Both the position numbers and the translations under genes were made by a program. The notes under the pieces were generated by a model. It saw only the letters and a program-made list of their open reading frames with translations. It had not been told where the DNA came from and searched no databases. A stretch of 36,824 bases of DNA from Embleya scabrispora DSM 41855. GTDB lineage: Bacteria; Actinomycetota; Actinomycetes; Streptomycetales; Streptomycetaceae. Positions 1 through 36,824 of this stretch are shown here, piece by piece. The stretch lies in contig NZ_KB889721.1 in the NCBI RefSeq assembly GCF_000372745.1, forward strand, positions 1 through 36,824, in the 5' to 3' direction. Each line of letters opens with the position of its first letter. Position 1 is the stretch's first letter.

Positions 1-1
1 G

Positions 2-214
2 GGGGGCAGCGGGCCGGCCGAGGATGAGCGCACGTACGGCACCGCGCTCCTGGCCGCGGTGGCGTTGATTTGCCTGAGTGCGGTCGGGTATGTCGGGGGT
101 GGGGGTGGGGTGGGTTGGCTTGGGGCTTTTGAGGGCGCCGGCCTTGCGTGTCGGAGGCTGCGGGGGAGTGGGTGGTCAGGTCTCGGATGTCGTCACCTCG
201 AAGCCTGCCGCGCG
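2..214 (+). CDS. Possible C-terminal end of a membrane protein (partial)
   Basis: Frame 2 is open from the window edge to a TAG at 212-214 with no start in view. Its first part has strong G/C third positions and encodes a charged stretch followed by a hydrophobic segment (roughly residues 14-31) that could be a last transmembrane helix. After about base 95 the frame runs into G/T-rich low-complexity sequence and the third-position signal fades, so the true end may lie earlier or in another frame; frame 3 stops at 66-68. It would overlap the 3' end of the convergent M16 gene by 39 bases. No family can be named, and it could be non-coding. Confidence 0.25.
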
Positions 215-1543
215 TAGTTCGGGGATGATCCGGGTGGCGTCGCCCTCCACGACCACGGCGAGTTCGTCGGGGCGCAGGTGCGTGTGTGCGGCTCGGTCGA
301 CCGAATCCGGGTCGGTGGCCAGGATCTCCGCGTATTCGGCGGTGACGTGGTCGTCGGGGAGGCCGTGCACGATCGCTTCGACGAGTCGGCCGCCGATGCC
401 GCCGGGGGTTTGCAGGTTGATCGGCATGCTGCCGAGCGAGTGGGCGCGGGTGGCGGCGAGTTCGTTCGGCGTGACGCCGTCGGCGTGCATCCGGCGGATC
501 TCGCCGATCGTGTCCAGGACCGCGGCGGCGGTCACCTCGGTGTGCACGGACGCGGAGACGGTGAACGAGCCGGAGCGGCGGCCGTGGCCGAAGCTTGCGT
601 GGGCACCGTAGGTGTAGCCCTTGACCTCGCGCAGCAGGTGGTTGAGCCGGGAGCCGAAGGCGCCGCCGAGCACGTCGGCGAACAATTCGATGGGGATCAG
701 GTCCGGGGTCGAGCGCGGCGGTGCGGTGTGGCCGATGCGCAGCACCGATTGCACGGCGCCGGGGCGGTCCACCACGATCGCGCGTTCGGTCGAGGGGGTG
801 CCGGCGGATCCGGTGAGCTCGGCCCGCGTCGCGGTGCCCGTCGCGCCGGCGAAGACGGTTCGGCCCAGCGCGGCGAGGTCGATGGTGTCCAGGTCGCCGA
901 CCACCGCGAGAGTGCCGGGCGCGGTCATCCGGTCGGCGTGGAAGCGCCGGATCGCGTCGGCGTCCAGCGCGGCCGCCGTGTCGGGGGTGCCGCCGAGCAG
1001 CCCGCCGAGCCGGCTGTCCGGGCCGAACAGGGCACGTCGGAAGGCGAGTCCGGCGCGGGTGCCGGGCTGGGCCCACGAGGTCTTCAGCGAGCGCACGTGG
1101 TCGGCGAGGAAGCGCTCGACGTCGGCGTCGGCGAAGGCCGGCCGGCGGACCGCCTCGGCGACCAGGTCCAGGCCCGCGCCGAGTCGATCGGCGGGCAGGT
1201 CCAGGCCCACCTCCTGGGTCTCCCACCCGCAGGCGAGCCGCCAGTTCGCGCCCAGTGCCTCGATGGCGAGTCCGAAGGCGTCCGCGTCGCGGTCCAGGCT
1301 GCCCTCGTCGAGCAGCGAGCAGGTGATCCGGGCCAGGCCGTCCAGGCCGACCGGCTCGTGCAGCGCGCCGCTTTCCATCACCACCTTGGCCCAGGCCAGG
1401 CTGCGTCCGGGCACGTGCGCGCCGATCACCTCGCCGCCGCCCACGGTGACCCGGCGGACCTCGGGGAAGCGGTACGGGCGCGGCGCCGCGCCGGTGGGTC
1501 GCTCGGCGACCAGGGTGTGGCGGGTCGCGATCTGCTCGCTCAT
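176..1543 (-). CDS. M16 family peptidase-fold protein, non-catalytic partner
   Basis: A 455-residue protein with the M16 (insulinase/mitochondrial processing peptidase-like) fold: N-terminal strand-rich half with ESGALHEP and LLDEGS where catalytic members carry the zinc site, then the C-terminal M16 half containing LNHLLREVKGYTYGA (Arg/Tyr region). The HxxEH zinc motif is absent; the aligned stretch is SLLDEG. In two-subunit M16 enzymes such as MPP or bacterial M16B pairs, one subunit keeps zinc and the other supplies substrate-binding Arg/Tyr residues, and this gene fits the latter role. The ATG at 1543 overlaps the TGA of the upstream catalytic subunit (ATGA), so the two are translationally coupled and probably form a heterodimer. 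Family assignment is firm; substrate is unknown. Confidence 0.9.
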   Translation of the reverse strand: MSEQIATRHTLVAERPTGAAPRPYRFPEVRRVTVGGGEVIGAHVPGRSLAWAKVVMESGALHEPVGLDGLARITCSLLDEGSLDRDADAFGLAIEALGANWRLACGWETQEVGLDLPADRLGAGLDLVAEAVRRPAFADADVERFLADHVRSLKTSWAQPGTRAGLAFRRALFGPDSRLGGLLGGTPDTAAALDADAIRRFHADRMTAPGTLAVVGDLDTIDLAALGRTVFAGATGTATRAELTGSAGTPSTERAIVVDRPGAVQSVLRIGHTAPPRSTPDLIPIELFADVLGGAFGSRLNHLLREVKGYTYGAHASFGHGRRSGSFTVSASVHTEVTAAAVLDTIGEIRRMHADGVTPNELAATRAHSLGSMPINLQTPGGIGGRLVEAIVHGLPDDHVTAEYAEILATDPDSVDRAAHTHLRPDELAVVVEGDATRIIPELRAAGFEVTTSET

Positions 1544-2877
1544 GCGGCGGCCTCCGGCTCGGTGGTCTCGATGTCGGCGCCGGCCTCGGCGGCTTGCGGG
1601 GAGAACTCCAGCACGATCCGGTTGTCCGGGTGCAGCAGGTCGCGGGCGACCCGGCGCACGTCCTCGGCGGTGACCGCGAGCAACTCGTCGAGGTGGCCGC
1701 GGATCGACTCCGCGTCGCCGAAGCGGGTGGTGAATCGACCGATCGCGTCGGCCCGGCCGGCGGCGGTGGCCACCTCGCGCAGCCATTCGCCGGACAACAC
1801 CGCCCGGACCCGGTCGAGTTCGGCCTCGGTCACCCCCTCGCGCGCGACCTCGTCGCAGACCCCGACGTAGGCGTCGAGCAGTTCGTCCGGTTCGACGCCC
1901 TCGCTGGGCGCGCACGAGCCCATCAGCACCGATTCGAAGTGCAGGTGGTTCCACGCGGACAGGAAAGCGCCGGACGCCTGGGCCAGATTGCGCGCGGTGA
2001 CCAACTCCCGGTACAGCCGGCTGCCCCGACCGCGGCCGACGACGGTCGCCAGCACGCTCGCGGCGGCCGCTCCCGGGGCGCCGAAGCGCGGCGCGCGGTG
2101 GCACAGGAACAGGCGCGGCGCGGGCACGTCCCGGTACACCGTCACATGCCGGCCGGCCCCGAAGCGGGGCGGCAGCGGCGCGGGGGCGGGCTGCGGGAAG
2201 GAGCCGCGCGGGGCGATGCCGCCGAAGTACTTCTCGGCCAGCGTCACCACCTCTTCCGGCCGCACGTCGCCGACCACGGTGAGCACCGCGTTGTCCGGCG
2301 CGTAGTAGGTCTCGTGGAACGCGGTGAAGTCGGCGAGTTCGGCGCTGTCCAACTCGGCCATCGAGCCGATCGTGGAGGTCGCGTAGGGGTGGCCCGCGGG
2401 GTAGGCGAGGACCATCATCTCCTCGCTCCAGGTCCCGTAGGGCACGTTGTCGTAGCGCTGCCGGCGCTCGTTCTTGACCACCTCGCGCTGGTTGTCCAGG
2501 GTTTCCTGGGTCAGCGCGAGCGAGCCCATCCGGTCGGCCTCCAGCCACAGCGCGAGGTCCAGCTGTCCGGAGGGCACCGTCTGGTAGTAGTTGGTGCGGT
2601 CCGGGCTGGTCGAGGCGTTGATGCCGTCGCCGCCGCAGCCTTCGATCGCGGCGAAGTGGCCGCCCTTGTCCACGTGCGCGGAGCCCTCGAACATCAGGTG
2701 CTCGAAGAGGTGGGCGAAGCCGTGCTTGCCCTCGACCTCGTGCCGTGATCCCACGTCGTACCAGAGGTTGACCGCGGCGAGCGGCACCGTGGCATCGGGG
2801 CAGACCACCACACGCAGACCGTTGTCGAGCCTGGTCCGGTGCAGGGCCCACGGGAAGTGGGCGGAAGTTGACGGCAC
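1540..2877 (-). CDS. M16 family zinc metallopeptidase, catalytic subunit
   Basis: A 445-residue zinc peptidase. The inverted zinc motif H56-F-L-F-E59-H60 (HLFEH) is followed exactly 76 residues later by E137 in KNERRQR, matching the HxxEH-x76-E arrangement of the M16 family. Further M16 landmarks include GINASTSPDRTNYYQ and the peptide-binding region near FHETYYAPDNA. The GTG start at 2877 is chosen because GGAGG lies 8 bases upstream and the N-terminus then begins just before the first conserved strand; the open frame continues upstream only through out-of-family sequence. First gene of a two-gene operon with the non-catalytic partner, overlapping it by 4 bases. Probably degrades peptides in the cytosol; no signal peptide is seen. 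Confidence 0.93.
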   Translation of the reverse strand: MPSTSAHFPWALHRTRLDNGLRVVVCPDATVPLAAVNLWYDVGSRHEVEGKHGFAHLFEHLMFEGSAHVDKGGHFAAIEGCGGDGINASTSPDRTNYYQTVPSGQLDLALWLEADRMGSLALTQETLDNQREVVKNERRQRYDNVPYGTWSEEMMVLAYPAGHPYATSTIGSMAELDSAELADFTAFHETYYAPDNAVLTVVGDVRPEEVVTLAEKYFGGIAPRGSFPQPAPAPLPPRFGAGRHVTVYRDVPAPRLFLCHRAPRFGAPGAAAASVLATVVGRGRGSRLYRELVTARNLAQASGAFLSAWNHLHFESVLMGSCAPSEGVEPDELLDAYVGVCDEVAREGVTEAELDRVRAVLSGEWLREVATAAGRADAIGRFTTRFGDAESIRGHLDELLAVTAEDVRRVARDLLHPDNRIVLEFSPQAAEAGADIETTEPEAAA

Positions 2878-2962
2878 GTCAGGTCCCTCCGGGGGGTCGC
2901 GGCGCTCGACGATGGATCGCCATTGTTCCAGGCGGGCGCGACGAGTGGGCGGACCCCGTACG

Positions 2963-3011
2963 CACGACGACCACCGAGCCGGGCGGGTGCACCGGGTGGG
3001 TGGTCGTCGTG
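2963..3011 (-). terminator. 13-bp perfect inverted repeat, probable terminator of the SRPBCC gene
   Basis: CACGACGACCACC at 2963-2975 pairs perfectly with GGTGGTCGTCGTG at 2999-3011 across a 23-base loop. It lies just downstream (minus strand) of the SRPBCC gene and upstream of the M16 operon. There is no U-run, which is usual for actinomycete terminator hairpins. It could also affect the M16 transcript leader. Confidence 0.5.
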
Positions 3012-3059
3012 TGGGTGTCGCCGGGTGGGCGGCGACGGGTATGCGGGTGCCGAGGCGGC

Positions 3060-3488
3060 CTACTTGACGAGCGCGGCGAACTTGGCCAGCGACTCGATCA
3101 GCGCCTCCTGGGTGGCCTTGGTGACCTTGCCGGCCATCATCTGCACCGCGCCGCCCTTGACCTCGGACTCGATCCGCAACACCGAACCGTCGCCGGACGC
3201 CTCGACGATGAAGACCTCGGTCATGATGACGCCCATCGGACCCTTGCCGTCGAGCGCCAGCGACTTGCCCGCCTCGACGTCCTTGATGGTCCACTTGATG
3301 TCCGCCGGGAAGCCCATGAGCTTCATCTTCTCGTCGTAGGTCACGCCGGCCTCGAGCTTCTCCGGCGCGCCGGCCGGGAACTCGACGTGCGGGACCATCC
3401 ACTCGCCGAAGACGCTGTAGTCGGTCAGCTTGGCCCACACGGCCTCGGGGGCGGCAGCGATCTCGACCTGCTCGTTGATGACGGGCAT
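3060..3488 (-). CDS. SRPBCC (START/Bet v1-like) family protein
   Basis: A 142-residue protein of the SRPBCC superfamily (polyketide cyclase/CoxG-like). It starts with the characteristic strand and helix (VEIAAAPEAVWAKLTDYSVF, residues 7-26), followed by a seven-strand sheet region and the long C-terminal helix (residues about 115-142) that closes the hydrophobic pocket. Such proteins bind or act on hydrophobic ligands, but the ligand cannot be read from sequence. ATG at 3488 is chosen over an ATG at 3539 because GAGGA sits 8 bases upstream and the conserved domain starts at once. Transcribed alone, from the TTGACT/TACGTT promoter upstream, divergent from recD2. Confidence 0.88.
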   Translation of the reverse strand: MPVINEQVEIAAAPEAVWAKLTDYSVFGEWMVPHVEFPAGAPEKLEAGVTYDEKMKLMGFPADIKWTIKDVEAGKSLALDGKGPMGVIMTEVFIVEASGDGSVLRIESEVKGGAVQMMAGKVTKATQEALIESLAKFAALVK

Positions 3489-3550
3489 GCGTGTGTCCTC
3501 ACGGTTTTTGAGCTGCGGTGAACCTGCGGCTCGGAGCATGGAGTCCCCGG

Positions 3551-3579
3551 AACGTACCGCCGATATGTGACACAGTCAA
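3551..3579 (-). promoter_or_regulatory. Sigma-70-type promoter for the SRPBCC gene
   Basis: On the minus strand TTGACT (3574-3579) and TACGTT (3551-3556) are separated by 17 bases, close to the housekeeping (HrdB-type) consensus. Predicted transcription starts near 3544, giving a leader of about 56 bases with a GAGGA ribosome-binding site. Confidence 0.65.
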
Positions 3580-3618
3580 TGGTGTCGACGAGCGAAAAGA
3601 GAACGTGTTCTAGTTCTG

Positions 3619-3641
3619 CTGTCACTCCGGTTGGCTAGTCT
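3619..3641 (+). promoter_or_regulatory. RecA-NDp/PafBC-type DNA-damage promoter of recD2
   Basis: CTGTCA (3619-3624), an 11-base spacer, then TAGTCT (3636-3641). This is the spacing and sequence type of the LexA-independent recA P1 promoter class of actinobacteria (TTGTCA-N11-TAGNNT), which is activated by PafBC. The -10 box ends 8 bases before the recD2 ATG, so transcription would start at or next to the A of the start codon, giving a leaderless mRNA. Seen: the hexamers and spacing. Inferred: damage induction. Confidence 0.6.
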
Positions 3642-3649
3642 CGGGCGGC

Positions 3650-5905
3650 ATGAGAGGCACGCTGCCGGGGATGCCGCCCGGCGCCGAAACCGGGGGCGGG
3701 GCAGGCGCCGTTCTCGAAGCCGTCCTGGAGCGCATCACCTACCAGAACGACGAGAACGGCTGGACCGTCGCCCGCGTGGACACCGGCGGGCACGGCAGCG
3801 AACTGCTCACCGTGGTCGGCGCGCTGCTGGGCGCCCAACCCGGCGAGTCGATCCGGATGCGCGGCCGCTGGGGCAGCCACCCGCAGTTCGGCAAACAGTT
3901 CCAGGTCGACTCGTTCAGCACCGTGCTGCCGGCCACCGTGCAGGGCATCCGGCGCTACCTCGGCTCGGGGCTGATCAAGGGCATCGGCCCCAAGACCGCC
4001 GATCGCATCGTCGAGCACTTCGGCACGCGCTCGCTGGACGTGATCGACGAGGACGCCACGCAACTCATCCAGGTCCCGGGCCTGGGCCCCAAGCGCACCA
4101 AGCTGATCGCCGCCGCGTGGGAGGAACAGAAGGCGATCAAGGAGGTGATGGTCTTCCTCCAGGGCATCGGCATCTCCACGTCGCCCGCGGTGCGCATCTT
4201 CAAGGAGTACGGCGACGCCTCGATCACCGTGGTGCGCACCGAGCCGTATCGACTGGCCGCCGACGTGTGGGGGATCGGCTTCAAGACCGCCGACGCGATC
4301 GCCAAGGCCGTGGGGATACCGCACGACGCGCCACAGCGGATCAAGGCCGGACTGCAGTACACGCTGTCCGAGGGCAGCGACAGCGGCCACTGCTACCTGC
4401 CCGCGGACGTCCTGGTCGCCGAGGCGGTCAAGATCCTGGACGTGCCCTCCGATCACGTAGTGCGCTGCCTGAACGAGCTGGTCGGCGAGGAGGGGGTGGT
4501 GTGCGAGGAACTGCCCGGCCCGGTGACCGTCTCCGGCACCCAGGGTGATCCCGTGCAGGCCGTCTACCTGGTGCCCTTCCACCGTGCCGAGCTCTCCCTG
4601 GCCGGCCGGGTGCGCGCCCTGCTGGGGGCCCGGGAGGACCGTCTGGCCGCGTTCGCCGAACTGGACTGGACCCGAGCCCTGGCCTGGCTGCGCGCCCGCA
4701 CCGGCACCGCGCTGGCCCCCGAACAGGAACAGGCCGTACGACTGGCGCTGACCGCCAAGGTCGCGGTGCTCACCGGCGGCCCCGGCTGCGGCAAGAGCTT
4801 CACCGTGCGCTCCGTGGTCGAACTGGCCCGGGCGCGCGAGGCGAAGGTGATCCTGGCCGCACCCACCGGCCGAGCGGCCAAGCGGCTGGCCGAGCTGACC
4901 GGATGCGAGGCGGCCACCGTGCACCGCCTGCTCCAGCTCCAGCCCGGCGGCAACGCGGCCTACGACCAGGACAAGCCGCTGGACGCGGACCTCGTGGTCG
5001 TCGACGAGGCGTCGATGCTCGACCTGCTGCTGGCCAACAAGCTGATCAAGGCGATACCCGCCGGCGCCCACGTGCTGTTCGTCGGCGATGTGGACCAGTT
5101 GCCCAGCGTGGGCGCCGGCGAGGTGCTGCGCGACCTGCTCGCGGCCGAGCGGGTGCCCCGGGTGCGGCTCACGCAGATCTTCCGCCAGGCGCAACAGTCC
5201 GGCGTGGTCACCAACGCGCACCGGATCAACGCGGGCCGCCCGCCGATCACCGACGGCCTGGCCGACTTCTTCTTCTTCCCCGCCGAGGAGACCGAGGACG
5301 CGGCCACGCTCACCGTCGACGTGGTCGCCCGCCGCATCCCGCGCAAGTTCGGCCTGGACCCGCGCCGCGACATCCAGGTGCTCGCCCCGATGCACCGCGG
5401 TCCGGCCGGCGCCGGCGCGCTCAACCTGCTGCTCCAGCAGGCGCTCACACCCGGCCGCGAGGGCCTGCCGGAGAAGCGCTTCGGCGGGCGCACCTTCCGG
5501 GTCGGCGACAAGGTCACCCAGATCCGCAACAACTACGACAAGGGCGCGAACGGCGTCTTCAACGGCACCGGCGGGGTGGTGATCGCGCTCTCTCCCGAGG
5601 ACCAGAAGCTGGTCGTGCGCACCGAGGAGGACGAGGAGGTCGACTACGACTTCGCCGAACTCGACGAGCTCTCGCACGCGTACGCGGTGACCATCCACCG
5701 CTCGCAGGGCAGCGAGTATCCGGCGGTGGTGGTCCCGGTCACCACCGGTGCCTGGATGATGCTCCAGCGCAACCTGCTCTACACGGCGATCACGCGCGCG
5801 AAGCGCCTGGTGGTGCTGGTCGGCTCGCGGCGCGCGCTGAGCCAGGCGGTGCGCACCGTCTCGGCGGGCAGGCGGTTCACCGGGCTGGCCCACCGGCTGC
5901 GGTAA
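3650..5905 (+). CDS. recD2: RecD2-type SF1B DNA helicase
   Basis: A 751-residue 5'-3' superfamily 1B helicase. The N-terminal third holds the RecD2-specific OB-like segment and helix-hairpin-helix repeats (GSGLIKGIGPKTADRI at 105-120, QVPGLGPKRTKLI at 141-153, WGIGFKTADAI at 207-217). The motor has Walker A GGPGCGKS (376-383), Walker B VVVDEAS (449-455, D452/E453), a Gln/Arg motif LTQIFRQAQ, and the C-terminal UvrD-like part with VTIHRSQGSEYP (680-691) and LLYTAITRAKR. This is the stand-alone RecD2/TraA type, not the RecBCD subunit; RecD2 enzymes act in replication-fork and repair processes. The ATG at 3650 is supported by the promoter that places transcription start at the start codon. Monocistronic, and ends in a bidirectional terminator facing pssA. 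Confidence 0.95.
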   Translation: MRGTLPGMPPGAETGGGAGAVLEAVLERITYQNDENGWTVARVDTGGHGSELLTVVGALLGAQPGESIRMRGRWGSHPQFGKQFQVDSFSTVLPATVQGIRRYLGSGLIKGIGPKTADRIVEHFGTRSLDVIDEDATQLIQVPGLGPKRTKLIAAAWEEQKAIKEVMVFLQGIGISTSPAVRIFKEYGDASITVVRTEPYRLAADVWGIGFKTADAIAKAVGIPHDAPQRIKAGLQYTLSEGSDSGHCYLPADVLVAEAVKILDVPSDHVVRCLNELVGEEGVVCEELPGPVTVSGTQGDPVQAVYLVPFHRAELSLAGRVRALLGAREDRLAAFAELDWTRALAWLRARTGTALAPEQEQAVRLALTAKVAVLTGGPGCGKSFTVRSVVELARAREAKVILAAPTGRAAKRLAELTGCEAATVHRLLQLQPGGNAAYDQDKPLDADLVVVDEASMLDLLLANKLIKAIPAGAHVLFVGDVDQLPSVGAGEVLRDLLAAERVPRVRLTQIFRQAQQSGVVTNAHRINAGRPPITDGLADFFFFPAEETEDAATLTVDVVARRIPRKFGLDPRRDIQVLAPMHRGPAGAGALNLLLQQALTPGREGLPEKRFGGRTFRVGDKVTQIRNNYDKGANGVFNGTGGVVIALSPEDQKLVVRTEEDEEVDYDFAELDELSHAYAVTIHRSQGSEYPAVVVPVTTGAWMMLQRNLLYTAITRAKRLVVLVGSRRALSQAVRTVSAGRRFTGLAHRLR

Positions 5906-5968
5906 TACACGTTCGGGGTCGGCCGCCCGGGCAACACATCCGTGGCCGGTCGGCCCGCCCGGACGAAG

Positions 5969-6003
5969 CGAAACGCCGCCACCCGGTGGGTGACGGCGTT
6001 TCG
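5969..6003. terminator. Bidirectional terminator between recD2 and pssA
   Basis: A 16-bp inverted repeat with one mismatch: CGAAACGCCGCCACCC (5969-5984) and GGGTGACGGCGTTTCG (5988-6003), loop GGT. The arms end in AAA/TTT, so each strand finishes in a short U-run. It lies between the convergent stops of recD2 (5905) and pssA (6025). Confidence 0.8.
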
Positions 6004-6024
6004 GTCGCGCGGGGTGTGCCTCGG

Positions 6025-6873
6025 CTAGCGGATCATCCGCAGGCCGATGCGCTCGACACCCTTGCGGGCCATCGCCATCGCGGGCACGAGCAGCGCCAGG
6101 GTGACCTGGGTGGTGGCGCCCATGTTGAGCATCCACTCGCTGCCCGGCGCGTCGGCGGCCCAGGCGATCAGGCAGCTCATGCTCAGGCCGATGCCGGCCA
6201 TCACCACGATCGCCATGTTGCCCTGCGGCTTCGGGTATTCGATCCGGCTCACCATCAGTCCGGAGACGGCCACGATCAGTACCGCCGCGGGAGTGAACGG
6301 CAGGTCGAGCAGCACGATCGAGACGACCGTCATCGCGGCCATCGGAATGGGCATGCCCTGGAACACCCCGGGGCGTCCCGGAGTGGTCGCGAATCTGGCC
6401 AACCGCAGCACGCCGCCGATCAGCACCGACAGCGCCACCAGGACGGCGGCGGGCGCCTGCCCGGTGTTCAGCGGCACCGCCGCCCAGGTGACCACGAAGA
6501 ACGCCGGGGCGACGCCGAAGGTGATCACGTCCGCGAGGTTGTCCAGCTGCGCGCCCAGCGAGGACATCCGCAGCTTGCGCGCCACCATGCCGTCGCACAG
6601 GTCGCACAGGGCGCCGACCAGCATCAGCACCACGGCCGCGGCCAGGCTGCGCTCGGCCGAGACCCCGACGTCGCCGCCACGCGCGGCCATGACCGAGCAG
6701 GCGAGGAAGTAGATCGCCATGAAGCCGCTCGCCGCGTTGCCCAGCGTGAGCACGTCCGCGACCGAGATCCGCGCGGACAGGCACGCCTGCGGATCGTCCT
6801 CGACGGGAGTGCCCAAAATGTTGAGCTCGGAGGCGTCCAGGTCGGTCGTATCGTCGTAATCAGTCCCGGTCAA
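6025..6873 (-). CDS. pssA: CDP-diacylglycerol--serine O-phosphatidyltransferase
   Basis: A 282-residue integral membrane enzyme that makes phosphatidylserine from CDP-diacylglycerol and L-serine. The CDP-alcohol phosphatidyltransferase signature is intact: D91-x2-D94-G-x2-A98-R99 followed by G107-x3-D111-x3-D115, where the aspartates bind metal and the CDP moiety. Several hydrophobic helices surround it (about 38-62, 76-93, 117-140 and further ones to residue 265). The first 35 residues are acidic and variable. Its start overlaps the end of psd by 14 bases, so psd and pssA form one operon: the serine phospholipid made here is decarboxylated by Psd to phosphatidylethanolamine. The product name is secure from the motif plus context. 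Confidence 0.95.
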   Translation of the reverse strand: MTGTDYDDTTDLDASELNILGTPVEDDPQACLSARISVADVLTLGNAASGFMAIYFLACSVMAARGGDVGVSAERSLAAAVVLMLVGALCDLCDGMVARKLRMSSLGAQLDNLADVITFGVAPAFFVVTWAAVPLNTGQAPAAVLVALSVLIGGVLRLARFATTPGRPGVFQGMPIPMAAMTVVSIVLLDLPFTPAAVLIVAVSGLMVSRIEYPKPQGNMAIVVMAGIGLSMSCLIAWAADAPGSEWMLNMGATTQVTLALLVPAMAMARKGVERIGLRMIR

Positions 6874-7525
6874 GACGTGTCTCTCCCGCCGTTGTCCGTT
6901 GTCCCACGGTCACCGCGGGCTCGACGCCCGGCGGCAGGTACACGTCCACGCGCGAACCGAACCGGATCAGCCCGATCCGGTCGCCACAGGCGACCTCGGT
7001 ACCCGGCTCCAGATACGGCACGATGCGCCGCGCCACCGTGCCGGCGATCTGCACCAGCTCCACGTCGCCGATCGCGGTGTCGAAGATCCACACAACGCGT
7101 TCGTTGTGCTCGCTTTCCTTGTTGAACGCCGGGACGAATCCGCCGGCCTTGTGCTCCACGGACTTCACGACGCCGTCGAGCGGCGCACGGTTCACGTGCA
7201 CGTTCAACGGGCTCATGAAGGTCGCGATCCGGGTGCGGCCGTCGGGCCAGGCGTCGATGCTCTGGACCACACCATCGGCCGAGGCGATTACGCCGTCGGC
7301 GGGAATGGTGCGCTCCGGGTCACGGAAGAACCACAACATGCCACCGGTCAGCGCCAGCGTCGGCACAGCCGCGAAGGCCCAGCGCCGGTTGCGCAGTGCG
7401 GCCAGGCCGGTCAACGCGCCGGTCACAGCCGTCGGCACGAGCCAGGGAGAAGCTCCCTTGGCCAAGCGCGGCTGTTGCCTCGGCGCGAACCCCGCCGAAG
7501 CCGGCGAGGGGGAATCGTCACTCAT
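6860..7525 (-). CDS. psd: Phosphatidylserine decarboxylase (short type)
   Basis: A 221-residue pyruvoyl-dependent decarboxylase converting phosphatidylserine to phosphatidylethanolamine. Residues 25-66 contain the hydrophobic membrane-associated segment before WFFRDPERTIP (65-75), a family hallmark; FMSPLNVHVNRAP (103-115) carries the conserved histidine region. The self-cleavage site is R188-F-G190-S191, where cleavage between Gly190 and Ser191 would leave an N-terminal pyruvoyl group on the small alpha chain. ATG at 7525 is chosen because AAAGG is 7 bases upstream; a longer frame reaching 7621 adds unrelated residues. First gene of the psd-pssA operon. Confidence 0.94.
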   Translation of the reverse strand: MSDDSPSPASAGFAPRQQPRLAKGASPWLVPTAVTGALTGLAALRNRRWAFAAVPTLALTGGMLWFFRDPERTIPADGVIASADGVVQSIDAWPDGRTRIATFMSPLNVHVNRAPLDGVVKSVEHKAGGFVPAFNKESEHNERVVWIFDTAIGDVELVQIAGTVARRIVPYLEPGTEVACGDRIGLIRFGSRVDVYLPPGVEPAVTVGQRTTAGETRLDRD

Positions 7526-7856
7526 CGAGAACCTTTGTCGGGGGGCGTGCCCGTCGGTAACGGGCGGCACTCGGCGGATGCTACCTAGACGGAGGGCCAT
7601 CGCGCTTCCGGCGGTGATCACTCACGGCGAGCCGGTCCTGTTCGAATCGGCGTAATTCGGACGCCGTTCGAGTCTATTTCGGCTGTGGAACCGGTTGCCC
7701 GTATCCACAAGGTTGCCCTCCGCGCATGCCTGCTGTGAAGAGGCCGCAGGTCCCGCTCCCCGTACGCGGTCCGTGGCATCGATCACGTTGGCGGTAGCGT
7801 CCCTTCGACTCGCGTCCCTTGACGGTGCCTATGGTGGATCGTCACAAAAACGTGAC
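7526..7856. other. Intergenic region upstream of psd, with an inverted repeat
   Basis: No credible gene. An inverted repeat TCGAATCGGCGT (7642-7653) / ACGCCGTTCGA (7661-7671) differs by one bulged base and could be an operator or hairpin. TAGCAT on the minus strand upstream of psd is a possible -10 box but lacks a clear -35. A GTCAC-N6-GTGAC repeat lies at 7841-7856 next to the terminator of the amidohydrolase gene. The short open frames here have no family resemblance and poor codon statistics. Confidence 0.4.
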
Positions 7857-7886
7857 ACGGCGGTAGGTCGGTCGACCCACCGCCGT
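7857..7886 (-). terminator. Terminator hairpin after the amidohydrolase gene
   Basis: ACGGCGGTAGGTCG (7857-7870) pairs with CGACCCACCGCCGT (7873-7886) with one mismatch. Read on the minus strand it follows the amidohydrolase stop by 34 bases and is followed, after GTCACG, by TTTTT. Confidence 0.6.
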
Positions 7887-7920
7887 ACCCCAAGGGTAAA
7901 CGCGCTTATGTGACGTTCCG

Positions 7921-9621
7921 TCAGTTCTGCGACGAAACAAGTCCCACCATGGTGCCCGGCCGCTCCCCGGTGGGCTCGGTGTCCAGCACCGTGGGTACGC
8001 CGCGCACGATGGTGGCCCGGACGCCGGCCGGGCCGCGGGTGAAGCGCCACGAGCCGTCGGGGTTGTCGTACCGCTTCTCCTCGGGCCGCACCTCGATCTC
8101 GTCGAGCGCGAACACCACCAGGTCGCCGGCTCGGCCCGGGGCGATCACACCCCGGTCGTTCAGGCCGAAGAAGCCCGCGAGCTTGCCGGTCAGGTTGTGT
8201 ACGGCCTCCTCGACGGTCATCAGGCCGGTGTCGCGCACGTAGCGGGTGAGCAGGTAGACGTTCTCGCCCGAACCGCAGAACAACTGCAGGTGCGCACCGG
8301 AGTCGTTGATGTTGGTCAGCGTGTGCGGCTCGTTGAACAGGCCGGCCACGACCGGCTCGTCGAACTCGTCCGGGATGCCGCGCAGGCAGGACAGGATGCC
8401 GTTGTCGCCGATCCAGGTGGCCAGCGCGTCGGAGATGTGCAGCCCCTCCCGGTCCGCGTACTCCTTGAGTGAGATGTCCAGCGGGCCGTGGCCGGTCTCG
8501 GAGATCGCGAGGATCAGCGACTCGGGGCGATCCAGTCGAGATGTCGACGATGAGACCCGGATGTCCCAGTCCTCACGCGCCTGCGCCCGCCACTGCGGAT
8601 CGGCGAGCGTGGCGAGCTTGTTCTCGGCCGGACCGTTGATCCAGTGGTTCCAGGCGGCGACCCGCTGGAAGGTGAGCGCGCGCTCGAAGTTGAAGAACGG
8701 CTCCAGCGGCTTATGCGGGACATTGGGCCAGAAGTCGACGCCGTCGGCACGCAGCCGCCGATGCAGTGCGATCGTCTGTTCGCGCAGGTAGTCCTCCCGC
8801 ACGGTGGAGGGGATCGCGGTCCACTGGGCGCGGATCCCGCGCGGCTTGCAGATTCGGGCGAATCGCTCCACATCGGCGTCGATGCTCTCCGGCTCGTTGA
8901 ACCGGGTGATCATCTGGAGCGTCGCGCCGGGGTGCCGGGCGAGCACGTCGGCGAGCGCCTCGAACTCCGCGTCCTCGGCCAGTCGGGTCGGTACCGGCTT
9001 GAGATAGCGGTCCTTGTCGAACACATTGGTCGACAAACCAATTGCTCCATGAGTCAACGATTCGTCGAGCAGCGCGGCCATCTCGGCGATTTCCTCGGGC
9101 GTCGCCGCGCGCGACCAGGACGCCTCGGCGCCCATCACCGTGGTGCGCAGGGTCAGGTGTCCGACGAAGCCGGCCACGTTGACCGAGACGGCCTGACCCT
9201 TGACCGCGCTGCTGTACTCGGGCCAGCGCTCCCACGTCCACGGCACCTTGTCCTGGAAGGCGGAGAGCGGGAGGTCCTCCAGGAAGCAGAACAGGTCGAG
9301 CACGGGTCCGCGCGCACTCTCCCGCAGCGGCGCCACCGACATGCCGCAGTTGCCGAAGACGACCGTGGTGGTGCCGTAGGCGGGCAGCGGGTCCAGGTCC
9401 GGGTTCCACCACATGGCGCCGTCGACGTGGGTGTGGGCCTCGATGAAGCCGGGTGCGACGTAGGCGCCGGCGGCCTCGACGACCCGCTCGGCGCCACCAC
9501 TGGGGGCCAGATCGGGGCCGACCTCGACGATCACCCCGTCCTTGACCCGCACGTCGGCTCGGATCGGGGCCGCCCCCGTTCCGTCCACGACGGTTCCTCC
9601 GCGTACCAGCAGATCGGCCAT
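7921..9621 (-). CDS. D-aminoacylase-like metal-dependent amidohydrolase
   Basis: A 566-residue amidohydrolase-superfamily enzyme of the N-acyl-D-amino-acid deacylase type. Residues 1-57 form the small beta domain (LLVRGGTVVDGTG), then the metal motif E61-A-H63-T-H65-V-D, and GNCGMSV (90-96) with the Cys typical of D-aminoacylases. C-terminal landmarks are NDSGAHLQLFCGSGE, the Asp-Ser-Gly-Ala-His active-site segment, and GVIAPGRAGDLVVF, the return to the beta domain. Length exceeds a classical D-aminoacylase (about 480-500) and fits the longer actinobacterial group. Substrate is uncertain: D-amino-acid amides or other cyclic/acyl amides. ATG at 9621 has AGGGAG upstream. Likely single-gene transcript from the promoter at 9729-9757. 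Confidence 0.85.
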   Translation of the reverse strand: MADLLVRGGTVVDGTGAAPIRADVRVKDGVIVEVGPDLAPSGGAERVVEAAGAYVAPGFIEAHTHVDGAMWWNPDLDPLPAYGTTTVVFGNCGMSVAPLRESARGPVLDLFCFLEDLPLSAFQDKVPWTWERWPEYSSAVKGQAVSVNVAGFVGHLTLRTTVMGAEASWSRAATPEEIAEMAALLDESLTHGAIGLSTNVFDKDRYLKPVPTRLAEDAEFEALADVLARHPGATLQMITRFNEPESIDADVERFARICKPRGIRAQWTAIPSTVREDYLREQTIALHRRLRADGVDFWPNVPHKPLEPFFNFERALTFQRVAAWNHWINGPAENKLATLADPQWRAQAREDWDIRVSSSTSRLDRPESLILAISETGHGPLDISLKEYADREGLHISDALATWIGDNGILSCLRGIPDEFDEPVVAGLFNEPHTLTNINDSGAHLQLFCGSGENVYLLTRYVRDTGLMTVEEAVHNLTGKLAGFFGLNDRGVIAPGRAGDLVVFALDEIEVRPEEKRYDNPDGSWRFTRGPAGVRATIVRGVPTVLDTEPTGERPGTMVGLVSSQN

Positions 9622-9721
9622 GGGCTGTTCTCCCTATTACTTGTGCCGGATCGCCATGCCGACGCGGGCAGAGGCGATCCGGCGGCGAGTCTCGGGGCCG
9701 GGTGCGCTCCTCGGGATTTAC

Positions 9722-9757
9722 GTTACGTGTTGTAACTTAACCTGGTGAACTATTCAA
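9722..9757 (-). promoter_or_regulatory. Promoter with overlapping palindromic operator, amidohydrolase gene
   Basis: On the minus strand TTGAAT (9752-9757), a 17-base spacer, and TACAAC (9729-9734) form a plausible promoter. A perfect inverted repeat GTTAC-N5-GTAAC (9722-9736) covers the -10 box, in an unusually A/T-rich stretch. A repressor of TetR, MarR or GntR type binding there would block transcription; no regulator gene is adjacent. Confidence 0.5.
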
Positions 9758-9842
9758 GGGCCGCGGTGCGCTCGCTGCGTCGAGGTCACGGTCGGGGGCG
9801 GGGCCGGCTTGGTGCGCGGGGCCGGTCGGGCGGGACGTGGGG

Positions 9843-10733
9843 TCAGGATGCGCCGACCGGGCGGCGGATGCTCTCGAAGATCCGGGCGAAGCTTTCCTTG
9901 CCGTGGCCGGCCGTCACCTGACGGTCGATCAGGGTTTGTACGGCGGCGATCACGTCGGTGCCGACGCCCTGGTCGCGGCTCGCCTCGGCGATGGTGTCGA
10001 CGGCGGCCTTGTTGAAGTCCAGGCTCTGCACCTCGGCGGCGTAGTCGCCGCTGTCGAAGTGCTCCGCGTGCCCGGGCAGGCCCGTGGTCATCGCGCTGAT
10101 CCACGGCCCGGCCATGGCCACGAACTCGGCCGCCGGCACCCCCTCGGAGGCCACCATGGCGGCGCCGTGCGCGACGCCGGCGAACATCGCGTACATCGAT
10201 CCGAGCAGCGCCAGGTCGTACAGCGAGGCCCGGCCGGCATCGGTGCCGAAATAGCGCGCGGTGCCGAGCAGCTCGAGCAGCTCGCGATGCGTGTCGAAGG
10301 CCGCCGCGGAGCCGCTGTAGAGCAGTGAGGCGACCGGCAGGCCGATCATCTCCGGGATTGCCATGATCGCGCCGTCGAGGTACTCGATACCGTGCTCGGC
10401 GGCCCACGCGGCGGTCTCCCGGGCCTGCTTCGGGGTCATCGTGGTCACGTTGACCACCAGGCGGCCGGCCAGCGAGCCGGTCAGGGGGGTCAGCGTGGCG
10501 CGTACCGACGCGTCGTCGAGCAGGCACACCACGATCACGGGCGACGCCTCGACGGCGGCGGTCGCGGTGGGGGCGAGGGTGAGGCCCTTGGCGACCAGGG
10601 ATTCGGCCCGGCCGGCCGTGCGGTTCCAGACGGTGGTGGGGTGGTGGCCGCCCCGATGGATCGCGTCGGCGATCGCTCGGCCCATCGCGCCGAGGCCGAG
10701 GACGCTCACGGGGGTCGGCTGCTGCTCGCTCAC
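9843..10733 (-). CDS. Imine-reductase-family NAD(P)-dependent oxidoreductase
   Basis: A 296-residue protein of the beta-hydroxyacid dehydrogenase/imine reductase superfamily. The Rossmann motif VLGLGAMGRAI lies at 11-21, and VWNRTAGRAESL (35-46) has the NRT...R pattern linked to NADPH preference. LDGAIMAIPEMIG (119-131), LLYSG (137-141) and LYDLALLG (171-178) are close to those of actinomycete imine reductases, with Asp173 at the position that varies with stereoselectivity; this favours imine reductase over 3-hydroxyisobutyrate dehydrogenase. The C-terminal helical domain completes the dimer. The start is probably GTG at 10733 because GGAG lies 7 bases upstream; the in-frame ATG at 10745 has only 9-bp repeats upstream and no ribosome-binding site. 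Natural substrate unknown. Confidence 0.85.
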   Translation of the reverse strand: MSEQQPTPVSVLGLGAMGRAIADAIHRGGHHPTTVWNRTAGRAESLVAKGLTLAPTATAAVEASPVIVVCLLDDASVRATLTPLTGSLAGRLVVNVTTMTPKQARETAAWAAEHGIEYLDGAIMAIPEMIGLPVASLLYSGSAAAFDTHRELLELLGTARYFGTDAGRASLYDLALLGSMYAMFAGVAHGAAMVASEGVPAAEFVAMAGPWISAMTTGLPGHAEHFDSGDYAAEVQSLDFNKAAVDTIAEASRDQGVGTDVIAAVQTLIDRQVTAGHGKESFARIFESIRRPVGAS

Positions 10734-10747
10734 GGGGTTCTCCATGC

Positions 10748-10792
10748 GTCAATGAGGTCAATGAGGTCAATGAGGTCAATGAGGTCAATGAG
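10748..10792 (+). repeat. Five tandem copies of the 9-mer GTCAATGAG
   Basis: Five exact head-to-tail copies at 10748, 10757, 10766, 10775 and 10784. The array sits directly upstream of the oxidoreductase start, inside its transcribed leader. The period is a multiple of three, so copy-number changes would not shift a frame, but no coding role is supported. Confidence 0.95.
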
Positions 10793-10851
10793 GTGGGGGA
10801 GGCGGGTTGCCCGCCGCGTCACCATGCTTGATCGGCACACTCCCTTCTACA

Positions 10852-10876
10852 AGTACCTACTAATAAGTCAGGTACT
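10852..10876 (-). promoter_or_regulatory. Palindromic operator upstream of the oxidoreductase gene
   Basis: AGTACCT (10852-10858) and AGGTACT (10870-10876) are perfect inverted repeats separated by 11 bases of A/T-rich DNA (ACTAATAAGTC). The dyad of GTAC-containing arms and A/T centre resembles operators of HxlR/MarR-type winged-helix regulators. It lies about 120 bases upstream of the oxidoreductase start and could cover its promoter. The regulator is not encoded here. Confidence 0.5.
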
Positions 10877-11022
10877 GGCATTTTGGTAAGTGTGCAGCTC
10901 GTTCGCCCTGCCCGTGAGCCGACGAGCGGGGCGGGCGTTTAGCCGACCGGGTGTGCGGACACTCGTGCTGTTCGTACGCGGGCGCCGCTTTGCCCCGTGA
11001 CCCCACGCGAGGAGCGACGAAC

Positions 11023-11514
11023 ATGGCGAGTAAGTACGGCCGCACCCTGGGCGCGTTGTCGATCGCCGCCGCGCTGGCCCTTGTTTCGACGGCGTGCGGC
11101 GACGACAAGGGCAGCGGCGGCGGCGCCGGCTCGACGCCCACGGCGATCGCGTCGGCCCTGGAGTCGGCGGGCTCGGAGGCGAAGGACGCGCTGTCCTCGG
11201 CGAGCGCGGCGGCATCCTCCAAACTGGCCGAGATCAAGGGCGGTCTGGACGCGACGGCCGACGCCACGGTCGGGCCGATCAAGGCCGACGGCGATCGCAC
11301 CACCGCCGAGGTCACCGTCGAGAACAAGACCGGCAAGACCGCCGACTACACGCTCGCGGTCGAGTTCCGCGACGCCTCCGGCAAGCTGCTGGACGCGATC
11401 GTGATGAACATCGACAACGTCGAGGCGGGCAAACAGGCCAAGGGCACCGCGAAGAGCAACCGAAAGCTGACCAACCCGAGCAAGGCGGAGATCGGCCACG
11501 CGATCCGGCACTGA
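11023..11514 (+). CDS. FxLYD-domain-like lipoprotein
   Basis: A 163-residue predicted lipoprotein. Residues 1-24 form a signal peptide ending in the lipobox V21-S-T-A-C25, so it would be lipidated and anchored outside the membrane. Residues 30-70 are a Gly/Ser/Ala-rich helical stretch. Residues about 75-150 look like an FxLYD-type beta domain (TVENKTGKTADYTLAVEF, then a GKLLDAI turn and a VEAGKQ strand), common in actinomycete surface lipoproteins. ATG at 11023 has GAGGAG upstream; a frame opening at 10951 lacks a site and would bury the signal peptide. Function unknown. Followed by a GC hairpin; a separate membrane-protein gene starts 200 bases later. Confidence 0.82.
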   Translation: MASKYGRTLGALSIAAALALVSTACGDDKGSGGGAGSTPTAIASALESAGSEAKDALSSASAAASSKLAEIKGGLDATADATVGPIKADGDRTTAEVTVENKTGKTADYTLAVEFRDASGKLLDAIVMNIDNVEAGKQAKGTAKSNRKLTNPSKAEIGHAIRH

Positions 11515-11529
11515 GGGCGGGGCGGGCGG

Positions 11530-11550
11530 GGCGCCCAGCAGGGGGGCGCC
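11530..11550 (+). terminator. GC-rich hairpin after the lipoprotein gene
   Basis: GGCGCCC (11530-11536) pairs with GGGCGCC (11544-11550), 16 bases after the stop codon. There is no U-run, so termination is plausible rather than certain. Confidence 0.35.
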
Positions 11551-11714
11551 GGGTCGGGCGGCGGGGATGCCCGAGGTCACGCGTCGTGCGGGTGGGCCGT
11601 GCGGGGCCCGTCGCGTGGGGTGATTCGGGGGATCTCCCCACGTCCCGGGAACCGGGATCCGCATTTCGCCCGGGCGCCTTTCGCCGTCCATCCGCGCCCG
11701 GCACAATCGCCGCC

Positions 11715-12812
11715 ATGGCGATCATCGAAACCCGAAAGAGTTCCGCCGGCGCGCGGTTCAAGGCCGCCACGGGCGGATTTCTTGGCGGGGGCGTGATCGG
11801 CTTCGCGCTGGCCTGCTTCGTGGTCGGGGCGATTCTCGAACGCTGGCCCGTGGTCGCGATCGGCGTCGGACTCTGCCTGCTGAACGTCGTCGTCGTGGGC
11901 GTCGCGGGGCGCATCCAGCGCGCGCGCAACCCGCGCTCCCCGGCCCTGCCCGCGCTGGCCGTGATCGAGAGCCGTCGGGCCATCGGCGGCGAATCGGCGA
12001 ACGTACCGGTCGAGTTCGTGCTGACGGTCGCGCCGGACGAGCGGCCCGCGTACCGGGTCGAGATGAGCCAGGACATCAACCTGGTGGACATCCCCGACTA
12101 TCGGCCGCGCGGCGTGGTCGTGGTCGAGTACCGCCCCGACGAGCCGTGGGACGTCAAGATCCTCACCGCGCCGACCGGGGAGTGGGCCCGCCGGGCGACG
12201 ACCGAATCGGTGGATTCGGCCCCGGAGTCCGCGCTGTTGGCCGGCCCGAAGGAGGAAGGCCCGTTCTGTCTGCTCGCCACCGTGGGTCTACTGCTCGGCG
12301 CCGCGGCCGTGGTCCTGTTCTTCCGCGCGGACCTGTTCACCAAGGACGACGGACCCACGACGTCGACGTCCTCCTCGTCCACGACGACCACCGTCGAAAG
12401 CCACTCGACCTCGACCTCCACGGTCACCGGAACGGCGAGCTCGGATTCGATGCTCGACGCCGGTGAGATGCGGCGCGTCGCCGATTCGCTGATAGCCGGG
12501 ATGCGCACGGGCAACGCCGGCGAACTCACCATCGATGAACACGTGATGGCGGTCCGCGGCATCCTGGGCGCCCCACCGCGACCCGGCCCGGTGATCGACC
12601 TGAACGCCCTCCCGTACGAACGCCTTCCCGCCCTCGTCCGCGAGGCACGGACCAAACTGGGCGTCACCGACCCCACCTCGTGGCGGATCGGCTTCGAGCC
12701 CGACGCGAAGACCGGCGTACTGACCATCCGAGTCACCGTCACCGACGCCGGGGGCAAGGCATCCCTCGAGGCGGACGCCCAGGGCAGGATCACCAAACGC
12801 AACCCGCGCTGA
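11715..12812 (+). CDS. Three-helix membrane protein of unknown function
   Basis: A 365-residue protein not assigned to a named family with confidence. Two adjacent hydrophobic helices (about 20-41 and 46-64) form a hairpin, followed by a soluble beta-rich segment (80-160) like the DUF3592-type domains of actinomycete membrane proteins, a third helix (184-204), a Ser/Thr-rich low-complexity linker (214-243, nearly all S and T), and a C-terminal soluble domain (246-365) ending in strands VLTIRVTVTDAGG. Topology suggests the C-terminal domain is outside the cell on a flexible tether. ATG at 11715 is the first in frame with hydrophobic start; no clear ribosome-binding site is seen. Convergent with the FGLLP-type membrane protein. 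Confidence 0.75.
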   Translation: MAIIETRKSSAGARFKAATGGFLGGGVIGFALACFVVGAILERWPVVAIGVGLCLLNVVVVGVAGRIQRARNPRSPALPALAVIESRRAIGGESANVPVEFVLTVAPDERPAYRVEMSQDINLVDIPDYRPRGVVVVEYRPDEPWDVKILTAPTGEWARRATTESVDSAPESALLAGPKEEGPFCLLATVGLLLGAAAVVLFFRADLFTKDDGPTTSTSSSSTTTTVESHSTSTSTVTGTASSDSMLDAGEMRRVADSLIAGMRTGNAGELTIDEHVMAVRGILGAPPRPGPVIDLNALPYERLPALVREARTKLGVTDPTSWRIGFEPDAKTGVLTIRVTVTDAGGKASLEADAQGRITKRNPR

Positions 12813-12835
12813 GACCCCGGCGCGGCGCGCGGTGC

Positions 12836-12857
12836 GGCCGTCCGCCGACGGGCGGCC
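12836..12857. terminator. Terminator hairpin between convergent membrane-protein genes
   Basis: GGCCGTCCG (12836-12844) pairs with CGGGCGGCC (12849-12857) over nine positions including one G-U pair on the plus strand, loop CCGA. It lies 24 bases after the stop at 12812 and could serve both strands. Confidence 0.5.
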
Positions 12858-12981
12858 CGAACGCGGCTCGGATACGGCGCGAATGCGCCTGGAATGCCCC
12901 GGATCACGCCACTCGAATGTCCGCGGGAACACCTCGTGCGCACGCGACGACCCGGTGTTCGTCGCGCAGGACCTCCGTGTA

Positions 12982-14868
12982 CTAGAGCCCCGTCGGCGGG
13001 CCCGGCGGATACGGCGGTGGTGCCGGGATCGGGGGCGCGCTCGGTGGTGCCGGGATCGGGAACCCCGGCGGTCCGGGTGGTGCCGGGATCGGCGGCAGCG
13101 GGGCCGGGGGCCGCGCCGGGGTCGGGGTCGGGCCGTAGGTGAACCAGGCCCAGAAGGCGAAGCCGGCGAGGGAGGCCAGGCCGAACACCACCAGGGTCGC
13201 GATCAGGCCGCCCGGCCCGGAGGCGTCGCCGCCGGGGTTGAGCACCAGGACGTGGACGAAGCACAACACCACGATCGTGTACACCACCGCCCACCCGGCC
13301 GGGGTCCAGGCGCGCAGCCGGCCGCCGTCCGTCCCGCGCAGCGGGATCAGGCCGAACACCAGGGTCTCCACGCCCAGTACGAACACCGTGGCCGCCACCG
13401 CGTCCAGCAGCACCCACCCCGTCCCGGCGTCGGTCGCGCTCGCCCGGTCGTGCACGAGTTCCAGGCCGCCCCACGCGAGCAGGCTGACCACCAGGCAGCT
13501 CAGCGTGCCGAGCAGCACGGCCTGGCCGTCCTGGTTGCGGCCCACCCGCCGCTCGCGCAGCGCGACGAAGCCGGCGACCAGGCCGAAGACGAGGCCGGGT
13601 ACGAAGCCGGCCAGGCGTGAGATCGCGGTGCACACGACGGCCAGGCCCAGCGCGGCCGGGACGGTGCGGAAGCCGGCCGGGACCCGGGTGACCCGACGGG
13701 TGAGGCGTTCCGCGGGCCACTGATAGGCGACCAGGATCACCGGGATCGCGATCAGGAACGCGAGCGACAGCAGCCCGCTGCGCACCGACCAGCCTGCGTC
13801 CGGGTCCACGCCGGTCGACAACACGGCGGTGATCAGCACGTATCCGCCGACGTGCCACGGGCTCGAACCCACCAGCCAGGACAGCGGACCCGGCCCGCCG
13901 TCGGCCGGGCGGTTCGTGCGCCGGCGCCACCACGCGGCGATCCGTCCCTGGTGGTGTTCCCAGGTCTTGTTGAACAGCTCGGTCGGCAGGCCGACGAGCA
14001 GCACCAGGACCACGCCGAGCAGGCCGGTACGACCGATCGCGCCCGGGTCGGTGCGGATGTCCGAGGGCAGCGGGACCGCGTCGGTGACCGCGGAACGGTC
14101 GCCCAGGTCGGAGGATTCGGCCGGTTCGGGGGTGCCCTTGGGCGGGAACACCGAGAGCGGCTGGGTCGCGAGCGGGCTGCCTGCGCAGGACACCGCGAGT
14201 TCGTACGACCCGACGTCGAGGCCCGCGGGCAGCGTGTACTCGATCCGAGTCTTGGCCATGCTCGGCCGCAGCGGTCGCGGCGGGGTGGCCACCGAACGCA
14301 CCTCGACCGGATTCGGCCCGACCCGCACCACCGGATCGGCGCACGTACGGGAGAGCGTGACCAGGAACATCGTGCCCACATCGCCCTGGCGCACCACCGG
14401 CGGCGTGGCCAACTCCGCGCCCGCGTCCGCACGTTCCGCGGAAACCTCGATCGTGCCCCGGCCGATCTCGGCACCGCGCTCGGTGCCGTCCGCGCTCTGG
14501 CACACCGCGCCGACCCGGTGCGTCCCGTTCGGGAAGCCCGCCCGCGCGTCCTGCCAGAATCCGGCCGCCCACCGGTCGCCGGACGTCTCCGCGATGACCG
14601 ACCAGAAGTTCGGATCGTCCCCGACCTCGACCCCCACCTGAACCCGCCACCCTCGCTTGGTGCACTCCCGCGCGCCCGCGCCGTACACATTCACCGGCGC
14701 GTTGGCCCGCGCCACCGCCGGGACGGTTGTCACCGGGGGCGGACCGGCGTCCGTCCTGGCCCGACTCGGCTTCGAAACCACACCGTCGGCCCCACCGGAG
14801 GCCACCGCGGGGCCACCGACGAACAGACCGACCAGCGCCAGGACCACGACCACCAGGATTCGCCGCAT
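12982..14868 (-). CDS. FGLLP-motif-like polytopic membrane protein
   Basis: A 628-residue protein with an N-terminal signal peptide (1-24, MRRILVVVV...PAVASG), an extracellular region (about 25-265) rich in beta structure and cysteines, a first membrane helix near 275-295 (LLGVVLVLLVGLPTELFN), and about seven further helices up to residue 585. Near residue 500-510 it carries F-G-L-I-P-L-R-G-T-D-G-G-R-L, the motif naming the FGLLP-motif family of actinobacterial membrane proteins (here FGLIP). The C-terminus (590-628) is proline-rich with repeated P-I-P-A-P-P units, encoded by near-repeat DNA at 12990-13130. Role unknown; architecture suggests an envelope protein with an extracellular sensing or binding head. 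Confidence 0.8.
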   Translation of the reverse strand: MRRILVVVVLALVGLFVGGPAVASGGADGVVSKPSRARTDAGPPPVTTVPAVARANAPVNVYGAGARECTKRGWRVQVGVEVGDDPNFWSVIAETSGDRWAAGFWQDARAGFPNGTHRVGAVCQSADGTERGAEIGRGTIEVSAERADAGAELATPPVVRQGDVGTMFLVTLSRTCADPVVRVGPNPVEVRSVATPPRPLRPSMAKTRIEYTLPAGLDVGSYELAVSCAGSPLATQPLSVFPPKGTPEPAESSDLGDRSAVTDAVPLPSDIRTDPGAIGRTGLLGVVLVLLVGLPTELFNKTWEHHQGRIAAWWRRRTNRPADGGPGPLSWLVGSSPWHVGGYVLITAVLSTGVDPDAGWSVRSGLLSLAFLIAIPVILVAYQWPAERLTRRVTRVPAGFRTVPAALGLAVVCTAISRLAGFVPGLVFGLVAGFVALRERRVGRNQDGQAVLLGTLSCLVVSLLAWGGLELVHDRASATDAGTGWVLLDAVAATVFVLGVETLVFGLIPLRGTDGGRLRAWTPAGWAVVYTIVVLCFVHVLVLNPGGDASGPGGLIATLVVFGLASLAGFAFWAWFTYGPTPTPARPPAPLPPIPAPPGPPGFPIPAPPSAPPIPAPPPYPPGPPTGL

Positions 14869-15039
14869 CTACGCCTCCCCGTAAGGCGGGACACGTTACC
14901 GAGCGAGACCACACCCGGTGGTGCCCCCGCACGTCGGCAGCCGCGGCGGACCGCCCGTAACCCCGCACCCGTGCACCACGCGCGCCGGGCCCGGAGGGAC
15001 CAACCGGCCGCCGGCCGCGTAGCGGACGAGTAACCCCGC

Positions 15040-16305
15040 CTACATTCGCGACATGGTCAGCAGGTCGCCGCTTCCGTAGCCCGGGATCACCTGCTCGTAT
15101 GTCTCGTACGCGTTCGTGACGTCGAAGATGCGCGGATTGTCGAACTGCACATACAGCGTGCGTCGGCGGGCCGGGCCGGTTGCCGCGGGGCCCGCGTGCA
15201 GGCCGCAGCCCATGTGTACGGTCACATCGCCCGGTTCGGTGGTGATGCCGACCACCGGCAGTTGCTCCCACTGGGCCGGGGTGTACTGCTCGTGCGCGAC
15301 CGTGCCCCACGAGCCGGCCAGCGCGTAGAGCTGGGAGCTGTCCTGGCTCACCGCGTCCAGCCTGATTCCCACGTGTACGCGCGGACACGTGACCGGACAA
15401 CCGCCGAGTGCGCAGTCCTTGTGCCAGGGCAGGTCCGGGATGGACAGGGGTTCGGGCGTGACGCCGAACTCCTTGAGTACGGCGATCTGTCCGGAGTCGC
15501 GGTCGGTCACCGCGACCACGTCCTGACCGGCCAGGCCGCACAACATGCGTACGGTCGGGTCGTCGGCCAGCGCGGCGATCCGCGGCGAGCGCATGCCCAG
15601 ATAGGTCAACCGGTAGGGCGCGCGCAGCCCGCCGGGCCCTTCCGCCCACAGCGATCCCCGGTCGCCCTCGCGGCACAGGCCCCGGATCCGGTCCACCTCG
15701 CCCGCCAACTCCTCGACCCGGTCCGCGTCGAAGACCTGACGCACCACCAGGTAGCCGGTGGCCCGCAGGAAATGCGCCATCTCGTCGGGGTCGTCGTGGG
15801 TGGTGAAGTCGCGGTGCAGGTCGATCGGACGATCCGCGAGGTCGCGCAGGTCCAGTGCCGCGGGGTGGTAGATCGGCGTGCCGGAGTACATGCAGCGGAT
15901 CGCCGGCTCCCACACGTCCCAGTCGGCGAACTCCCCGCGCACGAACCGCACCGCGTGCGACTCGACCAGGCCCCGGCTGGTGCGCAGTTCGTAGAGGTAG
16001 TCCTGCCACGCACCGGATTCGAGCTCGACCACCAATTCGGCGTCCGCGATCACCCCGGGCACGATCCGCACTTCGCCGCGGTCCTCGACATAGCTGTACG
16101 CCTGACCGTTCGGCATGCACAGCGCGACCGGGGCCCGGCCGGCCACGTCCCAGGCGACCCGTTCGCCCAGTCCGCCCTCCAGACGGCGCGGCAACTCCAC
16201 CCGATGGAACGATTCGAAGCACACCACCGGCCAACCCAACACACTGAACGTGCCACGCTCGGCGTCGTGCGCCGCCACCGCCGATCCCGCGCCCGCAATC
16301 CCCAT
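15040..16305 (-). CDS. SCP2-like/phytanoyl-CoA dioxygenase (PhyH) fusion, copy 1
   Basis: A 421-residue protein. Residues about 45-150 resemble a sterol-carrier/SCP2-type lipid-binding module (RIVPGVIADAELVVEL, then AWQDYLYELRTSRGL, then RGEFADWDVWEPAIRCMY). Residues about 165-421 are a Fe(II)/2-oxoglutarate PhyH-type dioxygenase with metal ligands H295-x-D297 (PWHKDCALGG) and H370 (GLHAGP), and an Arg cluster 380-382 that would bind 2-oxoglutarate. A paralogue with the same two-module layout lies at 26183-27370. ATG at 16305 is chosen for its GGAGG 8 bases upstream; an ATG at 16356 lacks one. It lies 112 bases downstream of, and in line with, the SARP gene, with SARP-type repeats in its promoter. 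Likely hydroxylates a lipid-like substrate; which one is unknown. Confidence 0.85.
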   Translation of the reverse strand: MGIAGAGSAVAAHDAERGTFSVLGWPVVCFESFHRVELPRRLEGGLGERVAWDVAGRAPVALCMPNGQAYSYVEDRGEVRIVPGVIADAELVVELESGAWQDYLYELRTSRGLVESHAVRFVRGEFADWDVWEPAIRCMYSGTPIYHPAALDLRDLADRPIDLHRDFTTHDDPDEMAHFLRATGYLVVRQVFDADRVEELAGEVDRIRGLCREGDRGSLWAEGPGGLRAPYRLTYLGMRSPRIAALADDPTVRMLCGLAGQDVVAVTDRDSGQIAVLKEFGVTPEPLSIPDLPWHKDCALGGCPVTCPRVHVGIRLDAVSQDSSQLYALAGSWGTVAHEQYTPAQWEQLPVVGITTEPGDVTVHMGCGLHAGPAATGPARRRTLYVQFDNPRIFDVTNAYETYEQVIPGYGSGDLLTMSRM

Positions 16306-16355
16306 TGCCCCGTCCTCCCCGTTCCGCACCCGGCGCACCGACCGGGTCGTCACCA

Positions 16356-16398
16356 ACGGTAGGCAAACAGCGTCAGAACAGCGTCAGAGCAGCGCGAA
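16356..16398 (-). promoter_or_regulatory. SARP-type 11-bp direct repeats and promoter of the first PhyH gene
   Basis: Plus-strand units AACAGCGTCAG at 16366-16376 and 16377-16387 are identical, and a third, AGCAGCGCGAA at 16388-16398, is degenerate: an 11-bp period. Read on the coding (minus) strand this gives CTGACGC heptamers with 4-base spacers, the last heptamer ending 8 bases before a -10 box TACCGT (16356-16361). The 11-bp period and the 8-base distance to -10 are the published geometry of SARP-activated Streptomyces promoters. The SARP gene lies immediately upstream, making it the obvious activator. Confidence 0.7.
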
Positions 16399-16417
16399 AG
16401 CACAAGGTGACAGCCAG

Positions 16418-19400
16418 TCAGCGGAGTGAGGAGACGCCCGTGTCCAGCGGCTCCCCGAGCAGACGCACAGCGTCCCCGAGCGTGCGCTCGGCGTGTCCGG
16501 GCAACCCCAACTCGACGCACCGGGCGTACGCGGCCTCGAACTGCGCGCGGGCCGAGGCCCCGTCGCCGACGAGCGCGGCCAATCCGCCGAGCACCCGGCG
16601 CACCGGGCCGAGCGAGGAGCCGGTCCAGTCCAGGTGCTCAGCGTACGGGGTCAGCGCCTCGCTCACGAGCAGACCGCGTTCCACATCGCCCAGTTCGATC
16701 GCGACCTCGCCCAACCGCATCAGCGAACCGGTCCACAGCAGGTCCACCGGGATCGCCGCGAAGCCCGGCACGCACAACGCGTGGAACTCCCCGCGCGCCG
16801 ACTTCGGATCCGTCGACGCGGATGCCGCCCAACACGCCTGGACCCGCCACCAGGACACGTCCCGCGACCAGTCGGCGGCCACCCCGGCGCGGCGCGCCAT
16901 CATGCCCAACCGCCCCTGCTCCCAACGCACCGCCAGAATTTGCGAGAGGTTGAACGAGCGCACCGCCTCGCGCGGCAGCCCCGATCGCCGGGACAGCCGC
17001 AGCGCGTCGGCCAATACGTCGGCCGCGCGCGTGCTGCGCCCGCGCAGCAGTTCCAGGCCGCAGCGGTAGATCAGCACCTCCCAGGTGAACCACGGATGCC
17101 GCAGCCGCCGGGCCACCCGCTGCGCCTGCGCGTACTCGCGCTCGGCGGCCGGGATCGCGCCGCGCACCACCAGGTCGTAGGCCTGGTTCAAGTGACTGCG
17201 AAACAGCGACTCCTGATCACCGGTCAGCCCGGAGAGCACGGTCAACTCGCTGCTCATCCGCAGCCGTTCGTTGACCAGATCCGGGCCGGAGGCAGCCAGG
17301 TGATGTGCCTCCAGGCCCTGCGCCAGCGCATCGTGCGAGCCCGATTCGCGGGCCGCGTCGAGTGCTTCGTAGAGCATGGTCAGCCGCGCCTCGCGGTCGT
17401 GCCCGAAGGTGAGCGCCACCGCGAGCGCGGCCAGCAGCAGCGAGCGCAGCGCGATGTCCGCGGGCAGGCCGGACGCCATCGGCAGCGCCGCCAGCGCCTC
17501 GCGCAACAGCGCGACCAACTCCAGGTCCACGCCCACCTGGTAGACCTGCCCCAGGCGCACCATGGCGAGCGCGACCCGGCCCAGCCGGCGCGGGTCGGAC
17601 AGCGCCCGGGCCTCCTCGGCGGCCCGGCGCAGCACCTCCCGGCAGCGCCGGTCGCCGCACCGGTCCAATGCGGCGCCACGCGAGAGCAGCAGGTCGCACC
17701 GGGTCTCCGGGGCCGGATCGGTCACCATCGGCAGTACCTCCAGGGCCTGCCGGTAGTGTTCGGCGGCGACCTCGAAGGCGCCGCCGTCACGTGCCTCGTC
17801 GCCCGCGCGCCAGGCGTAGTCCAGGGCCCGGCGGGCCTCGCCGAATCGGCAGGCCAGTCGGAAGTGGTGCGCCAATTCGGGCAGATGCGCGTCCCGGTCG
17901 CCGCGCGCCTCCAGGGCCAGGCCCACCTTGCGGTGCAGCTGCAGCCGGCGTGCGGTGGGCAGTTCCTGGTAGAGCGTGGAGCGGACCAGGGCGTGTACGA
18001 AGGTGAAGCGGCCCGGGCGATCGGTCTCCTCGGCCCGCACCACGTGGGCACGCTCGGCGTCGTCCAGGGCGTCCACGACCGTGTCGAACCCGCCCGGGTG
18101 CACCGCCGCGACCAGGTCGATGTCGAATGCCGGGCCCACCACCGCGGCCACGGTGAGCGCCTCCAGGGTGGACTGCGGCAGGCCCAGAAGCCGCTGGCGG
18201 AGCACGTTGCGCACCCGGCGTGGGACGTCCGCGGGCACGCTCTTGCCCAGCGCCGACCAGTCGCTGACATCCGCCCACTGACGCAGCAGTTCGGTGGCCA
18301 ACAACGGGTTGCCGTCGCTGAGTTCGCGCAGGACGTGGGCTCGGACGCCTTCCGCGCGCGGGGGCAGCGGGCCGGCCAGCACGTGCGCGAGTTCGACCAG
18401 GGCCGCCACGTCCAGGCCGCCCAGCGGCACGTGCAGTGGATGCAGGTCGCGATAGAGGTCGGCGATCAACCTGGTCATCGGGTGGACCGAGCCGAGCCCG
18501 GTGTCGCGGTAGGCGAGCACCAGCACCGCGCGGGTGCCGACCAGCGCCCGGGCCACATGGCGCAACATCAGCATGGTCGAGGTCGAGGACCAGTGCACGT
18601 CGTCGAGCAGCAGGACCAGGTCACCCTTGCCGGCCGCGTGCCGGAACACCCCGGCGACCGCCTCGAACAGCCGGTAGCGCTCGGTGTTCGAGTCGGGCGG
18701 ACCCTGAGGCTGGGTCAGGCCGGCCGGTTCCAAGGGCAGTTCGGGCAGCAGCCGGTGCAACTCGCCGCCGAGGTCGCCGACCCGCTCGCGCAACTCGTCG
18801 GCCGCGACGTCGGCGAGGTGCGCGCGCAGCATGGTCACGAACGGTTGGAACGGCGCCGCCACGCCCTCGTCACTGCGGCCGGTCAGCACCAGAGCGTTGC
18901 GGCCGGCGCGGGTGGCGTACTCGCTCAACAGGAAGGATTTGCCGATCCCGGCGTCGCCGCTGACCAGCACCACGCGCGAGCCGACCTCGGCCCCGGTGGA
19001 TTCCTCCAGCAGGCGCAATTCGGCCGAGCGGCCCACGATCGGCCCCGGCGCGCCGTGCGGGAACACGTCGTGCGCCGAGCGGGTGGGTGCCGGGGCGGGT
19101 GGGGCGTCCCCGCCGGGTGTGGGCGAGGCGAAGCGCGCGGCGGGCGCGGGTACCGGCAGCGGTTGCGGCGTGGCGTCGCCGAGCAGGCGCAGGAATGCCG
19201 ATTCGGTCTCCGGAGACGGTCCCACGCCCAACTCGGTGGCCAGCAGGCGCCGACATCGTTCGTACGCACGCAGTGCCGCCGCCCGGTCGCCGCCGGCCGC
19301 GTGCGCGGTCATCAGCAGGCGATGGCTGCTCTCACGGAACGGATCCAAATCGACGAGTTGGCCCGCGCGGGTCACCGCCGCGTCCGCCCGGCCCAGGTGC

Positions 19401-19930
19401 AGCTCGGTGGTCACCGACACCGCGAGCGCGCGCAGTCGGGCCGAGCGCCAGCGGGTGCGCCGCTCGTTGACCCAGTCGCCGTCCTGGCCGGGCAGAAACG
19501 GCAGGGCCAGGATCTCGTGTGCGTCGTGCGCCCGGGATCGGGCCTGGGCGAAGGCACCGTGCACGGCGAGCGCCTCGGCCTCGATCAGCGCGCTCTCGGC
19601 CGCCTCCACGTCGACCTCGGTGCCCTCGGGCAGGGACAACACGTAACAGCCGGCCCGGTGCCGCAGCACCGAAGAGGCGTCATATCCGGCCTGGCTCAGG
19701 AAGCCGCGCACCCGACTGAGTACGCCGCGCAGCGCGCCCTCCCACGACTTGGGCGCCTGCTCGGGCCACAGCAGGGCGGCCAACTCCTCCCGCGGCACCG
19801 GATGCCGGCGTCCCAGCGCCAGCGCGGCGAACACGAGTTGGGCCTGCGGGCCGCCCAGGAGATCCTCCGCGGCGCGGCCCGTGGGGCCGTCTACGCAGAC
19901 ATGGCCGAGAACACGCACCCGGACCACCAT
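16418..19930 (-). CDS. AfsR-like SARP transcriptional activator with AAA ATPase domain
   Basis: A 1170-residue regulator. Residues 1-97 are an OmpR-type winged helix (RVRVLGHVCVDGP...QLVFAALALG...LWPEQAP). Residues 104-250 are the bacterial transcriptional activation domain (DPFRESSHRLLMTAHAAGGD). After a proline-rich linker (256-296) an AAA/STAND-type ATPase starts with IVGRSAEL, Walker A GDAGIGKS (325-332) and Walker B LLLDDVHW (440-447). The C-terminal half is helical, TPR-like, with no LuxR-type HTH, so DNA binding is by the N-terminus only. ATG at 19930 places the winged helix at the protein start; the longer frame adds non-family residues. Large SARPs of this type activate secondary-metabolite or developmental genes. 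Direct repeats downstream suggest the adjacent PhyH gene as target. Confidence 0.92.
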   Translation of the reverse strand: MVVRVRVLGHVCVDGPTGRAAEDLLGGPQAQLVFAALALGRRHPVPREELAALLWPEQAPKSWEGALRGVLSRVRGFLSQAGYDASSVLRHRAGCYVLSLPEGTEVDVEAAESALIEAEALAVHGAFAQARSRAHDAHEILALPFLPGQDGDWVNERRTRWRSARLRALAVSVTTELHLGRADAAVTRAGQLVDLDPFRESSHRLLMTAHAAGGDRAAALRAYERCRRLLATELGVGPSPETESAFLRLLGDATPQPLPVPAPAARFASPTPGGDAPPAPAPTRSAHDVFPHGAPGPIVGRSAELRLLEESTGAEVGSRVVLVSGDAGIGKSFLLSEYATRAGRNALVLTGRSDEGVAAPFQPFVTMLRAHLADVAADELRERVGDLGGELHRLLPELPLEPAGLTQPQGPPDSNTERYRLFEAVAGVFRHAAGKGDLVLLLDDVHWSSTSTMLMLRHVARALVGTRAVLVLAYRDTGLGSVHPMTRLIADLYRDLHPLHVPLGGLDVAALVELAHVLAGPLPPRAEGVRAHVLRELSDGNPLLATELLRQWADVSDWSALGKSVPADVPRRVRNVLRQRLLGLPQSTLEALTVAAVVGPAFDIDLVAAVHPGGFDTVVDALDDAERAHVVRAEETDRPGRFTFVHALVRSTLYQELPTARRLQLHRKVGLALEARGDRDAHLPELAHHFRLACRFGEARRALDYAWRAGDEARDGGAFEVAAEHYRQALEVLPMVTDPAPETRCDLLLSRGAALDRCGDRRCREVLRRAAEEARALSDPRRLGRVALAMVRLGQVYQVGVDLELVALLREALAALPMASGLPADIALRSLLLAALAVALTFGHDREARLTMLYEALDAARESGSHDALAQGLEAHHLAASGPDLVNERLRMSSELTVLSGLTGDQESLFRSHLNQAYDLVVRGAIPAAEREYAQAQRVARRLRHPWFTWEVLIYRCGLELLRGRSTRAADVLADALRLSRRSGLPREAVRSFNLSQILAVRWEQGRLGMMARRAGVAADWSRDVSWWRVQACWAASASTDPKSARGEFHALCVPGFAAIPVDLLWTGSLMRLGEVAIELGDVERGLLVSEALTPYAEHLDWTGSSLGPVRRVLGGLAALVGDGASARAQFEAAYARCVELGLPGHAERTLGDAVRLLGEPLDTGVSSLR

Positions 19931-20249
19931 GTGACGGACCCCCCTCCTGCTGTCGTCTTCGCGACAACCGATTCCCCGGCGCCGGTCCGGGAGCGGTTCG
20001 AAGGACCCCGCGCGCCACATGGTACGAACCGAACGGTGCAACCGGCGGCCAATTGCGCCGGCCCCATGTCACAACCCGGCCAATCACTTGATCCGTACTC
20101 GGGTTTCCCGGAGGCTGTCGGCCGCACGGCAGCGTCGGGTACGGACCCGAGTCGGTCGATCCTTTGCCGGGCGTGGGAGATCGCATACCGGGGCAGCCGT
20201 CAGGTGGGCATCGGGCGCATGGGCACTCGGGTTTTCGGGAGGGGTACGG
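19931..20249. other. Divergent intergenic region between SARP and hydrolase genes
   Basis: No gene is seen. It must hold both divergent promoters. It contains a local stretch of A/T-containing dyad symmetry around 20035-20080 (GCCGG...TTGGCC elements) and GGGAGGGG before the hydrolase start. No clear -35/-10 pair and no SARP-type 11-bp repeat were found by eye. Confidence 0.4.
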
Positions 20250-21128
20250 ATGAGCCTGGATGGATGGAATCTGCCGCCGGTACGCGAGGGGCGGGCCGCG
20301 TCGGACGAACTGGACGCGCGGCGCCGCGGCACCGCGGCGTATCGCCAGGAACCCGAACCCGGGGTGACGGTGCGTCAGGAGTTGGTGGGCGGCGTGCCGT
20401 GCACGTTCCTGGAGGTGCCGGACCCGGCGCTGACCCTGCTCTACTTCCACGGCGGCGGCTACCGGATGGGCGATGCCACGGGCTGGTTGGGCATCGGTTC
20501 GCGGCTCGCGCTGGCCGCGCGGGCCCGGGTGGTACTGGCCGAATACCGCCTCGCGCCGGAGGCGCCGTATCCGGCCGCGTTGCACGACGTGGCGAATGTG
20601 TACGACACGATCGTGGACGCGAACGGCGACGCGCATCCGGCTCCGTTCGTGGGCGGCGACTCGGCCGGCGGCGGGCTGGCGGCGGCGCTGACCATCGCGG
20701 CCCGCGGCGCCCGCGTGCCACTGCCGTCCGGCCTGGTGCTGCTGTCGCCGTGGCTGGACCTGACCGTGACCAAGCCCACGTACGACTCGAACGCGGCCAC
20801 CGACCAACTGATCTCGAAGAAGGCGCTGCGCGAGGCCGCCGAGCTCTACCTGCAACTGCACGACCCGGGCGACCCGTTGGCGTCGCCGCTGTTCGCCGAC
20901 CTGTCCGGCCTGCCGCCGGTACTGCTCTTGGCCTCCTGCCACGAGGCTCTGCTCGGCGACAGCACCGCGTTCGCCGCCCGGGCCGCCACGGCGGGCGTCT
21001 CGGTCCAGGCGCACCTGGTCCCCGACGTCCCGCACGCCTGGCCCGCGATCGACCCGACGATGCCCGAATCCCAGGAAGCCATCGGCACCATCGCCCGCTT
21101 TCTGACCACAAGGGCAATGGAAGCCTGA
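20250..21128 (+). CDS. Alpha/beta hydrolase, hormone-sensitive-lipase type
   Basis: A 292-residue esterase/lipase of the HSL (family IV) group. The oxyanion-hole motif H67-G-G-G70 (YFHGGGYRMG), the nucleophile elbow G-D-S138-A-G-G (134-141), acid E232 in ASCHEALLGD and histidine H262 in PDVPHAWP give a complete catalytic triad. Such enzymes hydrolyse short- to medium-chain esters in the cytosol; the substrate is not deducible. ATG at 20250 has GGGAGGGG 4-8 bases upstream. It is divergent from the SARP gene and could be co-regulated with it, but no shared binding site is obvious. Ends in an 11-bp stem terminator. Confidence 0.9.
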   Translation: MSLDGWNLPPVREGRAASDELDARRRGTAAYRQEPEPGVTVRQELVGGVPCTFLEVPDPALTLLYFHGGGYRMGDATGWLGIGSRLALAARARVVLAEYRLAPEAPYPAALHDVANVYDTIVDANGDAHPAPFVGGDSAGGGLAAALTIAARGARVPLPSGLVLLSPWLDLTVTKPTYDSNAATDQLISKKALREAAELYLQLHDPGDPLASPLFADLSGLPPVLLLASCHEALLGDSTAFAARAATAGVSVQAHLVPDVPHAWPAIDPTMPESQEAIGTIARFLTTRAMEA

Positions 21129-21137
21129 GTTCACCGA

Positions 21138-21173
21138 GGGCCTCGGGGCGCCGATGGGCCCACCCCGAGGCCC
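21138..21173 (+). terminator. Terminator after the HSL-type hydrolase gene
   Basis: GGGCCTCGGGG (21138-21148) pairs perfectly with CCCCGAGGCCC (21163-21173), 14-base loop, 10 bases after the stop. No U-run. Confidence 0.65.
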
Positions 21174-21318
21174 GTAGAACCTCAGCCCCCACACCTGAAG
21201 CGACCGGTGGGCGGGTGGGCACAATCCCCCAAACCAACCAATGCCCAACGGCAACCGTGTCGCGAGACCCGGGGCTCCCAACGGGGCCGCGTGGCCACGA
21301 GCAAGGCATGATCGACCC

Positions 21319-21981
21319 GTGAGCACCATCGAATACGTCCTCCCCCTCGTGGCGCACATCGAGAAGGACGACCCGCCGGCCCGAACCGACGCCCTGGAGG
21401 CCGCGGCACGCGCGGTCCTGGTCCTGCTGGCCGACCCGAGGTCCACCGAACCCGACGGTGAATGGCACGACGTCGTCGAGGCGTGGCAGGGCCACCGCAT
21501 CCGCAAGGTGGTCCGGCGCGCCCGCGGTGGCGAGTGGCGGCGGGCGAACACGTTGCCGGGCATCACGGTTGCCCACCGCACGGCGGAGGTTCGGGTGTAC
21601 CCGCCGATTCCGCTGGACGGATGGCCCAAGGACCTGGCCAAGTTGCAGGTCTCCGGCACCGATCTGGACGAACCCGCCGCACCGCCCGCGGCCGCGCCCG
21701 GGACGCCCGTGTTGTGGCTGAACCCGACGCTGGAGATGACCGCCGGCAAGGCCATGGCGCAGGTGGGACACGGTAGTCACCTGGCGTGGCTGGGCATGGG
21801 CCCGGCCGGGCGCAAGGAATGGGCGGAGCGTGACTTCGATCTCGCCGTGCGGGTCGCCGAGCCGGCCGCGTGGCCCGCGTTGACCACGAGCGGCCGGCCC
21901 GTCGTGCGCGACGCGGGTTTCACCGAGATCGCGCCGGGTTCGTGCACGGTGGTCGCGGACGTGCCCTGGCCGACCCGCTGA
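21319..21981 (+). CDS. PTH2-type peptidyl-tRNA hydrolase family protein
   Basis: A 220-residue protein whose C-terminal 95 residues match the archaeal/eukaryotic-type Pth2 fold: E139-M-T-A-G-K144-A-M-A-Q-V-G-H (lysine and Gly-His of the active-site strand) and DAGFTEIAPGSCTVVA (198-213). Pth2 enzymes release amino acids or peptides from stalled peptidyl-tRNAs. The N-terminal 110 residues (STIEYVLPLVAHIEK, then an Arg-rich segment IRKVVRRARGGEWRRA) are an extension found in actinomycete members. GTG at 21319 is chosen because the conserved family start is STIEYVLPL; the ribosome-binding site is weak (AAGG about 12 bases upstream). An ATG at 21241 would add 26 residues without similarity. Confidence 0.82.
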   Translation: MSTIEYVLPLVAHIEKDDPPARTDALEAAARAVLVLLADPRSTEPDGEWHDVVEAWQGHRIRKVVRRARGGEWRRANTLPGITVAHRTAEVRVYPPIPLDGWPKDLAKLQVSGTDLDEPAAPPAAAPGTPVLWLNPTLEMTAGKAMAQVGHGSHLAWLGMGPAGRKEWAERDFDLAVRVAEPAAWPALTTSGRPVVRDAGFTEIAPGSCTVVADVPWPTR

Positions 21982-22320
21982 GCAGCGCTTCCGGGTCGGA
22001 CCGAACGGGTTCCACCGGGTCATCCGACGTGACTTTGTGTCACCGAGCGGGTCGGCAAAGCGAAAGAGGCTGCGCCGGGAGCGACTTTCGGCAATCCGTG
22101 TACGCTGCAACCGAGACCCGTACGTGACCGGATCGTCACTGCCCCGGCTCCCCGGGCCCACTACGGTAGGTCACAGGCCGGGCCGACCACCCGGCTCCCG
22201 AGCCACGTTTCCAGGGCCTCCCCGGATCCGTCGGCGCATCCGATGGGGGACGGGTCGCCGATCGTTGCGGGCATCCTGCGTCGCGGCTCAGGACACCATG
22301 GGCGAGGGGACTGCCGGCGC
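21982..22320. other. Intergenic region upstream of the first STAS gene
   Basis: No gene is supported. TACGCT (22101-22106) and TACGGT (22162-22167) are possible plus-strand -10 boxes, neither with a convincing -35. The STAS frame stays open from 22243, but those extra residues are not family-like, so this is treated as leader. Confidence 0.35.
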
Positions 22321-22701
22321 GTGACTCTTCAGGTGATCAAGGACGATCTCCAGGGCTGGACCGTGCTGCACGTGCTCGGGGAGGTCGACTACGCGGTCGT
22401 CCCGGAGCTGCGCGAACACGTCAGACGCGCGGTCGCCGACGGCGACCACCGGATCGTCCTCGAACTCACCAAGGTGGAATTCCTCGACTCCACCGGCATC
22501 GGCACCCTGGTCGCCGCCCGTCGCCTGCTCCGCTCCACCGGCGGCACCCTGCGGCTGGTCATGCCCAGCAACAACGACCACCACGTCAACCGCGTCTTCA
22601 CCGCCCTCGGCCTGCGCCGCCTCTTCGACGTGCACCCGGACCTGGACGAAGCCCTGTGCGACGACGTCGCGACGGACGAGGACCTGAGCGCCGCGGGCTG
22701 A
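22321..22701 (+). CDS. STAS-domain anti-sigma-factor antagonist
   Basis: A 126-residue single-domain STAS protein (SpoIIAA/RsbV type). Strand GWTVLHVLGEVDYAVVPEL leads to the phosphorylation helix E53-F-L-D56-S57-T-G-I-G-T-L; Ser57 is the predicted site phosphorylated by an anti-sigma kinase and dephosphorylated by a PP2C phosphatase. The GTG at 22321 gives a family-length protein; GAGGGGA lies 10-12 bases upstream, a loose ribosome-binding site, so the start could be up to 26 codons earlier. The gene converges on the B12-binding/PP2C operon with only 40 bases between stops, and a second STAS gene lies on the other side of that operon. No partner kinase is in the window. Confidence 0.88.
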   Translation: MTLQVIKDDLQGWTVLHVLGEVDYAVVPELREHVRRAVADGDHRIVLELTKVEFLDSTGIGTLVAARRLLRSTGGTLRLVMPSNNDHHVNRVFTALGLRRLFDVHPDLDEALCDDVATDEDLSAAG

Positions 22702-22741
22702 CCCACCGCGGGACACCGGCCGAGTCCCCGAAACGGGTCCG

Positions 22742-23737
22742 CTACAGCACCGCCCCCGCCATCCGCAGCGTGGCGCCCGCCCCCGGGACGTGCGCCAGGC
22801 GGGCGGCGAAGGCGCGGTAGGCCGCGGCGAGGGCCTGCCTCGGGACGTGGCGGTGGGTCAGGACGTCGGCGAACCACCGGGTGAAGTCGACGAACAGGAC
22901 GTGGTCGTCGAGAAAGAGCGAGACCGCGAGCGTGTCGACGGCGGTCACCAGGCCATCCCGCAGTGTGGTCTCCGAGCGCTCGTCCTCGATCGGGACCATG
23001 GCCGCCATGCCCGCCGCGACCAGCGGGGTGCGCAGCAGCGCGACGCCGTCGTGGGTGGCGTCCGGAAGATGGCGCAGCCGAGGGGCCGGGGTGGTGATCG
23101 TGGGCCAGTCCGGGCCGGCCAGCATGTCGGCGGCCTGACGGGCATCCCGCGCCCAGCCGTTCGCGCCCACCATGCCCGCCCACCGGCCGTCCGGACCGAA
23201 GCCCGGGCCGCCGACCAGGACCGGTACGCCGACCCGCCGGGCCACCTCGACCATCGCCCGCGCGCCCGGCAGCGCGGTGGAGACCATACAGCCGATCGCG
23301 ACCGAATCCGCCTCCGAATCGGGCAACATGCGGGCCAGTTCGCCCGCGCCGGTGCCGGGCGGCAGGACCATCGCCTCGATGCCGCGCACCCGCAACAGGG
23401 CGGCCAGGATCGTGGACGCCAGCCCGTGCCAGTCACCCTGCGCGCAGCAGACCACGATCCGGGACGCGGAACTCGGCCGCGGCGTCGCGTCCGCGATCAG
23501 GTGTACCACCCGGCCGGTGACGTGCGAGGCGCCGTGTTCGCGCGCCACGGTCCACTCGCCGGTCGCCCATCGCTCGCCCACCGCGCGCAGCGCCGGGATC
23601 ACCAGGTCGGTCAACACCTCGTCGCCGGGCACCCCCTTGCCGAGCAGGTTTCGGACCAGGGTCAGTGCCCCGACCTCGTCCGTCCGTCCGATGTGCGCGA
23701 GGAACAGGTCGAGCTCGTCGGAGACCACGTGCGTCAT
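22742..23737 (-). CDS. Stand-alone cobalamin-binding protein with CarH-like photosensory signature
   Basis: A 331-residue protein with three parts. Residues 8-85 are the four-helix B12-capping bundle and contain W57-A-T-G-E-W-T-V64-A-R-E67-H68, exactly the W-x9-E-H signature (with Val at +7) of adenosylcobalamin photoreceptors CarH/LitR. The His next to Trp in Thermus CarH (upper light-state ligand) is Ala58 here. Residues 92-207 are a Rossmann B12-binding domain with D102-W-H104-G-L-A (lower-ligand His), S153-T-A-L and V-G176-G177. Residues 225-331 are an unassigned helical domain. There is no MerR-type DNA-binding domain. Its ATG overlaps the stop of the PP2C gene (ATGA), so it is coupled to it. 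Probable sensor for the phosphatase; light response is inference. Confidence 0.85.
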   Translation of the reverse strand: MTHVVSDELDLFLAHIGRTDEVGALTLVRNLLGKGVPGDEVLTDLVIPALRAVGERWATGEWTVAREHGASHVTGRVVHLIADATPRPSSASRIVVCCAQGDWHGLASTILAALLRVRGIEAMVLPPGTGAGELARMLPDSEADSVAIGCMVSTALPGARAMVEVARRVGVPVLVGGPGFGPDGRWAGMVGANGWARDARQAADMLAGPDWPTITTPAPRLRHLPDATHDGVALLRTPLVAAGMAAMVPIEDERSETTLRDGLVTAVDTLAVSLFLDDHVLFVDFTRWFADVLTHRHVPRQALAAAYRAFAARLAHVPGAGATLRMAGAVL

Positions 23738-25464
23738 GCGCCGTCCGGGTGTTCGTCGGGAACCGGGCAGTCGAGCTCCACCAGGGTCGGCAGCGTCTCG
23801 TCGTCGTCCCGGTAGGGGATGTGAATGGCCAGCAGGACCACGTCGTCCACGACCGGGGCGTCCCCCAGACGCACCATCAGCCGCTGTTCCAGGCGTTCCA
23901 CGAGCGCGTCCACCGGCATGCCCGCGCAGGACGCCAGGTCGTGCCGCAGCGCCTGCACGCCGTATGCCTCGCCGTCCGCGTCGCGCGCCTCGGTGACCCC
24001 GTCGCTGTACAGGAGCAGCGTCGAGCCCGGCGCCAGCGCCAACTCCCGCTCGCCGAACACGGTGCCCGGGATGCCCGCGACGAGCGGGTCGGTGAACTCC
24101 ATCGCCTGCACCCGACCCGCCGGATCCATCCACAGCGGCGGCGGATGCCCGGCGCAGGTCAACCGGATCCGCGCCGAACCGTCCGGGTGCACCGAGCAGT
24201 CGCCGGTGATCGCGGTGAGTACGAGGGAGGGGTCGCCGAGGGTCATTTCCGCGTCCAGGAGCGCCATGCGGTGCGCGGGCGCGCAGCCGGCACTCGCCGC
24301 TGTGCGCAGGATCAGCAGCGAGCGTGAGCTGAACATGCCCACCGGCGTGCCGCGTCCGCATACGTCGCCGATCGAGAACGCCCAGGTGCCGTCGACCGGG
24401 GTCGGGTGCACGGCGTAGAAGTCGCCGCCGAGGCCGTCGGTCAGCGCGACGGGCCGATAGCGGGCGGCGATCCGCGCGCCGGGCACCTCCGGCAGCGGGC
24501 CGGGCACCAGCGCCTGGGCCAACAGCATGGTGCGCCGGTCCTGTTCGACATACAACCGCGAGGTGCGCAGCGCGATACCCACCCGCTCGGCGTAGTCGAC
24601 GGCGAGCGAGATCTCCTCCTCGGTGAACGGGTCCGAGGTCGCCGAGCGCACGAACGTCAGTACGGAGGGCGCGTCGTCGTCGGTGGGCACCGGAACCACC
24701 AGCGCACAACGGGCGTCCACGGCGACCAGATCCGCGACCGCCTCGTCCGGTACCAGTCGGGCGAGCAACGCCTGGTCCATCAACGGGTGCAACTCCTGCC
24801 GTCGGGTGCGCAACACTCGGCCGACCCCGGCCGGCGCGGTCCACGCGGAGCCCAGCCCACTGGTCACCCGGGCGATCGGGGTGCCGGTGGCGGGCGCGTA
24901 CGTGGTGCGCAGCCGGCCGTCCTCCATGCTCGGCACGGACAGCGCCACCCAGTCGGCCAGTTCGCGTGCCGGCAGCGTGGTCACCAGATCGGTGAGCCGG
25001 CGCGGGTGGGTGGTCGCGGACAACATGCGACCCGCCTCGGCGAGGAAGACCTTGCGCCTGCGCTCGGCCAACAGCGCGTCCTCGCGCCGCCTTTCGGCGG
25101 TGGTGTCCTGGATGTACCAGGCGTAGTGGCCGTTGCCCAGGACCGCCCGCCGACCGCGCACGCGCCGGTCGAAGAGCTCGCCCTGCCAGGAGGTGCCGGT
25201 CGCGGGCGGTATCGGATGGGCCGTGCCCACGGCGCAATCCGGCAGCAGCCGCTCCGCCGCCGCGTTGAGGTAGCACACGGTGCCCTCGGGCGTGAAGACG
25301 ACCACGCCGGTGTCGCTGTGTTCGAGTACCTCGCCCGGCGACCACATGGGTGGCGCGGGCTCGTCCGGGACGCGCGGCGGTTTGAAGCCGTTGGTCCGCC
25401 GCTCGGCGGCCGGCTCCTGGGTGTTGCTGCCCCGCTCGTCGCCGGAGGGGTGTTGTCCGGTCAT
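23734..25464 (-). CDS. PAS-GAF-PP2C (SpoIIE/RsbU-type) serine phosphatase
   Basis: A 576-residue phosphatase. Residues about 41-125 are a PAS domain (VLEHSDTGVVVFTPEGTVCY), 137-305 a GAF domain, and 320-550 the SpoIIE-type PP2C domain. Metal-binding aspartates are D348 (GLGGDFY), D367 (SIGDVCGRG), D488 (LLYSDGVTEA) and D540/D541 (VVDDVVLL). The usual second Asp of the GGDxYD motif is Ala351, a deviation that may alter metal binding. Such enzymes dephosphorylate STAS antagonists in partner-switching cascades, and STAS genes flank this operon. Start: ATG 25464 with AAGGGA 10 bases upstream; ATG 25530 would add 22 residues. First gene of the operon; overlaps the cobalamin protein by 4 bases. Confidence 0.9.
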   Translation of the reverse strand: MTGQHPSGDERGSNTQEPAAERRTNGFKPPRVPDEPAPPMWSPGEVLEHSDTGVVVFTPEGTVCYLNAAAERLLPDCAVGTAHPIPPATGTSWQGELFDRRVRGRRAVLGNGHYAWYIQDTTAERRREDALLAERRRKVFLAEAGRMLSATTHPRRLTDLVTTLPARELADWVALSVPSMEDGRLRTTYAPATGTPIARVTSGLGSAWTAPAGVGRVLRTRRQELHPLMDQALLARLVPDEAVADLVAVDARCALVVPVPTDDDAPSVLTFVRSATSDPFTEEEISLAVDYAERVGIALRTSRLYVEQDRRTMLLAQALVPGPLPEVPGARIAARYRPVALTDGLGGDFYAVHPTPVDGTWAFSIGDVCGRGTPVGMFSSRSLLILRTAASAGCAPAHRMALLDAEMTLGDPSLVLTAITGDCSVHPDGSARIRLTCAGHPPPLWMDPAGRVQAMEFTDPLVAGIPGTVFGERELALAPGSTLLLYSDGVTEARDADGEAYGVQALRHDLASCAGMPVDALVERLEQRLMVRLGDAPVVDDVVLLAIHIPYRDDDETLPTLVELDCPVPDEHPDGA

Positions 25465-25693
25465 GGCTACGGAATCCCTTGCGTCCGTGCGTTTCGAGCC
25501 GGCTCGCGCCGGCGCTCGCGCAACCTTCACGGTACGACCGGAAACATCGCCCGGGTGCGGGTTCCGCCGGAATCACACCTATAGGGGAAGACGGTCCACG
25601 AGGGGTCGATGCGACGAGTAGGGTGCCGATGAGGTCGTGTCGTTTCCGGGCGGGATGAGCAGATTCCTCCCGAGACGTGCGTACCGTACCGAG

Positions 25694-25714
25694 CGGTCGC
25701 GCACCACGCGACCG
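25694..25714 (+). promoter_or_regulatory. 8-bp perfect inverted repeat upstream of the second STAS gene
   Basis: CGGTCGCG (25694-25701) and CGCGACCG (25707-25714) with a 5-base spacer, in the divergent region between the PP2C operon and the STAS gene. It may be an operator or, if transcribed, a leader hairpin. Confidence 0.45.
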
Positions 25715-25731
25715 AACCGACACTTGATCAG

Positions 25732-25745
25732 GTGGAGTGCTCCAC
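25732..25745 (+). promoter_or_regulatory. Ribosome-binding site inside a short hairpin, second STAS gene
   Basis: GTGGAGTGCTCCAC at 25732-25745 ends next to the ATG at 25746. GTGGA and TCCAC pair around a GTGC loop, enclosing the GGAG ribosome-binding site, so folding would hide it. A translational on/off role is inferred. Confidence 0.4.
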
Positions 25746-26141
25746 ATGAGCCTTGACGATCTCCCACCGGACGACGTCGATCACACATCGGTCTCGGCCA
25801 GGCCGTGCGTCGTGCACATCACGCTGGAACCCGACCTCGGCGGCACGGTGTCCGTGCGGGGTGACATGGACATGACGGCCGCGCCGGTGTTCCGGCAGGC
25901 GGTGGACCGCCTCGTCGACGAGGGCGCACGCAGCCTGCGGATCGACCTCTCGGGCGTGTCGTTCATCGACTCGTCCGGCCTGGGCAGCCTGGTGTACGGC
26001 TACCGCCGATTGCGCGACCGCGACGGCGACATCGTGGTCTGCGGCGTCGGCCCGCAGCCCGCGCGCGTGCTGCGGATCACCCATTTGGACCGCATCCTCA
26101 GCGTGGAAGCCGCGGCCGTCCCCGCCGCACCGCGCCGCTGA
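25746..26141 (+). CDS. STAS-domain anti-sigma-factor antagonist
   Basis: A 131-residue STAS protein with a 20-residue acidic N-terminal extension. The core runs from VVHITLEPDLGGTVSVRGDMD through S72-F-I-D75-S76-S-G-L-G-S-L; Ser76, following Asp75, is the predicted phospho-switch. ATG at 25746 is preferred over the in-frame GTG at 25737 because GGAG precedes it by 8 bases. It is divergent from the PP2C/cobalamin operon (282 bases between starts) and converges on the second PhyH fusion gene 41 bases away. Together with the STAS gene at 22321 it brackets the operon, consistent with being a substrate of the phosphatase. Confidence 0.9.
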   Translation: MSLDDLPPDDVDHTSVSARPCVVHITLEPDLGGTVSVRGDMDMTAAPVFRQAVDRLVDEGARSLRIDLSGVSFIDSSGLGSLVYGYRRLRDRDGDIVVCGVGPQPARVLRITHLDRILSVEAAAVPAAPRR

Positions 26142-26182
26142 GCGCAGGCCGCCGCGGATCCGGCCGCAGCCGACCACCGGGC

Positions 26183-27370
26183 TCAACGCCCCAGCCCGGC
26201 CTCCAATTCGCCCGCGGTACGACTGCGGATCAGGTCGTTGACCGCCTCGCCCGGACCGACGTGCTCGAACAGGGTCGGCGGATGGAAGGTGACGTACATC
26301 GTGCGTCGCCCACCCTCACCCGCGGGCGCGGGGGAGGCGTGCAGCACGTCCGTCATGTGCACCGTCACATCGCCCGGGTCGGTGGGCACCGTCAGGTGCG
26401 GCAGTTCGGCCAACTCGGCGGCACTCGGCTGCGGGCAGGTGCGGCCCTGTGAGCCCGGGATCGCCTCCAGGTAGCCGTTCTCGGCGGAGGAGCCGGTCAG
26501 TTGGATGCCGATGGCCACCGACGGGCACATGATGTGATGGCCACCGAGCCCGCAGTCGGTGTGCCACGGGATGTTCGCCAGGCCCTTGAGCCGACCGGGT
26601 GGCTTGAGCAGGACCGAGATCCCCTCCATCCGGTCGGTCGACGCCGCGAGGCCCTCGTGCACCAGCGTGGCCAACCGAACCAGGCGCGGATCGTGGGCCA
26701 GTGCGCCGATCGGCGCCGAGCGCTCGCTCGCGTACACGATCCTGCACAACACCTGCTCGCCGCTTTCGCGCTCCGCCCACCAGGACCGATCGTCATCCGG
26801 CCGGGCCTCGGCGGCGAGCCGATCCACCTCGGCCTCGAAGACGGCGATCTCGGCGGCGGAGAACACCCCGCGCACCCGCATCACCCCGGTTGCCTCGAAG
26901 TGATCGGCGAGTTCACGATCCGAGTGATCGAGCGTCAGTTCGGCAGCCGGGTCCACCGATCGACCCTGCCGATCGAAGACCTCCCTGCCGTGCGGGAGAT
27001 AGATCTCGATATTCTGATAGAGCGCGCGCAGCACCGGCTCCCACCGGAACAGGTCGTGCACTGTGCCACGTTCGACGTGCACCTCACCCGCGATGGCGAG
27101 CGCCGCCGCGGTGCGCAGCAGGGTGACCAGGTCGGTCCAGGCGTCGGGGGACAACCGCACCACGCATGTGGCGTCCGCGTCGATCCCCTCCACGATCCGC
27201 AACCGGGAGTCGTGCGCACGATACGTCCACGCCCCCTCGCCGATCCGCATGCCGAGCGGATCAAGCCCGGGCAGCCCCGCCTCGGCCCGTTTGCCGGGCT
27301 CCCCGATGAGCAATCCCGGGACGATGTCCCGATGGTACGTTTCCGCGTCGATCCGGTCGTGCCCGAGCAT
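26183..27370 (-). CDS. SCP2-like/phytanoyl-CoA dioxygenase (PhyH) fusion, copy 2
   Basis: A 395-residue paralogue of the protein at 15040-16305 with the same two modules. The N-terminal SCP2-like part has RIVEGIDADATCVVRL (58-73), AWTDLVTLLRT (77-87) and RGTVHDLFRWEPVLRALY (101-118), aligning without large gaps to copy 1. The dioxygenase part has H270-T-D272 (IPWHTDCGLGG), H344 (DVLHASPAP) and Arg355/356, a full Fe(II) and 2-oxoglutarate site. ATG at 27370 has AGGAGG 8 bases upstream. It stands alone, between the second STAS gene and the GntR regulator. Unlike copy 1 no SARP-type 11-bp repeats were found in its promoter. Substrate unknown. Confidence 0.85.
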   Translation of the reverse strand: MLGHDRIDAETYHRDIVPGLLIGEPGKRAEAGLPGLDPLGMRIGEGAWTYRAHDSRLRIVEGIDADATCVVRLSPDAWTDLVTLLRTAAALAIAGEVHVERGTVHDLFRWEPVLRALYQNIEIYLPHGREVFDRQGRSVDPAAELTLDHSDRELADHFEATGVMRVRGVFSAAEIAVFEAEVDRLAAEARPDDDRSWWAERESGEQVLCRIVYASERSAPIGALAHDPRLVRLATLVHEGLAASTDRMEGISVLLKPPGRLKGLANIPWHTDCGLGGHHIMCPSVAIGIQLTGSSAENGYLEAIPGSQGRTCPQPSAAELAELPHLTVPTDPGDVTVHMTDVLHASPAPAGEGGRRTMYVTFHPPTLFEHVGPGEAVNDLIRSRTAGELEAGLGR

Positions 27371-27564
27371 CCTCGCGACCTCCTGCGCTGTACGTTGCCG
27401 CGCAGTATGCCGGGCGAACGCGGTGAGTTACCAGAGCGTTTCAAGGTTTACCCCCGACTGGCGTAAAGCCCGCCGGAAATTCCGCCGAGCATCCCGGTCA
27501 CCCACACGAATCGCCCTTCCCCGCAAAGCACATGACGACCCATCAGCTGGCCGGCCCACCCCCG

Positions 27565-27627
27565 GGCGCGTCAGCGCCCCCGACGCGGTCCCATCCCAAT
27601 CACCCCCGGCGCGTCAGCGCCCCCGAC
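27565..27627. repeat. Duplicated 20-mer hairpin at the end of the GntR gene
   Basis: The same 20 bases (GGCGCGTCAGCGCCCCCGAC) occur at 27565-27584 and 27608-27627. Each copy contains GGCGC-GTCA-GCGCC, a stable tetraloop hairpin. The second copy includes the stop and last codons of the regulator gene, so the first looks like a duplicated gene end that may act as a terminator. Confidence 0.6.
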
Positions 27628-28333
27628 CCACCCGCGGATAGGCGCGGCGCAGGTGGGCGGCTACCGCCTCGGCCGCCGCGTGCGGGTCGCGGGCCTCGAT
27701 CGCGGCCAGGATCGCCCGATGGTCCGCGCGCAACGCCTCGGTGTTCGAGCCCAGTTCGACCACCGCGCGCTGCTGGTGGCGGCGTACCGTGTCGCGCAGC
27801 GCGCGCATGAACGTGGCGACCAGCGCGTTGCCGGACAACTCCGCGATCGCGGTGTGGAACTCGGTGTCCTGCTCGTTGAATTGCTCCGCCGACACATCCG
27901 GCGCATCCATCGCGGCCACGATCGCGCGCAGCCGGTCGAGGTCGGCCTCGCTCGCGTGCCGTGCGGCGGCCTCGACTGCCCAGGACTCGATCAACAGCCG
28001 GGTCTCCACCACGTCGTCCACGGCGAAGTTGGCCAGGCCCAGGTGCAGTCCCAGCACACCGGTCAGCGCCGGGCCCGCCGATCCGGCCAGGATCGCGCCC
28101 GCCTCGGGGCCGCTGCCGGTGTTGGCGACCAGCACGCCCATCGCCTCCAGCACCCGCATCGCCTCGCGCACCGACGGGCGGCTGACCCCGAGTGCGGCGG
28201 CCAGTGCGCGCTCGCCCGGGAGCTTGTCGCCCGCCCGCAGTCGGCCGGTCGAGATCTGCTCCTCGATCTGCGCGACGACTTCCTCGAACGCGCGCACGCG
28301 CTTGACCGGGCGCCAGTCCGGGCCGTCGTTCAC
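27614..28333 (-). CDS. FadR-subfamily GntR regulator, probable lactate-operon repressor
   Basis: A 239-residue regulator. Residues about 10-76 are a GntR winged helix (GRLRAGDKLPGERALAAALGV, SRPSVREAMRVLEAMG), and residues 95-225 an FCD ligand domain with the metal-type residues in NEQDTEFHTAIAELSGN, RADHRAIL and AAHLRR. LldR/LutR-type members sense L-lactate. The GTG at 28333 is chosen for its GAGGAG 5 bases upstream; an ATG at 28414 would extend across the operator. The gene is divergent from lutABC, and the TGGT-N3-ACCA site between them matches FadR/LldR-type operators, so it most likely represses lutABC, and possibly itself, until lactate is present. Confidence 0.88.
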   Translation of the reverse strand: MNDGPDWRPVKRVRAFEEVVAQIEEQISTGRLRAGDKLPGERALAAALGVSRPSVREAMRVLEAMGVLVANTGSGPEAGAILAGSAGPALTGVLGLHLGLANFAVDDVVETRLLIESWAVEAAARHASEADLDRLRAIVAAMDAPDVSAEQFNEQDTEFHTAIAELSGNALVATFMRALRDTVRRHQQRAVVELGSNTEALRADHRAILAAIEARDPHAAAEAVAAHLRRAYPRVGRGR

Positions 28334-28424
28334 AGGGGCTCCTCGGGAGCGGTTCGGGAGCGGGCCGGCGCCCGCGTCTTGTGGCACAGCATGACATGCC
28401 TCTACCGTGAGCAAACCACGCTGT

Positions 28425-28445
28425 GGTCAGACCACGCGATCGCCA
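28425..28445. promoter_or_regulatory. FadR/LldR-type operator between the regulator and lutABC
   Basis: GTGGTC-A-GACCAC (28433-28445) is a perfect 13-bp palindrome containing TGGTCAGACCA, which fits the TNGTNNNACNA consensus of LldR-type GntR regulators. An overlapping dyad ACCAC-GCT-GTGGT (28425-28437) adds a second half-site set. It is 82 bases upstream of lutA and 92 from the regulator start. Confidence 0.75.
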
Positions 28446-28526
28446 CGGGATCGTCACCCGATCGCCACCCGATCATCAGCACAAAAAGCGCCAACGACAC
28501 CCATCCATCGCGAGGAGGCCGCCCGC

Positions 28527-29267
28527 ATGCGCGTCGGGCTGTTCATCACCTGCGTGAACGACACCCTGTACCCCCGCACGGGTCGGGCCGTCGTCCGGCT
28601 CCTGGAGCGACTGGGCTGCGAGGTCGACTTCCCGCTCGCCCAGACCTGCTGCGGACAGATGCACTGGAACACCGGCTACGGCCCGCGGATCGAGCCGATG
28701 GTCCGCCGGTTCGCGGACACCTTCGCGGGCTACGACGCGGTGGTCACCCCGTCCGGGTCGTGCGGCGCGATGATCCGCGACAACCACCCGCGCGCCGCCG
28801 CCCGGGCCCAGGACCCCACCCTCGCGGCCGACGTCGCGGCGGTGGTTCCCAAGGTGTACGACCTCACCGAGTTCATCGTCGACGTGCTCGGCGTCACCGA
28901 CGTCGGTGCCTACTTCCCGCACAAGGTCGCCTATCACCCCACATGCCATTCGCAGCGCCTGATGAAGCTCGGCGACCGGCCGACCGCGCTGCTGCGCGAG
29001 GTACGCGGCCTGGAACTGCTCGGCCTGCCCGGCGAACAGGAGTGCTGCGGCTTCGGCGGCACCTTCGCGGTCAAGAACCCGGACGTGTCCACCGCGATGG
29101 GCGCCGACAAGGTCCGACACGCGGCGGGCACCGGAGCCGAGGTGCTGTGCGCGGCGGACAACTCGTGCCTGATGCACATCGGCGGCCTGATGGACCGCCA
29201 GCGCACCGGGATGCGCGTCCTGCACCTCGCGGAAATCCTCGCCTCCACCGAGAAGGAGCCGGCATGA
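28527..29267 (+). CDS. lutA: L-lactate oxidation iron-sulfur protein LutA
   Basis: A 246-residue CCG-domain protein, subunit of the LutABC (LldEFG) L-lactate dehydrogenase complex, which oxidises L-lactate to pyruvate. It carries two CCG-type cysteine modules: T-C41-C42-G with SGSC79G, and HPTC140H with E-C173-C174-G-F-G-G, the ligands for a non-cubane iron-sulfur cluster. ATG at 28527 has GAGGAG 9 bases upstream. First gene of the operon; its TGA overlaps the lutB ATG. Regulated by the divergent GntR protein through the palindrome upstream. Confidence 0.94.
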   Translation: MRVGLFITCVNDTLYPRTGRAVVRLLERLGCEVDFPLAQTCCGQMHWNTGYGPRIEPMVRRFADTFAGYDAVVTPSGSCGAMIRDNHPRAAARAQDPTLAADVAAVVPKVYDLTEFIVDVLGVTDVGAYFPHKVAYHPTCHSQRLMKLGDRPTALLREVRGLELLGLPGEQECCGFGGTFAVKNPDVSTAMGADKVRHAAGTGAEVLCAADNSCLMHIGGLMDRQRTGMRVLHLAEILASTEKEPA

Positions 29268-30808
29268 GCAAGGCCGTCCCGCCGACGGGCGCCACCTTCG
29301 TCGGCATGCCCCCGTTCCCGCGGGCCGCCCGGGACGCGGTCGGCGATGCCCAACTGCGGCACAACCTGCGCAAGGCCACCCATACCATCCGAGACAAGCG
29401 GGCCGTGGTGGTGGACGAACTCGCCGACTGGGCCGAACTGCGCGCGGCCGGCGCGGCGATCAAGGACCGCACGCTGCGCCGCCTCGACGAACACCTGCTC
29501 GCGGTCGAGGCCGCGGTCACCTCCGCCGGCGGCACCGTGCACTGGGCCGCGGACGCGGCCGAGGCGAACCGGATCGTCGCCGACCTGGTCCGGGCCACCG
29601 GCGAGACCGAGGTGGTCAAGGTCAAGTCGATGGTCACCCAGGAGATCGGGCTCAACGAGGCGCTCGCCGCCGAGGGCATCCGAGCCTACGAGACCGACCT
29701 GGCCGAGTTGATCGTGCAACTGGGCGAGGATCTGCCATCGCACATCCTGGTGCCGGCGATCCACCGCAATCGGGCCGAGATCCGGGAGATATTCGTCCGC
29801 GAGATGGGCGAATGGGGGGTGCCGGCACCGGCCGGCCTGACCGACGAGCCGGCCGCGCTCGCCGAGGCCGCGCGCCGACACCTGCGCGAACGTTTCCTGT
29901 CCGCGAAGGTCGCGGTCTCCGGTGCCAACTTCGTCGTGGCCGAGACCGGCACGCTCGTGGTGGTCGAGTCGGAGGGCAACGGGCGGATGTGCCTGACCCT
30001 GCCCGAGACGCTGATCTCGGTGGTCGGGATCGAGAAGGTGGTGCCGACCTGGGCCGACCTGGAGGTGTTCCTGCAACTGCTGCCCAGGAGTTCGACCGGC
30101 GAGCGGATGAACCCCTATACCTCGATGTGGACGGGGGTCACGCCCGGCGACGGCCCGCAGGACTTCCACCTGGTGCTGCTCGACAACGGCCGGACCGACG
30201 TGCTGGCGGATCGAACCGGCCGACAGGCGCTGCGCTGCATCCGCTGCTCGGCCTGCTTGAACGTGTGCCCGGTGTACGAGCGCACCGGCGGACACGCGTA
30301 CGGGTCGGTGTATCCGGGCCCGATCGGCGCGATCCTGGTGCCGCAGCTCGGCGGCGTCGCGACCGGGAAGGTGGACGCGCAGACCGCGTCGCTGCCGTAC
30401 GCGTCCTCGCTGTGCGGCGCGTGCTACGAGGTGTGTCCGGTCGCGATCGACATCCCCGAGGTGCTGGTGCATCTGCGCGAGCAGGTGGTCGAGGGCGGCG
30501 GTCATCGCGCGGAGAAAGCGGCGATGCGGGCGGCCGAGTGGGTGCTCGACGATCCCGGGCGACTGCGCCGGGTACAGCGGCTCGCCGCGCGCTCGCGCAA
30601 GCTGATCCCCAAGCGGGCGCCCGGCCCGGGCGCGGCCTGGACGGACAGCCGGTCGATCCCGGCGGTGCCGGCGGAGTCGTTCCGGGACTGGTGGGTGCGG
30701 GAGCGGAGCGGGCCGGCGGATACGGCGCAGGCGGGCGTACGCCCGACGGGTTCGGCGCCTGCGGCTGCGGTCGTCGAGGCGCGGGAGAGCGAGGGGGAGG
30801 GGCGATGA
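29264..30808 (+). CDS. lutB: L-lactate oxidation iron-sulfur protein LutB
   Basis: A 514-residue subunit with an N-terminal LUD domain (about 70-300, including EIGLNEALAAEGI and VSGANFVVAETGTLVVVESEGNGR) and a ferredoxin-like part with two 4Fe-4S motifs: C325-I-R-C-S-A-C-L-N-V-C335-P and C384-G-A-C-Y-E-V-C391-P. The C-terminus after about residue 430 is variable and rich in Ala/Gly/Arg. Starts by ATGA overlap with lutA and ends by ATGA overlap with lutC, so the three subunits are made together. Electron transfer partner of LutA/LutC; electrons likely enter the quinone pool. Confidence 0.95.
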   Translation: MSKAVPPTGATFVGMPPFPRAARDAVGDAQLRHNLRKATHTIRDKRAVVVDELADWAELRAAGAAIKDRTLRRLDEHLLAVEAAVTSAGGTVHWAADAAEANRIVADLVRATGETEVVKVKSMVTQEIGLNEALAAEGIRAYETDLAELIVQLGEDLPSHILVPAIHRNRAEIREIFVREMGEWGVPAPAGLTDEPAALAEAARRHLRERFLSAKVAVSGANFVVAETGTLVVVESEGNGRMCLTLPETLISVVGIEKVVPTWADLEVFLQLLPRSSTGERMNPYTSMWTGVTPGDGPQDFHLVLLDNGRTDVLADRTGRQALRCIRCSACLNVCPVYERTGGHAYGSVYPGPIGAILVPQLGGVATGKVDAQTASLPYASSLCGACYEVCPVAIDIPEVLVHLREQVVEGGGHRAEKAAMRAAEWVLDDPGRLRRVQRLAARSRKLIPKRAPGPGAAWTDSRSIPAVPAESFRDWWVRERSGPADTAQAGVRPTGSAPAAAVVEARESEGEGR

Positions 30809-31509
30809 GTTCGCGCGAGGTGATCCTGAACCGGGTGCGGCGGGCCCTGACGGACGTGCCGCGGGACGAGGTGTTCCCGGTCCCGCGCGACTACGCGCGG
30901 GCGCATGTGGTCGAGGGTGTGCTCGAACTGTTCGCCGAGCATCTGCGCGACTACCGGGCGGTGGTGCACGAGGTCGCCGAGAGCGAACTCGCGGACGCGA
31001 TCGCCGAGGCGGTCGTACGGCGCGGGGCGCGTCGCGTGGTGACCCCGGCGGGGCTGCCGCCGGCGTGGACCGCGGGGCTCGCGGCCGCGACGTGTGTACC
31101 GGACGGCTGGGTGTACGGACCGATCGATGATTTGTCCGATGATCCTACTAATAACAGGCCGAAGCCGGCCGCCCCGCACCTCACGATCGCCGAATTGGAC
31201 GCCGCCGACGGGGTACTCACCGGCGCCGCCGTCGGGATCGCCGAGACCGGCACGATCGTGCTCGACGCGGGACCGGGGCAGGGACGCCGAGCGTTGACCC
31301 TGGTACCGGACTGGCACCTGTGCGTGGTCCGGGCCGAGCACGTGGTCGCATCCGTGCCGCAGGCCCTGGAGCGGCTGGTCCCGGGCAGGCCGCTGACCTG
31401 GATCTCCGGCCCGTCCGCGACCAGCGACATCGAACTGGACCGGGTCGAGGGGGTACACGGGCCGCGGACCCTCGAAGTCCTGATCGTGCGGCGGCCGCCG
31501 GTCGTCTAG
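30805..31509 (+). CDS. lutC: L-lactate oxidation protein LutC (LUD domain)
   Basis: A 234-residue LUD-domain protein with the family segments RRVVTPAGLPPAW, VLTGAAVGIAETGTIVLDA and LTWISGPSATSDIELDRVEGVHGP. It is the third LutABC subunit. A small A/T-rich patch at 31131-31157 (codons for DPTNNR) uses codons unlike the rest of the gene and sits in a loop before the conserved AELDAADGVLTG. Ends the operon; no clear terminator follows, and no lactate permease gene is adjacent. Confidence 0.94.
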   Translation: MSSREVILNRVRRALTDVPRDEVFPVPRDYARAHVVEGVLELFAEHLRDYRAVVHEVAESELADAIAEAVVRRGARRVVTPAGLPPAWTAGLAAATCVPDGWVYGPIDDLSDDPTNNRPKPAAPHLTIAELDAADGVLTGAAVGIAETGTIVLDAGPGQGRRALTLVPDWHLCVVRAEHVVASVPQALERLVPGRPLTWISGPSATSDIELDRVEGVHGPRTLEVLIVRRPPVV

Positions 31510-31704
31510 CGCCTGCCGGTCGTGCACGAGTCGGTCGGTCGTCCCGTGTCTGCCGGTGGTGCGAAGTCGGTCGGCCGTCCGGAGTCCGCCGGTCGTCGTC
31601 GAGTGTCCCAGCCGATCATCCGAGCCCACCGGCCGTCATCCGGGGTCCGTCGTCCGGTGTCCGCCGATCATCCACGGTCCGCGGATCATTTACAGTCCAT
31701 AAGC

Positions 31705-32379
31705 GTGGCACCTGATACGAAGGCACTCGTCCTCTCGACCAAGAACCTGATGGAGATGGTCGATCTCCTGAGCAACACCAGCCCGCCCGAGGCGTACGAC
31801 GCGATCGCCGAGCAACTGGCCGGCACGCGCCGAATCCTGGGTCGGCTGGCTGCTCCCTCGCCGACCACGCTGTGCAACGAGCACCCGTACGGGCCGGTCG
31901 ACGAGGACGCTCGGGACAAGTGTCTGTTCTGCGAGAACCGGCGGCGGCGCGGCCGGGCCCGGGACGCGGCGGACGCGCGCCCGCGCTCGGCGCCGTGCCC
32001 CAGACACCCGGAGCGCGGTCTGCTCGCGCTCGGCGAGACGTGTCCGCTGTGCGGGACGCCGGAGGGCGCGCCGAACCCGCGCCAGGGCGTGCCGACCGTC
32101 CGCGATCCGCGACCGGCCCCGCTGTCCGGCGTCCGGGGTGTGGACATGCGACTGACCGTGCTCACCCGGCAACTCGCCCAACTGGCGGGCGAGGCCGGCC
32201 AGGACGCGCGCGGCGAGGCGCTGCTCGCGGCGGCGGTCGACGTGCTCAAGGGCGCCCAGGGCCTGATCCAGGCGGCCAACGCGTTCAGCGACGGGCGCGG
32301 CGACGAGGCGTACAACACCGCGACCCGGGCCGCCCGGGGCCTGCGGGCGACGGCGGCCGAGGTGCTGGAGGACCTGTAG
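31705..32379 (+). CDS. Protein with two C-x2-H/C-x2-C zinc-finger-like modules
   Basis: A 224-residue protein of no family I recognise. Residues 1-50 form a helical start (TKNLMEMVDLLSN, YDAIAEQLAGTRRILGRL). Then two similar modules: C57-x2-H60-x12-C73-x2-C76 and C98-x2-H101-x11-C113-x2-C116, each beginning C-x2-H-P and ending C-x-F/L-C, suggesting a duplicated zinc ribbon or treble clef. Residues 145-224 are an Ala-rich helical tail. The GTG start at 31705 is uncertain: no strong ribosome-binding site precedes it, and the frame is open from 31522. Upstream DNA (31510-31700) is a degenerate repeat of GTCGGTCG/GTCCGCCGGT units. Possible nucleic-acid or protein-interaction role; unproven. Confidence 0.72.
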   Translation: MAPDTKALVLSTKNLMEMVDLLSNTSPPEAYDAIAEQLAGTRRILGRLAAPSPTTLCNEHPYGPVDEDARDKCLFCENRRRRGRARDAADARPRSAPCPRHPERGLLALGETCPLCGTPEGAPNPRQGVPTVRDPRPAPLSGVRGVDMRLTVLTRQLAQLAGEAGQDARGEALLAAAVDVLKGAQGLIQAANAFSDGRGDEAYNTATRAARGLRATAAEVLEDL

Positions 32380-32394
32380 CCGCCTCGGGCTGCG

Positions 32395-32428
32395 GGCCCG
32401 TCCGGTGCCCCCGAACGCCGGACGGGCC
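32395..32428 (+). terminator. Terminator after the zinc-finger-like protein gene
   Basis: GGCCCGTCCGG (32395-32405) pairs perfectly with CCGGACGGGCC (32418-32428), 16 bases past the stop; no U-run. Confidence 0.65.
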
Positions 32429-32575
32429 GGCCGGGCGCGGGTGTGCCCGGCCGTGGAGGTGGTCGGCCTCGACGGCCGGACCGGCCCCGATCGCGTGGAG
32501 TTTGTCGGTGAGCCCGTCGGGCAGGCGGACACGAGGCAACCGTTGCCGCCGTACCGCAGGGAAGGATGTGCCCGC

Positions 32576-33145
32576 ATGGCATCCGAGCTTCAGGGTCTGA
32601 CCGTGGCGTTTCTCGTCGCCCCCGAGGGCTTCGAGCAGGTGGAGCTGACCGAGCCGTGGCAGGCCGTGGAACGGGCCGGCGGCTCGCCGAAACTGATCTC
32701 CACCAAGGCCGGTGAGGCCCGGGGCTTCGACCACCTCGATCGGGCCGACGCATTCCACGTGGACGCCGGGATCGACGCGGTGGGACCCGGCGACTTCGAC
32801 GCGCTCGTCCTGCCGGGCGGGGTGGCCAACCCGGATTTCCTGCGTACGCAGCCCAAGGCGGTGGAGTTCATCCGGCAATTCTTCGTCCGGGGCAAGCCGG
32901 TCGCGGCGATCTGCCACGCGCTGTGGACCCTGGTGGAGGCCGACGTCGTGCGCGGGCGGCAACTCACCTCGTGGCCGAGCCTGCGCACCGACCTGGAGAA
33001 CGCGGGCGCGACCTGGGTCGACGAGGCGGTGGTGGTCTGTACGGCGGGCACCAACACGCTGGTCACCAGCCGCAAGCCGGGCGATCTGCCGGCCTTCGAC
33101 AAGGCGCTGGTGACCGAGTTCGCAAGGGCCGGGAAGAACCGGTAG
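32576..33145 (+). CDS. DJ-1/PfpI family protein (type 1 glutamine amidotransferase-like)
   Basis: A 189-residue single-domain protein of the PfpI/YhbO branch. E17 (APEGFEQVEL) and the nucleophile elbow A-I-C113-H114-A with LPGGVANPD give the conserved Glu/Cys/His set. PfpI-type members act as stress-related deglycases, hydrolases or proteases; which applies here cannot be said. ATG at 32576 has GAAGGA about 10 bases upstream. Monocistronic, bounded by a terminator upstream and convergent with a secreted-protein gene 42 bases downstream. Confidence 0.92.
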   Translation: MASELQGLTVAFLVAPEGFEQVELTEPWQAVERAGGSPKLISTKAGEARGFDHLDRADAFHVDAGIDAVGPGDFDALVLPGGVANPDFLRTQPKAVEFIRQFFVRGKPVAAICHALWTLVEADVVRGRQLTSWPSLRTDLENAGATWVDEAVVVCTAGTNTLVTSRKPGDLPAFDKALVTEFARAGKNR

Positions 33146-33187
33146 CGCGGGCGATCGGCGGTGGTCGGCCGCGGGCGTCGTCGCGCC

Positions 33188-33757
33188 TCAGCCCTCGTAG
33201 GTCGACGCGATCGGCTGGTGTCCGTTCCAGACCACGAACACGGACGAGGTTCGCCGGTTGTTGACGAAGTCCACCCGGATCCACTTGTCGCCGGGCCACA
33301 CCTTCACCGCCCAGCCCGGGTTCGGGGTCGCGGCGATCAGGGTCGCGCTCGTGGCCTGATACCGGAACGAGGCCCGCCCGCCACGCACCTCGAAACTCTG
33401 CACCGCGGGCGCCGGCGGTTCCTCCCGAAGCTGCGCCGGCGGTACGGCCGGCACCGACGCGGATTTCGGCGACGGCGCGGCGGAGGACGCGGACGGCGTC
33501 GCCGATGCCGACGTCGGCGGCAGCGTGCGGTTGATGGCGGAGATCAGGTCGGGTGCCTCGCCGGCCGACGATGCGTCCGGCGTCGGCGGCGGAGAGGTCA
33601 TCGTCGGCGGCGGCTCCTCCCCGGCGATCGGAGTCGGTGGCCGCGGCGGCTCGAACACGGTGTCGCGCAACACGCTGCGCACGCCCCACCAGGACAGCGC
33701 GACGGCCATCGCGGTGACCGCGAGCCACACCGAGATCGATGTGATGGTTCTCCGCAC
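33188..33757 (-). CDS. Membrane-anchored extracytoplasmic protein of unknown function
   Basis: A 189-residue protein with an N-terminal signal anchor (about residues 7-30), a Pro/Ser/Ala/Thr-rich linker (38-118), and a small C-terminal beta domain (120-189) ending VFVVWNGHQPIAS. GTG at 33757 is chosen because GGAGGAG lies 7 bases upstream; an ATG at 33844 would put 29 charged residues before the anchor and overlap the divergent response-regulator start. Being divergent from the two-component genes, it may be a target or an extracellular input of that system. No family recognised. Confidence 0.78.
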   Translation of the reverse strand: MRRTITSISVWLAVTAMAVALSWWGVRSVLRDTVFEPPRPPTPIAGEEPPPTMTSPPPTPDASSAGEAPDLISAINRTLPPTSASATPSASSAAPSPKSASVPAVPPAQLREEPPAPAVQSFEVRGGRASFRYQATSATLIAATPNPGWAVKVWPGDKWIRVDFVNNRRTSSVFVVWNGHQPIASTYEG

Positions 33758-33842
33758 GAGCCCGCTCCTCCAGCCTCTGTTCCGCCCCCGGGTTTCCCTC
33801 CCGGGCCGGCCGGATCGGAGAGTACGGGTACGGTTCCGAACC

Positions 33843-34520
33843 ATGGCACAGGTGCTCGTGGTCGAGGACGACCAATTCGTACGTTCGGCGCTGATTCGCT
33901 ACCTCACGTCGTCCTCGCACGCCGTTCGCAGCGTCGGAACGGCTCTCGAAGCGTTGCGCGAAGTCGCCCAATACCCCTTCGATGTGGTCATCCTCGACCT
34001 CGGCCTGCCGGACCTGGACGGTTCCGAGGCATTGAAGATGTTGCGCGGCATATCCGACGTGCCGGTGATCATCGCGACGGCCCGGGACGACGAGGCGGAA
34101 GTGGTCCGGCTGCTCAACGCGGGCGCCGACGACTACGTGACGAAGCCGTTCTCCGGCGAACACCTGGGCGCGCGCATGTCGGCGGTGCTGCGCCGCGCGC
34201 GCGGACGGACCACGCCGGACGTGTTCACCGTCGGCGGGCTGTCGATCGACAACAGGCGCCGGGAGGCACACCTGGACGGCCGGGAGCTGGAGCTGACCCG
34301 GCGCGAATTCGACCTGTTGGCGTTCCTTGCCTCGCGGGCCGGGACGGTGGTGCCGCGGCGGGAGATCCTCGCCGAGGTGTGGGGCCAGTCGTACGGTGAC
34401 GATCAGACCATCGACGTGCACCTGTCCTGGCTGCGGCGCAAGCTCGGCGAGAAGGCGCGGGAGCCGAGGTATCTGCATACCGTGCGGGGTGTCGGGGTGA
34501 AACTGGAGCCGCCGGCGTGA
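33843..34520 (+). CDS. OmpR/PhoB-family response regulator
   Basis: A 225-residue response regulator. Receiver domain 1-115 with acidic pair E8/D9/D10, phospho-acceptor D52 (VVILDLGLPDLDG), T79 and K101 (YVTKPF). The OmpR-type winged helix spans about 127-225 (RREFDLLAFLASRAGTVV, HLSWLRRKLGEK). ATG at 33843; TACGGT at 33829-33834 would put transcription start almost at the ATG, so the message may be leaderless. Its stop overlaps the kinase GTG (GTGA), so the pair is co-translated. Target genes unknown, with the divergent secreted-protein gene a natural candidate. Confidence 0.93.
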   Translation: MAQVLVVEDDQFVRSALIRYLTSSSHAVRSVGTALEALREVAQYPFDVVILDLGLPDLDGSEALKMLRGISDVPVIIATARDDEAEVVRLLNAGADDYVTKPFSGEHLGARMSAVLRRARGRTTPDVFTVGGLSIDNRRREAHLDGRELELTRREFDLLAFLASRAGTVVPRREILAEVWGQSYGDDQTIDVHLSWLRRKLGEKAREPRYLHTVRGVGVKLEPPA

Positions 34521-36007
34521 GCCCGGGCTCGAACCCGGGCTCGGGGGCCGCCTCCGCCGGGGACGGGTCGGCACGTGCGCGTACGGCCGGTCGGGCGCAG
34601 GCTTCGGGAGGTCGGGCGGGCAAGCCGCCCCGGGCGCCCAAGGGGGTGCGGGGCACGCTGGTGTGGGTCTCGCTGGCGGTCACCACGATGGTCGCGCTGG
34701 CCTTTTTGATTCCGCTGGTTCTGGTGATCCGGGAGATCGCGGCGGACCGTGCCTTCACCGACGCCGAGCGGCAGGCCGCCGCGTTGCAGCCGGCGCTGGT
34801 GATCACCACCGACCGGGCGACGCTGGAGCCGGCGATCGCGAGTGTGCCGGCCGGTTCCAGTGGCCGGATCGCGATCCATCTGCCGGACGGCTCGGTACTG
34901 GGGCGCCCGCGGGCGAGCGATCACAGCGTGGCCACCGCGCGCGGGTCGGCCCGTTCGTTCCGGGTCCGGGCGGGCGGCGGATGGGCGTTGTTGCAACCGC
35001 TGCTGTTGGACCAGGGGCGGATCACCGTGGTCGAGGTGTACGTCCCGGACGGCGAACTGGAGCACGGCGTCAATACCGCCTGGATGGTGCTCACCGGCGT
35101 GGCGGTGCTCCTGGTCGGCGGCTCCGTGGTGGTCGCGGACCGACTCGGCGCACAGGTGGTGCGCTCGGCGCGGGGCCTGGCCTCGGCGGCCCGGGCGCTG
35201 GGTACCGGCGACCTGGCGGCCAGGATCGCGCCGCAGGGCCCCTCCGAACTCCATGAGGCTGCCACGTCGTTCAACACGATGGCGGATCGGGTGGAGCAAC
35301 TGCTGGCCAACGAGCGGGAGATGGCCGCCGACCTGTCGCATCGACTGCGCACGCCGCTCACCGCGCTGCGGCTGAACGCGGCGGCGCTGGGCGAGGACCC
35401 GGTGGCCGAGCAGACCCGGAACGCGGTGGCGCAGCTGGAGCGCGAGGTCGACGAACTGATCCGAACGGCGCGGCGATCGAGCGCGAGCATCGAGGCGGTG
35501 GGTTGCGATGCGGCCGAAGTGGTCCGCGAGCGGATGGACTTCTGGTCGGCGCTGGCCGAGGACGAGGACCGACCGTGGCAACTGGTGGGCGCGGATCAGC
35601 CGGTGCGGGTGCCGGTGCCGCGGGGCGAACTGGCGGCCGGGCTCGACGCGATGCTGGGCAACGTGTTCCGGCACACCGAGGAGGGCGCGCCGTTCTCGGT
35701 CACCCTGCACTCCGGCCGGGACACGGTGATCCTGCTCGTGGCCGACGGCGGCCCGGGAATCGCCGACCCGGAGAGCGCGCTGCGGCGCGGACACGGGCAG
35801 GGCGGCGACGGCTCCACGGGACTGGGGCTGGACATCGTCCGACGCCTCGCGGAGGCCACGGGCGGGGAGGTCGGGTTGGGGCGGTCGGTGCTGGGCGGCG
35901 CGGAGATCAGCGTGCGACTGGGCGGCGGGCGTACGGAGGCGGTCGTCCGACGGAGCCGGCGGGCGGGGAAGGGGGGTCGCGGTCGGCGACGGATGGGGGT
36001 GGGGTGA
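34517..36007 (+). CDS. Sensor histidine kinase
   Basis: A 496-residue membrane kinase partnered with the upstream response regulator. A 45-residue basic N-terminal tail precedes TM1 (48-72); the extracytoplasmic sensor is about 73-186; TM2 is 187-207; HAMP 208-260; HisKA with H275 (DLSHRLRTPLTALR); HATPase_c with N382 (NVFRHT), D410-G-G-P-G-I and G-S-T-G-L-G-L (432-438). All kinase boxes look functional. GTG at 34517 overlaps the regulator stop. The end (470-496) is Arg/Gly-rich and runs into low-complexity DNA. Signal unknown. Confidence 0.93.
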   Translation: MSPGSNPGSGAASAGDGSARARTAGRAQASGGRAGKPPRAPKGVRGTLVWVSLAVTTMVALAFLIPLVLVIREIAADRAFTDAERQAAALQPALVITTDRATLEPAIASVPAGSSGRIAIHLPDGSVLGRPRASDHSVATARGSARSFRVRAGGGWALLQPLLLDQGRITVVEVYVPDGELEHGVNTAWMVLTGVAVLLVGGSVVVADRLGAQVVRSARGLASAARALGTGDLAARIAPQGPSELHEAATSFNTMADRVEQLLANEREMAADLSHRLRTPLTALRLNAAALGEDPVAEQTRNAVAQLEREVDELIRTARRSSASIEAVGCDAAEVVRERMDFWSALAEDEDRPWQLVGADQPVRVPVPRGELAAGLDAMLGNVFRHTEEGAPFSVTLHSGRDTVILLVADGGPGIADPESALRRGHGQGGDGSTGLGLDIVRRLAEATGGEVGLGRSVLGGAEISVRLGGGRTEAVVRRSRRAGKGGRGRRRMGVG

Positions 36008-36240
36008 GGTGGGCGGGGATGGGCGTGGGGGATGGGGGGTGGATTGGTTCGGGGGTCGGTGGGTTGGTTTGCCGACTGGTTCGTTGTTCGGTTGGGGCTC
36101 GGGGGTTGGTTGGGATCCGGGTTGGGTCCGGGCTCGGGTCCGGGGGTGGGGTCGGTTTGGATTTCGCGGTTGGTTCGGGCTCGGGTCGCGCCTGGGGAGG
36201 GGTGCTCGGATGGGGGATCGAATGGGGGATCTTCTCACTG
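36008..36240 (+). other. G/T-rich low-complexity intergenic DNA
   Basis: No gene is supported. The plus strand is strongly skewed to G and T with many GGG/GGGG runs separated by short spacers, which could form G-quadruplexes. A perfect dyad CTCAC-T-GTGAG follows at 36234-36244. Open frames here lack any start context or family likeness. Confidence 0.6.
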
Positions 36241-36362
36241 TGAGTCACTGTTCATGTGCCGCCCGGCATCTCGACCTTGATCATCCCTTAAGTGCGCCTT
36301 AAACCCTTGTCTCGGGTCGAATCCGGTTGGGTCGACAGGTGTTCTTCGGCCACGGTTTTCAC

Positions 36363-36368
36363 TAGCCT
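36363..36368 (+). promoter_or_regulatory. Possible -10 box of the small-RNA gene
   Basis: TAGCCT at 36363-36368 lies in a locally less GC-rich stretch with no strong -35 17-18 bases upstream. It would start transcription near 36375, a few bases before the first hairpin. Confidence 0.4.
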
Positions 36369-36374
36369 TCAGAA

Positions 36375-36558
36375 CGACGGTCCATTCGGAACCAACGGGA
36401 CTCCCCCCTTTCCGAATGGCCCAGGCGCAGCCCAATCCCCCCCAGGGTCTGTAGCCGTTCGGGGATCTCGCATCCCCGGCCGCTCGTGTCCCCACCCCCA
36501 CCCGGGGCACGACGGCATCCCGACCCGAGAGCGAAAACTCTCGGGTCGGGCTTTTTTT
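36375..36558 (+). ncRNA. Probable 6C-type actinobacterial small RNA
   Basis: Four hairpins precede a strong terminator. Hairpin 1: CCATTCGGA (36382-36390) with TCCGAATGG (36411-36419), 9 bp, its loop holding CCCCCC (36403-36408). Hairpin 2: CAGGC (36422-36426) with GTCTG (36447-36451), its loop holding seven C (36437-36443). Hairpin 3: GGGGAT/ATCCCC (36461-36477). Hairpin 4: CGTGTCCCC/GGGGCACG (36485-36511), also with a C-rich loop. Two stem-loops each displaying six or more cytosines define the 6C RNA motif of actinobacteria (B11 in mycobacteria). No open frame fits here: minus-strand frame 36235-36510 contains a TTA codon and poor third positions. The 5' end is inferred from the TAGCCT box. 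Confidence 0.55.
36519..36558 (+). terminator. Strong intrinsic terminator of the small RNA
   Basis: CCCGACCCGAGAG (36519-36531) pairs perfectly with CTCTCGGGTCGGG (36538-36550), loop CGAAAA, followed by CTTTTTTT (36551-36558). It is the only canonical stem plus U-run in the window. Confidence 0.93.
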
Positions 36559-36610
36559 GTTGGCGGGGCGTGTTGTCGGGCTTGTGGGGAGGGGCGGGTC
36601 GCGGGGGGAG

Positions 36611-36700
36611 GCGCGGGGGTCGTGGGGATGGCGGGGTGACGCGCGGGGGTCGCGGGGATGGCGGGGTGACGCGCGGGGGTCGCGGCATAACGGAGGGATG
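36611..36700 (+). repeat. 30-bp tandem repeat
   Basis: Copies at 36611-36640 and 36641-36670 differ at one base (T/C at the 13th position); a third, 36671-36700, is degenerate in its second half. The units are G-rich. No gene covers them. Confidence 0.85.
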
Positions 36701-36755
36701 CGCCGGAGTCGTGGGGGCGGCGTTGCTTCTTGTTGGGCGACTTCGTCGCCGGCTC

Positions 36756-36816
36756 GCGAGGCACCGCCTTTTTCTCTCCCCCGCTTCGCTCCTCCGAGAA
36801 AAAGGCGGCCCCTCGC
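36756..36816. terminator. 21-bp imperfect inverted repeat, possible bidirectional terminator
   Basis: Arms 36756-36776 and 36796-36816 are complementary at 19 of 21 positions, around a 19-base loop. The inner arms read CCGCCTTTTTCTC and GAGAAAAAGGCGG. It ends 8 bases before the window edge, so its neighbour is unseen. Size and gene-free position fit a bidirectional terminator or a dispersed extragenic palindrome. Confidence 0.6.
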
Positions 36817-36824
36817 TCGGGACT

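Follow-up and report, generated by a model that had tools for sequence, protein, structure and literature searches.

A photocobilin homologue encoded with a SpoIIE-type phosphatase in Embleya scabrispora: a candidate cobalamin-dependent input to partner switching

What does a B12-binding protein sense, and what does it control, when its gene overlaps that of a serine/threonine phosphatase and STAS genes lie on both sides? This question is raised by positions 22,321 to 26,141 of the window, by which we mean the whole 36,824-nucleotide stretch that was analysed (contig NZ_KB889721.1 of Embleya scabrispora DSM 41855). An earlier note had read four genes there, and their open reading frames and coordinates are confirmed (gene calls in the window and in the surveyed loci come from our own script):

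22321-22701, + strand: STAS-1, 126 amino acids; GTG start at 22321, or alternatively at 22333 by our gene-calling script
22742-23737, - strand: photocobilin-family B12 protein, 331 amino acids; assigned from Pfam, phmmer, an AlphaFold2 model, Foldseek, and alignments
23734-25464, - strand: SpoIIE-type PP2C Ser/Thr phosphatase, 576 amino acids; first gene of the operon
25465-25745, no strand: divergent intergenic DNA that separates the phosphatase operon from STAS-2; presumed promoter region
25746-26141, + strand: STAS-2, 131 amino acids; divergent from the phosphatase

The TGA of the phosphatase gene and the ATG of the B12 gene overlap by 4 bases (ATGA), so translational coupling of the two, as the earlier note proposed, is plausible. 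It also placed a STAS gene on each side, which is correct, but both are on the strand opposite to the phosphatase/B12 operon: STAS-2 diverges from the phosphatase across the 281-base gap, and STAS-1 converges on the photocobilin gene. They therefore do not share a transcript with the operon. The intergenic region 25465-25745 contains conserved blocks in an alignment of four Embleya loci; a scan of 21950-26250 gave no matches to a sigma-70 consensus promoter or to a terminator.

Judged by its sequence and predicted fold, the B12 protein is a diverged homologue of the photocobilins, which use vitamin B12 to sense light; it has a B12 domain and a globin, and we reject the idea that it is an unknown kind of B12 sensor. 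Pfam identifies B12-binding and B12-binding_2 domains, and phmmer matches the photocobilin structures 8j2x/8j2w (E = 3e-52) and 8j2y (E = 4e-44). The AlphaFold2 model (mean pLDDT 91.3) has the photocobilin arrangement of N-terminal four-helix and Rossmann B12-binding domains followed by an all-helical C-terminal globin ("photoglobin") at about residues 226-330, and Foldseek ranks 1 to 5 are all photocobilin chains (8j2x/8j2w/8j2y; TM normalized by query length 0.85-0.88). By both sequence and fold, the closest matches are SasPcob and AbPcob. The W-(10)x-EH and E/DxH motifs, which include the His that ligates cobalt, are present as W57, E67-H68, and D102-W103-H104; the counterparts of W57, E67-H68, and H104 in SasPcob are Trp61, Glu71-His72, and His108. 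These residues are invariant across the 33 proteins of alignment A1. In a wider alignment of 82 rows, the W, E, and H are each kept in 81 (the exception, L125, is gapped there) and the cobalt His in all 82.

The earlier note had set this protein against CarH and LitR and had remarked that, unlike them, it has no DNA-binding domain. Indeed, Pfam finds no MerR-type DNA-binding domain in it, and the NCBIfam CarH model scores just 60.3 bits against a cut-off of 400. The comparison itself needs adjusting. CarH and LitR share the B12-binding core and the ligand residues with the Embleya protein, but the latter has a globin domain instead of a MerR domain, and its presumed partner is an enzyme rather than DNA. 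Because the sensor is a photocobilin with a C-terminal globin, the right comparison is to SasPcob and AbDPcob, closer proteins from a characterized family, and not to CarH/LitR alone. SasPcob (Saccharothrix syringae, PDB 8J2W/8J2X) is likewise a stand-alone B12 and globin protein that matches over its full length, with 36% identity in the fold alignment and with the same cobalt-ligand His, Trp, and Glu-His. Embleya differs from it in having the STAS genes on the opposite strand. AbDPcob (photocobilin part, PDB 8J2Y) is a photocobilin that controls an output enzyme and is activated by light in vitro, according to those parts of Zhang et al. 2024 (PMC10979010) on which we draw throughout. Its output is a fused GGDEF diguanylate cyclase, whereas the partner in Embleya is a separate PP2C phosphatase encoded in the same operon.

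Does the Embleya protein respond to light? The SignatureFinder signature of a light-responsive cobalamin domain is GxxW, EH, GxxH, and GxxxP. The first three are present, but the fourth is lost in all four Embleya genomes, which have LPPGTG instead, so the full signature is not there. Of 82 aligned proteins, 72 keep GxxxP. Not all of these homologues carry the signature, as GxxH fails in 10 of the 82 aligned rows. Nevertheless, since one of the four published motifs is missing, homology alone is not enough to assume light sensing. The second chromophore would be biliverdin, which the C-terminal globin binds in SasPcob (PMC10979010, in part). Embleya Trp288 aligns with Trp296 of that pocket, and Asp261 aligns with the biliverdin Asp270 in the multiple alignment, but the pairwise phmmer alignment places Gly262 there; all four Embleya proteins have a one-residue insertion directly after Asp261. 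Given the loss of GxxxP and this insertion, neither of which is seen in SasPcob, the Embleya protein may differ from its relatives in its cobalamin geometry, in how it responds to light, and in its binding of biliverdin. The genome has Pfam matches for a heme oxygenase and for a cobalamin adenosyltransferase.

Alternatively, the photocobilin might report the supply of cobalamin, the identity of its upper ligand (apo, AdoCbl, MeCbl, or OHCbl), or redox state, and set the activity of the phosphatase without any role for light. The weakened light signature, together with the retention of His104, Trp57, and Glu67-His68, would fit this, as would the report that binding of AdoCbl alone lowers the activity of AbDPcob relative to the apo form (PMC10979010, in part). 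On the other hand, the Trp and Glu-His that are retained contact the adenosyl group in SasPcob, and in the same source, AbDPcob activity did not rise with MeCbl, OHCbl, or CNCbl in place of AdoCbl. Also, no Rfam family was found across the window, hence no cobalamin riboswitch, and no B12-metabolism family is among the Pfam matches of its 29 called genes. We think it quite unlikely that supply, ligand, or redox is the signal.

The product of 23734-25464 matches Pfam SpoIIE (PF07228, E = 3.2e-35) and has four acidic residues, Asp348, Asp367, Asp488, and Asp541, which we take to be the metal-coordinating acids of the PP2C domain and which are kept in 38 of 38 adjacent phosphatases that we aligned (from a total of 67). 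Both features identify it as a SpoIIE/RsbU-type PP2C. Foldseek with its AlphaFold2 model (pLDDT 80.7) recovers the phosphatase domains of RsbU-, SpoIIE-, SiaA-, and RssB-type proteins, and in the model, a long helix (282-318) precedes the catalytic domain. The label "PAS-GAF" that had been given to the N-terminal part is weakly supported by sequence: GAF has E = 0.0081 in the window's phosphatase, which is under the Pfam cut-off, and at E <= 0.01, GAF (PF01590) is found in 22 of the 38 aligned adjacent phosphatases and PAS (PF00989) in 3. The secondary structure from AlphaFold is compatible with PAS-like and GAF-like domains, but we obtained no fold match of the N-terminal regions to either.

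Could the two genes be neighbors by chance? An unrelated corrinoid carrier might overlap a PP2C gene while the phosphatase relies on its own PAS/GAF region for sensing. PP2C neighbors are common, as this genome has about 39 SpoIIE genes (40 matches, of which two are pieces of one open frame), and this phosphatase has putative sensor regions of its own. We surveyed 80 photocobilin genes, including the window's: 20 other matches of the first search, 20 of 22 further matches (all but G354 and the second G339 match), and 20 chosen manually, at intervals, from each of two more match lists, minus region L132, where our gene caller found no photocobilin gene. (The photocobilin genome counts in the match lists are possible lower bounds, with some of the first-look candidates scored per genome.) A same-strand SpoIIE gene lies directly upstream of the photocobilin in 67 of 80 loci, as compared to 13 of 1,042 other genes in the same regions, although the actinomycete loci are not phylogenetically independent. 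Within the photocobilin class of the window, the rate is 67 of 69, so the co-occurrence check that the earlier note called for held; outside of the class it is 0 of 11, and a GGDEF protein occupies the upstream slot in 8 of those 11. (GGDEF and RsbW-like genes in the loci were called with small local profiles, seeded with L134 and L093; each of these seeds was confirmed with Pfam.) The 4-base overlap is found in 44 of the 67 phosphatase-photocobilin pairs and in 100 of 642 other same-strand pairs. Among plasmid-collection records, PP2C is directly upstream of the photocobilin in four of five that are annotated. None of the sampled loci contained a photocobilin-enzyme fusion. We also rejected a docking domain common to the PP2C and GGDEF partners, as profile comparison found none.

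The trees point the same way. We included 66 of the 67 adjacent phosphatase domains (one was too short) and the 29 paralogues from the window's own genome that scored best against PF07228; the ten weakest matches in that genome, which gave no locus, were outside the tree. A single branch separates all 66 from the 29 paralogues and 21 other neighbors (1 change, versus a mean of 37.7 when shuffled). That branch has a support value of 67/69 (67% of the 200 bootstrap trees), and Embleya sits on a long branch, so the adjacent phosphatases look like one lineage, with modest support. Distances in the photocobilin and phosphatase trees are correlated (r = 0.91 across 66 pairs; the best of 1,000 permutations was 0.33), which partly reflects species history. 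Genomes with two pairs give a cleaner control: in three of four, matched pairs have r = 0.91 to 0.95 and swapped pairs have r = -0.42 to -0.56 (two of the genomes, G001 and G002, are closely related); the remaining genome (L064/L065) is uninformative. By these comparisons, the phosphatases follow their own photocobilins and the pair is co-inherited. Given the excess of upstream SpoIIE genes, the co-inheritance, the swap test, the full-length fold match to photocobilins, and the finding of no corrinoid methyltransferase among the Pfam matches of the 29 window genes, we reject a chance neighborhood, which is very improbable. The pairing of photocobilin and phosphatase is well supported.

If the phosphatase is part of a dedicated pair, the adjacent STAS proteins are candidates for its substrate. 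Both match Pfam STAS (E = 1.1e-19 for STAS-1; STAS-2 also matches STAS_2), and the NCBIfam model TIGR00377 (ant_ant_sig) scores 75.4 and 72.6 bits against a cut-off of 53.45. The earlier note had pointed to Ser57 of STAS-1 (in DSTG) and Ser76 of STAS-2 (in DSSG); each does follow an Asp, and we take a Ser in this position to be the candidate phosphosite. The model scores and the Ser place both proteins among the anti-sigma factor antagonists. A divergent STAS gene at the position of STAS-2 occurs in 18 loci, and all 18 keep the Ser. STAS-1 is present in both of the other Embleya loci whose contigs extend so far. By contrast, 5 of 39 same-strand downstream STAS proteins do not have the Ser (one has Thr).

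Perhaps the pair is functional but its target is a distant STAS protein or some other phosphoprotein. The neighboring STAS genes vary in position, strand, and lineage: in our tree, Embleya STAS-1 falls outside the main Streptomyces-type group of downstream STAS proteins, so we have no support for treating them as orthologues, and the partners across loci do not appear to be one lineage. (Little more can be read from this tree: it is built on 86 columns, support is below 80 for 41 of its 94 inner branches, and its bootstrap had yet to settle.) Furthermore, no STAS gene lies within three genes in 16 of the 67 phosphatase-containing loci, and the Embleya genome has 18 STAS (PF01740) matches to choose from. 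Against this, a STAS gene within three genes is seen only when a locus has the phosphatase (51 of 67 such loci, versus 0 of 13 without it), and both Embleya STAS genes, with their Ser kept, are in the Embleya loci as far as the contigs extend. We consider a target elsewhere unlikely.

The resemblance to RsbU/SpoIIE - RsbV/SpoIIAA - RsbW/SpoIIAB lies in the SpoIIE-family PP2C with its metal-site acids and in the STAS proteins with a phosphorylatable Ser. Two things differ: the presumed input is a photocobilin, and Pfam finds neither an RsbW-type kinase nor a sigma factor among the 29 called genes of the window, whose contig ends at 36824, so no complete partner-switching module is recognized in this locus. 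The single HATPase_c_2 match on the contig is a two-component sensor histidine kinase (34646-36007). Across the survey, 16 of the 67 phosphatase-containing loci have an RsbW-like gene within six genes, as does 1 of the 13 that lack the phosphatase. In the plasmid-collection record of S. xanthophaeus, a STAS - ATP-binding protein - STAS group diverges from PP2C - photocobilin - STAS.

Our preferred explanation, to which we give a probability of roughly 60%, is that the photocobilin and the SpoIIE/RsbU-type phosphatase are translated together and form a dedicated working pair through which cobalamin state would lead to the release of a sigma factor. The photocobilin would bind adenosylcobalamin, and perhaps also biliverdin, and dock on the phosphatase. 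A change in cobalamin state, most simply the loss of the adenosyl group upon illumination, would alter the photocobilin dimer and switch the phosphatase up or down, plausibly by way of the regions at its N terminus and the long helix that precedes catalytic residues. The enzyme would then dephosphorylate a STAS anti-anti-sigma protein (STAS-2, STAS-1, or both), which would capture an RsbW-type kinase, here presumed to act as RsbW does in partner switching, and so free a sigma factor. The earlier note had proposed much of this, in that its sensor of B12 (possibly of light) would change a PP2C with STAS targets; the functional pairing is now strongly supported (67 of 69), while we infer the STAS, kinase, and sigma factor steps.

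Its author knew of no described pathway with this wiring. Zhang et al. 2024 (PMC10979010, in part) already suggested that SasPcob interacts with STAS, SpoIIE, and PP2C-like proteins. The parts of that article on which we draw call the function of stand-alone photocobilins less clear and show no natural partner, and we found no experimental test of the photocobilin-phosphatase wiring in the openly licensed literature. They also report that light-state AbPcob and biliverdin-loaded SasPcob activate a GGDEF cyclase in trans. For SasPcob without biliverdin, they describe activation of the cyclase in darkness but inhibition under illumination. Whether the cyclase is turned up or down is thus not fixed.

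Our survey names a candidate partner for the stand-alone photocobilins, whose structures have already been solved: the phosphatase encoded directly upstream. If the proposed mechanism is true, then the release of a sigma factor would depend on light or cobalamin state in a group that is known for development and secondary metabolism, and the pair would provide a natural light-switched phosphatase. More speculatively, and with the odds somewhat against us, photocobilin-PP2C pairs may serve widely in actinomycetes as a light gate into partner switching, which arose by swapping the output enzyme in a conserved slot where an enzyme gene precedes the photocobilin gene (PP2C in this class, diguanylate cyclase elsewhere). 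The Embleya branch would then have retuned its chromophore pockets, with no GxxxP and a shifted biliverdin helix, and would sense different light, or else cobalamin state itself. Because it has diverged, this branch would be useful for learning which residues of the pockets are required.

The four open reading frames proposed in the earlier note are all present, with these coordinates:

22321-22701, forward strand: STAS-1 (Ser57), convergent with the B12 gene
23737 to 22742, reverse strand: B12 (photocobilin-family) gene (331 amino acids), overlapping the phosphatase gene by 4 bases
25464 to 23734, reverse strand: SpoIIE-family phosphatase gene (576 amino acids), overlapping the B12 gene by 4 bases
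25746-26141, forward strand: STAS-2 (Ser76), divergent from the phosphatase gene

The window is a complete contig (C160) of a draft genome of 11.39 Mb. The B12 gene is present in all four Embleya genomes that we searched, including the window's own, and the relative in Embleya hyalina NBRC 13850 is 83% identical over the best segment. The window also has two genes of the PhyH (phytanoyl-CoA dioxygenase) type, at 15040-16146 and 26183-27370, and the latter adjoins STAS-2 in four Embleya genomes. In two other Embleya genomes, photocobilin also occurs in an additional operon (L058 and L060; gene order PP2C, photocobilin, STAS, PP2C) that is nearer to the Streptomyces type; at E <= 1e-20, the window's genome has no such second operon.

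The only Pfam matches of the B12 protein are two B12-binding domains, both inside residues 1-202. Among solved structures, its best matches are to the photocobilin SasPcob from Saccharothrix syringae (8j2x and 8j2w, E = 3e-52); the photocobilin AbPcob (8j2y) matches at E = 4e-44, and CarH-type proteins are far behind, at about 1e-11. An AlphaFold2 model (mean pLDDT 91.3) has an all-helical C-terminal domain. The five top-ranked Foldseek matches to this model are photocobilin chains (TM 0.85-0.88), and alignments to CarH-type chains span only about 200 columns. Because photocobilins match ahead of the CarH type in both sequence and modeled fold, we assign the B12 protein to the photocobilin family. 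According to Zhang et al. 2024 (PMC10979010), SasPcob binds both AdoCbl and biliverdin, and conversion of its B12 by light alters its quaternary structure.

From gene neighborhoods and a STRING analysis, the same paper also names STAS, SpoIIE, and PP2C-like phosphatases as potential interaction partners of SasPcob and suggests a role in the stress response. We found no experimental test of this link in openly licensed papers, so the idea is prior art as a prediction. Beyond that prediction, the present analysis provides counts with controls, a lineage for the phosphatase, a swap test on genomes with two pairs, the slot for an upstream enzyme, and evidence that the Embleya branch has diverged.

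A phylum-wide sample of 396 genomes gave photocobilin homologs (E <= 1e-20) in 22; the corresponding figures are 111 of 297 for the window's own family and 103 of 200 for the family of genome G259, and these counts may be lower bounds. We fetched 80 regions and called their genes; one region was dropped because no photocobilin gene was called in it, which, with the window, left 80 photocobilin genes to analyze. A SpoIIE gene lies directly upstream on the same strand at 67 of the 80 loci, as compared to 13 of 1042 other genes in the same regions, so the genome-neighborhood search that the earlier note had proposed came out in favor of the pairing. Within the window's class, the proportion is 67 of 69 (the exceptions are L068 and L076), and none of the 11 loci outside the class has this arrangement. 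A 4-base overlap between the two genes is seen at 44 of the 67 loci, as compared to 100 of 642 among the remaining same-strand pairs. A STAS gene is at most three genes away at 51 of the 67 loci with the phosphatase versus none of the 13 without it.

Six records in a plasmid collection match photocobilin, and five of these are annotated at the site. Four of the five have the phosphatase directly upstream; in the S. xanthophaeus record, a divergent set of genes for STAS, an ATP-binding protein, and STAS is followed by PP2C, photocobilin, and STAS. The fifth, from Streptomyces sp. SGAir0924, is without a phosphatase at the photocobilin and has gas-vesicle genes after it. On this plasmid (L188, 3938-7907), the photocobilin-like gene stands just before a gas-vesicle cluster on the same strand, and a different output is possible.

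Two other neighbors recur. At eight loci (L097, L098, L099, L100, L101, L108, L109, and L117), the next gene on the same strand after photocobilin, or after its downstream STAS, encodes a similar response-regulator receiver protein of about 148 amino acids (L098 was checked with Pfam). At 13 loci (L065, L067, L068, L073, L075, L079, L081-L084, L088, L113, and L121), a gene from a single cluster, placed in the MarR family by a Pfam check of L065, lies within four genes of photocobilin; three named plasmids also have a MarR gene after the downstream STAS.

The phosphatase and the photocobilin also appear to have been inherited together. A tree was built from 116 SpoIIE domains (66 photocobilin-adjacent, 29 paralogs from the window's genome, and 21 other neighbors). 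One of its branches separates all 66 adjacent domains from the rest, which takes 1 change as compared to a mean of 37.7 after shuffling, although this branch has a support of only 67/69 and the Embleya branch is long. Distances among photocobilins and among their phosphatases correlate at r = 0.91 (66 pairs), and the best of 1000 permutations reached 0.33. Four genomes have two pairs. In three of them (two are close kin), each phosphatase tracks its own photocobilin, with r = 0.91 to 0.95 for matched pairs versus -0.42 to -0.56 for swapped pairs, and the fourth is uninformative. We consider it very probable that photocobilin and phosphatase are a functional pairing.

The phosphatase itself belongs to the SpoIIE PP2C family (Pfam, E = 3.2e-35), and its Foldseek matches include the phosphatase domains of RsbU, SpoIIE, SiaA, and RssB. 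The presumed metal-site acids are invariant across the 38 adjacent phosphatases (of 67) that we aligned. Its N-terminal part is modeled as PAS-like and GAF-like domains and then a long helix (282-318); the model fits the PAS-GAF arrangement described in the earlier note, although sequence support for that arrangement is weak.

Outside the window's class, the same slot is often filled by another enzyme: a GGDEF protein lies directly upstream on the same strand at 8 of 11 loci (Pfam checked on L134). Two of the eight (L133 and L136) lack the GGDEF/GGEEF motif in the alignment and look degenerate, and these may be receptors or inactive enzymes. In Zhang et al. 2024 (PMC10979010), a diguanylate cyclase supplied as a separate protein is still activated by AbPcob in its light state and by biliverdin-loaded SasPcob; without biliverdin, SasPcob does the opposite, with activation in the dark and inhibition in the light. 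Given this control in trans and the GGDEF proteins in the upstream slot, the upstream gene, whether PP2C or GGDEF, plausibly encodes the enzyme that photocobilin regulates in both arrangements, and the effect could be of either sign.

We aligned the 80 photocobilins with two reference proteins (82 rows). Trp57, Glu67-His68, and His104 of the Embleya protein align with Trp61, Glu71-His72, and His108 of SasPcob. The Trp57 and Glu67-His68 positions are kept in 81 of 82 rows, with a gap in L125, and the His104 position in all 82. In the biliverdin pocket, Trp288 aligns with Trp296 of SasPcob. The multiple alignment places Asp261 at the key Asp270 of SasPcob, while a pairwise alignment puts Gly262 there instead. 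This column has Asp in 74 of 82 rows, and all four Embleya proteins have one additional residue directly after the Asp261 position. PMC11796333 gives GxxW, EH, GxxH, and GxxxP as the signature of a light response; in the structure of the related protein CtMerR, AdoCbl is contacted by the Pro of the adjacent monomer. The Embleya protein has the first three motifs; GxxxP is present in 72 of 82 rows but is absent from all four Embleya proteins, which have LPPGTG instead. So, light sensing by the Embleya photocobilin is plausible but not assured. For Embleya in particular, we lean slightly towards light being the natural signal, with less confidence than we have in the pairing or in control of the phosphatase.

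Both STAS-1 and STAS-2 match the anti-sigma antagonist model, with the Ser kept. Across loci, all 18 divergent upstream and all 3 convergent STAS proteins have the Ser, as do 34 of the 39 encoded downstream on the same strand. In a tree, the STAS neighbors comprise several lineages: Embleya STAS-1 is not grouped with the main Streptomyces-type downstream proteins, and the divergent upstream STAS proteins of Embleya, the G259 family, and others do not form a single group. A Pfam scan of the 29 genes called in the window found no sigma factor or RsbW-type kinase. In a genome-wide search for HATPase_c_2, the single match on this contig is a two-component sensor kinase at 34646-36007. Among the relatives, an RsbW-like gene is at most six genes away at 16 of 67 loci with the phosphatase versus 1 of 13 without it. 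Our best explanation, with a probability of about 0.6, is that cobalamin or light would control the phosphatase, and that the phosphatase would in turn feed a STAS protein.
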